Shown here in pieces: positions 1 through 64,000 of a stretch of DNA of 64,000 nt. Every line of letters starts with the position of its first letter. The stretch's first letter is position 1. The notes under the pieces were generated by a model. The model worked only from the letters and a program-made list of their open reading frames with translations, was not told the DNA's origin and searched no databases. A program made the position numbers and the translations under genes. The DNA is from Gemmatimonas aurantiaca T-27 (lineage in GTDB: Bacteria; Gemmatimonadota; Gemmatimonadetes; Gemmatimonadales; Gemmatimonadaceae), in contig NC_012489.1 of the NCBI RefSeq assembly GCF_000010305.1, positions 2,115,646-2,179,645 of the forward strand, given 5' to 3'.

Positions 1-28
1 TATCAGGACCGCCTTCGAGGGTGACCCG

Positions 29-1396
29 TCAGGGGGCAAACGTCCGTGCCTGCTCATGGCGACTGTGCACATGGGCTCGCAGCGTCGCCAGCGCGCCGGT
101 GAAGCTGGCTGCGTCAGACAGATAGGTCGCACCCGCCTGCTCCCCATTGGGGCCGATCGCATAGGGCGCGATGAGGGCGTGGTGGCGGTCCAGCAGGGCC
201 TCCATGCGGCTGGGCGTGAACACCGTGGACTGGAAGACGGCCACGTGCTGCCGGTAAAGTGCGAAATACACCGGGTCGTCGGCGAGGAAACGCAGGAGCG
301 GCCACTGCGTCCCGTTGACTTCGTTCATGGAGAGACTGAGCGCGAGGCTATTGGCGGTCAGTGCCTCGTTCATGTCCCACGGGATCCAGGTGAGCGCCTT
401 GCCGGGCCTGTTGTAGAGATAGGCGTTTTGCGGCAGTGCACCGTACACATCCCAGTTCACCATGACGTTGTTGACGGCCAGGTACCGCAGAAAGTGGTCG
501 ACATCGAACGTGGCCTCGAGCGCTGTGCGCCATGCCAACGGATCGCTGCGTCGCGTGGTGTCGTGCAGCGCCGCGATGAAGGCCTGCACATCACGCCAGT
601 CGTCGGCGTTTTGGTTGTTCTTCTTCTCGAGTTGATCGCGTTCGAACACGAGAAAGCGTGAGGTGGGTTTGTACACATTGCCCGTGTCGCTGCCGAACTG
701 CGAGGCGAGCATGGTGTCCTCGATGATCTCCACCATGGTGTACACCCCCACGTATCGCGCGCCTTCACCGAAGTCGATATACACGCGATAGAACGCTGTG
801 CGTGCTGCCGGCACGCCAGCGAGACGAAAGATGTCGGCCGCCGTCTTTTCGCGAATGAGTGACTGGTCACGAAAGTTCGGCGACATCGAGAGTTCCTTGA
901 ACCCATGGAATCGCTGATTGCGAATTTCTGGGTAGCGATCCTCGAAACGATCGAAGTTCAGCCGAAAGGGGAGCTTGTAGTTGCCGTTGAGCCATGCGGA
1001 GCCGAGCGAAGAATTGCCCTTCAGGCGAAAGCCCACATGAGACCAGGTGCGGCCATGCGAACGGAGGGTGACATCGATGTAGTCAGGGTCCTTGCGCGGA
1101 ATGGCAAAGCCGGGACCTCTGGCGCCAAAATCGAATCCCCAGAGCGCGGTCATGTTGGCGCGCACGCTACTCCATTGCGCGGCCGTCATCTGTATGTCGA
1201 GGCGACGCACGACATCGTCTGCAAAGACCTCGGCGTAGTTCGGCGCTGCCGCAGATCCGTGCGAGGCCTCCGACCAGCCGTCATCCGTTTCCGGTGGCAG
1301 TGTGACGGTGGTGGTGGCGTCCGGACGGCATGACAGCAAGGCGCCGCACGTGAGGAGGCCGATGAGTTGCCGAGTGAACGACGGAAGAGCGCGCAT
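29..1396 (-). CDS. CotH-kinase-like lipoprotein
   Basis: About 455 residues from ATG 1396. The N-terminus is a lipoprotein signal: a basic stretch, a hydrophobic run, then the lipobox-like LLSC. The body matches the CotH kinase family as I know it: VGFRLKGNSS, the LPFRLNFD strand, REKTAADIFR, VGVYTMVE and the late IPWDMNEAL motif with its acidic metal ligands. CotH-type proteins are atypical kinases that phosphorylate proteins; in spore formers CotH acts on coat proteins. Here the protein is probably exported and anchored to a membrane. An upstream in-frame start at 1411 is possible but would only lengthen the cytoplasmic head. The substrate is unknown. The TonB-C-domain gene lies upstream on the same strand. 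Confidence 0.8.
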   Translation of the reverse strand: MRALPSFTRQLIGLLTCGALLSCRPDATTTVTLPPETDDGWSEASHGSAAAPNYAEVFADDVVRRLDIQMTAAQWSSVRANMTALWGFDFGARGPGFAIPRKDPDYIDVTLRSHGRTWSHVGFRLKGNSSLGSAWLNGNYKLPFRLNFDRFEDRYPEIRNQRFHGFKELSMSPNFRDQSLIREKTAADIFRLAGVPAARTAFYRVYIDFGEGARYVGVYTMVEIIEDTMLASQFGSDTGNVYKPTSRFLVFERDQLEKKNNQNADDWRDVQAFIAALHDTTRRSDPLAWRTALEATFDVDHFLRYLAVNNVMVNWDVYGALPQNAYLYNRPGKALTWIPWDMNEALTANSLALSLSMNEVNGTQWPLLRFLADDPVYFALYRQHVAVFQSTVFTPSRMEALLDRHHALIAPYAIGPNGEQAGATYLSDAASFTGALATLRAHVHSRHEQARTFAP

Positions 1397-1521
1397 ACTC
1401 CACAATAGCAAAACGCGCGGGAGGCCGGATGACGGCGTCCCACGCGTTCGCAGTACTGCTGGGCCACCGAGCTATCGTGTCATGCCGTGGGCACGAAGGA
1501 CAGCTCGGGAAAACACCCGTA

Positions 1522-1926
1522 TCAGTTGGCCTTGTAGATGATCGGCAGCACGACCTTGGTCTTCACCGCCGCGCCATTCACCTTGCCGGGGTTGAAGTCG
1601 AGCTTGGCCACCACCTTCTTGGCCGCTTCGCCGAGTGCCGTCTGCGTGGCATCGACCACTTCCACCGAGGTCGGGTCCACCTTGCCCTTCGAATCCACGA
1701 CAAACTGGAGTTCAACCATGCCACCCACACCACGGCTCTTGAGATCGGCCGGGTACGATTCCTGGATCAGTCGGGCGGCGTTCGTGGACGAGGCAAGCTT
1801 CGGCGGATTGGTCACTTCCGAGATCGGATAGACCTTGTCGTCCTGAGCTGCAGCGGTGCCAGCAAGGGGGCCGGCGAGCAATACGGCGGCAATGGCGGGG
1901 AACAGGGCAAGACGAAACGTCGACAT
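1522..1926 (-). CDS. Periplasmic TonB C-terminal domain protein
   Basis: 134 residues from ATG 1926. The N-terminal segment is a signal peptide ending near AGTAAAQ. The rest is one TonB C-terminal-like domain: YPADLKSRGVGGMVELQFVVD, then VVDATQTALGEAAKKVVAKLDFNPGKVNG and the last strand VKTKVVLPI. It lacks the N-terminal membrane anchor and proline-rich linker of a true TonB, so it is probably a stand-alone periplasmic protein and not the energy transducer. Many such small proteins are encoded in Gemmatimonadota and Bacteroidota. The role is unknown. Confidence 0.75.
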   Translation of the reverse strand: MSTFRLALFPAIAAVLLAGPLAGTAAAQDDKVYPISEVTNPPKLASSTNAARLIQESYPADLKSRGVGGMVELQFVVDSKGKVDPTSVEVVDATQTALGEAAKKVVAKLDFNPGKVNGAAVKTKVVLPIIYKAN

Positions 1927-2237
1927 AGGGATTTGATCCTCGAGATCACGACAGGACAATCTGATAGCCCAGCACTTCGGCGTCGAAGCCAGGGGGTTGC
2001 CGCGCTATCTCCTCAATGAGATAGACATGGCACGAGTAGGTCTATCGGCCGATGTCACGAAGAGCTAAAGTGTTTCTCACTTCAGTATTCACATTCGTCA
2101 CATCCCCGGCACACCCACTGGTGTCGTTCAGGGCTGGCGGCCCATTCTGTTTCGCCGGGGGCGGTTGGAACGTCCTTTGCGTTATGACGGCTTGGAACCA
2201 CGCCCGTCGATCGAACTCCCTCCCATTGCATCCCCAT
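1927..2237. other. Divergent intergenic region, no gene seen
   Basis: About 310 bases between the leftward TonB-domain gene and the rightward membrane-protein gene. Promoters for both should lie here, but I could not pick convincing -35/-10 pairs. An in-frame upstream extension of the rightward gene to 2052 is open but has no protein-like character. Confidence 0.5.
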
Positions 2238-2771
2238 ATGTCCGTGCTCCCCGATCTTCACGACGATCCGTCCCTCCGGCGGGTGCTGTTTACTGCGGCG
2301 ATCCTCCTTCTTGTCGTGCCTGCGGTGCAGGTCGGCATTCAGGTGTGGCCGCTTCAGTTGAGCAACATCCAGTGGCGCTTCACGGCCGCGAACGTGCTCT
2401 CCGGCGGCATGCTCCTGCCCTCGTTCCTCGGCATGGTCCTTCTGTTGAGCCTCTCGCGTCGACTCGAGCAGAAAGGTGTGCAGCGTACGGTTGGCGTCCT
2501 GGCGATCATCTTTGTTCTGGGTCTCGGTGCGTCACTCGGATTGTTTGTCCTCGACGCGCTGCAGCTCAAGACCATTGTGAGCACACAGATGGAAGCGGCG
2601 TTCAAGAACACCGCGGTGCGGGTGGGGGCTGTGAGCTCGATGTTCTTCGTGGCGTTCGCGCTCGTGGCATGGGCCGCGTTCTCGGCACCCAAGTCCGCCA
2701 AGCAGGCAGCACGCAAGGCCGATCAGAAGGGCGGCGAAGATCGTGTGGGTCTGATCATCGGCCAGGAATAA
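2238..2771 (+). CDS. Small integral membrane protein
   Basis: 177 residues from ATG 2238, the start that leaves a short hydrophilic head before the first membrane segment. Four hydrophobic segments are visible, near residues 15-35, 50-70, 83-105 and 125-145. A Lys/Ala-rich cytoplasmic tail follows (SAKQAARKADQKGG). I recognise no family. The gene stands alone, followed by a terminator-like hairpin. Confidence 0.65.
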   Translation: MSVLPDLHDDPSLRRVLFTAAILLLVVPAVQVGIQVWPLQLSNIQWRFTAANVLSGGMLLPSFLGMVLLLSLSRRLEQKGVQRTVGVLAIIFVLGLGASLGLFVLDALQLKTIVSTQMEAAFKNTAVRVGAVSSMFFVAFALVAWAAFSAPKSAKQAARKADQKGGEDRVGLIIGQE

Positions 2772-3119
2772 CCCCAGCGGGTAACCGCGCGGCGGGGCCA
2801 GTCCCCTCCGCTGTCACATTTTCGACATCCTACGCCTCCATGTGCCGTTCAACGGTGCGTGGAGGCGTTTGGCATTTCCGCGGACTCGTGCCGGCGGCGC
2901 TGCGAACTCTGCTGTAGCGACCATGAAACACATTGTCTACCGGACGCAACAGTGACGCCACTTTGATTGCAGATATTGGAACGGTAGTTTTTTGAAAGTC
3001 ATTCCATTTACGGCAATTTAGAACGACTCGTTTGCCAGAGCTGTGACGGCACAATGTGTGCGTGAAATCACCGATTGAATGTCCCCCTCCCTCCACGTCT
3101 TCCCCACTCTGAGACGAGA
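2772..3119. other. Intergenic region before the first PEP-CTERM gene
   Basis: About 350 bases without a gene. The left third holds a terminator-like hairpin (listed separately). The right two thirds are AT-richer than the neighbours, with a T-run near 2990, and probably hold the promoter and 5' leader of the PEP-CTERM gene. I could not define the promoter. Confidence 0.5.
2832..2871 (+). terminator. Probable terminator of the 2238-2771 gene
   Basis: Inverted repeat with 9-bp arms at 2832-2840 and 2860-2868 (ACGCCTCCA / TGGAGGCGT). An inner CCGTT/AACGG pairing extends the stem, and TTT then GGCATTT follow. The U-run is short, so the strength is uncertain. Confidence 0.5.
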
Positions 3120-4070
3120 ATGAAGCACAGCTTTCTTGGGCTTGGTGCCCTCGCGGTATTGGCAACTGTTACAGCCCCGGCACAGGCGCAAAATCTGACC
3201 TGGTTTGGTACGACGGCCTGCTGGACGAATGTGCAAGCCACGTTGGGTGCCAATGTCGAACACTACGACACCCAGGCCCCCCAGACTGGCTGGCGCCAGA
3301 ACTGCAACCTGAGCGGGACCTCGGTCTCGAACGTGTCGCCGACCACGCAGACCCGCATCCGCTGGGACTCGAATGACGGCAACGACAAGTCGGAGCTCAG
3401 TTTCCAGATCAACGAGTACAGCAACTCCGGCAACAACGATTGGCCCGGTGGTCCGGCGTCGAATGCGTCCACCAACCGTTCGCTGGGTTTTGCCAGCGCG
3501 GGCGACCTGCAGTCGTTGTACCTCGGTTACATGAACTTCGATGACCAGAGCGGCACGGGGCTTGAGTCCGCCACGCTGTCTCTGAACCTGTTCTTCGAAG
3601 GACTCGACAATCCGGTCTCGTACAACCTGTTTGGCGTGACCTATGGAGAAAACCAGGGCAGCTACGCCACGCAGGAGAAGGTCTGCCGGCGGGAGCGGGT
3701 GCGTGGGCAGTGGGTTGAGCTGTGTAGCTGGGAAACGCGGTATCACACCTACGACATCCTCACGTTGAACGAAGCCCAGTGGTTCGATTTCAATGTGGGC
3801 GACAACTCCTACAGCTTCCGCGTGGCGGGTTTTGACTCGCCCTGGGACGATCATTCGAAGAACTACTGCAAGGCGGGTCACTACGACGACCTTCCCGAGG
3901 TGTTGCCCGAGGGTGGCAAGAACGGGTCGACCAATGGGAAGCTCTGTGGAGAGATCCGCTGGAACGGCCTGAATTCGCCGAGCCAGGTGGTGCCGGAGCC
4001 GTCCACGTACGCGCTGTTGGCCGCTGGACTTGCGGGCATCTTTGGCCTGTCACGCCGCCGCCGCGCCTGA
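3120..4070 (+). CDS. PEP-CTERM-anchored exported protein
   Basis: 316 residues from ATG 3120. A signal peptide (MKHSFLGLGALAVLATV, cleavage near AQAQ) leads into a secreted domain with several cysteines. The C-terminus is a full PEP-CTERM sorting signal: VPEPSTYALLAAGLAG, then a hydrophobic helix and a final SRRRR. This signal is recognised by exosortase, which cleaves the helix and anchors the protein during export with exopolysaccharide. The central domain is not assigned; it is rich in Asn, Ser, Thr and Trp. A second PEP-CTERM gene follows with a nearly identical tail. Confidence 0.85.
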   Translation: MKHSFLGLGALAVLATVTAPAQAQNLTWFGTTACWTNVQATLGANVEHYDTQAPQTGWRQNCNLSGTSVSNVSPTTQTRIRWDSNDGNDKSELSFQINEYSNSGNNDWPGGPASNASTNRSLGFASAGDLQSLYLGYMNFDDQSGTGLESATLSLNLFFEGLDNPVSYNLFGVTYGENQGSYATQEKVCRRERVRGQWVELCSWETRYHTYDILTLNEAQWFDFNVGDNSYSFRVAGFDSPWDDHSKNYCKAGHYDDLPEVLPEGGKNGSTNGKLCGEIRWNGLNSPSQVVPEPSTYALLAAGLAGIFGLSRRRRA

Positions 4071-4203
4071 TCGGAGGCGCAGTCGGCAGGAGCAGCCAGG
4101 TTTTTGGTGAGAATCTGAGAAAGAGTTTGAGCGGGCACAATTTGTGCTGTAAGTCACTTCGATAGCTCGTTGAGCCCGCTCCATTTTCTCTCAGACCTTT
4201 CCG

Positions 4204-4938
4204 ATGTCCCGTTCTTTCTTCAAGGCGGCCCTGGCTGCCGGTTCGTTGGTTCTCGCTTCGACGGTGAACGCGCAGAGCTACAGCAGCAACGTCGGCACGG
4301 TGTCGAGTGTGTCGTCGGTCAATGACGCGATGCAGGTCAACCAGTTGACGGGTGTGACCCTGACGGCGTACTGGGGCCAGAATGGCACCAGCGGCCCGAT
4401 CGCGTTTGGTCAGCAGTCTGGTCAGTGGGGCTTCTTCGGTTCGGGCTTTTCGTTTTTCACCGGCAATGGCAACGGCGACACGTTCTTCACGACCTGGGCG
4501 CTCGACAACGGCCAGTCGGGGCTGACGCGCCTGGTCTTTGAAGCGGCCGGCACCAACACGGCGTTCGATCGCGCGTTCGGCCTGCTGGGCTTGGCGGAAG
4601 GCACGCCGGGCTCCAGCATCGGCAACAGCCTCGATGCGTACCGCTGCGTGGTCATCGTGTGCTTTGATGCCTGGAACACACACGTGACCTACAACAACCA
4701 GGTTGGGCTCTTCCCGGATGCGCCGGTGGGTGACCTCTTCACGCAGATGGATGTGACCTTCGGCCGGGCGATCGGTGCGGGGCGTGGCATCGAAGCGCAC
4801 TTCGCTTTTGATACCGATCTGGTCACCCCGTATGCGGGTGGTGGTGTGGTGACGCCGGAGCCGTCCACCTACGCGCTCATGGCCGCTGGTTTGGCCGGCA
4901 TCTTCGGCGTGGCGCGTCGTCGTCGTCAGAACGGCTGA
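4204..4938 (+). CDS. PEP-CTERM-anchored exported protein
   Basis: 244 residues. A signal peptide (MSRSFFKAALAAGSLVLAST, cleavage near VNAQ) is followed by a beta-rich, Gly/Ser/Thr-rich domain. It ends in PEP-CTERM: TPEPSTYALMAAGLAGIFG and VARRRR. The tail closely matches that of the preceding gene while the exported domains differ, so the pair shares sorting and not function. The exosortase and its polysaccharide locus are not in this window. A strong terminator closes the unit 22 bases downstream. The 133-base gap before the gene contains an 8-bp inverted repeat (GAGCGGGC / GCCCGCTC) enclosing about 40 bases, possibly a leader structure. Confidence 0.85.
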   Translation: MSRSFFKAALAAGSLVLASTVNAQSYSSNVGTVSSVSSVNDAMQVNQLTGVTLTAYWGQNGTSGPIAFGQQSGQWGFFGSGFSFFTGNGNGDTFFTTWALDNGQSGLTRLVFEAAGTNTAFDRAFGLLGLAEGTPGSSIGNSLDAYRCVVIVCFDAWNTHVTYNNQVGLFPDAPVGDLFTQMDVTFGRAIGAGRGIEAHFAFDTDLVTPYAGGGVVTPEPSTYALMAAGLAGIFGVARRRRQNG

Positions 4939-4960
4939 TACATCGCACCCGTTGCATGAA

Positions 4961-4995
4961 CGCTGGCGCTCTCACACGGGAGCGCCAGCGTTTTT
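4961..4995 (+). terminator. Rho-independent terminator after PEP-CTERM genes
   Basis: Perfect 11-bp arms CGCTGGCGCTC (4961-4971) and GAGCGCCAGCG (4980-4990), with an 8-base loop, then TTTTT. A textbook intrinsic terminator on the plus strand. Confidence 0.9.
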
Positions 4996-5047
4996 CATTT
5001 GCGGCGCGGCGGGCGCCTCAAGACGCCTGAATCGCCGTGATCCCAAC

Positions 5048-5086
5048 AAAAAAGAAGCGCCCGCAGCCATGAGCTGCGGGCGCTTC
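5048..5086 (-). terminator. Rho-independent terminator of rpsA
   Basis: Perfect 13-bp arms GAAGCGCCCGCAG (5054-5066) and CTGCGGGCGCTTC (5074-5086) with a 7-base loop. The run of As at 5048-5053 becomes the U-run on the minus strand. It lies 22 bases beyond the rpsA stop. Confidence 0.9.
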
Positions 5087-5108
5087 TTCATGCAACGGAA
5101 CCGATCTC

Positions 5109-6923
5109 TTAGAGACCGAGTTCGTCTTCGGAGCTGTGCACCTTGCTCGGCTCGGCCGGCTTGGGCGGCTGCTCTTCCGGGATCGACGTCACGGCGAGCA
5201 CGATGCGGCGGTGGATGGGATCCACTTCCAACACGCGCATCACGAAGTTCATCGCTTCGTACGTGAAGTCGGCCGGGTTGGTCACCGTGCCTTCCGGGTT
5301 CAACTGGCTGACGGGGACAAAGCCTTCGATGTCGTTGCCGAGATCGACGACCACGCCCTTGTCCATCAGGCGCACAACCTTGCCCGGGAGTTCGGTGCCC
5401 ACCGGATACGTCTCACCGATGCGAAGCCACGGATCTTCCTCGGCCTGCTTGAGACCGAGCGAGATACGCTTGTTTTCGCTGTCGATGTTGAGGATGACCA
5501 CGTCCACTGCGTCGCCCTTCTTCACGACTTCCGACGGATGCTGGACACGCTTCGTCCAGGACATATCGGAGATGTGAATCAGGCCGTCGATGCCCGGCTC
5601 GATTTCGACGAAGGCGCCGAACGAGGTCAGGTTGCGGACCTTGCCATTGATGCGCGTGCCGACCGGGTACTTGAGCGGCAGGATGACCCACGGATCCTGC
5701 TCGGTCTGCTTCATACCCAGCGAGATCTTCTCTTCCGTCTCGTCGACCTTGAGCACCACCGCTTCGATCGCTTCGCCAATGCTGACGATCTTCGACGGGT
5801 GGCGGACGTTGCGCGTCCAGCTCATCTCGGAGATGTGCACGAGGCCTTCGATGCCCGGCTCGAGCTCGATGAACGCGCCGTAGTTCGTGATGGAGACGAC
5901 CTTACCCGAGACACGCGTGCCCACGGGGTACTTGGCCGCCACATCCTTCCACGGGTAGCTCTGGAGCTGCTTGAGGCCGAGCGAGATGCGCTCGCGCTCC
6001 CAATCGATGTCCAGCACCTTGATCTCGAGCTCCATGCCGATCTGCACCATCTCGCTCGGATGCGAGATGCGGCCCCACGACATGTCGGTGATGTGGAGCA
6101 GGCCGTCGACGCCACCGAGATCGATGAATGCACCGAAGTCGGTGATGTTCTTGACGACGCCCTTCCGCACCTGATCCTTCGCGAGCTCCTTCATGAGCTT
6201 CTCGCGCTTGCCCGCGCGTTCGGTCTCGAGGATCACGCGACGAGACACCACGATGTTGCGGCGACGCTTGTTGAGCTTGATGATCTTGAACTCGTACTTC
6301 TGGCCGAGGAGCTCGTCGATGTTGGGCACGCGACGCAGCGCGATCTGCGAGCCCGGGAGGAACGCGTCGACGCCCATGAGGTCGACGACCACGCCACCCT
6401 TGATCTTCTTGACGAGCGTGCCTTCGACCGGCTGATCGCTCTCGTAGGCCACACGGATGCGTTCCCACACCCGCATGAAGTCGGCCTTCTTCTTGGAGAG
6501 GACGACCGAGCCTTCCTGGTCTTCGAGGTGCTCAAGCAGGACTTCGACTTCATCGCCCGCCTTGAGGTCGGGCATGTCCTTGAATTCTTCGAGCGGGATC
6601 GTGCCTTCGGACTTGAATCCGATATCCAGCACGACGAGGTTCTCGCGGATTTCAAGCACGTGCGCCTTGACGATCTCACCTTCTTCGATCGACGCCAGGG
6701 TGCCGTTGTACAGCTCCAGCATCCGCTCGTACTCGTCGGACGTGAACTCGTCCTCTTCGTACAGTTCGGGGCGGCGATTCGCGAGGGGGCGGAGCTGACT
6801 CTTCTGCAGGTCGCGCTTTTCGCGCGCGGTCAGCTTGCCGTAGGCCGGCGCATCACCATTGTCCATGGCTTCTGCGGCTTCAGCGATTTCAGCGGCGAGC
6901 TCAGCGCTCAGTTCGATGCTCAT
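5109..6923 (-). CDS. rpsA: 30S ribosomal protein S1
   Basis: 604 residues from ATG 6923, chosen because it gives the usual acidic head (MSIELSAELAAEIAEA). An upstream in-frame extension to 7010 looks non-coding. Six S1/OB-fold repeats can be followed: EGEIVKAHVLEI; EGTLVKKIKGGVVVD; KGVVKNITDFGAFIDLGG; SGKVVSITNYGAFIELE; NGKVRNLTSFGAFVEIE; PGKVVRLMDKGVVVDLG. The central repeats end in the typical DMSW...HPS...ISLGLKQ block. S1 binds mRNA leaders and helps load them on the 30S subunit. The gene follows the cmk part of the aroA-cmk fusion, the common cmk-rpsA order, but a 171-base gap with an RNA hairpin separates them. Confidence 0.97.
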   Translation of the reverse strand: MSIELSAELAAEIAEAAEAMDNGDAPAYGKLTAREKRDLQKSQLRPLANRRPELYEEDEFTSDEYERMLELYNGTLASIEEGEIVKAHVLEIRENLVVLDIGFKSEGTIPLEEFKDMPDLKAGDEVEVLLEHLEDQEGSVVLSKKKADFMRVWERIRVAYESDQPVEGTLVKKIKGGVVVDLMGVDAFLPGSQIALRRVPNIDELLGQKYEFKIIKLNKRRRNIVVSRRVILETERAGKREKLMKELAKDQVRKGVVKNITDFGAFIDLGGVDGLLHITDMSWGRISHPSEMVQIGMELEIKVLDIDWERERISLGLKQLQSYPWKDVAAKYPVGTRVSGKVVSITNYGAFIELEPGIEGLVHISEMSWTRNVRHPSKIVSIGEAIEAVVLKVDETEEKISLGMKQTEQDPWVILPLKYPVGTRINGKVRNLTSFGAFVEIEPGIDGLIHISDMSWTKRVQHPSEVVKKGDAVDVVILNIDSENKRISLGLKQAEEDPWLRIGETYPVGTELPGKVVRLMDKGVVVDLGNDIEGFVPVSQLNPEGTVTNPADFTYEAMNFVMRVLEVDPIHRRIVLAVTSIPEEQPPKPAEPSKVHSSEDELGL

Positions 6924-7025
6924 ACGGTGTGGGGTCTCCAGATTCGCGGTACTGCACTCGCCGCGCCGAGAAAGGGGTAAATGAGGCTCTCCTCGTGGTG
7001 AAGAAACCACGGGAACCCAATAACA

Positions 7026-7070
7026 TAACGGGATGGAGAAAAGGGTTCAACGCCTTTCCCCACCCCGTTA
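7026..7070 (-). promoter_or_regulatory. RNA hairpin in the cmk-rpsA intergenic leader
   Basis: About 18-bp arms at 7026-7043 and 7053-7070. Read as plus-strand sequence the stem has three A/C mismatches. On the minus strand, the sense of rpsA, these become G-U wobble pairs, so the stem is continuous. It is followed on that strand by TGTTATT. It may be a weak terminator, an attenuator, or a leader structure for rpsA control. Confidence 0.55.
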
Positions 7071-7094
7071 GGACGACTTCCTGCCTGCAATGGC

Positions 7095-9122
7095 TCAGGT
7101 CGGCCGGACCATCCGCTCCCGGGTGGCCCGGGCCAGTGCCACGATGCGCTCCACCTGCTCCTCCTGGGTCACCGTCGTGGTGTCGATGGTGATGGCATCC
7201 CGGGCCGGTGCGCTCTGGGTCGCGTCCTTGGCATCGCGGGCGACGAGCTCTTCCGTTTCTTCGGCGATCTCGGCATCGGTCGGGCGACGCCGCAAACGCT
7301 GCACCAGCCGCCGACGGGCACGCTCCCACGAATCCGCCACCAGGAAGACCTTGAGCTGGGCGTCCGGAAACACCGTGGTCCCGATATCCCGGCCGTCCAC
7401 CACCACATCCACCGCTGCCCCGGCGCTGCGGACCATCTGGTTCACCCACTCACGCACGGCCAGCATCTGGGCGACCCGCGATACCTGCCGAGTCACCGGC
7501 GCATCACGGAGCGCGGTGTCCTGGTCGATGTCGTCGATCAGGGGCAACACCGACCGTTCGGTCAGACGCCACGAGATGCGGGGGGCATTGGCCAGCACGT
7601 CGTCTGCCACCCAGGACTCCGGGTCGCCGCAGGTGGACAGCGCCAGATAGGTGATCGCCCGGTAGAACGCGCCCGAATCCACGTGACGCACCCCGAGCTT
7701 CTGGGCCACCCACTGGGCCGTGGAGCTCTTGCCCGACGCCGCCGGTCCATCGATGGCGATCGTCAGCGGCGTGCCAACGGCAGCCCCCGAAGCGGTGGTC
7801 TGACGAACGTCGACCCCGGCATCGCCCTGCCCCACGGCCGCGGCCAGATCCTGCCAGAACCGCGGATAGGACACATCCACACACGCCGGATCGTCGATGG
7901 TGATCTGGTTGCCGGGAATGGCGCCCAATACACCAAAGGCCATCGCCAGCCGATGATCGCCATGCGTGATGACATGACCACGCAGTGGCGTGCGGCTGCC
8001 GATGATGCGCATACCGTCCGGCAACTCCTCGGCGTCCACGCCCAACGTGCGCAGATTGTCGACCACGGCGCGAATACGGTCGCTCTCTTTCACGCGCAGT
8101 TCTGCGGCATCGGCAATACGCGTTTCGCCTGCGGCCTGGGATGCGAGGCACGCCAGCATGGGCAGCTCATCGATGCACCGTGGAATCTCTGCGCCTTCGA
8201 TGGTGGTGCCGTTCAGTGCTTCCGGACGCACGACGATGGTGCCAATGAGCTCTCCGCCCACCAAACGCTGCTCTGACACATCGAGCGACACGCCCATGCG
8301 CTGCAGCACATCGAACGCGCCGGTCCGTGTGGGGTTGAGGCACACGTTTTCGAGTCGCAGCTCTCCCGAATCGGCCAGCGCGGCCAGCGCGGCAAAAAAC
8401 GTTGCCGACGAAGGATCGGAGGGCACCACCACATCGGCGGCGGTCACCTGCTGTGCGGCCGGCAGACGCACGCTGCGCTCCGACACCTCGAGCGCCACAC
8501 CACGCGCCAACAACATGCGCTCGCTGTGATCGCGTGAGCGGTACGGTTCTTCGACCACGACCTCCACACCGGACGCCAACCCCGCCAGCAGCAAGGCGCC
8601 TTTCACTTGGGCGCTGGCGTGTGCACTCACATAGTTGGTGCCGCGCAACTGCGCCCCGTGCACCCGCATGGGCAGACCATCGTGACCCGGTGCGCCTTCA
8701 AAATCGATGTGCGCGCCCATCGACGCGAGCGGTGACGCCACCCGACGCATCGGACGACGACTCAGGCTCGCGTCGCCTTCAAAGCGCGCACTGCGCCCGG
8801 GCAGGCCGGCCAGAAGCCCACACAACAGGCGCGTCGTGGTGCCGCTGTTGGCGCAGTCGAACGCGCGCGCGGGAGACGTGAGTGCTGCGATACCATGCCC
8901 ACGCACGACAAAGTCGGTGCTCAGCTCGGGGATGGAGACCCCCATCGCACGCAATGCCGAAGCGGTGGCGTGCACATCGGCCGACGCGAGAATATCGCGC
9001 ACGCGTGTCTCACCGTCTGCCAACGCGGCGAAGATGAGCGCCCGATGACTGATGGACTTGTCACCGGGCGCCCTGATGGTCCCCGCCACATGCAGCGGCG
9101 CGCGGCGTTTCAACGCAGCCAC
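7095..9122 (-). CDS. aroA-cmk: Fused EPSP synthase / cytidylate kinase
   Basis: 675 residues, starting at GTG 9122, which overlaps the dapD stop by 13 bases. Residues 1 to about 435 are AroA: GDKSISHRAL, CANSGTTTRLL, EGDASLSRRPM, VKGALLLAGL, PSDPSSATFF, LRVKESDRIR and HGDHRLAM. It makes 5-enolpyruvylshikimate-3-phosphate for aromatic synthesis. After a linker, residues 450-675 are cytidylate kinase: IDGPAASGKSS (P-loop), VDSGAFYRA, VVDGRDIGTTVFPDA and the LRRRPTDAE lid. It phosphorylates CMP and dCMP. Both halves keep their motifs, so both activities are expected. The fusion is unusual; the separate genes are often neighbours ahead of rpsA. Confidence 0.95.
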   Translation of the reverse strand: MAALKRRAPLHVAGTIRAPGDKSISHRALIFAALADGETRVRDILASADVHATASALRAMGVSIPELSTDFVVRGHGIAALTSPARAFDCANSGTTTRLLCGLLAGLPGRSARFEGDASLSRRPMRRVASPLASMGAHIDFEGAPGHDGLPMRVHGAQLRGTNYVSAHASAQVKGALLLAGLASGVEVVVEEPYRSRDHSERMLLARGVALEVSERSVRLPAAQQVTAADVVVPSDPSSATFFAALAALADSGELRLENVCLNPTRTGAFDVLQRMGVSLDVSEQRLVGGELIGTIVVRPEALNGTTIEGAEIPRCIDELPMLACLASQAAGETRIADAAELRVKESDRIRAVVDNLRTLGVDAEELPDGMRIIGSRTPLRGHVITHGDHRLAMAFGVLGAIPGNQITIDDPACVDVSYPRFWQDLAAAVGQGDAGVDVRQTTASGAAVGTPLTIAIDGPAASGKSSTAQWVAQKLGVRHVDSGAFYRAITYLALSTCGDPESWVADDVLANAPRISWRLTERSVLPLIDDIDQDTALRDAPVTRQVSRVAQMLAVREWVNQMVRSAGAAVDVVVDGRDIGTTVFPDAQLKVFLVADSWERARRRLVQRLRRRPTDAEIAEETEELVARDAKDATQSAPARDAITIDTTTVTQEEQVERIVALARATRERMVRPT

Positions 9123-9961
9123 GCCTCCAGCGCGGTGGAGGCGTCCGTGCGATCGTCGCGATACTTCACGATAACGGGTGTCTGCAGCGACAGGCCCTGC
9201 GCTTCGCCGAACGGCGAGGACACACGACGCGCACCCGGTACCACGACGGCCCCTTCGGGAATAATGAGCGGCTGGTCGGCCGTCGCACGAAGCACGGTTT
9301 CATTCACGAGATCGTACACCGGCGTGCCGCGTGTGAGCACGACACCCGCCGCGAGTACGGCCTTCGTGCGCACCACGGTGCCTTCGTACACGCCGCAGTT
9401 GCCACCCACCACCACGTCGTCTTCGATGACCACGGGCGATGCGTTGATCGGCTCCAGCACCCCGCCGATCTGCGCGGCAGCGCTCAGGTGCACCCGCTCG
9501 CCGATCTGCGCGCAGCTACCCACCAGTGCGTGCGAATCGATCATCGTGCCACGACCCACGTACGCGCCGACATTCACATACATCGGCGGCATGCACACCA
9601 CACCCGGCGCCAGATAGGCACCTCGGCGGATCGTCGAACCGCCCGGGACGATGCGCACCTGGTTTTCGACCCGGAACTCACGGGCCGGGAAAGTATGCTT
9701 GTCGAAAAAGTTGAAAGCGCCTGCACCGCCCATCTCCACCACGCGGCCGAGACGGAAGCCGAGCAGGATGGCGCGCTTCACCCACGGCACGGCATGCCAG
9801 GTGCCGTCGGCATCACGTGCTGCGGCGCGCACATCGCCGCGCTCGAGATGGGCCATGGTGGCGTCGAACAACTGTTGCGCGTCGGCGACGAGCGGCGCTC
9901 CGCTGTCGAGCAGCAGGGGGTCGTTACAGCGCGCTTCGAGATCGGCGATGGAGAAGGCCAT
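9110..9961 (-). CDS. dapD: Tetrahydrodipicolinate N-succinyltransferase
   Basis: 283 residues. An N-terminal helical region leads into the left-handed beta-helix hexapeptide repeats typical of DapD: FPAREFRVENQVRIVPGG, RRGAYLAPGVVCMPP, GRGTMIDSHALVGSCAQIG and PVVIEDDVVVGGNCGVYEG. It transfers succinyl from succinyl-CoA to tetrahydrodipicolinate, committing the cell to the succinylase branch of lysine/DAP synthesis. It sits 40 bases after dapA and overlaps aroA-cmk. Its presence makes a desuccinylase necessary, supporting the dapE call for the M20 peptidase. Confidence 0.95.
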   Translation of the reverse strand: MAFSIADLEARCNDPLLLDSGAPLVADAQQLFDATMAHLERGDVRAAARDADGTWHAVPWVKRAILLGFRLGRVVEMGGAGAFNFFDKHTFPAREFRVENQVRIVPGGSTIRRGAYLAPGVVCMPPMYVNVGAYVGRGTMIDSHALVGSCAQIGERVHLSAAAQIGGVLEPINASPVVIEDDVVVGGNCGVYEGTVVRTKAVLAAGVVLTRGTPVYDLVNETVLRATADQPLIIPEGAVVVPGARRVSSPFGEAQGLSLQTPVIVKYRDDRTDASTALEAWLR

Positions 9962-10001
9962 GAATCAGGGCTCGGCCGGAGTGTCGGAGAAAAGGTGCTG
10001 G

Positions 10002-10892
10002 TCAGGACGCGAGCGCGCCGACCTGCAGAAGAATGTCGCGAACTCGCGGGCGATGCACGTCCGCCAGCGGGACGAGCGGCAGGCGCAGCGTCTCGGTCAT
10101 GCGTCCCATCATGGACAGCATGGCCTTCGCGGGGATGGGATTGGACTCGACGAACGCCGCATCGATGAGTGGCGCGATACGGGTATCGAGCGCCCGCGCC
10201 GCCGCGAGGTCTCCGCGCTCCATGGCCTCGCAGAGCGCCACCATGATGCCCGGTGCCACGTTGGACACCACGGAGATCACGCCTTCGCCCCCATGTGCCA
10301 TCACGGCCAGCGTGAGCCCATCATCGCCCGACAGCACGGCGAAGTGCTCAGGACGGTCACGGATGATGGCGGCGATCTGCGCCACGCTACCAGACGCTTC
10401 CTTCACCGCGACAAACCGGGGATCGGCGGCGAGTTCGAGGCAGGTGCGGGCCTCGAGATTCACGCCCGTGCGGCCCGGCACGTTGTAGATGACGATGGGC
10501 AGATCGCAGGCATCGGCAATGGCCCGGAAGTGCGCCACCAACGCGCGCTGCGGCGGCTTGTTGTACATCGGCGTGACATGCAGCAGATGGGTCGCGCCAA
10601 TCGCCTGCATCTCGCGGGACAGCGTGATGGCCTTTTGCGTATCGTTCGAGCCGGCACCGGCGATCACCGGGATGCGTCCGTTCACCTGCTCCACCGTGAT
10701 CTCCACCACGCGCCGATGTTCGGCCGCCGAGAGTGTGACGGCTTCACCGGTGGATCCGCAGGGGATCAGCATGTGCATGCCCTGCGCGATCTGCCAGTCG
10801 ACGAGTGCACGGAGTGCGTCTTCATCCAGCACGCCACCAGTTGTGAACGGCGTGACCAGCGCGGTCCCACAACCACGAAGTCGGGAGGTCAT
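10002..10892 (-). CDS. dapA: 4-hydroxy-tetrahydrodipicolinate synthase
   Basis: 296 residues, a TIM-barrel aldolase. The catalytic marks are the pyruvate-binding loop CGSTGEAVTLS, the tyrosine of VIYNVPGRTGVN, and the Schiff-base lysine in RFVAVKEASG. It condenses pyruvate with aspartate semialdehyde. It lies 7 bases after dapB in the same operon. Confidence 0.96.
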   Translation of the reverse strand: MTSRLRGCGTALVTPFTTGGVLDEDALRALVDWQIAQGMHMLIPCGSTGEAVTLSAAEHRRVVEITVEQVNGRIPVIAGAGSNDTQKAITLSREMQAIGATHLLHVTPMYNKPPQRALVAHFRAIADACDLPIVIYNVPGRTGVNLEARTCLELAADPRFVAVKEASGSVAQIAAIIRDRPEHFAVLSGDDGLTLAVMAHGGEGVISVVSNVAPGIMVALCEAMERGDLAAARALDTRIAPLIDAAFVESNPIPAKAMLSMMGRMTETLRLPLVPLADVHRPRVRDILLQVGALAS

Positions 10893-10899
10893 GATCTAT

Positions 10900-11631
10900 T
10901 CAGGGAGTGGGCGTGGCGCGCAGCACATCGCGCATGGTGTACAACGCGGGTGTGGTCTGACGGGCCAACCAGCGGGCGGCCGTCAACGCACCGTCCGCGA
11001 ATACGCGACGATCGCGCGCTTCATGGACAAGGCGGATCTGCTCGAAGGGGGCATCGAGCAAAATTTCGTGTGTGCCGGGCACCGATCCCACACGCACACT
11101 GCTCACTGGCACGTCATGGCCCAGTCCAACCGCGAGCCGCTCGGCAATGGCAATGCCCGTGCCGGAGGGCGCGTCTTTTTTGGCCGTGTGATGGGTTTCC
11201 ACGACGTGCGTGTCGAACCCCTCCACGTCACGCAGGCGACGCGCGGCATCCTCAGCGATCGCGAGAAACAGTTGCACACCCACCGAGAAGTTCGGCGCCC
11301 ACAACGCGGGGGTGCCGGTGGTGCGCACCGCGTCTTCGAGCTGATCGAGCGCGGCGGTCCATCCCGTGGTGCCAACGACGACCGGACATCCGAGCGACAG
11401 CAGTGTGCGGGCGTTGGCGAGTGCGGCCTCTGGATGCGTGAATTCAATGGCGACTCGTGCTCCACCCAGTGTGCCCACGGTGGCCTGCGCCATCGCATCG
11501 GCCCCGAGGCGCGCCACGACATCACAACCACGCCCTGTGGCGAGGGCATCGATGGCGCGTCCCATCTTTCCCATGCCGACCAAGGCAATGGGCAGACCGG
11601 ACGCGCCGTCCGTAGTTCGATCGACGGTCAT
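10900..11631 (-). CDS. dapB: 4-hydroxy-tetrahydrodipicolinate reductase
   Basis: 243 residues. The N-terminal nucleotide-binding turn is VGMGKMGRAID. The family signature ETHHTAKKDAPSGTG carries the catalytic His and Lys. It reduces the DapA product with NAD(P)H. It overlaps the lysC stop by 4 bases (11628-11631), so translation is probably coupled. Confidence 0.95.
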   Translation of the reverse strand: MTVDRTTDGASGLPIALVGMGKMGRAIDALATGRGCDVVARLGADAMAQATVGTLGGARVAIEFTHPEAALANARTLLSLGCPVVVGTTGWTAALDQLEDAVRTTGTPALWAPNFSVGVQLFLAIAEDAARRLRDVEGFDTHVVETHHTAKKDAPSGTGIAIAERLAVGLGHDVPVSSVRVGSVPGTHEILLDAPFEQIRLVHEARDRRVFADGALTAARWLARQTTPALYTMRDVLRATPTP

Positions 11632-12983
11632 GATGCGTCCTCGAAGAACGTGGCATGCAGGCGCTGCATGGCCGGCACGACCTGATCGTCGTCGATGACC
11701 AACGTGACATTGATGCCCGTGGCGCTCAGCGAGGCCATGTGCACCGGGATCGGCCCCAGCGCCGCGATGGCATCGGCAATCGCGCGGCTGCCATCGGCAA
11801 TGCCCGCGCCCACGATGGCCACTACACCGGCGCGACGCTCCACGGCGACATCACCGAATGCGGCCAGATCCTGCAGAATGGCGCCCAGGTGCTTGGTGTC
11901 GTCGAGTGTGACCGACACGGAGACTTCCGAGGTGGTCACCACGTCGACCGAGGTGCGGTGATTTTCGAACACTTCGAACACCCGACGCAGGAAGCCGGGG
12001 GCCAACAGCATGCGCGACGAGCGCAACTTGACCAGCGTGGCGTTGCGCTTGCCGGCGATGGCTCGCACGGGAAGGCGCGGCGCATCGAAGGCGATCATGG
12101 TGCCTTTGCCGTCCGGCTTGCGCGAATTGAACACGTACACCGGAATCCCGCGCTGCACCGCAGGCGCGATGGTGGACGGGTGCAACACCTTCGCACCAAA
12201 CGCTGCGAGTTCGGCGGCTTCGTCGAAGCTGATGTGCTCGATGAGCTGCGCGCTCGGAATCACGCGCGGGTCGGCTGTGAGCATGCCGTCCACATCGGTC
12301 CAGATCTCGATGGCGGTGGCGTCGACGGCCGCGCCAACGAGTGATGCGGAAAAATCCGAGCCGCCGCGGCCGAGCGTGGTGGTCACCCGTCCGGGCGCAG
12401 CACCGACAAAGCCGCCCATGACCGGGATCTTTCCCTGCTGCAGCAGCGGCACCAGACGTTCCTGCGACGCCGCGGCGATGCCGTCGATATCGGGCTCGGC
12501 GCGCGTGAAGTAGTCGTTGGTGCGCATGACATCACGCGCATCGACATACACGCCCGGATATCCCGCCGTACGAAAGGCGGCAGCCACGATCTGCGACGAC
12601 AACAACTCCCCGAGCGCCGCGACGGTGTCGAGGGAGCGCGGTGTGAGATAGCCGAGTGTGCGAAACGCTTCGGCCAGATGTGCGAGCTCGTCGAATGCTG
12701 CGCCGATGTCGACGGCCAGATCGGCCGCCTCCGGCGAATCACCAAGCAACGCCGCGGTTTCGGTGAGGTGCCGATCGCGCAGTTGCTCCACGATCTGCAA
12801 CGCGGTGAGCAGCTCACCGGCTGCGGCCTTGTGTGCCAGGTCGAGCAGGAGGTTCGTGGCGCCGCCGAGGGCGGACACCACGACGATGGGTTGCTGCGCC
12901 TGCTTGCTGGTGACGATTTCGATGACGCGACGAATGGCAGTCGCGTCAGCGACCGAGGTCCCTCCGAACTTGCAGACGATCAC
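11628..12983 (-). CDS. lysC: Aspartate kinase with ACT regulatory region
   Basis: 451 residues. It begins with the kinase signature VCKFGGTSVAD. TTTLGRGGSDFSA and EIWTDVDGM mark the ATP/aspartate domain. Two ACT domains follow near residues 315-375 (MLLAPGFLRRVFEVFENHRTS) and 390-451 (VAIVGAGIAD..., LSATGINVTLVID). It makes aspartyl phosphate, and the ACT pair is where lysine and/or threonine feedback would act. The single-chain monofunctional layout is the LysC/III type. It overlaps asd by 4 bases. Confidence 0.95.
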   Translation of the reverse strand: MIVCKFGGTSVADATAIRRVIEIVTSKQAQQPIVVVSALGGATNLLLDLAHKAAAGELLTALQIVEQLRDRHLTETAALLGDSPEAADLAVDIGAAFDELAHLAEAFRTLGYLTPRSLDTVAALGELLSSQIVAAAFRTAGYPGVYVDARDVMRTNDYFTRAEPDIDGIAAASQERLVPLLQQGKIPVMGGFVGAAPGRVTTTLGRGGSDFSASLVGAAVDATAIEIWTDVDGMLTADPRVIPSAQLIEHISFDEAAELAAFGAKVLHPSTIAPAVQRGIPVYVFNSRKPDGKGTMIAFDAPRLPVRAIAGKRNATLVKLRSSRMLLAPGFLRRVFEVFENHRTSVDVVTTSEVSVSVTLDDTKHLGAILQDLAAFGDVAVERRAGVVAIVGAGIADGSRAIADAIAALGPIPVHMASLSATGINVTLVIDDDQVVPAMQRLHATFFEDAS

Positions 12984-14056
12984 GGGGCACCGATCCCCGC
13001 GAGCTGCCCCGAGGCAGCGAGCAATTCGGCGTTGAGGATCGAGCCACCGGCGGCGCCACGCACGACGTTGTGCGACATGGCCACGAGGCGCAGGTCGAAC
13101 AGGTGATCGGCGCGCACGCGACCAATCGTGGTCGCCATGCCGTTGCCGCGATCCACATCACGACGCGGCTGCGGGCGGTCGTTTTCGTCACGAATGATGA
13201 GCGCCGGTTCCGGTGCTGACGGCAGTCCCTTCACCGCCGCATGGCCGGTCCAGTTGCGCAGCACGTCGAGGGCCTGCTCCGGCGTGGGCTTGCGTTCGAA
13301 CGCGACCGACAGGCACACGGTGTGGCCATGCTCCACCGGCACCCGGTTGGCGTGGGCGCTGGTGATGATGTCGGCATGCTTGATGCGCGTCCCATCGAAC
13401 GTGCCGAGCAGTTTCACGAGCTCGGTTTCGATCTTGGGCTCTTCATCGCCGATGTACGGGATGACGTTGCCCAGGATGTCGAGTGATGCCACACCGGGAT
13501 ACCCGGCGCCGGACACGGCCTGCATGGTGGTGGCGAAGACCTTGGTGACACCAAAGGCCTGATGCAACGGCGCCAGCGCGGCCGCGATGACCGTGGTGGC
13601 GCAGTTGGCGTTCGTGACAATGGCCCCCGTCCATCCGCGCACCTGACGCTGATGGGCGAGCAACGCCAGATGGTCCCCGTTCACTTCGGGGATCACCAGT
13701 GGCACATCGTCGGCCATGCGGTAGTTCTTGGCGTTCGACAGCACGAGGCGACCAGCGCGTGCGAACGCGGCCTCCACATCACCCGCTACACCGGAATCGA
13801 GCGCCGAGAAGACGATCGGCGCCGTGACCTGCTCGGGGGTGCACAGCTTTACGGTGAGCCCCGCCACCGATGCCGGGAGCACACCCTCCAGCCATTTCGC
13901 CGCCTCTTGATACGATTTGCCCGCGCTGCGCTCGGAGGCAGCGACTTCGACGAGATCGAACCAGGGATGGCCTTCAAGCAGGCGGATGAACGCCTGCCCG
14001 ACGGCACCGGTGGCGCCCAGAACGGCGACCGGCCAGCGAGTGGATGAGGGTGTCAT
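12980..14056 (-). CDS. asd: Aspartate-semialdehyde dehydrogenase
   Basis: 358 residues. The nucleotide-binding turn is [12 protein letters not shown], and the catalytic cysteine is in TNANCATTV. The substrate-binding motif [11 protein letters not shown] is followed by [12 protein letters not shown]. The motif set resembles the archaeal/fungal-type ASD subgroup more than the E. coli form. It turns aspartyl phosphate into aspartate semialdehyde for lysine, threonine and methionine. It overlaps the upstream M20 peptidase gene by 4 bases. Confidence 0.95.
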
Positions 14057-15045
14057 GCGAGCAGAGTGCGGACGATTCTCACGTACGCGTCAACCGACGC
14101 GTCGAGTTCTGCCACATCGATGTATTCGATGGGCGTATGGGCCACGTGAATGGATCCGGGCCCAAAGAGGAGCGGCGTTCCCCAGCGATCAAGCAGTGGG
14201 ATGTCGCTCGTGTAGGCAACGGGCTCCACCTCGAACCCGTTGATGACCTGGAAATGCTGCGCCGGAATGTGGGAGCCCCACACCAGTTCCACCCGGTCAC
14301 CGGCCCATTCGGCGAAGAGCCGCTTGACCGGTTCGATGTCTCCCACGAGGCGGATCATGATCTCCGCCTCAGCGTGGCCGGGCACGATGTTGGCCTCGGT
14401 GCCGGCGCGCAGCACGCCGATGTTGTAGGTGGTCGGTCCGAGGATGGGATCGACCGGCAGCGGCAGGTCGCGCAGGCGCGGCAGCAGCTCCAGCAGTGGC
14501 TCGAGGGCGCTGCTGCCCAGATGGGCGTAGGCCGAGTGGGCCTCGCGGCCGCGTACGCGCACGATCACGCGCTGTGCTCCCTTGCAACCGGAGGCCAGCT
14601 TGCTCTCGGTGGGTTCGCCATTCACCAGCCACTTGCTGGTGGGTTCGAGGCGGTTCGCCGCGCGGGCGCCGGGCGACCCCTTCTCTTCCCCGACCACGAA
14701 CAGCAGATCGACCCGTTCTTCACCGGCGTCAGCGAGGCGCTGGGCGGCGATCATCATGGCTGCCGCGATGCCCTTGGCGTCCGAAGATCCCCGGCCATAG
14801 AGGCGGCTGCCATCGAGCCGAGGCGGCACAAAGGGCGGCACCGTATCGAGGTGCGTGGACAGGGTCACCCCGCCACCGCGTCGCGATGCCCAGACGTTGG
14901 ACCGCCCCGGCTCCACTTCCTGGAGGGTGACATTCCAACCGTGCTCGATGAGCCAGTTGGCAGTGAACTCCACCACGTCGCGTTCGCGACCGGTGGTGGA
15001 GTCGATGGAGAGCATCTCGGAGGCCAGCGCCACGACGTCGGACAT
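14053..15045 (-). CDS. M20 deacylase, probable succinyl-DAP desuccinylase
   Basis: 330 residues from ATG 15045 (an in-frame TTG at 15054 is possible). Motifs of the zinc-dependent M20 family are present: [11 protein letters not shown] with the first metal His/Asp, [10 protein letters not shown] with the bridging Asp, [11 protein letters not shown] with the catalytic Glu pair, and the dimerisation segment [11 protein letters not shown]. As first gene of an operon with dapB, dapA and dapD, its likely job is removing succinate from N-succinyl-diaminopimelate (DapE role). By sequence alone it could be an ArgE/LysK-type deacylase, so I give no symbol. The left prophage end lies 78 bases upstream of its start codon. 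Confidence 0.8.
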
Positions 15046-15058
15046 GGGCACCAAGATA

Positions 15059-15080
15059 CTCAGGAATGCCCATTTCTGAG
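15059..15080. promoter_or_regulatory. Palindrome upstream of the dap operon
   Basis: 22-bp inverted repeat, 10-bp arms CTCAGGAATG / CATTTCTGAG with one mismatch and a 2-base centre. It sits 14 bases before the first start codon of the DAP operon. The loop is too short for a good RNA hairpin, and the mismatch is worse on the transcript strand, so a DNA operator is the better guess. Confidence 0.4.
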
Positions 15081-15122
15081 ATAGTGCCGCGCACCAAATT
15101 CGTCCGGCGGCATGTGGCCTGC

Positions 15123-15181
15123 CATACCCGGAGCGGGACTCGAACCCGCACGACCTTGCGATCAGGGGATTTTAAGTCCCC
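15123..15181 (-). repeat. Left attachment site, tRNA-Leu 3' fragment
   Basis: 59 bases identical to 57875-57933. They comprise the anticodon loop and 3' strand, the variable arm, T-arm and acceptor 3' strand of tRNA-Leu. The D-arm and 5' end are missing, so this is the displaced original 3' end and not a working tRNA. Identity stops at 15182 (T versus C). Confidence 0.95.
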
Positions 15182-15364
15182 TACGGCTTCTCAGAAAATC
15201 AACGACTTAGGCCCGCTTCACTCTGTAGAGGTGTCGGTCGATGTCGGAGCATTTCGGGCAAATCAGCAGCCCGCTGCTACCCAAACTGCTACCCGCTCGC
15301 TCGCCCTCTATTGGATAGTGTTGGCCCTCCTCGCCGCCTGCCTCGCGCCGGTCCTGGGGTGGGA
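15182..15364. other. Left prophage end, no confident gene
   Basis: Between attL and the first small gene. It contains a tandem CTGCTACCC repeat shared with the right end (listed separately). A reading frame runs through to 15368 with a hydrophobic end, but its upstream part is tRNA sequence and no good start is seen. Confidence 0.6.
15274..15295 (+). repeat. Putative integrase arm site, P' arm
   Basis: 22 bases identical to 57826-57847. Each copy holds two CTGCTACCC units in direct repeat, 12 bases apart. It starts 93 bases inside the left att core. In the circular phage it would lie on the opposite side of attP from the other copy, the layout of arm-type integrase binding sites. Confidence 0.6.
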
Positions 15365-15538
15365 ATGAGCGACACCAGCAATCTCCGGCTCCTCGGCTGG
15401 CTCTCCGTGCCGGCTGTCCTGTTCGTGCTATTCGTCTCCGGGTGGGCCATCGGATGCCGTAGCATCGGCGGGCGCATTGTCTCAGACGCCGCCGCCAACG
15501 TCTGGCGCTGCGAGAGGCCTGCGGAGGTGCGGCCATGA
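15365..15538 (+). CDS. Small single-pass membrane protein
   Basis: 57 residues from ATG 15365. One hydrophobic segment near residues 8-33 (LLGWLSVPAVLFVLFVSGWA) precedes a short Arg/Cys-containing tail. It is the first clear gene of the prophage left end and overlaps the next start by 4 bases. Unrecognised. Confidence 0.6.
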   Translation: MSDTSNLRLLGWLSVPAVLFVLFVSGWAIGCRSIGGRIVSDAAANVWRCERPAEVRP

Positions 15539-15684
15539 TCGCCCGCCTCCTAACCCGCCTCCGCCGCTGGTGGTCCGGGTCCTGCCCGTCGTGCGGGTCC
15601 GTGATGACGGCGGCCGAGTGGGACGTCTGGGGCGTGTGCGAGACGTGCGCGTTCGCGACGCGATTGGGTGGGGGTGAGGGATGA
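15535..15684 (+). CDS. Small zinc-ribbon protein
   Basis: 49 residues. Two paired cysteines, CPSC near residue 17 and CETC near residue 37, form a probable zinc knuckle after an Arg/Trp-rich head. The ends overlap both neighbours (ATGA type), so translation is probably coupled. Function unknown; such ribbons often bind nucleic acid or a partner protein. Confidence 0.6.
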   Translation: MIARLLTRLRRWWSGSCPSCGSVMTAAEWDVWGVCETCAFATRLGGGEG

Positions 15685-16082
15685 GCTACGGCGACGCATG
15701 GAGCAACAGGTGCCCGTTCTCAACCCTGCTGGGCAAGACCGTCACCCACATCAGTGGCCTGGAAGCCGGGAGCGACCGTGTGGTGTTCGACTGCGCCGAC
15801 GGGACGCAGTTCACGATGGCGCACCAGCAGGATTGCTGCGAGTCGGTGTCTATCGACGACGTGGTGGGGCATGCGGCCGATCTGATCGGTTCGCCCCTCA
15901 CGATGGCGGACGAGGTGGACTACGACGGTCAGAGGCAGAGCCAGTACGACGAATCGTTTACCTGGACGTTCTACAAGCTCGCGACGATCAAGGGCTACGT
16001 GGACATCCGCTGGTACGGTACGTCGAACGGCTACTACAGCGAGTCGGTCGACTTCTGGCAGAGCGGTGGGGTGACCCCATGA
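15681..16082 (+). CDS. DUF7448-like phage protein
   Basis: 133 residues. The sequence LLGKTVTHISGLEAGSDRV, then HQQDCCESVSIDD, FTWTFYKLATIKG and IRWYGTSNGYYSESVDF match a phage family I remember as DUF7448; the assignment is from memory. A small cytosolic domain of unknown function, common in early regions of phages. The QDCCESV and WYG...YYS motifs are its conserved core. Confidence 0.75.
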   Translation: MSYGDAWSNRCPFSTLLGKTVTHISGLEAGSDRVVFDCADGTQFTMAHQQDCCESVSIDDVVGHAADLIGSPLTMADEVDYDGQRQSQYDESFTWTFYKLATIKGYVDIRWYGTSNGYYSESVDFWQSGGVTP

Positions 16083-16411
16083 CCCCGCCCCTCGACGTGG
16101 CGGCGCTGCGGCGTCGCGAGCTGTGGGACAAGTACTTCCGCTCAGACACGGGCACGCTCGACGGCGACCGGATGCTGACGGATATGGCCGCCCTACTGGC
16201 CGAGCTGGAGGGGTTGCGGGCGCGTGACGCCGAATACTGCGAACTGGCGGATCTGCTGACTGAAGCGGCGAAAGACCTCGAATCCGAGATCGACACGCGG
16301 TACGGCTATCCAGACGTGCACCCGTCGCAGCGCAACAAGTACAACCGCGATAGCGAAACCGTGACCCGTTTGCAGAAAGCAGCGGACCGCGCGCGCGGGG
16401 AGGGGCGGTAG
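16079..16411 (+). CDS. Hypothetical phage protein
   Basis: 110 residues, highly charged and helical (LTDMAALLAELEGLRARDAEY, then AAKDLESEIDTRYG). No family recognised. It overlaps its upstream neighbour by 4 bases and is 2 bases from the next gene. Confidence 0.6.
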   Translation: MTPPLDVAALRRRELWDKYFRSDTGTLDGDRMLTDMAALLAELEGLRARDAEYCELADLLTEAAKDLESEIDTRYGYPDVHPSQRNKYNRDSETVTRLQKAADRARGEGR

Positions 16412-16413
16412 CG

Positions 16414-16683
16414 ATGGCTGGCAAAGCATGGCGCGATGTGCTGCGCGTGATCCCGGCCCTCGAACCGCTGTCGCGCCACGACATCATGGAACGATCCGGC
16501 GTGAAGCCGGAGACGGTCGCTGCCTACCTGTCGTTGTTCACCTCGTATGGTCTGGTGACCAAGACCGGCACGGTTGGGCGGCACACGCAATACGTGCGGA
16601 ACGTCGAGATCGCGCTGGTCCTCGAAGCGCCGTCGATGTGGTCGCTGCGGAATGCGCACCGTGACAGCGGGGTGTGGCCATGA
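16414..16683 (+). CDS. Winged-helix-like DNA-binding protein
   Basis: 89 residues. RDVLRVIPALEPLSRHDIMERSG followed by VKPETVAAYLSLFTSYGLV reads as a helix-turn-helix and wing, as in small MarR/ArsR-like folds. It may regulate the early operon. The assignment rests on pattern only. Confidence 0.6.
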   Translation: MAGKAWRDVLRVIPALEPLSRHDIMERSGVKPETVAAYLSLFTSYGLVTKTGTVGRHTQYVRNVEIALVLEAPSMWSLRNAHRDSGVWP

Positions 16684-16871
16684 CCCCCACGCCCCCGGCC
16701 GCGCGCTGTGAATGCGGCCCCGAATTCGTCACTGGCGTGCAGATCGTCGGCGAGTACGACGGCGTGCTCTATCACGAGTGCATGCAGTGCCGCGTCCGAT
16801 GGCACCGCTGGAAGGAAGGTACATGGCAGCATGGGAAGGCGAAGCGATTCGTGGAGCGCACCCATGCCTGA
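16680..16871 (+). CDS. Small zinc-ribbon protein
   Basis: 63 residues from ATG 16680, overlapping the previous stop. CEC near residue 11 and CMQC near residue 36 suggest a zinc ribbon, followed by a basic Trp-rich end. Unrecognised. Confidence 0.55.
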   Translation: MTPTPPAARCECGPEFVTGVQIVGEYDGVLYHECMQCRVRWHRWKEGTWQHGKAKRFVERTHA

Positions 16872-17193
16872 ACTCATCCTGACCACGCTCCTCGCGGCGC
16901 TGGTGGTGTGGGCCCGTCGCCAGTGGAAGCGCGCGAAGTCCAACGAAGCGCTGGACGCCGAACTCGATGCGCGGTGGGAGCAGATCATGCAGCGTGCTGC
17001 GCGAATCGACGCGATGTCCGCTGCGATGGAGCGCGGGCGCACCGACGAACACCAGTGCGAGGTGTGCACGGCTGTGGTCCCGGTACGCGAGCTCGTGATG
17101 CTCCACGACGACGCGGCCCTGTGCTGTCTCACCTGCGCCGAGTGGTTGCGGCCGCAAAAGGCCGGCGTGCGCGTGGTCGAGGGGGAGGGGTGA
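16864..17193 (+). CDS. Membrane-anchored zinc-ribbon protein
   Basis: 109 residues. An N-terminal hydrophobic anchor (LILTTLLAALVVWA) is followed by a charged helix and a CEVC...CLTC zinc ribbon near residues 64-94. The topology would put the ribbon in the cytoplasm. Overlaps both neighbours. Function unknown. Confidence 0.6.
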   Translation: MPELILTTLLAALVVWARRQWKRAKSNEALDAELDARWEQIMQRAARIDAMSAAMERGRTDEHQCEVCTAVVPVRELVMLHDDAALCCLTCAEWLRPQKAGVRVVEGEG

Positions 17194-17417
17194 TGGTGAC
17201 TCCCAAGAGAGGAAAGGCGTGGCTCCGCGTGCGCGCAAAACTGGTCGAGTTCGCCCGCCACTACGAAGCGACGCGCAAGGACACGCAGACGAAATCCGAG
17301 CATGAAGCCGAGGTGGATGCTTGGACACACGCATTTCTGGACGCAGCGATTGGCCTGAATAGCGCGACCGCCACCCCGGCGGGCCGCCCGAGCGAACCAC
17401 GGAGGGAGGGAGAGTGA
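17193..17417 (+). CDS. Hypothetical small phage protein
   Basis: 74 residues from ATG 17193, basic N-terminus (MVTPKRGKAWLRVRAK) and a helical middle. No family recognised. Overlaps its neighbours in the early operon. Confidence 0.5.
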   Translation: MVTPKRGKAWLRVRAKLVEFARHYEATRKDTQTKSEHEAEVDAWTHAFLDAAIGLNSATATPAGRPSEPRREGE

Positions 17418-17728
17418 GCGAGAACGCACCGATAGTCCTGATCCCGAACACTGCAGGCGTACGCAAAGAAGACGTCGACCGCCTGACGCAGGCGGGTCTT
17501 CTCGTCGTGCGCGCCAAAGACCCGTCGGGGATCCGCGTGATGTCGACGGAGTCGGTGGTTGCAGACGGCCATATCGTCCGCGCCATGCTCGATATGCTGG
17601 AGCCGATGACCAGGAATCCGAATTCGTACGAATACAACCGGCATCACATGTCCGCTTTCACGGCTTCTGTTGTTCGCCTTATGCGGGCGCAGCTCGAAGC
17701 TCGGGAGGGAACCAAGAATGACAAGTAG
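17414..17728 (+). CDS. Hypothetical phage protein
   Basis: 104 residues from GTG 17414. VLIPNTAGVRKEDVDRL followed by AGLLVVRAKDPSG looks like a small alpha/beta fold, then a helix ending in LMRAQLEAREG. Unrecognised. Confidence 0.55.
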   Translation: MSENAPIVLIPNTAGVRKEDVDRLTQAGLLVVRAKDPSGIRVMSTESVVADGHIVRAMLDMLEPMTRNPNSYEYNRHHMSAFTASVVRLMRAQLEAREGTKNDK

Positions 17729-18440
17729 CACCACACCCCCCGCCGGGATGCGGTTCCGGGAGGTGCCGTTTACCACCGCGTGGGGCGGCAACAATCACAT
17801 CGCCCGGCATACGGGCCAGTGGGAACACGCGCACCATGAGCGCCGGGTGTTCAGCACCGTACCGAACTTCGCTGCGCTCGGCGTGAGTGCAGAGGACGAG
17901 GACGCGGTGTTCGCCCTCAAAGCCACCCCCCTCGAACCGGCCCCGCCCGAGCCGGTGGTGCGGGATGCGACGTGGGATCTGGTACACGACGTTCTCGACG
18001 ATGCGTACGAAGCGGGACGCGGCACGCGCACCGTGAAGGGTTGGTTGGGTTTGCAAGACGCAACCGACGCCATCCTCCGCGCCGTGCGGGGGGAGAAGAT
18101 CGTGCGCGTGCTGGACGGGTGGTACAACCTCGACGCTGACAAAGACGCCTTCTGGTACGCAACCGCTGAGCATTGCAAGGAGGTCGAGCATTGGCCGCGT
18201 CCTATCACTGATCGCGCCGTCCGCCTCGCCGTGCTCGCCGAGGGCGCGGAGGCCAAGTCCCCCGTCAGCGCGGAGGTTCCGATGAACTGCCGTCAGCGCC
18301 TGCAACACGAAGGCAAGCCGTATCCGCGCTCGCACTGCCAGTCCTGCGGCACGTTCGCGCCACGCCACAAAGAATGCACCGCCCTGCTCGCGCCGGGAGG
18401 ACTGCTCGCGCCAGCCGAGACGAGGGGGGTGGAGAAGTGA
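17718..18440 (+). CDS. Hypothetical phage protein with C-terminal Cys cluster
   Basis: 240 residues from ATG 17718. The C-terminal 45 residues hold a Cys/His cluster (NCRQRLQHEGKPYPRSHCQSC, then FAPRHKEC), plausibly zinc-binding. The middle is Trp/acidic-rich and unassigned. It is the largest protein of the small-gene block before the methyltransferase. Confidence 0.6.
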   Translation: MTSSTTPPAGMRFREVPFTTAWGGNNHIARHTGQWEHAHHERRVFSTVPNFAALGVSAEDEDAVFALKATPLEPAPPEPVVRDATWDLVHDVLDDAYEAGRGTRTVKGWLGLQDATDAILRAVRGEKIVRVLDGWYNLDADKDAFWYATAEHCKEVEHWPRPITDRAVRLAVLAEGAEAKSPVSAEVPMNCRQRLQHEGKPYPRSHCQSCGTFAPRHKECTALLAPGGLLAPAETRGVEK

Positions 18441-18778
18441 GCACATTCCAGGAAGAAGTCACGAAGGCAGTTGAAGCCTCGGTGTTGAAGCAGATCCGCG
18501 AGGGCGGCGTTGTCTCGTTGCCGTACGAACAACGTCTCAAGATCGACGGGGCGTTGTTGCGTGAAGCATACGCGAACATCGACCGCGACGCGATCCGTGG
18601 GCGCATCACGCAGATCATCGAAGAGCGCATCGGCGATCTGATTTGGAATGCGCTCGCCACCGAGTTGACCAACGATGTGAAACAGATCCTGTCGAACAAG
18701 GAACTTCGCGAGGAGGTGCGCGGCGTTCTCCGTGAGCAGATCCGCAAGGCGGCGGACGCCGTGAAGGTGGCACCATGA
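18437..18778 (+). CDS. Hypothetical helical phage protein
   Basis: 113 residues from GTG 18437. Nearly all helical and charged; isoleucine/leucine spacing (IRGRITQIIEERIGDLIWNAL) suggests a coiled coil or oligomer. Unrecognised. Confidence 0.55.
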   Translation: MSTFQEEVTKAVEASVLKQIREGGVVSLPYEQRLKIDGALLREAYANIDRDAIRGRITQIIEERIGDLIWNALATELTNDVKQILSNKELREEVRGVLREQIRKAADAVKVAP

Positions 18779-19401
18779 CCCACAACGAAACCACCCCGCC
18801 CGCCGCCGCGGAGGAGCCGAGCGCCATTGCAGTGCTCCGTGAGGCGGATGGCATGAATCTCTACGCCTCGATCGACAGAGGGGACGGCGGAGAGGAGAGC
18901 ACCGGATACCTCTGTGCCGTCACCGACATTGTGTCGCTGTACGACACCCTCGCCGCGCGCGTGGCGGAGCTGGAGGCGGAGCGAGATCGCTACAAACGCC
19001 GTGGAGACCAACACTGGGAGACGTTGCGTAGCATCCGACACATCGCGCAGACCAGCGGTGATCTGAAGCGGATTGCGCAGTGGGTGACGGAGGCGGGGAC
19101 CGGATACGTCGACACTGTGGAGGCGACCCTCGCGCAGATGACCGACCGTGCACTAGCCGCCGAGCAGCGCGTGGCGGCGGTGGAGCGCACTATCACCGCA
19201 CTGCGCGAGCTTGATCAGCCAGTGTTCGTCGCCGCTTCGAAGGCCGCGTTTGAAGCCAGCACTGGCAAGGATGCGAGCACGGCCAACATGGATGAAGTAG
19301 ACCAGTACGTCGAAGTCGCAGCAGCCGTGATCACAGCCGCCCTCGCCGCCGCCGCACCGGCTGCTACCCAACAGACCAACGGAGACCAGAGCAATGGCTG
19401 A
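18775..19401 (+). CDS. Coiled-coil phage protein (Ead/Ea22-like layout)
   Basis: 208 residues. A short N-terminal region is followed by a coiled coil (ARVAELEAERDRYKRRGDQHW) and a long Ala-rich helical C-terminus ending in Gln/Asn. The layout resembles accessory Ead/Ea22-type proteins of lambdoid phages, but I see no diagnostic motif. Confidence 0.55.
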   Translation: MTHNETTPPAAAEEPSAIAVLREADGMNLYASIDRGDGGEESTGYLCAVTDIVSLYDTLAARVAELEAERDRYKRRGDQHWETLRSIRHIAQTSGDLKRIAQWVTEAGTGYVDTVEATLAQMTDRALAAEQRVAAVERTITALRELDQPVFVAASKAAFEASTGKDASTANMDEVDQYVEVAAAVITAALAAAAPAATQQTNGDQSNG

Positions 19402-19726
19402 AGTCACCATCTACGGCGCGAGCGACGACTTGGTCGAGATCGATGGCGCCATCAGCGAGGAGTGGAACGCGTCCGACGATGAGCGGAACTACCTCGCCTT
19501 CTCCGATGGCACGGTTCTGTCCATCGAATACGGCAGCAAGGGATGCTGGGAGATCCGACGCGAGAAGGAGGGCACGGCGGAGTACTCCCACACGCCCCAC
19601 GACAACGATCAAACGACGTACACCGATCGCGTCACGCTCAAGGGTGACATCCAGTGGGTTGTGTGCGGCAAGATCGCGTTCGCACCGATCACCCCCACCC
19701 CGGGAGGGGCGCGCGATGGCGAGTGA
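19394..19726 (+). CDS. Hypothetical phage protein
   Basis: 110 residues. MAEVTIYGASDDLVEIDGAI, then YLAFSDGTVLSIEYGSKGCWEI, reads as a beta-strand-rich small domain. A similar fold type occurs in small phage and anti-defence proteins, but no family is recognised. Confidence 0.6.
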   Translation: MAEVTIYGASDDLVEIDGAISEEWNASDDERNYLAFSDGTVLSIEYGSKGCWEIRREKEGTAEYSHTPHDNDQTTYTDRVTLKGDIQWVVCGKIAFAPITPTPGGARDGE

Positions 19727-19922
19727 GCGTACCAGCCTCAAGAGGCGGAACGAGAATGCACTGAAGTGCGCAAAGCACATCATGCACGTCAGTAAAATAC
19801 AAGGCTTCAGCGAAAGCTGGTATGGCGGTGAGGCTAATCTTGCCGCCGCGTACCTCGACTTGCTCGCAGAAAACGAGCGGTTACGCCAAGCCACCGCGCC
19901 GGGCGCGTCGGAGGCACGCTGA
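19716..19922 (+). CDS. Hypothetical small phage protein
   Basis: 68 residues from ATG 19716, basic head then a helical segment (AAAYLDLLAENERLRQ) that could be a short coiled coil. Unrecognised. Confidence 0.5.
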   Translation: MASERTSLKRRNENALKCAKHIMHVSKIQGFSESWYGGEANLAAAYLDLLAENERLRQATAPGASEAR

Positions 19923-20203
19923 TGGCCGTCTACGTCGACAACTTCGCCGCGCAGTTCGGCCGCATGAAGATGTGCCACATGATGGCGGACACGCATGAGG
20001 AACTCGTGGCCATGGCCGATACCATCGGCGTGGATCGCAAGTGGATTCAGGACGCTGGTACACACCGAGAGCACTTCGACATCTGCAAGAGCAAGCGTGC
20101 AAAGGCGGTCGCGGCGGGCGCGCAGGAAGTGCGTATCACGGAGCTTGGCTCCATCATGCGCCGCAAGAAGGAAGCGGGCGCGCCGGAGGTGGGGAATGGG
20201 TAA
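19922..20203 (+). CDS. DUF4031 domain protein
   Basis: 93 residues. The family pattern is clear: MAVYVDNFAAQFGRMKMCHM, MADTHEELVAMADTIGVDRKW and HFDICKSKRAKAVAAGA. DUF4031 is a small domain common in phages and bacteria, of unknown activity. The length fits the whole family. It overlaps the preceding stop by one base. Confidence 0.85.
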   Translation: MAVYVDNFAAQFGRMKMCHMMADTHEELVAMADTIGVDRKWIQDAGTHREHFDICKSKRAKAVAAGAQEVRITELGSIMRRKKEAGAPEVGNG

Positions 20204-20564
20204 GCGCTTACCTAGGGAGTCCACGCCGTTGTCTGTGGAGTCCGTGCCGCTATCTGGGGAGTCAGCTCCCTATACAAGCGCGCAGGTCGCCCTCCTGCTG
20301 CGCTGCGCGCAGGCTGCTGCGATTGCACACGAGCTGTACCAGCACCACCAGGGGGTCGCAGAAGCCGTGGAGATCGGCGACGCGGACTGGACCGACGATG
20401 ATGTCGCGATTGCGCACGACCGGTACTACCACGCGATGGACGATCTGTCGGTCACGATTGCGGATCTCGCGAGTATCGTGTCCCCCACGCCGGTGGCGTC
20501 GGCGATGGATCGTGGGTTGCCGTTACCACGGATCACGCGCGATGAAGCGCCGGAGGTGGGGTGA
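20196..20564 (+). CDS. Hypothetical phage protein
   Basis: 122 residues from ATG 20196. A Ser/Pro-rich head is followed by helical, His-rich segments (AHELYQHHQGVAEAV, AHDRYYHAMDDL). Unrecognised. Confidence 0.55.
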   Translation: MGKRLPRESTPLSVESVPLSGESAPYTSAQVALLLRCAQAAAIAHELYQHHQGVAEAVEIGDADWTDDDVAIAHDRYYHAMDDLSVTIADLASIVSPTPVASAMDRGLPLPRITRDEAPEVG

Positions 20565-20824
20565 GCATGGGAACCAAGACGATCCACATGTGCATGGACA
20601 TCCGTGGCGCACTGCGGTGGGGCAAGAACAAGATGCGCGGAGTGTTCACAAACGAAGACGGCCGCACGCTCACGCCCGACGAAGCGCAATCGTTCCTGTT
20701 CGATTGTCTCGCGAAAGGATGGCGCGTCATTCCGCTCACACACGAGCCGTGCGAGGGATTCAGCTATGAGACTGGATGCCCAGGCCATGCCACCACGCGC
20801 GCCGGCGCGGGGGAGGGGGAGTGA
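20561..20824 (+). CDS. Hypothetical small phage protein
   Basis: 87 residues from GTG 20561 (ATG 20567 also possible). Basic, with a C-terminal Cys/His set (EPCEGFSYETGCPGH). Unrecognised. Confidence 0.55.
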   Translation: MSMGTKTIHMCMDIRGALRWGKNKMRGVFTNEDGRTLTPDEAQSFLFDCLAKGWRVIPLTHEPCEGFSYETGCPGHATTRAGAGEGE

Positions 20825-21180
20825 GCGTCAACACCGTGCCGAGTTCTCCCGGTCAAACCGGGATACTCACCGCGTATATCGATCACTCTGGAGATTGGGC
20901 CGTCGGCATTGCCGAAGCTGTGAACCCCTTCGGCTGGGTCACGCGCGTCCGCACGCTCGGGTCAGTCGTGGAGATACCAGACGGGCAACTCCGATACATC
21001 GTGCGCCACGAGGATCTGAGTGTCCCTGCCGAGCAGGTGGCTCAAGATGTTGGCCGGTACACGTGGGAGACCGAGGCGCAACTACGTGCGGCGGTGCGCG
21101 AGTACGTCGCAGATAGCCCCTGGGTGCGGCTCCGGTACGAACAAGACGCACTGGAGGCGCCCCATGACGGCCGGGAGTGA
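20821..21180 (+). CDS. Hypothetical phage protein
   Basis: 119 residues from GTG 20821 (overlap of 4 bases). Beta-rich N-terminal half, acidic helical end. Unrecognised. Confidence 0.5.
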   Translation: MSVNTVPSSPGQTGILTAYIDHSGDWAVGIAEAVNPFGWVTRVRTLGSVVEIPDGQLRYIVRHEDLSVPAEQVAQDVGRYTWETEAQLRAAVREYVADSPWVRLRYEQDALEAPHDGRE

Positions 21181-21511
21181 GGGGGTGGTGTATCGCGTGA
21201 CCTGCGTCTCCGGCTACGACAACGTGTTCCTCGATCGCGATATCGCGCAGAGCGAGGCGGACATGCTCGGCGTGTCGGTGCAGCGCCTCCCGCTCGCGAC
21301 GCCGGAGCACACCGCATTGGTCGAAGCGGCCATGAAGTTCTATGGCTGCGTAGGACAGCAGTTGGCCGAACCGTTCCCGCTGTTCGAGTCCGCCACGTTC
21401 AGCGCAATGATGGACGTGATGCGACGCATTTATCACGGGCATCCTCTGCCAACTATCAAGGAATCCTTGACGGATGACGCGGCCCGCGCGGCGGGAGGGA
21501 AGGATGGGTGA
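21164..21511 (+). CDS. Hypothetical phage protein
   Basis: 115 residues from ATG 21164. VVYRVTCVSGYDNVFLDRDIAQ suggests a small alpha/beta fold. The rest is helical. Unrecognised. Confidence 0.5.
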   Translation: MTAGSEGVVYRVTCVSGYDNVFLDRDIAQSEADMLGVSVQRLPLATPEHTALVEAAMKFYGCVGQQLAEPFPLFESATFSAMMDVMRRIYHGHPLPTIKESLTDDAARAAGGKDG

Positions 21512-21785
21512 GACGCGCAAGAAGATCGCCGCCGCAAAGCGTGCAGCGGTGGCGCTGGAGATCGCGGTGCGTGACGCGGAAAGGGCACGTGAAGCACTGG
21601 CCACCGCACTGGGTGCACTGCGTGGTGAGGTGCCCGTGCGCGCGGTCGCCAAGCGCGTCAGCCTGTCGGCCATGACCGTCAGCAACCTGTGGCGTGGTCA
21701 CGTCTGTGCGACGCCGGAGAATATCGGGCTGTGCTTGGACGCAGCGCTCAAGGTGACAGAGCTGAGCGCGGCGGGAGGGGCGTGA
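21504..21785 (+). CDS. Helix-turn-helix regulator candidate
   Basis: 93 residues from ATG 21504. A charged N-terminal helix precedes a probable helix-turn-helix: VRAVAKRVSLSAMTVSNLWRG, then TPENIGLCLDAALKV. It lies directly before the methyltransferase gene and overlaps its possible GTG start, so it may control it. Confidence 0.55.
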   Translation: MGETRKKIAAAKRAAVALEIAVRDAERAREALATALGALRGEVPVRAVAKRVSLSAMTVSNLWRGHVCATPENIGLCLDAALKVTELSAAGGA

Positions 21786-23128
21786 TGCTGCACGCACACG
21801 AACTCATCATCGACAGCTTCGCCGGCGGTGGCGGTGCCTCTCTCGGCATCGAACTCGCGCTCGGGCGTTCGCCTGACGTGGCCATCAATCACGACGCGGA
21901 GGCTATTGCCCTGCACCAGGCGAATCATCCGACGTCCAAGCACTACCGCGAAGACGTGTGGCAGGTCGACCCACTGGAAGCCACCGGCGGCCGACCAGTG
22001 GGGTTGATGTGGCTGTCGCCGGACTGCAAGCATTTCAGCAAGGCGAAAGGCGGCAAGCCGGTGAGCCCACGCGTGCGGGGCCTCGCGTGGGTCGCGATCC
22101 GCTGGGCAAACGCCGTCCGACCACGCGTGATCTGTCTCGAGAACGTCGAAGAGTTTCAGACGTGGGGGCCGCTCGTGCGGGCGACGCAGAAGCCCTGCCC
22201 TGCCCGCCGCGGCAAGCACTTCCGCGCCTTCGTGCGGAATCTGGAGCGTCTCGGCTACCGCGTGGAACATCGGCAGTTGCGCGGCTGTGACTACGGCTCC
22301 CCGACAATCCGAAAGCGGCTGTTCCTCATCGCCCGTTGCGATGGGCAGCCGATCGTGTGGCCCAGGCCGACGCACGGGAAAGGGTTGCCGAAGCCGTGGC
22401 GGGCGGCCGCCGAGTGCATCGACTGGTCACTCGAGTGCCGCAGCATATTCGGCCGCCCGCGCCCTCTCGCGGCGAACACGCAGAAGCGGATCGCGGCCGG
22501 CATGCAGCGGTATGTCCTCGGCACGCCGCGCCCATTCATCGTTCAGGTGCAGAACGCCAGCGCCAGCGACACGCCGATCAGTATCGATGCCCCGTTGCGT
22601 ACGATCACGGCGTATCCGAAGGGCGGCGGGTTCGCGTTGGTCGTGGCGTTTCTGGCCAAGCATCAGAGCGAGCGCGATGCCAGGCAGGTGCAGGCGGCCT
22701 CACTGTTCGACCCGCTCCCAACGGTCAAGGCACGCGACAGCAACGCCTTAGTCGTCGCGCGCCTTGGCGCCGATCACAGTGATGACGTGCACGCGTTTCT
22801 GGTTGCGTACTACGGCAAAGAGACTGACGGCGGCGACCTGTTCTCCCCGATGCGCACCATCACGAGCAAGGAGCGTTTCGGTCTAGTCACTGTCGCCGGC
22901 CAGCTCCACGCTATTGCCGACATCGGCATGCGCATGCTGGCCCCGCGCGAGCTCTATCGTGCGCAGGGATTCCCCGACTCGTACAAAATCGACATCCCCT
23001 TCAACGGCAAGCCGATGTCCAAGACCGCGCAGGTCCGCATGTGCGGAAACAGCGTGTGCCCACCGGTCGCCGCCGCGATCGTGGCCGCCAACCTCGGACA
23101 GCGCCTGCCTGTCGCGGTGGCCGCATGA
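21785..23128 (+). CDS. DNA (cytosine-5) methyltransferase
   Basis: 447 residues from ATG 21785 (GTG 21782 overlaps the previous stop). Motif I (DSFAGGGGASLG), motif IV with the catalytic cysteine (SPDCKHFS, Cys 81), motif VI (LENVEEF), motif VIII (RGCDYGSPTIRKR) and motifs IX-X (RELYRAQGFP, QVRMCGNSVCPP) are all present. The PDC form of motif IV is usual in phage enzymes. It methylates cytosine C5, probably shielding phage DNA from host restriction. No restriction nuclease is nearby, so it is a solitary enzyme. The specificity cannot be read from sequence. Confidence 0.93.
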   Translation: MLHAHELIIDSFAGGGGASLGIELALGRSPDVAINHDAEAIALHQANHPTSKHYREDVWQVDPLEATGGRPVGLMWLSPDCKHFSKAKGGKPVSPRVRGLAWVAIRWANAVRPRVICLENVEEFQTWGPLVRATQKPCPARRGKHFRAFVRNLERLGYRVEHRQLRGCDYGSPTIRKRLFLIARCDGQPIVWPRPTHGKGLPKPWRAAAECIDWSLECRSIFGRPRPLAANTQKRIAAGMQRYVLGTPRPFIVQVQNASASDTPISIDAPLRTITAYPKGGGFALVVAFLAKHQSERDARQVQAASLFDPLPTVKARDSNALVVARLGADHSDDVHAFLVAYYGKETDGGDLFSPMRTITSKERFGLVTVAGQLHAIADIGMRMLAPRELYRAQGFPDSYKIDIPFNGKPMSKTAQVRMCGNSVCPPVAAAIVAANLGQRLPVAVAA

Positions 23129-23256
23129 CGCCCCGTCTCCCCACCCTCGCCCAGTTGCTCGCCAAAGCCGCCAAGCGTGGCATCGGCCTCCGTCTCAGCG
23201 CGGCCGACGTGCAGCGGTTGTGGCGGGCGTTGATGCGGAAGGAGAAGGCGAAATGA
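23125..23256 (+). CDS. Hypothetical very small phage protein
   Basis: 43 residues, basic and helical (LPTLAQLLAKAAKRGIG, then VQRLWRALMRKEKAK). It overlaps the methyltransferase stop and the next start by 4 bases each. Unrecognised. Confidence 0.5.
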   Translation: MTPRLPTLAQLLAKAAKRGIGLRLSAADVQRLWRALMRKEKAK

Positions 23257-23522
23257 AAGACCGCCTCCTCCTCAAAGACGCGACCACGTATCGCGTCCGT
23301 ACCCTCGACGGCAAAGAACACGTTGCCGACTGGGATGATGCACACCGGCAGTTTCTCAAGCCCTACGAGAAACGGCAGCGCGGCCCGGCGATCATCCCGT
23401 TCGACCTGATCGGCGCGGTCACCACCCACCGACGCGGACGGCCTCGCTGGTACCCGCTGGACGATTGCTATCGGGCGGCGACCGTCGCCCGCACACCCTC
23501 AACACGGAGTAACGCAGCATGA
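23253..23522 (+). CDS. Hypothetical small phage protein
   Basis: 89 residues from ATG 23253. KDATTYRVRTLDGKEHVADW suggests a small beta domain, with a basic middle. It overlaps the SSB start. Unrecognised. Confidence 0.5.
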   Translation: MKDRLLLKDATTYRVRTLDGKEHVADWDDAHRQFLKPYEKRQRGPAIIPFDLIGAVTTHRRGRPRWYPLDDCYRAATVARTPSTRSNAA

Positions 23523-23986
23523 GCCGTTCAAAGAACCTCGCGATTTTGATTGGCAACGTGGGGCAGGATCCGGAAGTCCGCACGGTCGGCACCGGCGGCC
23601 GCGTCGCCCAGTTCTCGCTGGCCACGGGCAAGCAGTGGACCGACGCGCAGGGCAATAAGCAGGATGCTACACAGTGGCACCGGTGCGTCGCGTGGAACCA
23701 GGGCAAGTACACGCTCGCCGACATCGTCGAGAAGTACGTCCGCAAGGGTGAGAAGATCTACGTGGAAGGCGAGATCGAATACCGGCAGTGGCAGGACAAG
23801 GACGGGCAGACGCGGTACACCACGGAGATCCGGGTCAGGGAGTTGATGTTGTTGGGGGGGAAGTCGGAGGGTGGAGAAGTGAAGCAGGAGCGGCCGGCCA
23901 AGACTACGCGGCCCAATACGACAGAGCGCGCGGACGACTTTCCGGCGGCGCTGATGGATGACGACGATTCCTCTTTGCCTTTTTGA
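23519..23986 (+). CDS. ssb: Single-stranded DNA-binding protein
   Basis: 155 residues. OB-fold SSB signature: KNLAILIGNVGQDPEVR, FSLATGKQW, WHRCVAWNQGKYTLADIVEKYV, KGEKIYVEGEIEYRQWQDKDG. A variable linker leads to the conserved acidic tip DDDSSLPF, which recruits partner proteins. It coats single strands at the phage fork and starts the replication block. Confidence 0.95.
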   Translation: MSRSKNLAILIGNVGQDPEVRTVGTGGRVAQFSLATGKQWTDAQGNKQDATQWHRCVAWNQGKYTLADIVEKYVRKGEKIYVEGEIEYRQWQDKDGQTRYTTEIRVRELMLLGGKSEGGEVKQERPAKTTRPNTTERADDFPAALMDDDDSSLPF

Positions 23987-23988
23987 CC

Positions 23989-24198
23989 ATGCCGAAGATC
24001 ACTTCCAAGTACGAGCTCCGCCGCGTGATCCAGCAAGGCGAGACGATGGCGGCCCTGCTCCGTCGTCCGGGTCACACCCAACGTTCGCTCGGGGAACGCG
24101 AGAAGTGCGCGGAACTCATCGAGTCGCTGTGTGATGTGGCGCGCCGCGCGTTTGATCCGGCCCACGAGCTGCCAGAACTCCCAGCCAAGGCGGGATGA
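23989..24198 (+). CDS. Hypothetical small phage protein
   Basis: 69 residues from ATG 23989. Basic and helical, lying between SSB and the replicative ATPase. Unrecognised; position suggests a replication accessory. Confidence 0.5.
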   Translation: MPKITSKYELRRVIQQGETMAALLRRPGHTQRSLGEREKCAELIESLCDVARRAFDPAHELPELPAKAG

Positions 24199-24199
24199 C

Positions 24200-25387
24200 G
24201 TGAAGGACCGCATCGACTGCCTCGATGTCGATATGGACGGGCGGGAGTTCACGCGCTGTGCGTACTGTGGCGAGCGTACGAACCGACTCCCGCCGGCAGG
24301 CTGGGATCGGCTGTCGGCGCTGTACTGCGAGGCGCACGAATCACTCAAGGGGCGCGACCCGCAGTTCGTGATCCCGCAGGCGATCGGTGACGCGGTGGCT
24401 GACCTGCGCCGCCCAGCATCCGAACTGATCGACTGGTCGCTCCCTGAAATCACGGACCTGGCTGGCTACCTGCTGCCTGGCACCGTGACGTATGCCTGCG
24501 CGTTCCCGAAGGGCGGCAAGACGACATTCCTCTCCAACCAGATGGCGCACTGGGACCGCACCGGGCGCCGCGTCTGGGCTATGCCGACCGAATCACGCCC
24601 CAAGGGGCTGGTCACACGCCTCGCGTGCTTTCGGGTCGGCGTCGCGCCGGATGAGGCGATGTCGCGCCGTCTGCGGGTGCGCGCGGACGCTGGGGACACC
24701 GACGCCGAGCAGCAACTGCGGGCGCTGTTCAGCGAGTTTGACCGCATGCTGGCGGGCGTGGAAGCGGACGGCTGCAACTACGCCATCGAGCCCTCTCCGC
24801 GCCTCACGCGCACCACGTTCCGTCGTTCGTGTCAGGCAGCGGCCGAGGGCGGATACGAGTTGGTGGTCGTCGACCACGTGGATCACATCGGCGGCGATCC
24901 GGGCACCGGCGAGTCGGGCTACGCAGCGAGCGAAGCGGTGCAGCACGACGCTCTGGAGTTCGCGGAAACGTTTGACATCGCCGTGCTCCTGATGTCGCAG
25001 TTCAACACGCGCATCGCCAAAGATCCGCTCGCGATGTTCAAGCGCCCGCAGACCGATTGGTTGTGGATGAAGGGCGTGAAAGATCAGGTCGCAACGACTA
25101 TGTTTGGCCTCTACCGGCCGATGGCGCCGGATCTGGAAGATTCACTCGTCCAACGTGTGCGCACCGGGGACGAGGAGCCGTGGAAAATCGCATTGCCGAA
25201 CACGATGGGGCTGGCGGATATGGCCTCGCGGTTCGGTGGCTCAAAGATCGGCCGCACCACCCACATCCAGTACGACCACGGGATCCTGCGCAGTTTGCCC
25301 GCCAGTGATGCGTTCACGATCGAGGCTGCGTACAACGGCATCCACACCGGCAGCCCGTCAGACCGACCCAGCCGGAGGATTCGGTAG
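24200..25387 (+). CDS. RecA-fold ATPase, probable replicative helicase
   Basis: 395 residues from GTG 24200. Residues 1-40 carry a Cys pair and a later Cys/His (CAYC...YCEAH), a possible zinc site. From about residue 75 a RecA-like domain starts: LPGTVTYACAFPKGGKTTFLSNQ is the P-loop region, with Ala where the first Gly is usual. YELVVVDHVDHIGGDPG is Walker B, and AVLLMSQFN is the sensor strand. This is the AAA_25/DnaB-like class used by phages as replicative helicase or ATP-driven loader. It lies between SSB and the initiator, supporting a fork role. Confidence 0.75.
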   Translation: MKDRIDCLDVDMDGREFTRCAYCGERTNRLPPAGWDRLSALYCEAHESLKGRDPQFVIPQAIGDAVADLRRPASELIDWSLPEITDLAGYLLPGTVTYACAFPKGGKTTFLSNQMAHWDRTGRRVWAMPTESRPKGLVTRLACFRVGVAPDEAMSRRLRVRADAGDTDAEQQLRALFSEFDRMLAGVEADGCNYAIEPSPRLTRTTFRRSCQAAAEGGYELVVVDHVDHIGGDPGTGESGYAASEAVQHDALEFAETFDIAVLLMSQFNTRIAKDPLAMFKRPQTDWLWMKGVKDQVATTMFGLYRPMAPDLEDSLVQRVRTGDEEPWKIALPNTMGLADMASRFGGSKIGRTTHIQYDHGILRSLPASDAFTIEAAYNGIHTGSPSDRPSRRIR

Positions 25388-26265
25388 TGGCACGGATTCG
25401 CACGATCAAGCCCGAGTTCTGGCAGGACGAAAAGCTCGTCGGCCTGCCGGATGTCACGCGCCTGCTGTTCCTGGGGCTCGTGTCGCTCGCCGATGACGCG
25501 GGGCGGTTGCTGGACAAGCCGGTAAAAATCGAGGCGGATCTATTCGACGGGGAGCAAGACCGGCGCCGCGAGGTCGTGGAATCTCTCGCGAATCTCTCGC
25601 GAATCGGGGTGATTCGACGCGGTTTCACGGCCTCCGGTCAGCGCATCATCGAAATCACGAATTGGAAACGGCACCAGCGTGTTGATCACCCAAACTACGC
25701 GGCGTCGTTCCCGGAAATCGTTACGCCGTATGAGGATACGCCAATTCGCGAGGCATTCGCGAATCATTCGCGAGAGATTCGCGAGGCGCTCGCGAGCCAT
25801 ACCAACGACCTACGACCAGTACCAACGACCAGTACCAGTACCAACGACCTGTTCTCCGGCGTCGCTGACGCGCCACCGGCGCCGCAGATCGTGCGGGCGC
25901 CTCGACCACGCAACGGCCCGCAGTTCCCGCACTTCTCCCGCGATCGGTGCGACGCCATGCACGCGACGTGGGTGTCCACCCGGGGTGCGGTGGAGTACGG
26001 CCGGTTCCGCAAAACGATCGGCCCGCTGTTCACGATTGCCGAAGCCGATCGACCACCGGAAGCGCCCACCGACGCGGAGCTGGCCGACGCGCTGCGCAGC
26101 TTCGCCGAGATGGCGGGCATCGGTGCCGAATCGCGCTTCGCGACGATCGACCGCGCGGCGCAATGCCTCGCCGAGATCGCCCGCACCCGCCGCCGCTTCG
26201 CCACCGACCCCATCGCGCGCTCGGACGCCGTCATGCGCATCATCCACGGGAAAGCCGCCGCATGA
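25387..26265 (+). CDS. Phage replication initiator (lambda O-like)
   Basis: 292 residues from GTG 25387. The N-terminus MARIRTIKPEFWQDEKLVGL, TRLLFLGLVSLADDAGR and ITNWKRHQRVDHPNY match the widespread phage replication protein family with a winged-helix DNA-binding domain. The C-terminal third is a separate helical domain, probably a helicase-contacting part. Its gene holds 11-bp tandem iterons between the two domains, as the origin lies inside gene O in lambda. A Thr/Ser/Pro-rich linker (VPTTSTSTND) joins the domains. Confidence 0.75.
   Translation: MARIRTIKPEFWQDEKLVGLPDVTRLLFLGLVSLADDAGRLLDKPVKIEADLFDGEQDRRREVVESLANLSRIGVIRRGFTASGQRIIEITNWKRHQRVDHPNYAASFPEIVTPYEDTPIREAFANHSREIREALASHTNDLRPVPTTSTSTNDLFSGVADAPPAPQIVRAPRPRNGPQFPHFSRDRCDAMHATWVSTRGAVEYGRFRKTIGPLFTIAEADRPPEAPTDAELADALRSFAEMAGIGAESRFATIDRAAQCLAEIARTRRRFATDPIARSDAVMRIIHGKAAA
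25581..25602 (+). repeat. 11-bp iteron pair within the initiator gene
   Basis: Two adjacent copies of ATCTCTCGCGA, sharing the TCGCGA core and 11-base pitch of the larger array 140 bases downstream. Confidence 0.7.
25744..25798 (+). repeat. Five tandem 11-bp iterons, candidate phage origin
   Basis: Units at 25744, 25755, 25766, 25777 and 25788: ATTCGCGAGGC, ATTCGCGAATC, ATTCGCGAGAG, ATTCGCGAGGC, GCTCGCGAGCC. Eleven bases is not a multiple of three, so the period is set at DNA level, not by a protein repeat. One unit is about one helical turn, placing all sites on the same face. Confidence 0.75.
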
Positions 26266-26705
26266 GATTTTCAACCAAGCACTATCGCAAGAAGCCGCCG
26301 GTTCTCGGGCCAGAATCGGGCCGTGGTGACACGATCCCCCTGCCCCGAGGGGTAGACCCGTCCTCGGCCGCCATGAACGCCACAGAGGCCAAATACGCGG
26401 CGTTTCTGGCCGGCGAGGTCGCAGGTGGCCGCGTCGCCGCGTGGTGGTACCAGCGCATGTCGTGGCGGCTCGGGCCGGGGACGCACTACCGGCCCGACTT
26501 TGTCGTGCTGCGGCCCGATGGCCTGTTGGAGCTCCACGAGGTCAAGGCGCGAGCGAAGTCTGGGTTCGGCGCGACCGAAGCGAGTTGGGCCAAGGTCAAG
26601 ACGGCCGCCGGTGAAGCGCCGTTCCCGATCCGCGTCGTGTGGCCCAACAAAGGCGCATGGGAGCATCGCGCCATCACCCCCACCGCCGCGGAGCGGGCGG
26701 CATGA
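26262..26705 (+). CDS. DUF1064-like PD-(D/E)XK nuclease
   Basis: 147 residues. NATEAKYAAFLAGEVAGG begins the domain. YRPDFVVLRPDGLLELHEVKA gives the catalytic D...ExK set, and WAKVKTAAGEAPFPIRVVWP closes it. This matches DUF1064 phage proteins, believed to be endonucleases, perhaps a Holliday-junction-type role. It follows the initiator gene. Confidence 0.75.
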   Translation: MRFSTKHYRKKPPVLGPESGRGDTIPLPRGVDPSSAAMNATEAKYAAFLAGEVAGGRVAAWWYQRMSWRLGPGTHYRPDFVVLRPDGLLELHEVKARAKSGFGATEASWAKVKTAAGEAPFPIRVVWPNKGAWEHRAITPTAAERAA

Positions 26706-26962
26706 ATCCTGACTACGAACACTCGGTGATCGTTTGCGGGCCTGATGCGTACCGCGAGTACCTCGCCCACGAGAAGCTTGGCGGCCGTCTCCCTTGGCCT
26801 GCTCCGTGGGAAGCGGTGCGTCTCCAGGCCGCCGAGATGCGGCATATCTTCGTGGGCCATCAGTTCGACGCGCCGCAGGTAGTGCAGATGAGCCATCGAG
26901 GGATGGTGGAGGCAAGGGAACGCTCGGAGGAAATAGCTGCTGCCCAGCGGAGATCCGCATGA
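26702..26962 (+). CDS. Hypothetical small phage protein
   Basis: 86 residues from ATG 26702 with 4-base overlaps at both ends. Mixed helical. Unrecognised. Confidence 0.5.
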   Translation: MNPDYEHSVIVCGPDAYREYLAHEKLGGRLPWPAPWEAVRLQAAEMRHIFVGHQFDAPQVVQMSHRGMVEARERSEEIAAAQRRSA

Positions 26963-27303
26963 CCCCCTTCCCCCAGTTCTCCGCCGGCGTCCGCTGCCCT
27001 TGGTGCCGACGCCCACAGACAGCGGTCCGTCTCCGGACTGGCGACGTGGTGTTGGATTGCTGGCACCAGCGCTGTCAGCGGCTCGTGTGGGCGCTGCGTG
27101 TGGCTGAGGGTGTGCCGACCGTGGCGCAGGTCGAAACGCTGATTGGGGCACGGCTGGCGTCGTGGGCGGTGGCGAGCGGGCCGCTGGCGCCGGTGCTGTC
27201 GCTGCCTGTGCCGTCGCATCTGACGGCCGGCACACCACGGCTCGAGCTGGTCGCGGCGCTCACGGCCTACTGGACACCGGTGCCGAGGCGACTGGCGGCG
27301 TAG
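26959..27303 (+). CDS. Zinc-ribbon phage protein
   Basis: 114 residues. CPWC near residue 13 and a CWHQRC segment near residue 34 give a primase-like zinc ribbon pattern. No catalytic domain follows. It ends the early operon just before the leader with promoter and terminator. Confidence 0.6.
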   Translation: MTPFPQFSAGVRCPWCRRPQTAVRLRTGDVVLDCWHQRCQRLVWALRVAEGVPTVAQVETLIGARLASWAVASGPLAPVLSLPVPSHLTAGTPRLELVAALTAYWTPVPRRLAA

Positions 27304-27320
27304 CGCCTGACGCCCACGAT

Positions 27321-27349
27321 TTGACGCCACGGCCAACCGGTGGTAGGTT
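27321..27349 (+). promoter_or_regulatory. Putative late-operon promoter
   Basis: TTGACG (27321-27326), a 17-base spacer, and TAGGTT (27344-27349). The -35 is 5/6 to consensus and the -10 is weaker. It lies in the only sizeable gap between the early and late blocks. Confidence 0.5.
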
Positions 27350-27373
27350 GGCAAGACAATTCATACCCCGCCG

Positions 27374-27416
27374 ACGCGGCGTGCTCCCAGCAACTCTTGG
27401 GGGCCGCCGCGTTTTT
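27374..27416 (+). terminator. Rho-independent terminator ahead of terminase
   Basis: 8-bp perfect arms ACGCGGCG (27374-27381) and CGCCGCGT (27405-27412), with an inner partial pairing, followed by TTTTT. It stands between the putative promoter and the packaging genes, so late expression would need readthrough or antitermination. Confidence 0.75.
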
Positions 27417-27432
27417 GCGTTCAGCCCCGCGT

Positions 27433-27831
27433 ATGGTCGATTCCGCTCCCAATCCGCCGCTCGTTCCGCAACCGCACGGTGGTGCGCTCTACCGTGGCGG
27501 GCGCAAAGGCAATCGTGGGAACCGCATGCGCGCCGTCGTCCAGAAACAGGCGATGCACTTCGTGGCCGAGCGGTTGCCACTGCTGGCCCACGCGGCGGAC
27601 GGCGTGGTGGTGGAGTTCGGCGAAAAGGGCGAGCTCAAGCTGGCCAGTCCCACACAAGGCGAGCGCAACGCCGCAATGAAGTTGCTGTGGGAGATCGCCA
27701 ATTCTCAACGCAAGATCAGCCTGACCGAGGTCCGGAAGCGTCTGGTGGCACAAGTTGCGGCGATCCGTGAGACGTTGCCGCCAGAGCAAGCCGACCTCGT
27801 GCTTGCGAAGCTGGCCGAGGTCTGGAAGTGA
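27433..27831 (+). CDS. Probable terminase small subunit
   Basis: 132 residues from ATG 27433. The head PQPHGGALYRGGRKGNRGN is typical of the disordered start of phage small terminases. A helical body (ERNAAMKLLWEIANSQRKI) follows. It lies immediately upstream of, and overlaps, the large terminase. It would recognise phage DNA for packaging. The assignment is from context and the head motif. Confidence 0.65.
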   Translation: MVDSAPNPPLVPQPHGGALYRGGRKGNRGNRMRAVVQKQAMHFVAERLPLLAHAADGVVVEFGEKGELKLASPTQGERNAAMKLLWEIANSQRKISLTEVRKRLVAQVAAIRETLPPEQADLVLAKLAEVWK

Positions 27832-29531
27832 CCACGCTGTTGGGCGACTCGCCCTCGTTCAGCGAGCTGTTCAAGGCCGCCGTGGTCGAGACGGCCACCG
27901 TCGCGCCGTCGCTCGTCATCGACCACAGCGCCTATCGCCACGACCCGCTGGGCTGGGCTGAAGTCGCCTTGGGTGTCTCTCGGGAGACGCTGCTGTGGTC
28001 GTTGTTCGACGCGTATGGCACGCACGAGTGGGACGGCACACCAGACCCGCTCGCGACCGTACTTGAAGCAATCGCGAAGAACCAGTGGGTCGCGGTGGCC
28101 AGCGGCACGGGCACGGGCAAGACGTTCCTCGAAGCGGTACTGTTGCTGTGGTGGATCGCAGTCGAGCCGGACTCGATTGCGACGACGGTGGCCACCAAGG
28201 CCGACCAGCAGGAGAAGGGTATCTGGCGCGAAGTCGCCCGCCACTGGCCGCGGTTCCAAGCCTGCTTCCCAGAAGCGGAGCTGACCACGCTGCGCATTCG
28301 CATGGAGCCATGGCGTGGCGATGCGTGGGGCGCGTGGGGCATCACGGCCGCCCCGAAGGCGGGCGAGGAATCGAGTTCCGCGGTGCAGGGGTTGCACGCG
28401 AAGCGGCTGTTGATCTTGGTCGACGAAACGCCTGGTGTGCCACAGCCCGTGATGACGGCGCTGGTGAATACGGCAACGGGCGAAGAGAACGTGATTGCGG
28501 CGTTCGGGAACCCCGACTATCAGGCCGATCCGCTCGGACAGTTCGCGGAAACGAAGCGTGTCACCGCCATTCGCATCAGCGCCCTCGACCACCCCAACGT
28601 GGTGCTCGGTGTGGAGCGCATCCCTGGTGCGGCAACCCGCCTGTCGATAGCGACCCGCGAAGACAAGTACGGCGTGGAGAGTGGCGTCTACCAGTCGCGC
28701 GTGCGTGGCATCGCGCCGGAGCAGTCCGCATCAGCGCTGATCCATCTCGCCTGGTGTGTCGCGGCAGCGGATCGCGCCGAATCGGTGCAGCATGCGGCGC
28801 TCGCGCTCGGGCCGAAGGCGCTCGGTGTGGACGTGGCGCAGTCTGAGAACGGCGACAAGGCGGCCGTGGCTATGGGCCAAGGGGCCCGCCTGCTCTCGGT
28901 CATCGCCAAGGCGTGCCCGAACGCCACGAAGCTCGGCGCCGAAGTGTGGCAGTTGATGCGCGACGAAGGGATCGTGCCAGAGTACGTCGGCGTGGACCCC
29001 ATTGGCGTTGGTGCCGCCACGGTGAACCACCTGGACGGTGAGTGTGAGAAGGAGAACGCCGGTCGGTCGGTGGTGCGCTGCAGCGGTGGCGCAAAAGCCA
29101 TGGAGGCGTCGTCGCGGGCGGCTGATGGCTCGGCGATGGAGTGGCTGGCCGACGCCAACAAGTTCAAGAACCTGCGAGCGCAGATGTGGTGGCAGCTCCG
29201 CGAAGACCTGCGTAACGGGTTGATCGCCCTGCCCCGTGACCGTGAACTGTTCCGCGAGTTGACCACCGTGCAGTTCGACGAGGACGGCGGGATCGTTACG
29301 CTCGAATCCAAGGACGACATCCGGAAGCGTTTGGGTCGCTCACCGGATCGCGCGGATGCCGTTGTGTACTGGAACTGGGTGCGCCCCCGGACGCGTGTGA
29401 ATCAGCCGCCGCCGGAAGGGTTCGACGTGGCGCGCCCCATCCGCAATTATGCCCCGCGCCAGCAGACGCCGGCGCCGTTCACTACCCCGCAGGTCACGGG
29501 CTGGCGCCCGGGAGCGATGTCACATGGCTGA
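27828..29531 (+). CDS. Terminase large subunit
   Basis: 567 residues from GTG 27828. The ATPase domain has a P-loop SGTGTGKT (residues 92-99) and Walker B ILVDE (196-200), with ATTVATKADQQEKGIW as the Q/adenine-binding stretch. The C-terminal nuclease begins near LGVDVAQSENGDKAAVAM with its first Asp, and has a second acidic site in VGVDPIGVG and a last one in SPDRADAVVYWNW. It pumps DNA into proheads and cuts it. Confidence 0.93.
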   Translation: MTTLLGDSPSFSELFKAAVVETATVAPSLVIDHSAYRHDPLGWAEVALGVSRETLLWSLFDAYGTHEWDGTPDPLATVLEAIAKNQWVAVASGTGTGKTFLEAVLLLWWIAVEPDSIATTVATKADQQEKGIWREVARHWPRFQACFPEAELTTLRIRMEPWRGDAWGAWGITAAPKAGEESSSAVQGLHAKRLLILVDETPGVPQPVMTALVNTATGEENVIAAFGNPDYQADPLGQFAETKRVTAIRISALDHPNVVLGVERIPGAATRLSIATREDKYGVESGVYQSRVRGIAPEQSASALIHLAWCVAAADRAESVQHAALALGPKALGVDVAQSENGDKAAVAMGQGARLLSVIAKACPNATKLGAEVWQLMRDEGIVPEYVGVDPIGVGAATVNHLDGECEKENAGRSVVRCSGGAKAMEASSRAADGSAMEWLADANKFKNLRAQMWWQLREDLRNGLIALPRDRELFRELTTVQFDEDGGIVTLESKDDIRKRLGRSPDRADAVVYWNWVRPRTRVNQPPPEGFDVARPIRNYAPRQQTPAPFTTPQVTGWRPGAMSHG

Positions 29532-29775
29532 ATTCGTGCAGCGTCCGATCACCGTCGATGCCGAGCAGTTCGTCGACGAAAAGAAGCTGCCCGATGGCGT
29601 ACTCAGTGAGTCAACGCAGCGGTGGCTGTACTCCGTGGGTGGGCTGCGGCCGATCAACAAGGGCCAGTGGATCGTGCGTCATCCGGATCGGCTGCACGAC
29701 ATCCTCGACGATGCGGAGTTCCAGCGCTGCTACGCGACCACGCAGGCGAAGAGCGCCAGCAAGAAGAGCGAATAG
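29524..29775 (+). CDS. Small phage protein beside terminase
   Basis: 83 residues from ATG 29524. QRPITVDAEQF, then INKGQWIVRHPDRLHDILDDAEFQRCY, resembles a common phage family in which a GDWIV motif is followed by a residue pattern like PCKPDIFE. Function unknown. Confidence 0.65.
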   Translation: MAEFVQRPITVDAEQFVDEKKLPDGVLSESTQRWLYSVGGLRPINKGQWIVRHPDRLHDILDDAEFQRCYATTQAKSASKKSE

Positions 29776-30149
29776 TGCCTTTCGTGCCCGCCGCTGTCCT
29801 GCAGTCGTTGCTGGCTGCGACCACCCAGCAGGCCGACGCCACCCAGGCGTTAGCCGCGGCGTTGTCACGACAGGCAGAGGCCGACTTGGCCCGCGTCACG
29901 TTGGACCGTGAGCGCCTGCAGTGGGAACAGGGGCGCGAGAAGGCGGCTGCGGAGGCGGTGGAGCGCGAGCACGAACGATCACGGGGCGAAGATTTGCCGG
30001 ACCTCGTGCAGCAGACGATTTCGAAGTTCGCGGGTGAGGATCCGATGCTGCGCTCGCAACTCGCCAGCTATGCCCGTACACGCGCGGCCCGCGGCATTCC
30101 GGAGCAGCAGATCGTGAAGGAGATCACGATGGGAGATCCGACGCGATGA
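29775..30149 (+). CDS. Coiled-coil phage protein before the portal
   Basis: 124 residues from GTG 29775. A long charged coiled coil (LARVTLDRERLQWEQGREK) leads to a C-terminal helical part. It could be a packaging or portal-assembly helper by position only. Confidence 0.55.
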   Translation: MPFVPAAVLQSLLAATTQQADATQALAAALSRQAEADLARVTLDRERLQWEQGREKAAAEAVEREHERSRGEDLPDLVQQTISKFAGEDPMLRSQLASYARTRAARGIPEQQIVKEITMGDPTR

Positions 30150-32545
30150 GTGAAACGGAGACGGCCACAGCCGCAGAAAACGAGACGGACGACGGGCAAG
30201 ACCTGCTCACGCTGCCGGAGAAGACTGCGGCCAAGCGATTGTCTGCGCTCTGGGACGCGTTGGAAGACCCGATGCGGCAGCGCGTCCCGAAGTGGGAGCG
30301 CAACCGGCTCTCGCGGCGCGGGATCCGTGGCGTGCGTGTGCTCGGCGCCGCGTCTGCGCGCGACGATTCGGATGGCGTGTGGGTACCGCCGGGCGCGACA
30401 GACCAGCCCCCAGTACCCAACAACGTCGACCAGCTCACGCGCAGGATCGTGGACACAATCACGTCCGATGAGCCCAAGATCGAAGCGGTGTCGCCGTCGC
30501 CGGATGACCTGGACATCGAGGCGGCGGAACAGGCCACGCGCATTCTGGAGCACGAAGACGCGGCGGCAGCGAGCAACCTGCGCAAGCTGGTGCAAAAGGC
30601 GCTCAACCGCGCCGGTACGTATTCGTCCTCGTTCAGCTTTCAGTACGTCGACCAGTACGGACTGCTCGAGCCGATCGAAGTGTTGGCGCATCCGCTGGCG
30701 ACGGACCCTGAGAATCCGTTGGTGGACCCGCAGACGGGGATGCCCGCGGCAGGACCATTCGAAACGCGCTATGTCGTGGTGGGCGCAGACGGCCAGAAGC
30801 AGCTCTCGGCTTCTCGCAAAGGGGCGGAGCTCGGCTGGAAGCCCCTGATTCGGGAAGACTTACTGAACCCGCACTGCGTGCGGCTCTGGCCGGCGACGGC
30901 CGAGGGGATCGATACCGCGGAAGGCGTCTTCGTCGGCCGGGTGACGACGCTCGGCGCCATCAAGGCCAGCTTCCCGGATGTCGCGGAGTTGGACGCGGAC
31001 GAGCTGCGGAAGCTGTGCGCCTGGCGACCAGCGACGGGCAAGAAATATTGGGCGCCCATTGCGTTGGCTGAAGCCGCCGACAAGAGCGCGCTCGCCATGC
31101 AGGACCGGAGCAAAGGCAGCGAACAGGCGCCGCCCGACGAAACCATCGTGTATTTCCGCTGCCTGTATCTGCGGAGCAGTCGGAAATACCCGATGGGCGC
31201 GTATTTCTGTCTCGGCGCGAATACTCAGCTGGTTGGCCGTGGAAAATGGTCGGCCACGGTGGGCGATGGCGAGGATGAGCGCGAAGAGCCGCTCGACTTG
31301 CCCGTTGCGCAGTGCCGGTTTTTCGAGGATCCGGCTGATCAGGATCCGTACGGGCTCTCGCCGGTCGAATGGCTGGCGCCGATGGATGAGGCGGTGGCCA
31401 CGCAAACGATCGCGTGGCTGGAATATCTCTATCGGTTCAACCACCCGAACACCTTTTTGCCGCTGGGCTCCGTTATTCAGCCCGGGCAACTGAATATTCG
31501 GGACGGCACGCCCATCCGGTACAACGCGGCGGCGGGGAAATTGGAATATGAGTCGATCCCCACGTTCCCCAGTGAATCGACGGCCCTGATCGACAAGTAC
31601 GAAGCGTGGATGCGCACACTCTCCGGGCTGGAGAACGCGGCGCGTGGCGTCGCAGATCCCTCGGTGAAATCCGGCATTCACGCCGAGCGGATTATTGAGC
31701 AGGCGTTGGTGGCGCTTACGCAGGTGGTCAGCAACGTCCAGGACTTCCTGCTGCGTCGTGGACGGATTCGGTTGCAGTTGATCGCGACGCACTACACGGC
31801 GCCGCGCTTGCTCCGCATCAATGGCGACGGCGGCCTGCCACAGGTCCGGGCGTTCCAAGGTGCCGACCTGCGGACGATTCGCGACGTGCGTCTGCAGCGC
31901 AACAGCATGACCATGCTGACGCGCTCGGCGAAAGTGTCGATGCTCCGTGATGAGCTGACGCTGGGTATGCAGGCGAACGACCCGAGCGCGTACCTGCGGT
32001 ACCGCACACAGGCCGCCTCGCTCACCGACGCCATCGCGACACAGGACGACGATCCGCACATGCAGCGGGTGCAGCGTCAGGTGACGGAATGGCGCCGTGG
32101 GCCGAAGGAGGGGGCCGACCCGAATACGATTTGGGCCGTACTACCGGTGGACGACGACCCGACGGTCGCGCCGATGCGCGCCTATCGACTGGGCCGCGCG
32201 ATCGCGTCAGACCGCTTCACGAAATTCCCGCCCGACTGGAATCAGCCGTTGGTCGCAGCGTATCAGGCCGCGCGTCAGGCGGCCGGAATGATGAACGCCG
32301 CTGAGCAAGCGCAGTCCCAGCAGCAAGCGACACAGGCGCAAGCACAAGCCGAAGCGCAGAGCACGGGTCAGCAGCAGCAGATGGACGCGCAGAACGAGCA
32401 GGCGAAGCAACAGCAGGCGCACGCCAACAAGCTCGAGGAAATCGTGGTGACGGAACAGGTGAAGACTGCGGCGCAGATGGAAGTCGACGCGCAGCGGGCG
32501 GCGGTGCATGCGATGCCTGTCGCGGGGATGGGCGAGGACTATTGA
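30146..32545 (+). CDS. Portal protein
   Basis: 799 residues. The size and layout fit the P22-like portals of short-tailed phages: an acidic Glu/Asp head, PPVPNNVDQLTRRIVDTITSD, and a Gln/Ala-rich C-terminal barrel-like tail (QQQATQAQAQAEAQSTGQ). It follows the terminase genes and precedes a scaffold and capsid gene. The portal is the DNA gate and packaging motor dock at one vertex. I identify it by position, size and tail composition. Confidence 0.85.
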   Translation: MSETETATAAENETDDGQDLLTLPEKTAAKRLSALWDALEDPMRQRVPKWERNRLSRRGIRGVRVLGAASARDDSDGVWVPPGATDQPPVPNNVDQLTRRIVDTITSDEPKIEAVSPSPDDLDIEAAEQATRILEHEDAAAASNLRKLVQKALNRAGTYSSSFSFQYVDQYGLLEPIEVLAHPLATDPENPLVDPQTGMPAAGPFETRYVVVGADGQKQLSASRKGAELGWKPLIREDLLNPHCVRLWPATAEGIDTAEGVFVGRVTTLGAIKASFPDVAELDADELRKLCAWRPATGKKYWAPIALAEAADKSALAMQDRSKGSEQAPPDETIVYFRCLYLRSSRKYPMGAYFCLGANTQLVGRGKWSATVGDGEDEREEPLDLPVAQCRFFEDPADQDPYGLSPVEWLAPMDEAVATQTIAWLEYLYRFNHPNTFLPLGSVIQPGQLNIRDGTPIRYNAAAGKLEYESIPTFPSESTALIDKYEAWMRTLSGLENAARGVADPSVKSGIHAERIIEQALVALTQVVSNVQDFLLRRGRIRLQLIATHYTAPRLLRINGDGGLPQVRAFQGADLRTIRDVRLQRNSMTMLTRSAKVSMLRDELTLGMQANDPSAYLRYRTQAASLTDAIATQDDDPHMQRVQRQVTEWRRGPKEGADPNTIWAVLPVDDDPTVAPMRAYRLGRAIASDRFTKFPPDWNQPLVAAYQAARQAAGMMNAAEQAQSQQQATQAQAQAEAQSTGQQQQMDAQNEQAKQQQAHANKLEEIVVTEQVKTAAQMEVDAQRAAVHAMPVAGMGEDY

Positions 32546-32570
32546 CCACAACCACGGAGTATCACATACT

Positions 32571-33587
32571 ATGACCAGCCCTCTGTTGGTGGACGACGCG
32601 TCGGAGCAGGAACCCGAAGTGCTCGACACCACGGCCCCCGATTCGACGACAGCAACGCTCCCCGCAGACGCGGCCGAGCCCATCGCTGCGGACGACGGCC
32701 AGCCGACGACGACAGAGCGAAGTGACGCGAGTGTTCCCGCGGCTGCTCCGGTTGTCCCCCCGTCGTCGGCCCCCACCCCCGAACCGTACACGCTTCGGGC
32801 CCATGGGAAATCGCTGACGCTCGACGGCGTACAGCATGTGCCAGGCGAAGGACTCCGCGTGCCGGAAGGGCCAGCGATGCAGCGCGTGCAAACGCTCATG
32901 TCGCGTGGGCTCGAGATGGAAACGTTCGGCCGTCCGCGCATTCGCCAACTGGAGCATGAGAACACCGCGCTGCAGGAAGAGCGTGGTCATGCCGAAGTCC
33001 ATGCGAACGCGATCGTCGCCTGGTTCCAGGATGTCCGCAAGAACCCGGAGACGTTGCTCGCGGCGATCGAGAAGTTCGACCAGTTCGCGCCGACCTTCGA
33101 CGCGCGGGTCGAGCGGTCGCAGTGGGAGCGCGACAAGACGGCATGGGAACGTCAGCAGCGCGTCAATGATCCGACGCCGGAAGAGCAGCACCAGCAGGTG
33201 ATGGGCGCGGTGGTGCAGTCGGCGCAGCAGATGTTGCAGGACGAGCTGGGGCCCAAGTTCAAACTCTCGGCGGAAGACCATCAGGGAATCGCGCAGCGAC
33301 TGCTGCGGCGTCCTGACCTCTATCTGACGCGAGTGAATGGCCAGCTGGCGTTCGACGATACGCGTTTCGCGGAGGATGTGGAGGCTGAAGCGCAGGAACG
33401 CACCAAGATGCGGACCTCGCTGTCAGCGGCCACCGATGCGGCCAGACAGAACGCCGCGGTGCGTGCGGGGACGGTCCCTGCCGTGACAGCGGCACCTGCA
33501 GCCAAGGCGACTCCCGCGCCACCGCGTGATGAGCAGGGGCGGTTCAAGACGAAAGAAGAGTGGGAAGAGGCGATGGCGCTGCGATAG
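32571..33587 (+). CDS. Scaffolding protein
   Basis: 338 residues from ATG 32571, preceded by ACGGAG. The first 70 residues are acidic, Ser/Thr/Ala-rich and disordered. The middle is a helical, Gln/Glu-rich region. The end (PPRDEQGRFKTKEEWEEAM) is a typical scaffold tail, where DEQGRF is frequent. It sits between portal and capsid genes. Confidence 0.75.
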   Translation: MTSPLLVDDASEQEPEVLDTTAPDSTTATLPADAAEPIAADDGQPTTTERSDASVPAAAPVVPPSSAPTPEPYTLRAHGKSLTLDGVQHVPGEGLRVPEGPAMQRVQTLMSRGLEMETFGRPRIRQLEHENTALQEERGHAEVHANAIVAWFQDVRKNPETLLAAIEKFDQFAPTFDARVERSQWERDKTAWERQQRVNDPTPEEQHQQVMGAVVQSAQQMLQDELGPKFKLSAEDHQGIAQRLLRRPDLYLTRVNGQLAFDDTRFAEDVEAEAQERTKMRTSLSAATDAARQNAAVRAGTVPAVTAAPAAKATPAPPRDEQGRFKTKEEWEEAMALR

Positions 33588-33680
33588 CGCCGCCCTCCCC
33601 TGACAACTCAACTCGCGCGATGCGCGCGGCGACGCCCGAGAACGGCGTTGGCCGCGCGTTCGTGTTTCTAGGAGGTACGG

Positions 33681-34958
33681 ATGTCCACAGCGGTGCAGTA
33701 CACGACGGCAGCGATGATGGCGAAGACGCTGCGCAAGGTCGCTGCCGATGCACAGGAAGGATTCAACTTCACGTCCCCCGAAGTGGACGTGCTCAAGAAG
33801 GTGCCGGAAGCGGATGTGGACTACTCGCTCCGCGAAACGCTATTCCCGGCAGATCTGAACGAGACCGGCGGCGTCGCGTCGCTGGTCGACTTCGGCAAGC
33901 TGGCCAATCCGAGTGTGACCGGGCTCGAGGAAGGCATCGGGTATCTGGTGCACTTCAACAAGCGTTTCAATCGGTCGACGCTCACGCGCCTGGTGGCGAA
34001 GGGTAAGTCGAATCAGATCGAAGACCAGTTCAAGTACTCGATGGCGAAGAGCGTGAAGGCGCTCAACCGTCGCGTGTCGATCGGGTTCTGGGGCTCGTCC
34101 AGCGGCATTCTCGCCCTGACCGATACGGACCTCACGACGAGTCTGTCGCAGACGTTGACGATGCGCGCGGCGCACGGCGTCACGGGCCTCGACGATGCCG
34201 GCTACTTGGCCGATCTCTTCGTGCCGGGCGATGCGGCGGGCAATGACGGTGATGGCGTGGCCGTGCTCGAAGCGGGCGTGGTGAAGGGCGTCGGCAAGAT
34301 CACCGCGAAGAGCCGGTCGGGCGGAACGATCACGATTGCCTTCGATGTGGCCCCGACGGCCAGCACCACAAACGGCTTGCAGATCGTGCTGTGCAACGCG
34401 ATCGGCAGCACGCTGACGCAGACGGACTACAACAAGGCACTGGTCGGTTGGGCAGACGCGCTGACGGCCTCCGCGCTGCACTCCATCACGCACCCGGAAT
34501 GGGCGCCGGCGGTCTATGACACGTCGAACGTGCGCTTCTCGCCCCTGCTCTACCAGCGTGGCCGCGATGAAATGGCGCTGCGTGGAGACGGCACCATTTC
34601 GCATGTGTTCTGGGACGCGGCGGTGAAGCGTGATGCGTGGGACAATCGCGCATCGCTCCAGCGGTTCAACGACACCGCCACGTTCACCCTGGACGCCGAC
34701 ATCAAGGCGAAGAACGCCACAAACGTGGTGTCGCGCTTCGTGCCGCCGGGTTGGGTGACGGCGTTCGATGTCTCCAAGGCGGTCAAGCGCGTCGACATCG
34801 TGCCGGCCCTCGACAACAGCTCGAGTGGCGGGTCGGAAGACGGCGGCAAGGAGTACATCGACGAAGCCGGTAAGGTGTACGAGTTGAACCGTATCATGGC
34901 CCTGCAGTGGCGGAACCGCCGCGCCACCTGCGGCTGGACGGGGAAGACGCGCTCGTGA
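33681..34958 (+). CDS. Major capsid protein
   Basis: 425 residues from ATG 33681, with a strong AGGAGGT ribosome-binding site in a 93-base gap, the best such site in the phage, as expected for its most abundant protein. The order portal-scaffold-capsid supports the call. The sequence reads as an HK97-fold type (beta-rich with a long N-terminal arm), but I cannot show that from motifs. Confidence 0.8.
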   Translation: MSTAVQYTTAAMMAKTLRKVAADAQEGFNFTSPEVDVLKKVPEADVDYSLRETLFPADLNETGGVASLVDFGKLANPSVTGLEEGIGYLVHFNKRFNRSTLTRLVAKGKSNQIEDQFKYSMAKSVKALNRRVSIGFWGSSSGILALTDTDLTTSLSQTLTMRAAHGVTGLDDAGYLADLFVPGDAAGNDGDGVAVLEAGVVKGVGKITAKSRSGGTITIAFDVAPTASTTNGLQIVLCNAIGSTLTQTDYNKALVGWADALTASALHSITHPEWAPAVYDTSNVRFSPLLYQRGRDEMALRGDGTISHVFWDAAVKRDAWDNRASLQRFNDTATFTLDADIKAKNATNVVSRFVPPGWVTAFDVSKAVKRVDIVPALDNSSSGGSEDGGKEYIDEAGKVYELNRIMALQWRNRRATCGWTGKTRS

Positions 34959-35773
34959 GCACGGCGGCGCGCGTGCTGGGACGTGCGGTGCCGGAGGCGT
35001 TCGCCGCGCAGTTGGCGGCGGCGTTTCCGCGTCGTGACGGTCTCTCATGGCTCATGGCCCGATGGGAGCCCGGTGAAGACTGGGCGCCCGTCGAACGGTG
35101 GGTCATTTGGGAGATCACGCCCTGGCACGCGTTGCCGACGGCGGACGCGGCCTATCTCCGGATGACGTTGGAGGGGCCGAACCCGCGCGATACGGGGCAC
35201 TACTGCGGTGCTGGGCGCTGCGCGTGCGCCCTCAAGCGCAATCGCTGGACCGGTGGCCGGTCGGAAGCGGTGGACTACTTCCGGCAATGGCAGGTCGCGC
35301 AGGAAATGCGCACGGCTGGCACGCCGGGATTCCCGCGCGTGATCTGGATTGTACAGGGTGACACCGGCGGACATCCGCCCGTGATGGATCCCATCAGCAA
35401 GCAGCTCGCGCAGGCGGCAGGCTTGCCACACGAATTCCCGTCGCCCGGCGATGGCCCATATGCGGATCTCGATCAGCGCGTGATCGAGGGGCTGCTCCAC
35501 AAAGATCGGCTGCGCGACGCCGAAGGGCGGTTGCGCGATGTGTCGAGTGCGGAGCTGGCCGCAGAGGATCGCGACCGCGCACAACACGCCGCGGATCGCG
35601 TGCTCGACTTCATCCTCGAACGCATGAGCGGCAGCGTCGACGAAGCCGCGTGGTTGATCCGCAAGCACGACTCGGCGTTTATCGCGGCGCCGCACGGCAC
35701 GCCGCTCGAATGGACGGACCCCGACACCTTCCGCCAGTCGTTCCGTGACGACTGCGCGCTCATTGCCTCCTGA
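34955..35773 (+). CDS. Hypothetical structural-region protein
   Basis: 272 residues from GTG 34955, overlapping the capsid stop. A CGAGRCAC cluster near residue 87 and Trp-rich segments are the only marks. The C-terminal third is charged and helical. Unrecognised. Confidence 0.6.
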   Translation: MSTAARVLGRAVPEAFAAQLAAAFPRRDGLSWLMARWEPGEDWAPVERWVIWEITPWHALPTADAAYLRMTLEGPNPRDTGHYCGAGRCACALKRNRWTGGRSEAVDYFRQWQVAQEMRTAGTPGFPRVIWIVQGDTGGHPPVMDPISKQLAQAAGLPHEFPSPGDGPYADLDQRVIEGLLHKDRLRDAEGRLRDVSSAELAAEDRDRAQHAADRVLDFILERMSGSVDEAAWLIRKHDSAFIAAPHGTPLEWTDPDTFRQSFRDDCALIAS

Positions 35774-35780
35774 GGACTCG

Positions 35781-36392
35781 ATGTCACTGCGCGAACAGAC
35801 CCAGCACGAAACCCGCCAGACGTACGTGTTCTACGACCAGCATCAGCGGCCGTACTTTGCGAACGTCGACACGCGCTGCCGGCCGCACTTGGCGCCGTGC
35901 ACGCCATTGCAGCCGCAGGGGTGGACGGCGCCCATCATGCCGGACGGGGATTTGATCCGTCCAGACCCGGTCCGTCTCGGCTCGCTCATCATCGACTACG
36001 ACAAGTGGGAAGAGCGGGCGCAGATCGGCGTGAACATCTATGCGCAGATGGAGCGCATGGTGGCCGAGAAGATGTTTGGCGATCAGGCGGCGGAGGCGAT
36101 GGGCCGCCGTGATGCCCGGTTGCTGGCTGAGATCGGCCCGCCTCCGCCGGCCGTGGCATTTGTGCGTGCTGCACGCGCTGGCACCAACAAGTGGGTGCTT
36201 GGCCTTGACCCGGTGATGCCGAAGTGGGCGGAAGCGTTCAAGGACACGTTGCCGCAGTATCGCCCCCTGGCGTTGCTGCGCGATGAAGAAGGTCCGTCCG
36301 CGTTCCCGAACGCCGACGAGGAAGATGGCGAGCCGGTGCGGCGTGGCCCGGGACGTCCGCGCAAGGAACCGACTGAGTCGGTGGCCGCATGA
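35781..36392 (+). CDS. Hypothetical structural-region protein with AT-hook-like tail
   Basis: 203 residues from ATG 35781. The body is unassigned. The C-terminus RRGPGRPRKE fits the AT-hook consensus (GRP core with basic flanks), so it may contact DNA, though such tails are common in phage proteins without proven function. Confidence 0.6.
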   Translation: MSLREQTQHETRQTYVFYDQHQRPYFANVDTRCRPHLAPCTPLQPQGWTAPIMPDGDLIRPDPVRLGSLIIDYDKWEERAQIGVNIYAQMERMVAEKMFGDQAAEAMGRRDARLLAEIGPPPPAVAFVRAARAGTNKWVLGLDPVMPKWAEAFKDTLPQYRPLALLRDEEGPSAFPNADEEDGEPVRRGPGRPRKEPTESVAA

Positions 36393-36775
36393 TCGGGCCG
36401 CGCATCTTTGCGACCACCGGCCAGTTCGTCCTGACCAACGTCGGCGAGAACGCCGCGGCCGCGCTCGTGATGCAATCCCGCCTCAAGTCCGGCACCGGTG
36501 TGACGTGGGGACTGCGGAAGCGGCTCACGGGCACGGGGGATGGCACCACTTACAATGGCGTGACGGTCGTTGATGCTTCCGCCGCGCCGCGGTCCGCGTT
36601 CACGAATATGGCGACCATGGCGGCGGTGTCCGAGTCGACGCCCGTCACGGCCACAGCTCTACCGCAGCTGCACTCGATCATCTGCGACGGCTGCGACGTC
36701 ATTCTCGATGTGCTGAGCGTGACCGGGAACGGCGTGCTCGAAATCGAGATGGCGCCGATCACGGGTGGCACCTGA
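36389..36775 (+). CDS. Hypothetical virion protein
   Basis: 128 residues. Beta-rich, Thr/Val/Ala-rich (FATTGQFVLTNVGENAAAAL, then TNMATMAAVSESTPVTATAL). It could be a capsid decoration or head-completion protein by position. Unrecognised. Confidence 0.55.
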   Translation: MIGPRIFATTGQFVLTNVGENAAAALVMQSRLKSGTGVTWGLRKRLTGTGDGTTYNGVTVVDASAAPRSAFTNMATMAAVSESTPVTATALPQLHSIICDGCDVILDVLSVTGNGVLEIEMAPITGGT

Positions 36776-37037
36776 GGTGACGGACACCGCCGAGCATCGC
36801 GGGCGAACAATCACCGCGAACACGGGCATCAGTATCGCCCTGTTGGCGATCTGCGTGCCGGCTCTGCTCGGTGGCTCGTACGCCATGGGGCGGCAGTCGC
36901 TCCAGATCGAGTCGCAAGAAAAGCGACTGGAGAAGGCCGAAACGACAGTCGAAGCCTTCCGGCTGGAAATCAAAGACCTCACGGCGGCGATCATCTCGCT
37001 GCAAGGTGCCGTGCAGAATAGCGTGGGGAAGCACTGA
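36765..37037 (+). CDS. Single-pass membrane coiled-coil protein
   Basis: 90 residues from GTG 36765 (GTG 36777 also possible). One hydrophobic segment (ISIALLAICVPALLGGSYA) and a coiled-coil tail. It opens the lysis region, where such proteins are often antiholins or holin partners. Confidence 0.6.
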   Translation: MAPEVTDTAEHRGRTITANTGISIALLAICVPALLGGSYAMGRQSLQIESQEKRLEKAETTVEAFRLEIKDLTAAIISLQGAVQNSVGKH

Positions 37038-37408
37038 TGGCCTTCCGCCTCACCCTCCACGGCATCCCGGTTCGTGTCCAGACCAACGTCCGTCCGCTTG
37101 CGTGGATTGGCGTCGAGGGCATGACCTTCGCGCCGCTGATCCTGCTGGCGATGCCGGCGTATCGTGTCGATGCCGGCAATCTCGCACACGAGTTCCGGCA
37201 TGTGCAGCAGGTCGCCGAGATGGATCCTGCGGGCAAAGTGCGCCTCTGGAACACGGTCAAGTTCGTGGCGGACTGGATCTGGCAGCGCATCTGGAAAGGC
37301 TACAAGTCGATCCCGGTGGAAGCGGATGCACACGCAAAAGACGATGTGCTTGCGCGCTCGGTACCAATCGTCAACGCGGTGGCACTGATTCGGCGGGGTG
37401 GGCGGTGA
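37037..37408 (+). CDS. HExxH metallopeptidase-like protein
   Basis: 123 residues. LAHEFRHVQQ (His51, Glu52, His55) is a zinc metallopeptidase motif. SIPVEADAHAKDD (Glu95) gives a likely third ligand, as in DUF4157-like minimal peptidases. A Trp-rich segment (WIWQRIWKGYK) lies between. Position in the lysis cassette suggests a role at the cell envelope or in processing another lysis protein. No signal peptide is visible. Confidence 0.65.
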   Translation: MAFRLTLHGIPVRVQTNVRPLAWIGVEGMTFAPLILLAMPAYRVDAGNLAHEFRHVQQVAEMDPAGKVRLWNTVKFVADWIWQRIWKGYKSIPVEADAHAKDDVLARSVPIVNAVALIRRGGR

Positions 37409-37701
37409 TCCGTCGCAATCCCCTGTTCTTCCGGCAGGACGGCGCGATGGACTTGTCGCAGTTCTTCCTGCTCGTGATCGTCGTGTGGGTCTGTGTCGTG
37501 TTCGTGCTGGCGGGCCTTGAGGTGCTGCGCGTGACCACAGCCGCGTGGGCATTCCTCGGCAGCTTCACGACGCTGGCCTTCATCGCATGGGCCGCTCGTG
37601 ATCGGGCCGAGTTGATCGCCAACAGCAAGACGCCGGGTGCGGTCGCGCAGGGCATCGCTACGGCGACACCGCTCGACATCGACGACGGGCGTGGGCTATG
37701 A
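37405..37701 (+). CDS. Holin candidate
   Basis: 98 residues from GTG 37405. Two hydrophobic segments (FFLLVIVVWVCVVFVLAGL; AWAFLGSFTTLAFIAWA) with a polar head and a charged tail match a class II holin. It overlaps the endolysin start by 4 bases. Holins open the inner membrane so that endolysin reaches peptidoglycan. Confidence 0.65.
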   Translation: MIRRNPLFFRQDGAMDLSQFFLLVIVVWVCVVFVLAGLEVLRVTTAAWAFLGSFTTLAFIAWAARDRAELIANSKTPGAVAQGIATATPLDIDDGRGL

Positions 37702-38192
37702 GTCTCACGCACCCGTCCCCAAATCACTCGGCGCGCTCGCATCGCGTCGAAGCGTTGTGTGTGCACTGGACCGGCGGCAGCTACGCCAGCGCGCTGGACT
37801 GGACACGCCGCAAAGAGTCACAGGTCAGCTATCACGCGATCATCGCGCCGGACGGCGAGGTGGCGTTGTGTGTGCCCTGGGATCGCGCGTCGTGGAGCGT
37901 GGGCGCTTCCAGGCAGCCGGATGACCTGCGATTCACGTTCGGCAGCAAAGGGAACGGCGCGACGGAGAATATCGCGCTGGCCGGCGGACCTCCGACAAAG
38001 CCGACGCCCGCGCAGGTGCAAGTGTTGGTGCGACTACTCCGCGCCCGCATGATCGCGCATCAGTGGCCGCTCACGGAGACGTGGCGGATCGTGGGGCATG
38101 TCGACCTTGCGATGCCTCGCGGTCGGAAGACCGACCCCACGGGTGGCGCGTGGCTCGATCTGGGCGCAGTGCGTCAGGCGGTGTCCGCATGA
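37698..38192 (+). CDS. N-acetylmuramoyl-L-alanine amidase endolysin
   Basis: 164 residues. Amidase_2 fold: VEALCVHWTGG (zinc His23), VSYHAIIAPDG (His46), ENIALAGG, and IVGHVDLAMPRGRKTDPTG (zinc His134 with the late Lys/Asp). It cuts the amide between MurNAc and the stem peptide. No secretion signal is seen, so it needs the holin. Confidence 0.9.
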   Translation: MSLTHPSPNHSARSHRVEALCVHWTGGSYASALDWTRRKESQVSYHAIIAPDGEVALCVPWDRASWSVGASRQPDDLRFTFGSKGNGATENIALAGGPPTKPTPAQVQVLVRLLRARMIAHQWPLTETWRIVGHVDLAMPRGRKTDPTGGAWLDLGAVRQAVSA

Positions 38193-38749
38193 CCTTCCTG
38201 CCCCGCTTCCTCCGCGACGTCCCATTCCTCGCATGGATCGCGATGGGCGTAATGTCGGCCATCGTCGCGCTGATCTACTCGATCGGTGCGTATGGCGATG
38301 CACGCTACGCGGCTGGCAAGCGCGATGCGGCCAGCGGTGCGCGTCTCGACTCGGTGGTGATCGCGCCGTTCGTGGCAAAGCGAGAGGCGGCAGTGCAGCG
38401 CACCGACTCCGCTGTCAAGCGCGTTCGAAAGGCGACCGTGCAGGTGCGTGACGCCATTGCGGTGATGCCGGACAGCGTGCAGCGACTGCCGTCCGTCGCG
38501 CCCGTCGTCATCGCATGCACGACGCTGCAGGAACGCGTCGACTCGCTGCTAGTTCAGGTGGATACAGAACGGGCCGCCCACACCATGGAGCGCTCCGTGC
38601 TCGAAGCGCAGAACAAAGCCGCGCACGCCGTGATCGCGGTGCAAGCGGACTCGATCCGATCGCTGGAGAAGCGGCCGACGTGGATGCAGGCGGGCGGGCT
38701 CGCTATCGGGGGCGCGGTACTCGGCGTGATTGGAGGGCTGCTGCGGTGA
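38189..38749 (+). CDS. Spanin-like membrane protein
   Basis: 186 residues. An N-terminal membrane segment (FLAWIAMGVMSAIVALIYS), a long periplasmic helical region with a coiled coil, and a hydrophobic end (AGGLAIGGAVLGVIGGLL). The Rz-like position directly after the endolysin suggests a spanin that joins the two membranes. No Rz1 lipoprotein partner is found. Confidence 0.55.
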   Translation: MTFLPRFLRDVPFLAWIAMGVMSAIVALIYSIGAYGDARYAAGKRDAASGARLDSVVIAPFVAKREAAVQRTDSAVKRVRKATVQVRDAIAVMPDSVQRLPSVAPVVIACTTLQERVDSLLVQVDTERAAHTMERSVLEAQNKAAHAVIAVQADSIRSLEKRPTWMQAGGLAIGGAVLGVIGGLLR

Positions 38750-40488
38750 GCCTCCTCCTCCTCGCGAAGAATGGCTTCGGGCGCAGCGTGCCTGTTCCGC
38801 CGGAACCGGATCCGCAGGTGCAAGCTGCCGACGTTTGGCGCTGGGACGGTGGCTCTGGTGCTGTGCGCGTAGCGAGCGGGTGGCCCTTGCGTCCTGGGGC
38901 ATTGATGCCTGATGCCCTGAATACCGTGATCGTGCGCGACGACGCGAATCAGGAAGTGTTGCGTAGCGTGGTCGCGTTGCACGGGCGATTTCCGGACGGG
39001 TCATTGCGTGCTGTTGGTATCCAGTTTAACGCTGCGCTCGAGGACGGCGTAGCACGTCAGTTTTCGGTGTCGGTGGGCGCGGGTGTGTGCACCCAAGATT
39101 TGGGGGCGTGGGTGCCGATCGCGTACGACTCGGGCAGCGCAACGCTTCCGGGCGCGCAAAACCTGTGTGCGATCATCCCTGCGGACTCTGCCTATTGGTG
39201 TAGCACATTCAGCGCGTTGACACCGGTGCAACCGGAAGCGCTCGACGTGCCGGACGACATGGCGACGTTCTTCAAGACGACTGGTTCGACGGAGAACACC
39301 TTATCGCGGTGGGCAGATTATCTGCACACGACACAAGGCGACGCCGCAATCGGAGTGTCGACTTACGAGTTCGTACATGGGTTGCTCGTGGCCGCGATGC
39401 GCTCCAATGACGCCACGCGCCGGCGCTGGTTTTACCAGCGGTTCTACGCGTGCCTGCGCTTGCACTTGGGGACCTATGCGATCCCCAGCTACACCGCGGA
39501 CACAGGATCGGGGACCGTGTGGAGTCGCGTCGGTCAAGGCGCGGACCCGTCGTTGCCACTGGGGACCGGCTCGGGCCTCCCACCCGAGTGGCATTCCGTC
39601 ACGGCTATTGGCTTCGCCGCAGGATATCTCGCGACGGCGTGGGCGCAGCCGTGGCGCATTCTCGCGTACTACGGCAGCTCCACCTACGGGACCAATACCG
39701 AAGCCACGGCGATCACGAAGTATGTCGGCGCGAGCGGCACGTCGAGCCCTCGCGTGAACATGATGAATCAGATGTGGCGGATGGCGGCGTACGTTGTTGG
39801 AGCAACGATGCAGGTGAAGGCGCCGCCGTCAGGCTACGGCCCCGGCCGAGACAACGACGTCGCGAGTTGGAGCAACGATTTGCTGTGGAGTCTCAAGGGG
39901 TTGGAGTTGTACCAATACACCACGGCGAATTCCAGCGCGTACGTGGATGGCATCGTGGGTCAACGCTACTCTGTGGCGATTGGGCAGGTAGCTGGGTCGT
40001 TCCCGACGTTTCAGTTGTCCGTGGTGGTGCGCATGCTCCACTTCTACTACAACAACATCGCGGCGGATTCACGAATTCCGGGCTGGATCACGAGCATTGC
40101 CAACATGGTGATGACTCAGTTTCGTCAGGACGGAGCAGTCTACACGATGCCGTACTGGCACGTGGCTGACCCCGAGGACAACACGCCTGTGGCGCTCAAT
40201 GGAGAACCCAACGACCTGAAATGGTACTACAGCTCGTTCTTCTCTGAACTATTCGGGCTTGCGTTCGGGTTCACTGCGAATCCCATCTATCGCACATGGG
40301 CGTTGCGGTGTGGAGCGACGAGCCAGTTGGCGGGTTTCATAAAGAGCTACAAAGCGCTCGGCGAGTACTTCAGCGGGCATCAACAGTCTGCGAAGTACTA
40401 CGTCGATGGCGGTGCAGTGCGCGCGTTCGCAGGCGCCCATCCTAGCGCGATCACATCGCTACCAACGCTCTCTGGGCCGGGGCACTAG
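38746..40488 (+). CDS. Carbohydrate-active-like tail protein
   Basis: 580 residues from GTG 38746. The N-terminal 150 residues (VRVASGWPLRPGAL, FPDGSLRAVGIQFN) resemble the N-terminal part of exo-rhamnogalacturonan lyase/YetA-like enzymes as I know them. The rest is helical with repeated Trp/Tyr-rich hairpins (RRRWFYQRFYACLRLHLGTY, LKGLELYQY), the look of an alpha/alpha toroid. A tail-bound depolymerase against surface polysaccharide would fit. The link is from pattern and untested. Confidence 0.55.
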   Translation: MSLLLLAKNGFGRSVPVPPEPDPQVQAADVWRWDGGSGAVRVASGWPLRPGALMPDALNTVIVRDDANQEVLRSVVALHGRFPDGSLRAVGIQFNAALEDGVARQFSVSVGAGVCTQDLGAWVPIAYDSGSATLPGAQNLCAIIPADSAYWCSTFSALTPVQPEALDVPDDMATFFKTTGSTENTLSRWADYLHTTQGDAAIGVSTYEFVHGLLVAAMRSNDATRRRWFYQRFYACLRLHLGTYAIPSYTADTGSGTVWSRVGQGADPSLPLGTGSGLPPEWHSVTAIGFAAGYLATAWAQPWRILAYYGSSTYGTNTEATAITKYVGASGTSSPRVNMMNQMWRMAAYVVGATMQVKAPPSGYGPGRDNDVASWSNDLLWSLKGLELYQYTTANSSAYVDGIVGQRYSVAIGQVAGSFPTFQLSVVVRMLHFYYNNIAADSRIPGWITSIANMVMTQFRQDGAVYTMPYWHVADPEDNTPVALNGEPNDLKWYYSSFFSELFGLAFGFTANPIYRTWALRCGATSQLAGFIKSYKALGEYFSGHQQSAKYYVDGGAVRAFAGAHPSAITSLPTLSGPGH

Positions 40489-41102
40489 TGGCAAAGATCG
40501 GGAGTCTCTATCTGCCCTTCGGTGGCAGCGCGTTGGACCCTGCACTGCAGGCCACGTCCACTGCGCCTACGTCAGCGACAGAGGATGCCGGCAACCTCGT
40601 GATCGAGTCGCTGGCCGGGAACGTCAAGGCCGGCGTCGAATCAGTCGCGACGTTCGATTGGACAGAGTCTTCGATCACGGTGCACGTCCCGGTCGCGTCC
40701 GGCACGTCGCCGTCAGCCATGTACATCTTTGCGGCAACCTCCACGCTACTCGGCCCGTGTATCAACTATCAGGGTTCGCGGCCGAGTGCTGGAGCGATCA
40801 ACGCGTCTACCGGCTCGTACGGCAACAGTGCGCTGGGTACTGCCGGACGCCCATGGGCTCGTATTGCACACGCGGCAGGAACACTGACCTGGTCGCAGTC
40901 TGCAGATGGTGTCACATGGAGTGTCTTCCACTCAGTGGCCGCGTCCGGTTTCGGCAGCCTCGCCGCGGTCAAGCTGCGCATCATGACTGAAAACGCCAGT
41001 GTGCTGACGTTCCGCATCGCGCAGATCGGACTCCCTCCGGCCGGACCGTCCACCGCGTCCACCGACTACTATCGCCGCCAGCTCGGCGGCCTCACGGAGT
41101 GA
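40488..41102 (+). CDS. Beta-rich tail-associated protein (lectin-like?)
   Basis: 204 residues from GTG 40488. Beta-sandwich-like, with PWARIAHAAGTLTWSQSADGVTW near the middle, a pattern seen in concanavalin-type lectin/glucanase folds. It follows the carbohydrate-enzyme-like gene, so a receptor-binding role is plausible. No motif proves it. Confidence 0.5.
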   Translation: MAKIGSLYLPFGGSALDPALQATSTAPTSATEDAGNLVIESLAGNVKAGVESVATFDWTESSITVHVPVASGTSPSAMYIFAATSTLLGPCINYQGSRPSAGAINASTGSYGNSALGTAGRPWARIAHAAGTLTWSQSADGVTWSVFHSVAASGFGSLAAVKLRIMTENASVLTFRIAQIGLPPAGPSTASTDYYRRQLGGLTE

Positions 41103-41590
41103 CTATGAGTATCGTGATACCGAAGGGGACAACGGACCCGCTCCTCAAGACGGTCACGCAGTTTTTCGGGCAGGTTGCGGCACCACTCACGCCCCTGACC
41201 ACGGGCGTTGCAGGACAGCCGGGCAAAATCCACTTCGGCGACGGTGTGTACGCCGATACGGACAATGACTGGGCGACAACCAGCGAAAGCGGATGGTACA
41301 AGCTGGAGTTGTCTGATGCAGAAGCGGACAACGCGCATTGCACCGGGCACCTCACGCACGCGATCGCGACAGCTGCACCATGGGGGCGCGATGTGTCCAT
41401 CGGGCCTTCAACGACCTACACCGACACCCCGAGCGAATCCGACATCGCCGCCGCCGTCGTCGCCGCCGAGAAGGACGCGCTGGACGGGTTCTTGGCCGGG
41501 GAAGACTCGGTGACCATCGACGGGCAGGCGTATGCCGCCGTGCGCAACGACCCCGCGAAGTACCTCGAATCTCTCACCAAGACGCCCTGA
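41099..41590 (+). CDS. Hypothetical tail-region protein
   Basis: 163 residues from GTG 41099 (ATG 41105 also possible). Beta-rich N-terminal two thirds (GKIHFGDGVYADTDNDWATT) and an acidic, helical end. Unrecognised; possibly a fibre-associated module. Confidence 0.5.
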   Translation: MTMSIVIPKGTTDPLLKTVTQFFGQVAAPLTPLTTGVAGQPGKIHFGDGVYADTDNDWATTSESGWYKLELSDAEADNAHCTGHLTHAIATAAPWGRDVSIGPSTTYTDTPSESDIAAAVVAAEKDALDGFLAGEDSVTIDGQAYAAVRNDPAKYLESLTKTP

Positions 41591-41715
41591 TGCTGCTCTT
41601 CCTGTGGGCCCTGGGCTTTTTCGACGGTACAGGGAACGATGGGCCGGGCCCGGATCCCGGCCCCATCTCCTTCCTCGAGCTACGCCGACGCCGGCGTCGC
41701 ATCGTCGTCGCATGA
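41590..41715 (+). CDS. Very small hydrophobic-head protein
   Basis: 41 residues from ATG 41590. A hydrophobic head (MLLFLWALGFF), a Gly/Pro/Asp linker and a basic end (ELRRRRRRIV). It overlaps both neighbours. It may be only a coupling ORF. Confidence 0.4.
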   Translation: MLLFLWALGFFDGTGNDGPGPDPGPISFLELRRRRRRIVVA

Positions 41716-42446
41716 GCGTGCCGATCGTCAACCCGCCGCTCTCGGCGACCCCCAGCCGGTACGATTCCGCCGACTTGCTCGCCATGTGCAAGTTCAACGC
41801 GGATCGACCGGCGGTGGACGCGCAGATGCTGGATGAGTCATGGTATCGCCTCCTCACCGAGGCGCAGGATGCGCTGTTGCCGGAAATTGCGAGCTATGCG
41901 CCGTCTGCGCTCAACCAGCAGTACGCCACGCTGAACAGCGTCGACGGTGGGCGGAGCTTCAATTTCGGGCTCGACGTCTATGGCGAGCCACTCATCCCCT
42001 TCGGGCACGTAGAAGTGTGGGCGCGCCAGGGGGGGCGCACATTGTACGCCGCGAACTACGGAGATCGTGACGGCGACTTCGTCATTGAGGGCGCATCGAT
42101 TCGGATGCCTGGTGATGTGCAGGGCCGATTCGCGGATGGTCCGTATGCGCGCTGGACGGGCGTGCCCCCCGCGATCACCGCCACAGCGCAGCCGATCATT
42201 CAGCCGCGCCCAATGCGCATCCTGCTGGTGTACTACGCGGTGATGCTGTGGTCGCAGCGCGGCGGGAAGCGTGACCCCGGCCCGTGGCGTGAGGCGTTCG
42301 CGCGCGAATGGCAGGGGGATCCCGCGTTGGGCAAGCTGGGGTGGTGCGCCACGCTGCAGTTGCGCTACACGACCAGCATGGTGCCATCCAACGGCGGGCA
42401 GGATGTCGCGTGGTGGCAGAGCGCCGACTGGATGAGTGGCAGCTGA
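41712..42446 (+). CDS. Probable head-tail connector protein
   Basis: 244 residues from ATG 41712. Helical N-terminal part (DLLAMCKFNADRP), then mixed. Placed before the large beta-rich protein, it may be a tail adaptor. The role rests on gene order only. Confidence 0.45.
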   Translation: MSVPIVNPPLSATPSRYDSADLLAMCKFNADRPAVDAQMLDESWYRLLTEAQDALLPEIASYAPSALNQQYATLNSVDGGRSFNFGLDVYGEPLIPFGHVEVWARQGGRTLYAANYGDRDGDFVIEGASIRMPGDVQGRFADGPYARWTGVPPAITATAQPIIQPRPMRILLVYYAVMLWSQRGGKRDPGPWREAFAREWQGDPALGKLGWCATLQLRYTTSMVPSNGGQDVAWWQSADWMSGS

Positions 42447-44047
42447 TGCCCGTCCGTGAGCCCGCGCGCGTCTATCCGCATCGCATCATTCTGACCTCTG
42501 GCGGTCTACAGGCCCCATGGGTGGGGATGCGTGACGCGCGCGAAACGACGGCACAGCAAATCAACAAGGTGCTGGCGGCGATCAATTTCTATTTGGCGCC
42601 GGGTGGTGGAGGGCGCGCCTACGTCGGCCGCCCCGGCATCACGGTCATGGGGGAGGACGATCCTGCGACCGAAGTCCAAGCCATCACCACGTGGTATCGT
42701 CCGGATGGCACGGGCGTCACGTTTCGCATCGCTGACGGCGCCATCGATCGATTTGACTGGATCACGGATGCGTGGGTGCCGGCGCTGACCGCATCGCAGA
42801 TCGGTGCGGCCAGTATCACGCTGGCCGCCAGTGGCCGCGTACAGATCGTGCCGTTCGCCTCAGGGCTGGTTATCAACGATCGCGTCAATCCGATGTTTTA
42901 TTGGACGGGCGTGGACGGCACAGGGATGACCGAACTGACGAACGCTCCGATTGCGCGGTGGGTGTGGGTGAAAAGCGCCAAACTCGTCGCCATCAATGCC
43001 GCGAGCCCCATCGAGATTCAGTGGTCAGAAGAAAACCAGCCGAATTTGGGCTACGCGGCCGGTGGCTATAACAACGCATGGGAGCTGCGGCAGCTCGGGA
43101 ATGCGCCGCTGGTGGCGGGGATCGGACGCAACGATGGGCAAATTCTGTTTCGTGAGCGGTCCTGTTTCTCTATTCTCGGAGAAATTGGCCCGGATTTTCG
43201 TGCCGCCTCGACGAATTCCGATATTTCGGAACGACTGGGGACGACGGCGCCTTGGAGTCTCTATAACGTCGAAGCGGGCGTGGTGTTTGTGGACGCGGAT
43301 GCCCGCCCGCATCTGGCGACGTTCGGCACGGAGCCCGCGCCACTGTGGGCGGATTGTCTCGAGCAATTGTCCGCGACGCTGATCCCGCGCAACGCGGTCT
43401 ATCGTGCGTGGACGCTGGAGGATCGGGCGTGCGGATTGCTGCTGATCGGATTGCCGGCGGTGGCCACGACGCAGCTGACGCGGTTCTTGGCGTTCGATAT
43501 TCTGTCGCTGCAGTTCGTGGGTCTGTGGAACGGCATCCCGGCTGACGTGCTGGGCATGGTGCAGACCGATACGGGCGACCCCCGATGGGCGCATACTGTC
43601 GGCGGAACGACCTATATCCATGGCGGCCCGGGCGGCGGGCCGTGGGATGACTTGTTTGTGGAAGGGGCGCAGGCGATTCCGCATGCGCTGGAGCTACCGG
43701 CGCTGGGACGTGATCTCACCGAGACGTTGGAAGTCGACACCATCGAAGTGGGGCTCTCTGCGGCGCTCGCGTCGCGCCTCACGATCACCGGTGAAACGAG
43801 CAACGGCGCGATGCCAATGCTTGAGGTGCCTATCCCCGGTGGGGGCGGTGCTCGCATAGGCCAATTCGTGCTCGGGCAAGACCGTTTGGGCGCGGTGTCA
43901 CGTGATCGCCGTGCGATGGTCGGCCAGATCGGCTCTGGTCGCTGGGTGCGCCCCATCATCCGGCATTCGATTCGTGGCGAGCCGATTTCTATCACTGACG
44001 TACGCGTGGTCGCATTCAAGACCGGCGCAGACCCTGACGTAGCCTGA
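42446..44047 (+). CDS. Beta-rich tail hub or receptor-binding protein
   Basis: 533 residues from ATG 42446. Strongly beta-stranded with Trp/Tyr-rich repeats (WVWVKSAKLVAINAASPIEI, YNVEAGVVFVDADARP, TLEDRACGLLLIGLP), giving the look of a beta-propeller. In P22-type phages such a protein closes the tail hub. No family is proven. Confidence 0.5.
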   Translation: MPVREPARVYPHRIILTSGGLQAPWVGMRDARETTAQQINKVLAAINFYLAPGGGGRAYVGRPGITVMGEDDPATEVQAITTWYRPDGTGVTFRIADGAIDRFDWITDAWVPALTASQIGAASITLAASGRVQIVPFASGLVINDRVNPMFYWTGVDGTGMTELTNAPIARWVWVKSAKLVAINAASPIEIQWSEENQPNLGYAAGGYNNAWELRQLGNAPLVAGIGRNDGQILFRERSCFSILGEIGPDFRAASTNSDISERLGTTAPWSLYNVEAGVVFVDADARPHLATFGTEPAPLWADCLEQLSATLIPRNAVYRAWTLEDRACGLLLIGLPAVATTQLTRFLAFDILSLQFVGLWNGIPADVLGMVQTDTGDPRWAHTVGGTTYIHGGPGGGPWDDLFVEGAQAIPHALELPALGRDLTETLEVDTIEVGLSAALASRLTITGETSNGAMPMLEVPIPGGGGARIGQFVLGQDRLGAVSRDRRAMVGQIGSGRWVRPIIRHSIRGEPISITDVRVVAFKTGADPDVA

Positions 44048-44054
44048 GGCCATC

Positions 44055-44834
44055 ATGGCACTGATTCCATCACTCAAGACGTGGGCGGATCTGGAGATCC
44101 TGACCGCCGCCGATCTGAATAGCAATTTCGACGCACTCCGCGTGGCGTTGAACAGCACGGGCGCGTTCACAGACGTGGCGCGGACGTGGAGTGCGACGCA
44201 GACGTTCAATGTTGCGGCATTCAGTGGTGTGGTGACGGCTGCGGTGGGCCTCACGGTCACTGCGGGCGGTGTCACGATCACCGCCGGCGGATTGACTATC
44301 GCCGCGGGCGGCGCCGACATCACCGGCCCAGTGCTGGTCGATGGTGACGTGACTGCTACCGGTGACATCGACGGCAACTTCATTGGCACGTTCAATGGCA
44401 CGGTGCCTGCGACCAGCGTCACCAGCGGGCTATTCCCGGGGGCGTACAGTTTCGCCAGTACGGTCGCGATCACCGGGTTGCTGACGGTAGCCAACCAAGC
44501 GGGGGTCAGCGCGGGCATGTACACGGTGTACAGCAGCGCAGATGTCAGCGGCCCCATCACCTTGTTCGTCGCGACATTTGATGGCGCGCGCCGTCGGTTG
44601 GTGGGCAACACCACGATCACGCTGTCGGCACAAGGCGGTAGCGTGAGCAAGATCTTCCGTCTGGCGACGGCGCAGGATGGCACCGGTGGGCACACCCTGA
44701 ACTTCGTCGGCGTGACGTGGGAGGGCGGTGTGATGCCGACGCCCACCGCTACCGCAGGGCGCACGGACTGGTGGGAGTTTTGGGATTCCCCGATGGGCAT
44801 CCTGGGCCGCCGTGTCGGAGCCAACTATGTCTGA
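44055..44834 (+). CDS. Tail fibre protein
   Basis: 259 residues. N-terminal helix (TWADLEILTAADLNSNFDAL) typical of fibre stalks. Then a beta-helix-like region with repeated short Gly/Thr/Val triplets (VTAAVGLTVTAGGVTITAGG). The C-terminal 80 residues look like a globular head. It probably binds host surface. Confidence 0.7.
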   Translation: MALIPSLKTWADLEILTAADLNSNFDALRVALNSTGAFTDVARTWSATQTFNVAAFSGVVTAAVGLTVTAGGVTITAGGLTIAAGGADITGPVLVDGDVTATGDIDGNFIGTFNGTVPATSVTSGLFPGAYSFASTVAITGLLTVANQAGVSAGMYTVYSSADVSGPITLFVATFDGARRRLVGNTTITLSAQGGSVSKIFRLATAQDGTGGHTLNFVGVTWEGGVMPTPTATAGRTDWWEFWDSPMGILGRRVGANYV

Positions 44835-45027
44835 CCTGTCGATCGACATCACCTCGGGCCAAGCGCAGCTCGTCGCGCGTGGTCTGCAAGCCGTCGCGAT
44901 GGAACAGAAGAAGCTGGCCGTTTTGTTGGACATTCTGACCGCGGGGCGGCTGCCAGATGGCGCCACCCTGCAGTCCGTCGACTGCGACACCAATACGCTG
45001 CGGTATACGGTGCCTGATGGCGATTGA
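44827..45027 (+). CDS. Hypothetical small tail-region protein
   Basis: 66 residues from ATG 44827, overlapping the fibre stop. A helical start and a short beta end. Perhaps a fibre chaperone or assembly factor; not recognised. Confidence 0.5.
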   Translation: MSDLSIDITSGQAQLVARGLQAVAMEQKKLAVLLDILTAGRLPDGATLQSVDCDTNTLRYTVPDGD

Positions 45028-45388
45028 GCGGCTGGCGTGGCGGAACATCACCGCGTGGACGGCGCTGAACGTGTGGATGATGCGCGCGATCGATGTGCTG
45101 GTGGGCAGCGATCGGTGGGCCTTCCAGGCGTCGGTAGCGACGAGCGCGGTGGTGCTCACCTACCCGCGGACGGTGGTCACCGTGAATACCACGAGTGGCG
45201 CGGTCGTGCTCACCCTGCCCCGCGCGGCCGACGTGATCGGCTTCGAAGTGGCCGTGACGCGCACGGCGGGATCGAACAGCGTAACACTGGATGGCGCGGG
45301 CGCGGAAACGATTGATGGCAGCGCGACGTTGGTGAGCAACAAAGTCCGGATCGTCAGCAACGGTACCGGCTGGATCAGTATCAGTTAA
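45017..45388 (+). CDS. Small beta-structured tail protein
   Basis: 123 residues from ATG 45017. Beta-rich, Thr/Val/Gly/Ser-rich (VVLTYPRTVVTVNTTSGAVV), with a head-like helix at the start. It resembles the head region of fibre or spike proteins. A 120-base non-coding gap follows. Confidence 0.5.
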   Translation: MAIERLAWRNITAWTALNVWMMRAIDVLVGSDRWAFQASVATSAVVLTYPRTVVTVNTTSGAVVLTLPRAADVIGFEVAVTRTAGSNSVTLDGAGAETIDGSATLVSNKVRIVSNGTGWISIS

Positions 45389-45508
45389 CTTGCACATTCA
45401 CGAGCGTACGCGCTCAAGATGGGCCCGGCCCCGCCTGTGGAGGACGACAGGCGCCAGCCGTGGAGATGAACACCCTGCGCACGATGCGTGCGCACTCTCC
45501 ACGGAGTG
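45389..45508. promoter_or_regulatory. Hairpin-rich gap before the ejection genes
   Basis: 120 bases between the tail and ejection genes, unusual in this packed operon. It contains three short perfect inverted repeats: GAGCG/CGCTC near 45403, CGCCTGT/ACAGGCG at 45432-45453, and TGCGCACG/CGTGCGCA at 45476-45494. None has a U-run, so these are not standard terminators. Promoter, RNA processing or mRNA stability are possible. Confidence 0.45.
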
Positions 45509-45994
45509 ATGGCCATGGCCATCCCGATGTTGTTGCCATTCGCGGCGTCCGCAATCGGTGGTATCTCGTCCGCGATCAGCGGGAATCGCGAGCAAAAGAA
45601 GGCCAATCAGCTCGCCGAGAAGCAGCGCCAGTTCGAAGAGCAGCGCTGGAATGAGGGCGGGCAGTTCCGAAACGCCGGCGCGCAGATGCTCAATCGCCAG
45701 ATCGATCCAGCGGCGATGACGCAGTTGTTTGCGGACCCGGGCAATCCGTACGCGAGCACGACGCAGTTTCAGCCGCTGTGGAAGGCCAGCGAGATGCAGG
45801 CGGCCCCACAGGCCAATCCCCAACAGCAGCAAGCCAACGATCTGCGTGTCGTGGCGGCGGGGGTGCGGAATCCGCGCATCCAACGGATGATGAACGACGC
45901 CGCACAGAAAATGACGGCGGCCAGCGCGCCGCAGGATCGGGCGCAGCTCGAGGCGTTTTCGCAGACGATGGTGCCGAGCGGAGGCCGTCGATGA
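45509..45994 (+). CDS. Putative ejection protein
   Basis: 161 residues from ATG 45509, preceded by ACGGAG. A hydrophobic N-terminal segment (IPMLLPFAASAIGGISSAI) then a Gln/Asn/Arg-rich helical body (REQKKANQLAEKQRQFEEQR). This fits the first of the proteins ejected with P22-type DNA, by position and composition. Confidence 0.55.
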   Translation: MAMAIPMLLPFAASAIGGISSAISGNREQKKANQLAEKQRQFEEQRWNEGGQFRNAGAQMLNRQIDPAAMTQLFADPGNPYASTTQFQPLWKASEMQAAPQANPQQQQANDLRVVAAGVRNPRIQRMMNDAAQKMTAASAPQDRAQLEAFSQTMVPSGGRR

Positions 45995-47688
45995 CCTCCT
46001 ACCGTGCAGCGCCAACGGGATCAGCGGCGCGCCCAGCGCAAGCGACGGGCTGGAACCCGCAGGCGATGAACGGGTCGGGCATGGCGCAGATGGCGCAGGT
46101 ACGTGGCGATACGCCTGCGCAGCCGACGACCTCGTCATGGGCGACGCCAGGCGCGAACCTCCAGAGTTACGGCACCGGGAATGATCTGCGGGGCACCGCG
46201 ATCACGCCGACGGACTCCACGCGCACCCAAGCGGCGAGTGGGGCGGCCGATGGGGCCTACGGTGCCTATGCCGGCTACCAGCCACCGTCGTGGAACGCGC
46301 TGCCCACCTACTCGTCGCAGAACTCGATGAGCGGGATCCCGCGGCTGGCCACGTCGCCCGTTGCAGGACCGAGCTATGGGGCGGCCCAGGGCGCGATGAA
46401 CGGCGCCCTGCCCCGCGCCAGTCAGTTCGGGGCGGACGCCGCCGCGAGCCTGAACGGGATCGGTGGTGCGCCTGGCGTGTCCTTCGATGGTTCGAAAGCG
46501 GCCGCCGAATTCGATGCGGCAAAGGACGCCACGGGCGGTGCGTTCAACTACGACACGAGCACGAACGCGGCGCGCGACATGACGCTGCAGCGGTTGTCGC
46601 AGATGCAAGCGCCCGATCGGGAGGCGCTGGCACTCAAGACGTACAAGGCACTGGAAGACGAGTCGGCTCCCGCGTTCGCACAGACACAGCGGCAAATCGG
46701 CCAGAATGCCGCGGCGCTTGGCCGCATCGGTTCTGGTGTAACGACGAACGAAATCGGTGACGCCTTCTTGGCGCGCGAGCGCTCACTCGGCAACCAGCGT
46801 TCCCTGCTGGCGGCAGAAGCAGCCGGGAAGACGTTGCAGGATGGCATCGACTACACCGGTGCCGCCAACGGCGTGTTCAACTCGTTCGCTGGCGCCGACC
46901 AGAGTGCGAAGGGGTTGGACTTACAGCGTGCGTCGGTCCTCACCGGTGTGGGGCAAGGACAGGCGGGATTGGCGCAGAGCGACATGCAGGCGCAGTCAGC
47001 CAACGCGTCGAACGCGCTACAGGGGCAAGGGCTACAGTTGCAGCGCTCGTCCCTGCTCCGTGGGCTCGGTCAGGACGAGTGGCAGCGTGGCACGGACGTG
47101 GCCGATCGTGAAACGGGCTGGGCGCGTGACCAGTACGGCGCCAATGTCGACAACGAAAACCGCCGCCTCGATGTGCAGCGCACGAACAACCAGCAGACAG
47201 CCGATGGCATCAAGTTCGCCGAAGACAACGACCGGTACGGCTACCAGTCGGGCGTGAACGAACGGAACAGCGGTTTTGACGCGGGCATTCAACGCGGGAC
47301 GGCGCTCGGCCAGCAGGCCTCCACACTCGGGGCTCGCGAGGATCAGTTGCGGGGTGTGGACGCCGGCAATCGTAACGAGCTGCGCGGCGAACGCACGTAC
47401 CAGAACAACATGGCCACCCAAGCGCAGCAGGATCGCATTCAGCAGCAGCAGTTCTACGAGTGGCTGCAGTCACAGAACATCAACAACGCCACGCAGCTCT
47501 TCGGTGCTGGGCAAGTGGGCAATCCCGGCAGCGTCTACGGCCAGCAATCTGCGGCGGCACAAGGACAGGCGAACGGCGCGTACGATGCCGTGGGTCAGGC
47601 CGCGCAGTACCTGCCCTACTTCGCCAACCGCCCGACGTCATCGATGTCGCCCGCCTATCAGATGGCGGGCGGCTCCACCCTCGCGTAA
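45991..47688 (+). CDS. Large Gln/Asn-rich putative ejection protein
   Basis: 565 residues from ATG 45991. A disordered Pro/Gly/Ser/Ala-rich N-terminal half. The C-terminal half is long helical repeats rich in Gln/Asn and Arg/Asp (QQTADGIKFAEDNDRYGYQ, QAQQDRIQQQQFYEWLQSQ). It fits internal virion proteins that exit with the DNA. No enzyme motif is seen. Confidence 0.6.
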   Translation: MTSYRAAPTGSAARPAQATGWNPQAMNGSGMAQMAQVRGDTPAQPTTSSWATPGANLQSYGTGNDLRGTAITPTDSTRTQAASGAADGAYGAYAGYQPPSWNALPTYSSQNSMSGIPRLATSPVAGPSYGAAQGAMNGALPRASQFGADAAASLNGIGGAPGVSFDGSKAAAEFDAAKDATGGAFNYDTSTNAARDMTLQRLSQMQAPDREALALKTYKALEDESAPAFAQTQRQIGQNAAALGRIGSGVTTNEIGDAFLARERSLGNQRSLLAAEAAGKTLQDGIDYTGAANGVFNSFAGADQSAKGLDLQRASVLTGVGQGQAGLAQSDMQAQSANASNALQGQGLQLQRSSLLRGLGQDEWQRGTDVADRETGWARDQYGANVDNENRRLDVQRTNNQQTADGIKFAEDNDRYGYQSGVNERNSGFDAGIQRGTALGQQASTLGAREDQLRGVDAGNRNELRGERTYQNNMATQAQQDRIQQQQFYEWLQSQNINNATQLFGAGQVGNPGSVYGQQSAAAQGQANGAYDAVGQAAQYLPYFANRPTSSMSPAYQMAGGSTLA

Positions 47689-47697
47689 GGAGGCACC

Positions 47698-48783
47698 ATG
47701 TCGTGGGGAATGGCCCTCTCGCGGGGGCTGACAGGGCTGGCAACCGGACTAGCGGGTGCGCAGGAACAGCGACGGCTGCAGCAGGAGCGCGCCGAACAGA
47801 AAGAGTTCAGCCGCATGATCGCCGACCGTGAATGGCAGCGGCAGTTGTCGCAGGATCGACAGCAGGCCGAGCAAACACGCCTCGCGCGTGAGCGGCAGGG
47901 CGCTCTCGATACGATGGGTGCGGTGGACGCGGGCTATCGACCGGTTGGATCTCCGATGGACGACGTGAATGCGGCACTCGGCCTGCCCGATCTGCCGACC
48001 GTCTCTATCGGTGGCCAGCAGATGCGCAAGAGCGCCAACAGCACCGACTGGACCGCGAAGCAAGCGGCGCAAGCGGCGCGTGGGCAGGAGCGCGCCGAAG
48101 ACGCCGACCTACAGAAAACGCTGCTCAAGGCCCGGCAGATGTTCGAAGCAGGCGAATCGGCGAAAGATCGCTCGCAGAGGGAGCGGTTGGCGAATGTGGC
48201 GGCGGGAGCGAAGGCGCAGCCGAAGTTGCGCGCGATACCTGCCGGCACCATCAAGGATTATCAGGGCATCAACGCGAATATGCGCGAGATCGCGGATGCC
48301 CTGGAGACGGCGAACAAGGATCCCGAGGCATTTAAGGAAGCTTTGGGTTTCAAGAACATGCTTCCCGAGTGGATGGCCACACGCGGAATGTCAGAGGGCG
48401 CCATGGCGGTGCGTGGCAAGCTCTCGAATCTCGCGTCCGGCATCTTCCTCGAGCGATCGGGCGCAGCGGTCACGCCCAGCGAGGCGAAGCGGCTGGAAGG
48501 TTGGACCGCGAATATGACGGATACACCGGAGAAAGCGAAGAACGCCCTCGAAAACATCTTGGCTTTCTACCAGCAAAAGGCCGCTGACATGGGAGCCGCA
48601 TACGACGAGGAAGCTGGATACCACGCGTTGGGCCGCACCGCTTCTGCGCAGACTCCAGCCAAGAGCGCAGATCCCCATGCGGTTCTACGAGAGCAAGCAA
48701 TCAGCGCCATTCGCCAGGGGGCGAGCGCGGCCAAAGTCGCGCAGGTATTCAAGCAGCAGACCGGCCAGGATCTCGTACGATGA
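47698..48783 (+). CDS. Putative ejection protein, coiled coil
   Basis: 361 residues with AGGAGGC just upstream. A short hydrophobic head (GLTGLATGLAGAQEQ), then a strong coiled coil (RRLQQERAEQKEFSRMIADR), a helical middle and an Ala-rich end. It sits between the other two ejection candidates and overlaps the last by 4 bases. Confidence 0.6.
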   Translation: MSWGMALSRGLTGLATGLAGAQEQRRLQQERAEQKEFSRMIADREWQRQLSQDRQQAEQTRLARERQGALDTMGAVDAGYRPVGSPMDDVNAALGLPDLPTVSIGGQQMRKSANSTDWTAKQAAQAARGQERAEDADLQKTLLKARQMFEAGESAKDRSQRERLANVAAGAKAQPKLRAIPAGTIKDYQGINANMREIADALETANKDPEAFKEALGFKNMLPEWMATRGMSEGAMAVRGKLSNLASGIFLERSGAAVTPSEAKRLEGWTANMTDTPEKAKNALENILAFYQQKAADMGAAYDEEAGYHALGRTASAQTPAKSADPHAVLREQAISAIRQGASAAKVAQVFKQQTGQDLVR

Positions 48784-50834
48784 CCAATCCGTTTCTGGGG
48801 CTCCAAGACGATGACAATCCGTTCGCGGCGCTGATTCCGAAGGGGCGGGGTCAACCGCGCGATGGGTTCGCGAGCGAGTCGACGAATACGCGAGCAACAT
48901 CGCGCAACGCCACCCCGCAGCAGGTGGCGCAGAACCGCGCCACCGATCTGCGTGACGCGATCGGTATGGCGAGATCGATGCTCTCCGGTGCGACGGCAAC
49001 CATGGCCCCGAAGGCCGAGGCGGCGCTGCGTGCAGGATTTGGGAAGAAGACCTATCGTGACGCGCTGCAGCAGATCGATTCCGAGCAGAACGAATTCAAG
49101 GAAGCCCACCCGGTCGCGAGCTTCGGCGCCGAGTTGGCCGGCGGACTGGCGAGCGGTGGTGCGCTGCTGAAAGGGGCGCAAGGCGCCGGCAAGGTCGCGC
49201 AGGCCATTCGTGCTTCGCAGTTGGTGCCGAAGGTCGAAGGAACGGCCGGCGCTGGTGCACGGGCGTGGGCGGCCGCGAAAGCCGGTGGCGTTGCTGGCGG
49301 ATTGACGGCCGCGGGGAGTTCGCGGGCGGACGATGCTTTCGATCATGGGAAGGACGTCCTTACAGGCGCAACGATCGGTGCAGCCGGCGGCGCCACCTTG
49401 TCAGGCTTGACCGACGCCATCCGTCGCGCACGGCAGCTGGTCGCCTCCATGGGGCAGAAGGGCGAGGCGGGGCCCATCCGCAGTGTGCTCCAGGCGGGCG
49501 GCGCGTCACCGGAAATCGCTGGCGCGCAGCGCGTGCTGAACACCATCGGCAAGAGCGGCGCGACATTGGACGACATCGCAGCGGCTAGTGCATCGGCGCC
49601 GGAGGAGTCCGCATTCGCTGAACTGATCCCGAATCGTCAAGGCGTGCGGGGGCTTCGGATTGCTCGTAACGTTGGGCGGTCGCGTGACGCGATTGACCAA
49701 TCGCTCGCTGAGCGAGCAGCAGAAGAACCGATGCGGTGGGCGCGGAGTCTGGAAAAGAGTAGTGGCCTTTCGGCACCGATCGATCCGGCGGCGTTCGCGC
49801 GTGGCGCGAAAGACGAAGTGCAGCCAGAGGTTGAGCGTCTGCTGATGCAGGCACGTGCGCGCCCTGATGTTGAAGCCGGGCCACTGATTCAAGTCGCGGA
49901 AGATCTGAACGGCCTGAAGCGCGGCAAGATGGCGCTTGAACGGGGCGGCGAATTGTCGCGCGGGTTCAACTATACGCAAGACATCGATCCGGCGAACCCT
50001 GTCATCTCGGTGGCGAACGCGCACAGCCTGCGGCAAGGTCTCGACTACGCGATTGAGCGCGCCGTGCAAGAACAGGATGATCAGATGATCGCCATCCTCC
50101 AGCGGCAGCGGGACGTCGTAGACCAGTTCGTGAAGGCCGCAGGCGGCGAGCCGATGCAGCAGGCGGACCAGTTGTTTTCGAATGCGATGGGTCGGGGAGA
50201 GTCTTTCCGCTTGGGTCAGCGGGTGGAGTCGGCGACGTCACCACAGCAGATCATGGAACTTGGGATGCAGGCGTCGGACCCACAGGCTTTCCAGATGGGG
50301 TCTGGTAGTCGGTCTCTGGAGCGCGCCCTGAACATCGCTGATGGTGAAGCCGGACGAATCGCGAACCCGACTCCTGGGGCCATGGCGAGCCAGACGCGGC
50401 GCGCTCGTACTGCGACGGGCACAACCTCGCAGGGTGCCTACGAGACTCTACGCGGTGATTCTGAGCAGATCGCCAAGCGCTTGCAAACGCGCAACGCCGT
50501 GTCTGGCAATTCAAGCACGGTCGCCAACGCTGCGGAGATTCAGGATGAGTTCGAAAACAATCCGGTTGCCGTTGCGAGCGCCGTGCTGAATCCGACGAGT
50601 ATGCCGCGCATTCTCGCAGAACGTGCACTGCGGGCTGGCACACAGGGCAACAACGCGGCGCAAGCTGATGCGATGGGGCGCATTCTCGCAGCCGGATTGC
50701 CGCAGCAGATGGCCAGAGAGGAAGCCGTTCGCAAGCTGCAGGATCTGCTGCCCGGCATGATTACGATCTACCGCCGGAACGCCCTTACTCAGGGTCAGGC
50801 CGCTGGCGCTTTCGGAGGGCGCGGGCCTCAATAG
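48780..50834 (+). CDS. Largest putative ejection protein
   Basis: 684 residues. Disordered acidic N-terminus (LGLQDDDNPFAALIPKG), then a Gly/Ala-rich hydrophobic stretch (GGLASGGALLKGAQGAG), then a long helical body. Size, position and the amphipathic Ala/Gly segment fit a P22 gp16-like protein that crosses the envelope. It is the last late gene; its 3' end is overlapped by 50 bases by a minus-strand gene. Confidence 0.6.
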   Translation: MTNPFLGLQDDDNPFAALIPKGRGQPRDGFASESTNTRATSRNATPQQVAQNRATDLRDAIGMARSMLSGATATMAPKAEAALRAGFGKKTYRDALQQIDSEQNEFKEAHPVASFGAELAGGLASGGALLKGAQGAGKVAQAIRASQLVPKVEGTAGAGARAWAAAKAGGVAGGLTAAGSSRADDAFDHGKDVLTGATIGAAGGATLSGLTDAIRRARQLVASMGQKGEAGPIRSVLQAGGASPEIAGAQRVLNTIGKSGATLDDIAAASASAPEESAFAELIPNRQGVRGLRIARNVGRSRDAIDQSLAERAAEEPMRWARSLEKSSGLSAPIDPAAFARGAKDEVQPEVERLLMQARARPDVEAGPLIQVAEDLNGLKRGKMALERGGELSRGFNYTQDIDPANPVISVANAHSLRQGLDYAIERAVQEQDDQMIAILQRQRDVVDQFVKAAGGEPMQQADQLFSNAMGRGESFRLGQRVESATSPQQIMELGMQASDPQAFQMGSGSRSLERALNIADGEAGRIANPTPGAMASQTRRARTATGTTSQGAYETLRGDSEQIAKRLQTRNAVSGNSSTVANAAEIQDEFENNPVAVASAVLNPTSMPRILAERALRAGTQGNNAAQADAMGRILAAGLPQQMAREEAVRKLQDLLPGMITIYRRNALTQGQAAGAFGGRGPQ

Positions 50835-50967
50835 TGACCGCGAAGAGGAGCCAGAGGATGCCGGTGGCCGCCCATGCCAAGGATGCAGTCGGTTCTTTGT
50901 AAAAACCGATGGACGACACAGCAAGCAATCCGCAGATCGCGGAGATGATCATGCAAAAGCCAGCCAT
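50785..50967 (-). CDS. Small two-segment membrane protein
   Basis: 60 residues from ATG 50967. Two hydrophobic segments (MIISAICGLLAVSSIGFY; LAWAATGILWLLFAVTI) and a basic end. Its start codon overlaps the retropepsin stop (TGATG), so it is the third gene of the cassette. Its 3' end overlaps a late gene on the other strand. Function unknown. Confidence 0.65.
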   Translation of the reverse strand: MAGFCMIISAICGLLAVSSIGFYKEPTASLAWAATGILWLLFAVTIEARALRKRQRPDPE

Positions 50968-51410
50968 CAGAACGCCAGCGTAAACAGTCCGATCGAACCG
51001 TTGTAAACCAGCACGCAGGTCGAAAGGATGTCCCGGCCGATCAGCGCCTTGATCCCCTGAGAGCTGAGCTGTGTCGCCATCACCGCGATCTGCGGGATGT
51101 AGAGCGGCGAATCGCCCTCTCTCCCCGGGATATTCAATGCGACATCGTACACGCCGACTTGATGCGGGACACCTGAGGTGGAAGGTGTGTGCATCTCCGT
51201 GCTTCCGGTCGGCGTCAGGTTCAGCGCCTCAAGCACACCCGGGTCTATACAGGTGCAAGAGGCGCCCGTGTCGACCAGGGCGTCTATGAACTGCAGCGGC
51301 GGTTCCGGGATCCCTAATTCCTGCAATGCGGCGAGGCGCGGCTCACTCGCTCCGACAACCATTCGAACGATGGGACCACCAGCAATAACAGGAAGAGAAA
51401 AATTCCCCAT
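50967..51410 (-). CDS. Retropepsin-like aspartic protease
   Basis: 147 residues from ATG 51410. FIDALVDTGASCTCI carries the catalytic Asp-Thr-Gly (Asp47). ALIGRDILS (125-128 GRDI) is the C-terminal hydrophobic-GRD motif of the A2/retropepsin fold. Flanking strands fit the family. The size is one protease lobe, so it would dimerise. It lacks a signal peptide, so it works in the cytoplasm. The partner gene sits just upstream with a 3-base gap. Such pairs occur in bacteria, but I know no defined function. Confidence 0.8.
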   Translation of the reverse strand: MGNFSLPVIAGGPIVRMVVGASEPRLAALQELGIPEPPLQFIDALVDTGASCTCIDPGVLEALNLTPTGSTEMHTPSTSGVPHQVGVYDVALNIPGREGDSPLYIPQIAVMATQLSSQGIKALIGRDILSTCVLVYNGSIGLFTLAF

Positions 51411-51413
51411 GCG

Positions 51414-51656
51414 TTAGCAGATCGCGGAGTTCGAGGTGAACAAACGAGTAACCATCTGCGCGACTTCATGTGCGTTGATGCGCTTCACCAAGAACGGCTT
51501 CACGCCAAACTCGTGATATCCCCGCTTCAAGGCGTCCACATAGCTTTCGAATGTGTCCACGACCGAATCCTCGTGGATAAGGACAAAGCGCCCTTCCTGC
51601 TCGCGCAGTTCTGGGAGCTTCGCGTTGTACGTCTTCAGTTCTCGTTCGAGTGCCAT
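51414..51656 (-). CDS. Small partner protein of the retropepsin (DUF5678-like)
   Basis: 80 residues from ATG 51656. MALERELKTYNAKLPELREQ, then GRFVLIHEDSVVDTFESYVDAL and KPFLVKRIN. The GRFVLIH...V...F.SY.DAL pattern resembles DUF5678-type domains. I recall it frequently encoded next to small aspartic proteases in bacteria. It begins the cassette; an ACGGAG-like ribosome site precedes it. Confidence 0.65.
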   Translation of the reverse strand: MALERELKTYNAKLPELREQEGRFVLIHEDSVVDTFESYVDALKRGYHEFGVKPFLVKRINAHEVAQMVTRLFTSNSAIC

Positions 51657-51865
51657 GGGTGCTCCGTTTAGGTCTCCTCTAATAAAATACGACGCCCCTG
51701 TGCAAGGGGTAACTGCGGATGTTCAGCTACCTTACCAGTGACGCATCTAGGCAGGCATCCCGATCCTTCTGATGGGTTTCCACACTCATCAACATGTTGC
51801 CTGCGGTCACAATTGCGGGACGGATTTGGTGACGGTAGCGTCATGGCAACCAAACAGAACCCGAA
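51657..51865. promoter_or_regulatory. Divergent control region of the cassette
   Basis: About 210 bases, AT-richer than the phage average, between the minus-strand cassette and a plus-strand gene. It holds a short inverted repeat CCCCT-GTGCA-AGGGG near 51694, a possible operator. A promoter for the cassette probably lies within about 50 bases of 51690, but no convincing hexamer pair was fixed. Confidence 0.45.
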
Positions 51866-52123
51866 ATGACAACATATCTGTACGACGTAGCCGTTGACAT
51901 GATTCACCCGGTTCAGGCAAAGCCGGGTGACCGCCTTGTGGTCCGTCCAGGCCATGCCCGTCCGATCGTTGTCGTCAGAAAGATGAAAGGCCAGTGGGCT
52001 CCTGTTCGTATCGGTCCACCAAACTTTGGCGCTCTCATCCTTCAGGAGGACGACGGAGTCATCATTCTCCGTCAGCCCGCCTATGCGGATCTTGCGGCTG
52101 AGATTCAGCGTCTTCAGGCATAG
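51866..52123 (+). CDS. Hypothetical small protein
   Basis: 85 residues from ATG 51866 without a clear ribosome site. AKPGDRLVVRPGHARPIVVVRK looks like a small beta-barrel. The 3' end overlaps the repressor gene's end by 62 bases on the opposite strand. Protein-like but unrecognised. Confidence 0.5.
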   Translation: MTTYLYDVAVDMIHPVQAKPGDRLVVRPGHARPIVVVRKMKGQWAPVRIGPPNFGALILQEDDGVIILRQPAYADLAAEIQRLQA

Positions 52124-52502
52124 GTAGGTCGGCTGCGTCGATTGAGGCTTTTTCGTCCGGTGAGACGGGGAGCCTCTTAATGTGCGAAACGACTTCTTCG
52201 AGGATCTCCTGCCCCTCGCGGAAGAGGTCAAGTGCTTTAGTGGCTTTCTGTTGTAACTCAGAGATGGGGACTTCGGCTCCCATCTCTTTTGCGTACCAGC
52301 GCCGATAGAGCGCCCAAGTCTGAGGTAGCGGCTTGCGGTCCTCGTTGTCCAAGAACTTCGACAGCGTGACCTGCAGGACCCCCATGTCTGCCGCGATGGT
52401 CGAGACCCTTGCTCCCATCTCCCTGCGGTGGCTGATGCGCGCACGCAGCCACACAAGCGACTCATCGTCGGGTTCGAGACCAAGTTTTTTGGGCGGTTCC
52501 AT
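52062..52502 (-). CDS. Probable phage repressor with HTH
   Basis: 146 residues from ATG 52502. N-terminal half: LVWLRARISHRREMGARVSTIAADMG, then VLQVTLSKFLDNEDRKPL, is a helix-turn-helix of the Cro/CI type (TIAADMG-VLQVTLSKFL). The C-terminal half is helical and acidic, without a LexA/S24 Ser-Lys pair, so it may not be RecA-cleavable. It is divergent from the promoter driving the recombination operon, the place of a lysogeny repressor. Confidence 0.65.
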   Translation of the reverse strand: MEPPKKLGLEPDDESLVWLRARISHRREMGARVSTIAADMGVLQVTLSKFLDNEDRKPLPQTWALYRRWYAKEMGAEVPISELQQKATKALDLFREGQEILEEVVSHIKRLPVSPDEKASIDAADLPMPEDAESQPQDPHRRADGE

Positions 52503-52509
52503 AATGTTC

Positions 52510-52538
52510 TTGACAAGGTTAATACGGTACGATACTGT
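52510..52538 (+). promoter_or_regulatory. Strong rightward early promoter
   Basis: TTGACA (52510-52515), a 17-base spacer and TACTGT (52533-52538). The -35 is perfect; the -10 keeps its first two and last bases. It points to the xis-like gene and the recombination genes. Operator-like repeats overlap its -10. Confidence 0.75.
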
Positions 52539-52550
52539 AGTGGCGTACCG
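52523..52550. promoter_or_regulatory. Candidate repressor operators
   Basis: 17-bp near palindrome TACGGTACGATACTGTA (52523-52539), with half-sites TACGGTA and TACAGTA. In addition, CGGTACG (52525-52531) pairs with an inverted CGTACCG (52544-52550), giving a third half-site. The first operator covers the spacer and -10 of the rightward promoter and lies upstream of the divergent repressor. Confidence 0.6.
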
Positions 52551-52573
52551 CACGACACGAGCATGACAACCCC

Positions 52574-52798
52574 ATGACTATGACACCCAAGGTTCCACGT
52601 CGCCAGTCGAGGACGGCCCCTGTAATCACACAGGCGGAAGCGGCGCGCATCGTCGGCATCGCTCGCCAGAACGTGTTGGGAGCCGTTGCCCGTGGTGACC
52701 TCGTCGCCGCGCCGGGGACAGACCCGGTGATGATCACGCGGAAGTCTGCTGAGCGCTGGGCGGCCGAGCGTCATGCCGCCGAACAGTCGGCGGCTTAG
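52574..52798 (+). CDS. Cro/excisionase-like HTH protein
   Basis: 74 residues from ATG 52574 (ATG 52580 also possible). ITQAEAARIVGIARQNVLGAVARG, then MITRKSAERWAAER, is a winged-helix/HTH_17 pattern seen in excisionases and small phage regulators. It is the first gene of the rightward operon. Confidence 0.65.
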   Translation: MTMTPKVPRRQSRTAPVITQAEAARIVGIARQNVLGAVARGDLVAAPGTDPVMITRKSAERWAAERHAAEQSAA

Positions 52799-52863
52799 TT
52801 GGTGGTGGCACTCCGTTCATGAATCGCATGAGCGGAGAGTAGCCGGGAGGTGAGAGCCCCGGC

Positions 52864-52886
52864 CCCCGCAGCCTGCGGGGTTTGTT
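52864..52886 (+). terminator. Terminator after the first early gene
   Basis: Perfect 7-bp arms CCCCGCA (52864-52870) and TGCGGGG (52874-52880), a 3-base loop, then TTTGTT. It lies between the Cro/xis-like gene and the rest of the operon, as tR1 lies after cro in lambda. Confidence 0.6.
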
Positions 52887-52924
52887 GAACCGCGCGACGC
52901 CGCGCAATCCAAGGAGCGAGGGGG

Positions 52925-53233
52925 ATGGGTGAGTTACAGCCGAGAACCGAATCCACCATGAGACATGCCGCTGTCCGGCGCGCATCCCGTGTGTGGCAGG
53001 AGTGCGCGGTGCATGTACGGGGCACGCTGCGCAACTACGGCGTGCAGGGCGAACTGCGGCGCCTCGATGAGTATGCGGCAGGCACACGCGGTGGTGGATG
53101 GGCCGCGTTCGTCGCGGACTTCGCGTTCTACTGCCGCTCACAGGGCATGTCGCGTGACGAGACAGCGATGCACGTCGCGACGACCGCAGAGCAAATCGTA
53201 TTGGGCGCGTTCGACACGAGCGACGCAGCCTGA
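52925..53233 (+). CDS. Hypothetical phage protein
   Basis: 102 residues from ATG 52925 with a purine-rich ribosome-site region (AAGGAGCGAGGGGG). Basic N-terminus, helical body (GWAAFVADFAFYCRSQGMSRD). Unrecognised. Confidence 0.6.
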   Translation: MGELQPRTESTMRHAAVRRASRVWQECAVHVRGTLRNYGVQGELRRLDEYAAGTRGGGWAAFVADFAFYCRSQGMSRDETAMHVATTAEQIVLGAFDTSDAA

Positions 53234-53324
53234 AAACACAAACGCCGCCCGTGAGAGGGGCGGCGCTGTGCGAAGCGAGGGCGGCGCAGTGCGCCGAACA
53301 CACAATCTAACCGGAGTGAGGGCG

Positions 53325-53516
53325 ATGGAACAGATCCGACCACGCGACACCGTACTCCCGATGTATCCGCTGGGCTCGAGGAAATTCGCCGGGGGCCGCA
53401 TCGGCCCCACCCGCCAGACGAGCACCGGCACGACGTTGCGGTTGGTGGCCGTCGTCGGCACCGCCGCGCTCAAGATCACCACCGTGCAGCCGCCCGTGGG
53501 GCCGAGGGTGGCGTGA
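53325..53516 (+). CDS. Hypothetical small phage protein
   Basis: 63 residues from ATG 53325. Basic, Gly/Thr-rich. The upstream gap contains a perfect 8-bp inverted repeat (CGCCGCCC at 53243-53250 and GGGCGGCG at 53258-53265) without a U-run. Unrecognised. Confidence 0.5.
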   Translation: MEQIRPRDTVLPMYPLGSRKFAGGRIGPTRQTSTGTTLRLVAVVGTAALKITTVQPPVGPRVA

Positions 53517-54265
53517 ATCCTCTCATCAAACCCGAGCGCGCGGCGTTGCTGGAGACGGTGACGTTCGCCGTCGGTGGGCACGCGAGAGCGCAGGACGCGT
53601 ACTGCGTGATGGAGGCGGTGGCGTACATCGCCGGCGAACCGTGGAGCGATCAGCCCCAGTGCGTGTCGCCCGTGATCGCGGCGTTCTGCCGCAACTGGAA
53701 CGACAATCTGCCGGAGCCGCCGCGTACGGAACTGCTGCGTCCCTTGGTGCCGTTGCTTATGGGCACGCGCACGACAGAGGGTGACGAGCAGACACGCGCA
53801 TGGATGGCGACGGATTGGCTTGCGCGTGTGCAGACGCCGGCGTGGTTGCGTCTCGCTGGGCTCACCGCCGAAGCGCAGGCGATCGAGGCGTGTGCGCGGA
53901 TCGTGGACGCGACAACGGCGCGTGCGGCACAGCCGGCGCTTGATGATGCGCGCACGAAAGCGGCCGCTGCGAGGGCCGCTGCGAGGGCCGCTGCGTGGGA
54001 CGCTGCGTGGGACGCTGCGAGGGCCGCTGCGGGGGCCGCTGCGGGGGCCGCTGCGAGGGCCGCTGCGTGGGACGCTGCGTGGGACGCTGCGGCGGCCGCT
54101 GCGAGGGACGCTGCGTGGGACGCTGCGAGGGCCGCTGCGGGGGCCGCTGCGGGGGCCGCTGCGAGGGACGCTGCGTGTCAGAAGCTCGCGCCGACCGTCA
54201 CTGAATTGCAGGCCAGTGCGGTCGAGTTGATCCGTGCGATGTGCGAAGTCGGGAGGGCATCATGA
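53513..54265 (+). CDS. Conserved phage protein with Ala-rich tandem repeats
   Basis: 250 residues from GTG 53513. The N-terminal domain (VMEAVAYIAGEPWSDQPQC, VSPVIAAFCRNWNDNLP, EQTRAWMATDWLARVQTPAW) is a conserved family I recognise from many phages and actinobacteria but cannot name a function for. It is followed by a long helix of tetrapeptide repeats (AAWD, AARA, AAGA) from a 12-bp DNA repeat, then a short end. Repeat number probably varies between strains. Confidence 0.7.
   Translation: MNPLIKPERAALLETVTFAVGGHARAQDAYCVMEAVAYIAGEPWSDQPQCVSPVIAAFCRNWNDNLPEPPRTELLRPLVPLLMGTRTTEGDEQTRAWMATDWLARVQTPAWLRLAGLTAEAQAIEACARIVDATTARAAQPALDDARTKAAAARAAARAAAWDAAWDAARAAAGAAAGAAARAAAWDAAWDAAAAAARDAAWDAARAAAGAAAGAAARDAACQKLAPTVTELQASAVELIRAMCEVGRAS
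53966..54169 (+). repeat. 12-bp coding minisatellite
   Basis: Seventeen full tandem 12-bp units (GCTGCG + AGGGCC, TGGGAC, GGGGCC, AGGGAC, GCGGCC variants), plus a partial eighteenth. Units keep the reading frame. A larger repeating block (two WD-type units, an R, two G, an R) is visible, as if blocks were duplicated. Confidence 0.9.
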
Positions 54266-54528
54266 CCCCCTTCCCCGACCCGCCCGGCGAGGATCATCGG
54301 GAGACGCATCTGTCGATGCTGGCAGAGCAGCGCGAAGCGCGTGTTGAAAGAATCGCTAGCGATATGGTGGACGAGGCGCGGAGTCGCACCGCCACCGATC
54401 TATTGGCGCTGCGCTGGATCGCGAACGAGTTCGAGGACTCGCCGGAGCGGACCAGAGCGTTTGAGCTGCTGCTTGATCGCATTTTCACCGAGCGAAGAGC
54501 AGCGGAAGTGCTGAGGAATGCGGCATGA
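54262..54528 (+). CDS. Hypothetical helical phage protein
   Basis: 88 residues from ATG 54262. Charged, helical (THLSMLAEQREARVERIASD). It overlaps the nuclease start. Unrecognised. Confidence 0.55.
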   Translation: MTPFPDPPGEDHRETHLSMLAEQREARVERIASDMVDEARSRTATDLLALRWIANEFEDSPERTRAFELLLDRIFTERRAAEVLRNAA

Positions 54529-55496
54529 GTGAGCCGACGTATGGCACGAAAGAGTACGTCGACGACCGCCGCAACTATCTCGGCGCGTCCGATATGCCGA
54601 TGGCGTGCGGCCGCAGCGAGTACGGTGGCCCGCTCGATCTCGTGCGGCTGAAACTCGGCCTCGACACGGTCGAAGAAACCCACGCGATGAAGCGGGGGCA
54701 CATCTACGAACCGGCGATCATGGCGGAGTTCGCGGTGCTGCATCCGGACATCCAGTTGCAGGAGTGCGGCACGATGCGGCACCCCAAGGGTGACTGGCTG
54801 CGAGCGCGTCCGGACCGCATCGGCATCACTCCGTATGGCAAGGCCGTCGTCGAAGCCAAGCTCGTCACGCCGTATCTGATGGACCACTATGGCGAGAGCG
54901 GCAGCGACCAGGTGCCGGACGACAAGCTCATTCAGGTGCAAACGCAGTTGATGGTGACGGGGCTGTCCATCGGCTTCTGCGTCGTCAACTTCGGCTTCGA
55001 GACGCGTGAGTTCATCGTCGAACGCGACCGCGAAATGCAGGAGGCGATCTACGCCATCGGCCACGATCTCTGGCACGATCACGTCCTGAAGGGCGTGCTG
55101 CCGGACCCGATCCCGCTGGTCGATTCGATGCAGGCGATCCAGCGCACGTACACGCTGCACTCGGATCATCTAGTGGATGCGGACGAGCGCGTTGCCGAGA
55201 TGATCCGCGAGTTCGGCGAACTGAAGTCGCTGGCGAAAGAAACCGAAGAACGCTCCGACGAACTGAAAGCCAATCTGGCCATGGCCATCGGTCGCAACTA
55301 CGGCGTATCCCTGCCGGACGGCGAGCGCGTGATCTGGCCGGAGACGAAGGGGCGCGGCTCCGTGGACTACAAGGCGATCGTCGAATTCATGAACGTGCCC
55401 GACGAAGTGATCCAGCAACACACCTCGCGCGGTGCGCCCTATCGCACCATGCGCTACTACCCGGCGAAAGCCCCGAAGCAGAGGAAGGCGGCATGA
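54525..55496 (+). CDS. YqaJ-type recombination exonuclease
   Basis: 323 residues. YqaJ (PD-(D/E)XK) pattern: RNYLGASDMPMACG, KRGHIYEPAIMAEF (acid after the RG), RARPDRIGI (Asp), VVEAKLVTPY (ExK) and IQVQTQLMVTG (Gln). A helical end follows. As in lambda Red, such a 5'-3' exonuclease makes single-stranded tails for annealing. It overlaps the next gene, the likely partner. Confidence 0.85.
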   Translation: MSEPTYGTKEYVDDRRNYLGASDMPMACGRSEYGGPLDLVRLKLGLDTVEETHAMKRGHIYEPAIMAEFAVLHPDIQLQECGTMRHPKGDWLRARPDRIGITPYGKAVVEAKLVTPYLMDHYGESGSDQVPDDKLIQVQTQLMVTGLSIGFCVVNFGFETREFIVERDREMQEAIYAIGHDLWHDHVLKGVLPDPIPLVDSMQAIQRTYTLHSDHLVDADERVAEMIREFGELKSLAKETEERSDELKANLAMAIGRNYGVSLPDGERVIWPETKGRGSVDYKAIVEFMNVPDEVIQQHTSRGAPYRTMRYYPAKAPKQRKAA

Positions 55497-56518
55497 CCAG
55501 TGTGATGACGATCCCGGCGGGGCCGATGGACATTGTGCCGAACACCACGCACGAACCGTCGTTGCCTGCTCTCTCCGCGCAGGGCGAAACGGCGAGCACC
55601 GCCGCTGCCGTGCAGGCTAAGACGCAGGTCGAGGCGCGCTACATGATGGCGATGCACCGTCCGCGCTCGCTGATGCAGTTTCGTGCGAGACTGCTCGATG
55701 CGTGCAAGCGTCCGCGCTTCGCGGAGACGGCGCGCTATGCCAAGCCTGTGGGCGGCGGCAAAGTGGTGGGCTGGTCGATCCGCTTCGCCGAGGAGTGCGC
55801 GCGGTCACTCGGGAATCTGCTCGTCGAAAGCGCGGTGATCTACGACGACGCGGGCATCCGCATCCTGCGCGTGATGGTGACGGACCTCGAAACGAATCTC
55901 ACCTACCCGACGGACGTGACAGTGGTGAAGACGGTGGAGCGGTCGAAACTCAAGGACGGGCAGGTCGCGATCAAGACGCGCACGAACAGCAACGGGCGCC
56001 CGACGTACCTGGTCGAGGCGAGTGAAGACGATCTGCTCAACAAGCAGAATGCGCTGATCTCGAAAGCGATCCGCACGGCGGTGCTGCGCGTGGTGCCGGG
56101 CGACATCCTCGAAGAAGCGCTGGAGCAGGTCGAGGACACTGTACGCAACGAAGACGCGAAGGACCCGGCCGAGAAGGCGAAGAAGATCGCCGATGCGTTC
56201 TACGGGCTCGGCGTGATGCCGGATCGCCTTGAAGCGCTGCTGGGGCACCCGTTGGCACAGGTGTCGCCGGCCGAAGTGACCAAGATGCGCACGTGGATCA
56301 CCGCCATGAAGGACGGCGATGCGTCATGGGGCGACATCGAAGAAGCGTTCGGCGTGGAGACGCAGAAGCAGGAAGCCGCTGGGCAGCCGGTGAGTGCGAA
56401 GGCGTCGGCGCTCAAAGAGAAGCTGGCGCAGCGGCGTGCGGCGAAGCAGCCCACTGAGGCGGCTGCTGACGTGCCGAGCGAGGAAGCGCCGTCTCGTGAG
56501 CCCGGCGAGGAAGCGTGA
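55493..56518 (+). CDS. Possible ssDNA annealing or recombination partner
   Basis: 341 residues. Conserved blocks RYMMAMHRPRSLMQFRARLL, GWSIRFAEECARSLGNL, VMVTDLETNLTYPTDVTV and LLNKQNALISKAIRTAVL belong to a phage family often found beside YqaJ. Context suggests an annealing function, but I see no RecT/Erf/Rad52 diagnostic motif. The end is disordered and Glu-rich. Confidence 0.6.
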   Translation: MTSVMTIPAGPMDIVPNTTHEPSLPALSAQGETASTAAAVQAKTQVEARYMMAMHRPRSLMQFRARLLDACKRPRFAETARYAKPVGGGKVVGWSIRFAEECARSLGNLLVESAVIYDDAGIRILRVMVTDLETNLTYPTDVTVVKTVERSKLKDGQVAIKTRTNSNGRPTYLVEASEDDLLNKQNALISKAIRTAVLRVVPGDILEEALEQVEDTVRNEDAKDPAEKAKKIADAFYGLGVMPDRLEALLGHPLAQVSPAEVTKMRTWITAMKDGDASWGDIEEAFGVETQKQEAAGQPVSAKASALKEKLAQRRAAKQPTEAAADVPSEEAPSREPGEEA

Positions 56519-56736
56519 TGCCGCCGAGCGCGGGGGAGCTGCGGGCCACCGTCTCGAAAGCCACCTACACGATGGCGGAGGTCGCGGTGCTCTTTGGTGT
56601 CGCACGCCAGGACGTGTATGGCATGCCCGCGGTGATGGCGTGTCGTATCCGTCGGGTGGGCAAATCCCGCGTCCGCTACAGCAAGGCCAAGATCGACGCG
56701 TTGCTCGGGATTGAGCCGCTGCGAGCTGCCGCATGA
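56518..56736 (+). CDS. HTH_17 / excisionase-like protein
   Basis: 72 residues from ATG 56518. TYTMAEVAVLFGVARQDVYGM, then RRVGKSRVRYSKAKIDALL, matches the DNA-binding domain of small Xis/HTH_17 proteins. It overlaps the integrase start, the usual site for a directionality factor. Confidence 0.7.
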   Translation: MPPSAGELRATVSKATYTMAEVAVLFGVARQDVYGMPAVMACRIRRVGKSRVRYSKAKIDALLGIEPLRAAA

Positions 56737-57869
56737 TGAGCCCGTGGCGGAAGCAGGGGCGCCCCGGGTTCGTGCTGCGCGTCTACGCGGGTGAGGCGCA
56801 CAAGGTCTGCGGGTGCGGCACCACGCTGCAGACGGTCGCCGACGACGTGGCCGAGTGGGTGGAGAAGCTACAGCAGTCGCCGAACGCGCAGGCGGTGGCC
56901 GTGCTGCGCGCCATCGTGGGCGAGGAGATCACGCTGGCGAAAGCGTACGAGTTGGGCACTGAGGGGACGCTGGCCTATCTCGCCGCGCAAGCGGAGGCGG
57001 CCCAGGACATCGACCTCCTGCCCCACCTCACCGCGTGGCACGTCATCAAGGGCAAAGCCGCGCGGGGGGCCGCGTCGGCTGACCGGTATCTGATCCAGAT
57101 TCAGGCGCTGTTTCCCGAGGCCCCGCTGCGCCGCTCTTTGCTCACGGCGCCGATCGTGGCCGCGCGACTGGACGAGCTGGACGTCCCGAGCGATGCCACC
57201 CGTAACCGGTACCGGGCCGCGCTGTCCACGTGGTGTCGGTGGCTGATGCGTCGAGGGATACTGGAGAGCAACCCCGCGCAGAGTGCTGGCGGCTACAGCG
57301 AGCCGCTCAAGGCGATCCGGTTCCGGTCGATGACGCAGGCACAGGCGGTGATCGAACGGCTGGCGGACCCGGAGGACCGGGCGCGCGAGGCGCTGATGGC
57401 CGGCACGGGCATGGACTGGTCGGATGTGGCCCGGCTGCGCCGGCAGGATATCGACCTGTCGGGCGACCTCCCCACGGTGCGATGTGATGGCAGCAAGACG
57501 CCGTGGCGCAACCGGGTCATTCACATCACGCAGCCGTGGGTACTCCCGTATTTCACGCCGTGGCTGCGCGGCAGGCTCCCGGGCGCCCTGCTGTTCTCGT
57601 GGGGCAATCGGGCCGCCCTGATGCGGCACTACGCGGCGTGCGATGCCGCCAAGGTGCCACGGTTCAAGATTCACGAGTGGCGGGACACGTATGCCGTGGC
57701 CGAACTGCAGGCCGGCGAACGTCCCGAGGTCGTGGCCCACCAGCTGGGGCATAAAGACGCCTCGCTCGTGTGGAAACGCTACGGCCGATACATCCCGCAG
57801 GCCCGCGATTACCGGGCCTCGCGCACTGCTACCCAAACTGCTACCCGGACCATACAGGAGGCGCGGTGA
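56733..57869 (+). CDS. int: Tyrosine integrase
   Basis: 378 residues. An N-terminal arm-binding/core-binding region (to about 190) and a catalytic domain. Present are Lys255 (CDGSKTPWRNR), His314-x-x-Arg317 (KIHEWRDTYAV), His340 (HQLGHKD) and the nucleophile Tyr350 (WKRYGRYIP). The usual first arginine (TG-x-R) is replaced by Asp228 in AGTGMDWSDV. It recombines attP with the tRNA-Leu 3' end and lies 5 bases from the right att core. If Asp228 truly stands at that place, activity may be altered or the active arginine lies elsewhere. Confidence 0.85.
   Translation: MMSPWRKQGRPGFVLRVYAGEAHKVCGCGTTLQTVADDVAEWVEKLQQSPNAQAVAVLRAIVGEEITLAKAYELGTEGTLAYLAAQAEAAQDIDLLPHLTAWHVIKGKAARGAASADRYLIQIQALFPEAPLRRSLLTAPIVAARLDELDVPSDATRNRYRAALSTWCRWLMRRGILESNPAQSAGGYSEPLKAIRFRSMTQAQAVIERLADPEDRAREALMAGTGMDWSDVARLRRQDIDLSGDLPTVRCDGSKTPWRNRVIHITQPWVLPYFTPWLRGRLPGALLFSWGNRAALMRHYAACDAAKVPRFKIHEWRDTYAVAELQAGERPEVVAHQLGHKDASLVWKRYGRYIPQARDYRASRTATQTATRTIQEAR
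57826..57847 (+). repeat. Putative integrase arm site, P arm
   Basis: 22 bases identical to 15274-15295, with two CTGCTACCC units 12 bases apart. It lies at the end of the integrase gene, 27 bases from the right att core. Confidence 0.6.
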
Positions 57870-57874
57870 ACGTG

Positions 57875-57933
57875 CATACCCGGAGCGGGACTCGAACCCG
57901 CACGACCTTGCGATCAGGGGATTTTAAGTCCCC
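57875..57933 (-). repeat. Right attachment site within tRNA-Leu
   Basis: 59 bases identical to the left site. It supplies the 3' half of the intact tRNA-Leu gene, so integration rebuilt the tRNA. Confidence 0.95.
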
Positions 57934-57959
57934 CGCGTCTACCATTTCGCCATCCGGGT
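57877..57959 (-). tRNA. tRNA-Leu (UAA)
   Basis: 83 nt. 7-bp acceptor stem (ACCCGGA/TCCGGGT), D-arm, anticodon TAA in loop ACTTAAAAT, long variable arm (class II), T-arm GCGGG-TTCGAGT-CCCGC, discriminator A. CCA is not encoded. The prophage target. Confidence 0.97.
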
Positions 57960-57997
57960 GCGTGCGGCCGCATGCATTGGCCGCGCGAATGCCGAAT

Positions 57998-59041
57998 CTA
58001 AGCCGCTGCGGAACTGTCTGCGGGCACCAGCGTCTCGGCCGTCGCTTCCGTGTCGGCCCAGCAGGCGCGGATCTGAGAGATTTCGGGCAGACAGTGGCAG
58101 AACGCGTCCACCAACTCGGGATCGAAGTGCGAGCCCCGCTCTTGCTGCATGAACAGCAGCGCGGCCTCGACGGTCCAGGCCTCCTTGTACGGCCGGGCGC
58201 TGGTCAGGGCGTCAAACACATCCGCCACGGCCACCACGCGGGCGATGTGCGGAATGGCCTCGCCGGCCAGCCGGTCCGGATAGCCGGTACCGTCCCACTT
58301 TTCGTGATGGCTACGCGCAATGGTGGCCGCCATGCGCAGTAGTCCCGTGGCGTGTTCGCCGATGATGCGCGACCCGATCACGGTGTGCTGCTGCATGACG
58401 CGGCGCTCTTCATCGGTGAGCGGGCCGGCCTTCTGGAGAATGGCATCCGGCACACCGATCTTGCCGATATCGTGCATCGGCGCGGCATGAAAGAGCTCGT
58501 CCGCCATCTGCGAGCCGTACCCTGCGGCCGTGGCCAGCACCCGGGTGTAGTGGCTCATGCGGATCACATGCAGCCCGGTCTCGCTGTCCTTGAATTCGCC
58601 GGCGGCGCCAAGAGACTGCACGATCTGCAACCGCGTCAGACGCACTTCGTTCGCTTGCACCAGCGAGAGGTGCGTGCGTACGCGGGCTTTCACGATGTGC
58701 GGATTGAACGGCTTGCTGATGTAGTCGACCGCACCCAGATCCAGCCCCAATTGTTCGTTCGCGGCGTCGGCCAGCGCTGTCACGAAGATGATGGGGATGT
58801 GCTCGGTGAACGCATCCTGCTTGAGCGCGCGACAGACGTCGTAGCCGGACAGTCCTGGCATCATGATGTCCATCAGCACCAGGTCCGGTGGATCGGTGCG
58901 CGCGAGTTCGAGCGCCTTGTGTCCGTCGCGGGCAAACAACAGGCGATACTGATCCTGCAGCGTATGCCGCAAGACCTGGAGATTGGTCGACTCGTCATCG
59001 ACGAGCAACAGGGTTGGACGGGCGTCCTTGGTGCTGATCAT
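57998..59041 (-). CDS. Response regulator with HD-GYP phosphodiesterase
   Basis: 347 residues. REC domain: LLLVDDESTNL, LVLMDIMMPGLSGYDV (phosphoacceptor Asp), FVTALAD, YISKPF. HD-GYP domain: HAAPMHDIGKIGVPDAIL (HD), HHEKWDGTGYP (GYP), ARVVAVADVFDALTS. It should hydrolyse c-di-GMP when phosphorylated. It starts 11 bases after the hybrid kinase stop, which probably feeds it. Confidence 0.93.
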   Translation of the reverse strand: MISTKDARPTLLLVDDESTNLQVLRHTLQDQYRLLFARDGHKALELARTDPPDLVLMDIMMPGLSGYDVCRALKQDAFTEHIPIIFVTALADAANEQLGLDLGAVDYISKPFNPHIVKARVRTHLSLVQANEVRLTRLQIVQSLGAAGEFKDSETGLHVIRMSHYTRVLATAAGYGSQMADELFHAAPMHDIGKIGVPDAILQKAGPLTDEERRVMQQHTVIGSRIIGEHATGLLRMAATIARSHHEKWDGTGYPDRLAGEAIPHIARVVAVADVFDALTSARPYKEAWTVEAALLFMQQERGSHFDPELVDAFCHCLPEISQIRACWADTEATAETLVPADSSAAA

Positions 59042-59052
59042 GATCGCGGCTG

Positions 59053-61234
<2,182 letters not shown>

Positions 61235-61242
<8 letters not shown>

Positions 61243-62035
61243 CTCGGCGCGTCGATACAGCGCGCGCGCGAATGAGGTGATTCGATGCATACACCAGCAG
61301 CGTGAGCGTGATGGTGAGGGTGGCCAGCAGGATCGACGCCACGGGCGCATCGATCGGCAATTGCACGGTGGGGGTGGTGGCCACACCCGTCAGACGCACG
61401 GCCGCCATGCCGGTGTAGTGCATGCCGGCAATGGCGAAGCCCATCACGGCGCCGCTGATGTAGAAACCATGGCGGTTCGACAGGCGCGTATTGCGCAAAC
61501 CGTATCGAATCCACAACGCCAGCATGGACAATCCGACAGCGACCGCGATGGACAGCAGAAACATAGTCGGCTCATACCGCACCAGCACCGGCGTATCCAT
61601 GGCGGCCATGCCCGCATAGTGCATCGTGCCGATGCCTGCACCGGTCAGCGCACCACTCAGCAGCAGTTGCCGGAAGGTCACGTGGGCCCGCGCCAGAATG
61701 CGTAGCGCCAGCCATGACGCCCCGAGAGCGGGCAGTATGGACGCGGTGGTCAACCACAGTTCATAGCTGACGTGCGTCGGCAGCTTGAAGGCCAGCATGC
61801 CGATGAAGTGCGTGGCGCAGATGCCGCCGCCGAGTGCCGCGGCGCCTGACGCGATAGCGACATGCCGGGAAAGCGCGGTCTCCGCACGGCGCGCGACATG
61901 CGCCGACGCGAGCGCCATGCTGGCCGAGAACACGGAAATCCCGATGGAAAGCAGCACGAGGAGCGCGGAGTGTCGCCCCTCGAGAAACGGTACGGTGTCT
62001 GCTGAGTTTACGAAGAAGTGGTGCAATGCACCCAT
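61235..62035 (-). CDS. MHYT-domain membrane sensor
   Basis: 266 residues from ATG 62035. Seven hydrophobic segments with MHYT-type motifs: CATHFIGMLAF, TMHYAGMAAM, GMHYTGMAAVR. These integral sensors are thought to bind copper and detect gases such as oxygen, CO or NO. The gene overlaps the downstream kinase by 8 bases. Confidence 0.85.
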
Positions 62036-62286
62036 TCTTGGCTGACGTCTTGCCTTTGAGTCGGCAGTGATCTGCACTGCCGGACAACCGCCATCGCTCG
62101 CCATAGTCCTGCGCAGAGCATGGGTTGTCTTCACATGAAAGGCGAATTCCCCCCTACCAAGGTCACGAAGACACAGGGCCCGTATGCTCAATAGCCACAG
62201 GGAGTTGGCCCTTTGGCCTACATGCATTTTGAACGAATAATCCTTTGGGCCTACAATCGCTGCACAGGGACGAAAGGTCAGAAACG
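62036..62286. other. Intergenic region upstream of MHYT
   Basis: About 250 bases, AT-richer than the neighbours, without a convincing gene. The promoter of the signalling operon should be here, but I could not define it. Confidence 0.45.
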
Positions 62287-62312
62287 TCAAAGGGGCCCGC
62301 AGGCCCCTTTGA
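62287..62312 (-). terminator. Probable terminator of tRNA-Gly
   Basis: Perfect 11-bp arms TCAAAGGGGCC (62287-62297) and GGCCCCTTTGA (62302-62312) with a 4-base loop, 35 bases beyond the tRNA-Gly 3' end. The following U-run on the minus strand is poor (CGTTTC). Confidence 0.65.
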
Positions 62313-62347
62313 TGCATCTGATTTTACGTATCATCCCGAAGCTACAG

Positions 62348-62420
62348 AGCGGGAAACGGGACTCGAACCCGCGACCCCAACCTTGGCAAGGTTGTGCTCT
62401 ACCAACTGAGCTATTCCCGC
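62348..62420 (-). tRNA. tRNA-Gly (GCC)
   Basis: 73 nt. Acceptor GCGGGAA/TTCCCGC, D-arm AGCTCAGTTGGTAGAGC, anticodon GCC in CTTGCCAAG, T-arm GCGGG-TTCGAGT-CCCGT (last pair G-U), discriminator T. CCA not encoded. Confidence 0.95.
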
Positions 62421-62553
62421 AAAGGCGCCAGCGGCGCCGTTCTCAGATTGTAGCGACGCGCTGGCCTGCCGACAAGCCGCCCGAACGTTGGCCGGCAGTG
62501 TACCCGCGGTGGACCCGGTGTGGACCCGGTGCGGACCCGCAGTAGACCGGAAC

Positions 62554-64000
62554 CTATCCCCGAATTCCCAGGGCATGAGCGGCGTACCAGACCGTATAGG
62601 CCAGCAGTCCGGCCAGCGCCGCGTCGCCGCCGTTCCGGGTCGCCCGTCCTTCCCCGTCCACGAACTGCGCCGCGAGGCCGTTGTCGAGCGCCGCGCGCCG
62701 CAACCAGCCAATGACGTCCTGCGCCTCGGGACCGAGCAGCCGGGCAAGCTGCGGAACGAGGGGCGCCTCCGTCCCCTCCGACTTGCCGACTGACCGTACG
62801 GTGCGGCGATACAGCGAGTCTTCGCGGTCGATGGCTTCATACAGCGGGAGCCAGAGCAACGAGCCGACGGGGTCGTCTTCGAGGGAGGCGCCACCGGCCA
62901 GATCGACCGCGGTGGCCAGTCGGGCCTTTTCCGCGCGATCGACGGCAAAATGTCGCCGAATGGCGCCCCGTACCGCTTCCGGATCTTCCACGGCGGCGGC
63001 GGCCTCTTCGTCCAGCGTGCGGCGGAAGACATCGAGTGCCATGGCCACGGCCGCGTTGCCGTGCAGCGTGAAAGGGTACGCGGCGGGTGCTCCCGATGGG
63101 GTCACCTCGGTGCTGAACAGCGGCACCCGCTCGTCACGTCGGGCAATGATGTCGTCCGAAGCCAGGTACAGGGTATCGGCGACCACGGGATCTTCGACGA
63201 TCTGATCGTCTTCCGTGTCGCGAATATACCGATCGGTCGCAATCGCAAACGCGGCGGGGCCTTCGAGCGTGAACCCGGGCTGGAAGAGCGTGCCGTCGAA
63301 ATAGTGCACCCCCTGTCCCGGCGCATACCCGTGCAATTCACAGGCGCGCACCAGCAGTTCACGGGCAAGCCCCGTGTCGGCCAGTTGCACGGCGGGAAGC
63401 GTCCACATGAGAGCCTCCCAGTCCCGGACCGTGCATCCCATCGCGTGCCAGGGGGTGCGTGAGCGCACGAGATAATAGTGCGCGTCGTCGAGACCACGTC
63501 CCACCGAATAGAAATAGGCGAACAACAGGTTGCGATTGATCAGACGATCAAGCCCGTCGTTCCCCGTGGTCTGTTCCAGCGACGTGAGTGCGGTGCGTGT
63601 GGCCGAAAGCAGCGTACGCCATCCACGACGGCGCAGCACGGCCACGGTGGCCTGCGCGCCGTCACGTTCCGGTCCGACGGCCAAGTAGAACGCGACCTGC
63701 GCCGCGCCCGCCGGTGCCACCGTGAACTCCCGGCGCATGCTGAAATGTCGTGGCGCCGCGGACGCCCCTTCGTCGGCTTCGATGTGCACCGGGCCATCCG
63801 CGCCCAGCGCGATCGCGACGAGTCCCGGAATGGCAGAGCCCTCGAGCAGGATCGTGTCGTCGCCGCCGCGGCTGACGACATGGGCATCATCGAACGGGCG
63901 TGGTGTGCGTACGCGTTGTTGACGATGGCCCAGGCTCCCTTCGAGAGACAGCTCGACGGTGACCGCCTGTGTGCCGCGGTTCTCGACGGTGAAGGTGTAC
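62554..64000 (-). CDS. Six-hairpin glycosidase-like protein (5' end off window)
   Basis: Frame stays open to the window end, giving about 480 visible residues with the N-terminus missing. The visible start is beta-rich (YTFTVENRGTQAVTVELSL). The rest is helical hairpins typical of an alpha/alpha toroid: DRLINRNLLFAYFYSVGR, TPWHAMGCTVRDWEALMW, LQPGFTLEGPAAFAIA-like segments. GH15-type glucoamylase-like or debranching-type activity is possible; the catalytic acids cannot be fixed from this part. Confidence 0.65.
   Translation of the reverse strand, partial: YTFTVENRGTQAVTVELSLEGSLGHRQQRVRTPRPFDDAHVVSRGGDDTILLEGSAIPGLVAIALGADGPVHIEADEGASAAPRHFSMRREFTVAPAGAAQVAFYLAVGPERDGAQATVAVLRRRGWRTLLSATRTALTSLEQTTGNDGLDRLINRNLLFAYFYSVGRGLDDAHYYLVRSRTPWHAMGCTVRDWEALMWTLPAVQLADTGLARELLVRACELHGYAPGQGVHYFDGTLFQPGFTLEGPAAFAIATDRYIRDTEDDQIVEDPVVADTLYLASDDIIARRDERVPLFSTEVTPSGAPAAYPFTLHGNAAVAMALDVFRRTLDEEAAAAVEDPEAVRGAIRRHFAVDRAEKARLATAVDLAGGASLEDDPVGSLLWLPLYEAIDREDSLYRRTVRSVGKSEGTEAPLVPQLARLLGPEAQDVIGWLRRAALDNGLAAQFVDGEGRATRNGGDAALAGLLAYTVWYAAHALGIRG

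Follow-up and report, generated by a model that had tools for sequence, protein, structure and literature searches.

Genomic context of the initiator gene

The window analysed here (a stretch of 64,000 nucleotides, positions 2115646-2179645 of the single-contig, 4,636,964-base genome of Gemmatimonas aurantiaca T-27) contains a gene for a 292-aa replication initiator, whose GTG start overlaps the stop codon of a helicase gene (Table 1). A resolvase-like gene, a terminase and a P22-type portal lie downstream. The initiator gene sits in an apparently complete prophage, bounded by two direct repeats of 59 bp and therefore about 42.8 kb long. The integrase-like gene close to one of these repeats scores just below the curated cut-off of PF00589 (25.9 against 27.1 bits). 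Relatives of the upstream ATPase were sought in viral contigs and none was confirmed.

Table 1. Features of the prophage and of the candidate origin (window coordinates).
Feature	Position	Strand	Basis
Left attachment repeat of the prophage	15123..15181		59 bp identical to 57875-57933
Single-strand DNA-binding protein (SSB) gene, upstream of the initiator gene	23519..23986	+	PF00436 9.6e-33
DnaB-like/RecA-fold helicase gene, adjoining the initiator gene	24131..25387	+	PF13481 AAA_25 4e-8; phrog_19 DnaB-like helicase 6e-14
Replication initiator gene, 292 aa	25387..26265	+	PHROG matches and AlphaFold model
Two iterons at 11-bp pitch, CTCGCGAATCT CTCGCGAATCG, in the recognition-helix codons	25586..25602		Exact TCGCGA spacing; place occupied in many relatives
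Asp100 codon (residue after H-Q-R-V), which tracks the third base of the core	25684..25686	+	N-domain alignment by core
Five tandem 11-bp iterons, core [T/C]TCGCGA, in the linker	25745..25799		Exact spacing, shuffles, genome scan
Short-period strand-asymmetric array ACCAACG/ACCTACG/ACCAGT, 6-7 bp, G-rich on the minus strand	25800..25850		TRF rows
Tyrosine-integrase-like gene, beside the right tRNA-Leu repeat	56733..57869	+	PF00589 E 9.8e-6, 25.9 bits
Right attachment repeat, overlapping tRNA-Leu (57877-57959)	57875..57933		59 bp identical to the left copy

The initiator is predicted to consist of an N-terminal winged helix, a disordered linker and a C-terminal helical domain (AlphaFold pLDDT above 90 for most of residues 11-110 and below 50 for residues 144-183), the predicted recognition helix being helix 60-73 of the model (E-S-L-A-N-L-S-R). 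Over its N-domain the protein matches three PHROG profiles annotated as replication initiation protein (phrog_2149, 16167 and 1408, with E-values of 2.1e-25, 2e-25 and 1.5e-23, respectively), and all three are matched by 30 of the 30 relatives scanned. The initiator has no Pfam match, and a profile search of its N-domain against PDB sequences found nothing. The C-terminal halves differ among the relatives, some of them matching DnaT or Phg_2220_C, in line with a host- or helicase-specific role for that part of the protein.

Some relatives combine the initiator N-domain with an HNH nuclease. In L016 the N-domain is joined to an HNH domain alone (88-579), and an HNH is inserted behind the N-domain in L014 (1501-2577, by profile) and in L007 and L110 (3001-4122 and 1501-2580, both by sequence). 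This layout resembles that of Odn, the origin-directed nuclease of phage ICP1, and suggests that such fusions may be nucleases directed at rival origins. In the named phages L108 (689-1489), L444 (56-802), L448 (648-1004) and L454 (455-1000), an annotated HNH endonuclease gene lies directly upstream of the initiator gene.

Two clusters of 11-bp iterons

Within the initiator gene, the hexamer TCGCGA begins at 25586 and 25597, then at 25746, 25757, 25768, 25779 and 25790, with a spacing of exactly 11 bp inside each cluster; an eighth, isolated copy is found at 26138. A preliminary description of this DNA had reported five tandem 11-bp units and an upstream pair with the same pitch, and both clusters were recovered with exact steps. 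Linker units one to four have the core TTCGCGA and the fifth has CTCGCGA, as described; the upstream pair reads CTCGCGA too. Also as described, the 11-base period breaks the codon frame, the units passing through all three codon phases. The upstream pair had been placed between the two protein domains together with the tandem units; it lies instead in the codons of the predicted recognition helix.

This arrangement is not due to chance. Five TCGCGA pairs at spacing 11 occur in the gene; among 20,000 synonymous-codon shuffles the maximum was three, 17,380 had none, and only one equalled the lag-11 score of the gene. Across the entire host genome, TCGCGA-N5-TCGCGA was found five times, always in the initiator gene, and the 11-bp-spaced triple is confined to the linker; the reversed control pattern has zero occurrences. 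At the density of the window, chance alone would give about three such pairs in the whole genome, so it is the clustering, and not the total, that is striking. A host-wide motif, such as a highly repeated palindrome, was considered and rejected, given that the pitched pair is restricted to the initiator gene and that single TCGCGA hexamers are found in the window at the expected frequency (53 observed, 50.8 expected from a Markov estimate).

Other tandem repeats are present in the window. Positions 53962-54175 hold 17.8 copies of a 12-bp unit (GGCCGCTGCGAG) encoding an alanine-rich repeat, in a 250-aa ORF (53513-54265) without a Pfam match. Outside the prophage, at 62498-62548, there are about 4.6 copies of an 11-bp unit (GTGGACCCGGT), which is unrelated in sequence to the TCGCGA iterons.

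Conservation of the iterons across relatives

Relatives of the initiator were found by protein searches and scans covering Gemmatimonadota, IMG/VR contigs and named phages, and about 240 non-redundant relatives form the comparison set. One comes from a Gemmatimonadales genome, and those in named phages belong to phages of Mycobacterium, Gordonia, Propionibacterium, Pseudomonas, Bordetella, Vibrio, Klebsiella, Paenibacillus and Escherichia. Most relatives follow the same plan, with near-palindromic cores at an 11-bp pitch (10 bp in a few) in both places of the gene and with differing core words; cores of odd length are used in both orientations.

Over 82 non-redundant genes, 11 was the strongest lag (mean z of 3.0 relative to synonymous-codon shuffles), with lag 22 reaching 2.3, and in 48 of these genes the lag-11 signal was significant at p<=0.01. 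Lags 5 and 10 (mean z of 1.75 and 1.57) are attributed to the short array described below, and lags 9, 12 and 13 gave mean z values of about 0.4 or lower. Additionally, 131 of the 240 initiator genes yielded TC-N2/3-GA cores at a pitch of 10 or 11, whereas 462 equally long control stretches taken up- and downstream yielded none. The remaining relatives (about 45%) have other cores, or none detected by this test; other pitched words are built, for instance, around TGCAAG, TACCGTA, AACGTTA, GGGAAAC and CCTAGC.

The preliminary description had named the loss of the repeat in close homologues as an observation that would speak against its reading. The three closest relatives (L003, L004 and L027) have all retained the two clusters along with the spacers and the short array; the core itself is unchanged in L003 and L004 and swapped site by site in L027, where the protein has changed too.

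The two clusters are also tied to each other. Counted as shared 7-mers, the recognition-helix codons (nt 130-215 of the gene) score 8.62 against the linker (nt 300-480) of their own phage, compared with 4.13 +- 0.45 for linkers of other phages with like GC and a maximum of 5.78 in 2000 permutations, and the sharing of flanking gene parts with the linker is little above the permutations. This same-phage sharing of 7-mers is not explicable by local slippage or by neutral expansion of the linker. The sites in the helix codons have recurrent centres (166.5, 177.5, 188.5 and 199.5; 180, 191, 202 and 213 in the group of the window). In L085 and L098, TCGCGA is found at a pitch of 10 in both clusters (gene nt 135-145 and 339-359), so that the pitch appears to be set per phage.

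A loop residue that tracks the third base of the core

When the N-domains were aligned by core, the residue following H-Q-[RK]-[IV] (residue 100 in the window, with its codon outside both iteron arrays) was the one that best separated the cores. In the enlarged set, TCGCGA cores go with D in 56/56 cases and TCGACGA and TCGCCGA cores with D or E in 18/18, which makes 74/74 for cores beginning with TCG. TCACTGA and TCACGGA cores go with N (14/14), and TCCGGA with S in seven of eight cases, the exception being L116, with Q (L314, with two sites in an HQNPH protein, was judged probably spurious and left out of this count). L202 and L215 (S-H) have TCCGGA/TCCGTGA and TCCAGTA sites. The TCCAAGA core goes with D in 7/7, mostly as D-K-P-Q, so the relation between residue and base is not a complete code; a strict code, with residue 100 fixing base 3, is weakened by this group.

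As related sequences are not independent, these associations had to be examined on a tree, which was built from few columns, the loop and the iteron-coding helix having been excluded. It calls for 14 substitutions of the third base and for 16 at the residue. In supported independent pairs, switches between G and another base agree with those between D/E and another residue in 5-6 of 6 (sign test p 0.03-0.06), A with N in 3-4 of 4 and TCCGGA with S in 3 of 4, never in the opposite direction; only the comparison of G with D/E approaches significance. A held-out scan agreed in 21/21 cases, all with D/E loops, and is therefore little test of the relation. The held-out Gordonia phage Gsput1 has N together with TCACTGA; it belongs to a set of 14 named phages fetched later, in which TCGCGA is the core wherever D is present and a core is detected.

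L027 is the cleanest single case of an apparent joint switch of core and residue. It is 59% identical to the window protein over the aligned part, all seven sites have changed from CGCG to CCGG with the pitch unchanged, and D100 has become S, the following H-P-N being unchanged. The accompanying changes in the helix (A-N to R-R, and R to G) are dictated by the change of the DNA core. Such covariation between core and loop lends indirect support to specific binding of the iterons by the initiator.

A short strand-asymmetric array behind the iterons

Directly behind the fifth iteron begins a second kind of repeat (ACCAACGACCTACGACCAGTACCAACGACC...), which the preliminary description had not mentioned. 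A tandem array of period 5-8 is found behind the iterons in 100 of 211 genes and in one of 413 control stretches at a stringent cut-off (128/211 and 3/413 at a milder one), at a median distance of 14.5 bp from the last core. The units are mostly G-rich, namely AACAGGGG and its variants (period 8, mainly in the actinobacteriophage group), AAGGG (period 5) and AACAGGG (period 7), and the G-rich strand is usually the coding strand, the other strand being used in some groups, that of the window included. The period does not simply track the host, as Gsput1 has a 5-bp form and other Gordonia phages an 8-bp form.

An AT-rich unwinding element is absent beside the iterons (AT of 0.40-0.45 in the window, compared with 0.75 in lambda), and the family mean behind the iterons is about 0.43-0.45. 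We infer that the short array may be the site of strand opening or of helicase loading.

A proposed replication origin inside its own initiator gene

Taken together, these observations lead us to propose, with a probability of roughly 0.85, that positions 25586-25850 are the replication origin of the prophage, located inside its own initiator gene and probably used by the binding and opening scheme outlined here. The winged-helix domain of the initiator would bind the near-palindromic iterons, two in the codons of the recognition helix and five in those of the linker, and their spacing of one helical turn would align successive initiator molecules along one face of the double helix. Immediately after the wing, the loop H-Q-R-V-D100-H-P-N would help to read the core. 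The resulting nucleoprotein array would then open the adjoining short-repeat tract, which would stand in for an AT-rich unwinding element; with help from the C-terminal domain, the DnaB-like helicase encoded next door would be brought onto one exposed strand.

An initiator-bound origin inside its own gene, as the preliminary description had it, thus stands as the best-supported reading, on the strength of repeat conservation in distant relatives, covariation of core and protein, and uniqueness in the genome. These patterns are read directly from the sequences, and it is from them that we infer binding, helical phasing of the bound protein, opening, helicase recruitment and the start of replication. 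As in iteron-type origins, tandem repeats of fixed pitch are linked to an initiator gene. The GC skew of the window has no break near 25.7 kb and so gives no independent sign of an origin.

Comparison with known origins

The preliminary description had called the protein lambda O-like and the layout that of lambda with a different repeat. The first holds only loosely: there is no direct profile similarity to lambda O (hhalign probability of 0.2% between the initiator family and the lambda O N-domain), and the two meet only through the shared intermediate profiles phrog_5810 and phrog_345. Lambda O was absent from the structural comparison, which is neutral on kinship either way. As to the layout, what agrees is an initiator with an N-terminal DNA-binding and a C-terminal domain, a helicase or helicase-loader gene adjoining it, and iterons in the same place of the gene (nt 349-433 of lambda O, nt 359-413 here), followed by a strand-biased tract. 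The repeats themselves differ, lambda having 18-bp iterons at a pitch of 20-24 bp and an AT-rich tract (AT 0.75), whereas the pitch here is 11 bp, the AT-rich tract is missing and there are extra sites in the recognition-helix codons.

In the RepA_N plasmid initiators of pSK41 and pTZ2162, a winged-helix N-domain binds boxes in the centre of rep, the origin encoding the central linker, and the C-terminal domain is host-specific (PMC5703833). The linker array has the same position, its predicted boxes being central in the initiator gene and in linker codons. RepA_N structures are also the top Foldseek entries for the model (4pt7/4pql, E 0.03-0.06), with Z of 6.8-7.4, values common to many winged helices. 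However, the RepA_N family PF06970 matched neither the window initiator at E<=1 nor any of 30 relatives at E<=0.1, and the poly-A tract on which RepA_N iterons converge (PMC7145576) is absent here.

Other systems share single aspects. In PLE RepA and ICP1 Odn, the DNA-binding domain of the initiator varies with the origin, and a phage nuclease has borrowed an initiator domain (PMC8263062). The covariation of initiator and origin, and the borrowed domain, are paralleled by our family and its N-domain-HNH fusions, but that origin is non-coding, with iterons of about 30 bp and a RepA_N protein. At Bacillus subtilis oriC, the DnaA-trio and the DnaD recognition element form a short strand-asymmetric repeat beside initiator boxes that directs strand-specific loading (PMC10201434). 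The adjacency is alike, and a similar role may be supposed here, although proteins and motifs are different and the elements are of 3 or 4 nt there and arrays of 5-8 bp here. On these comparisons, the locus would work like the lambda ori and the RepA_N origins, which appear to be its closest functional analogues; by the tests made, it is not shown to belong to either.

Alternative explanations of the repeats

The repeats could be operators, through which the initiator or another winged-helix protein regulates transcription of the replication operon, the origin lying elsewhere. The winged-helix fold is generic, the structural matches are mostly regulators of the Fur/Zur/MarR type, and autoregulation is common among initiators. 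Nevertheless, the sites form two clusters 200-410 nt into the coding sequence of a gene that is assigned to replication initiation families; a short-period array adjoins them in the same place across the family, and the origins of lambda and of pSK41 (PMC5703833) occupy that place. We thus regard operators as improbable.

Far less credit can be given to neutral tandem duplications in a tolerant, disordered linker. The linker does have low pLDDT and slippage can expand short arrays, but a well-folded helix more than 130 bp upstream shows the phage's own core again, at the same pitch, all seven sites of L027 switch core together, the core tracks a loop residue encoded outside the arrays, and odd-length cores appear in both orientations. 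The synonymous shuffles and the cross-cluster test led us to reject both neutral slippage and selection at the protein level. It is equally hard to believe that the repeats were selected as a repetitive peptide: linker peptides such as IREAF and IREAL are somewhat alike, but a unit of 11 bp running through all three frames cannot give a periodic peptide, the signal is destroyed by synonymous shuffles, and the L027 peptide differs while the DNA pitch stays. A partition (centromere-like) site, suggested by the 8-bp direct repeats that are parS in some mycobacteriophages (PMC7157519), is very unlikely in a prophage with an integrase-like gene and chromosomal att repeats, with no ParA/ParB among the scanned genes next to the array.

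Implications for the phage family

Beyond the origin proposed for this prophage, the relatives may represent a large and widespread class of phage origins, to which we would give slightly less than even odds. In such a class, iterons one helical turn apart would occupy two parts of the initiator gene, one of them the recognition-helix codons, and a G-rich array of 5-8 bp, opened or read as single strand, would replace the AT-rich element; natural switches of specificity would depend for the most part on a single residue of the loop (D/E for G, N for A, S for C), so that compatible origin-initiator pairs could be predicted from the protein sequence. Our search of the open-access literature turned up no account of such an architecture for this initiator family. 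In one group of mycobacterial prophages with RepA-like initiators, Wetzel et al. found no repeats and suspected the origin just upstream of repA or in the gene (PMC7157519).

The present analysis offers a concrete predicted origin for hundreds of phages, including laboratory mycobacteriophages and phages of Gordonia and Pseudomonas. The natural switches of specificity between close relatives would make DNA reading by the initiator accessible to single-residue swaps, and the predicted architecture invites one to ask by what means a tract rich in G, and not in AT, would be opened at an origin.
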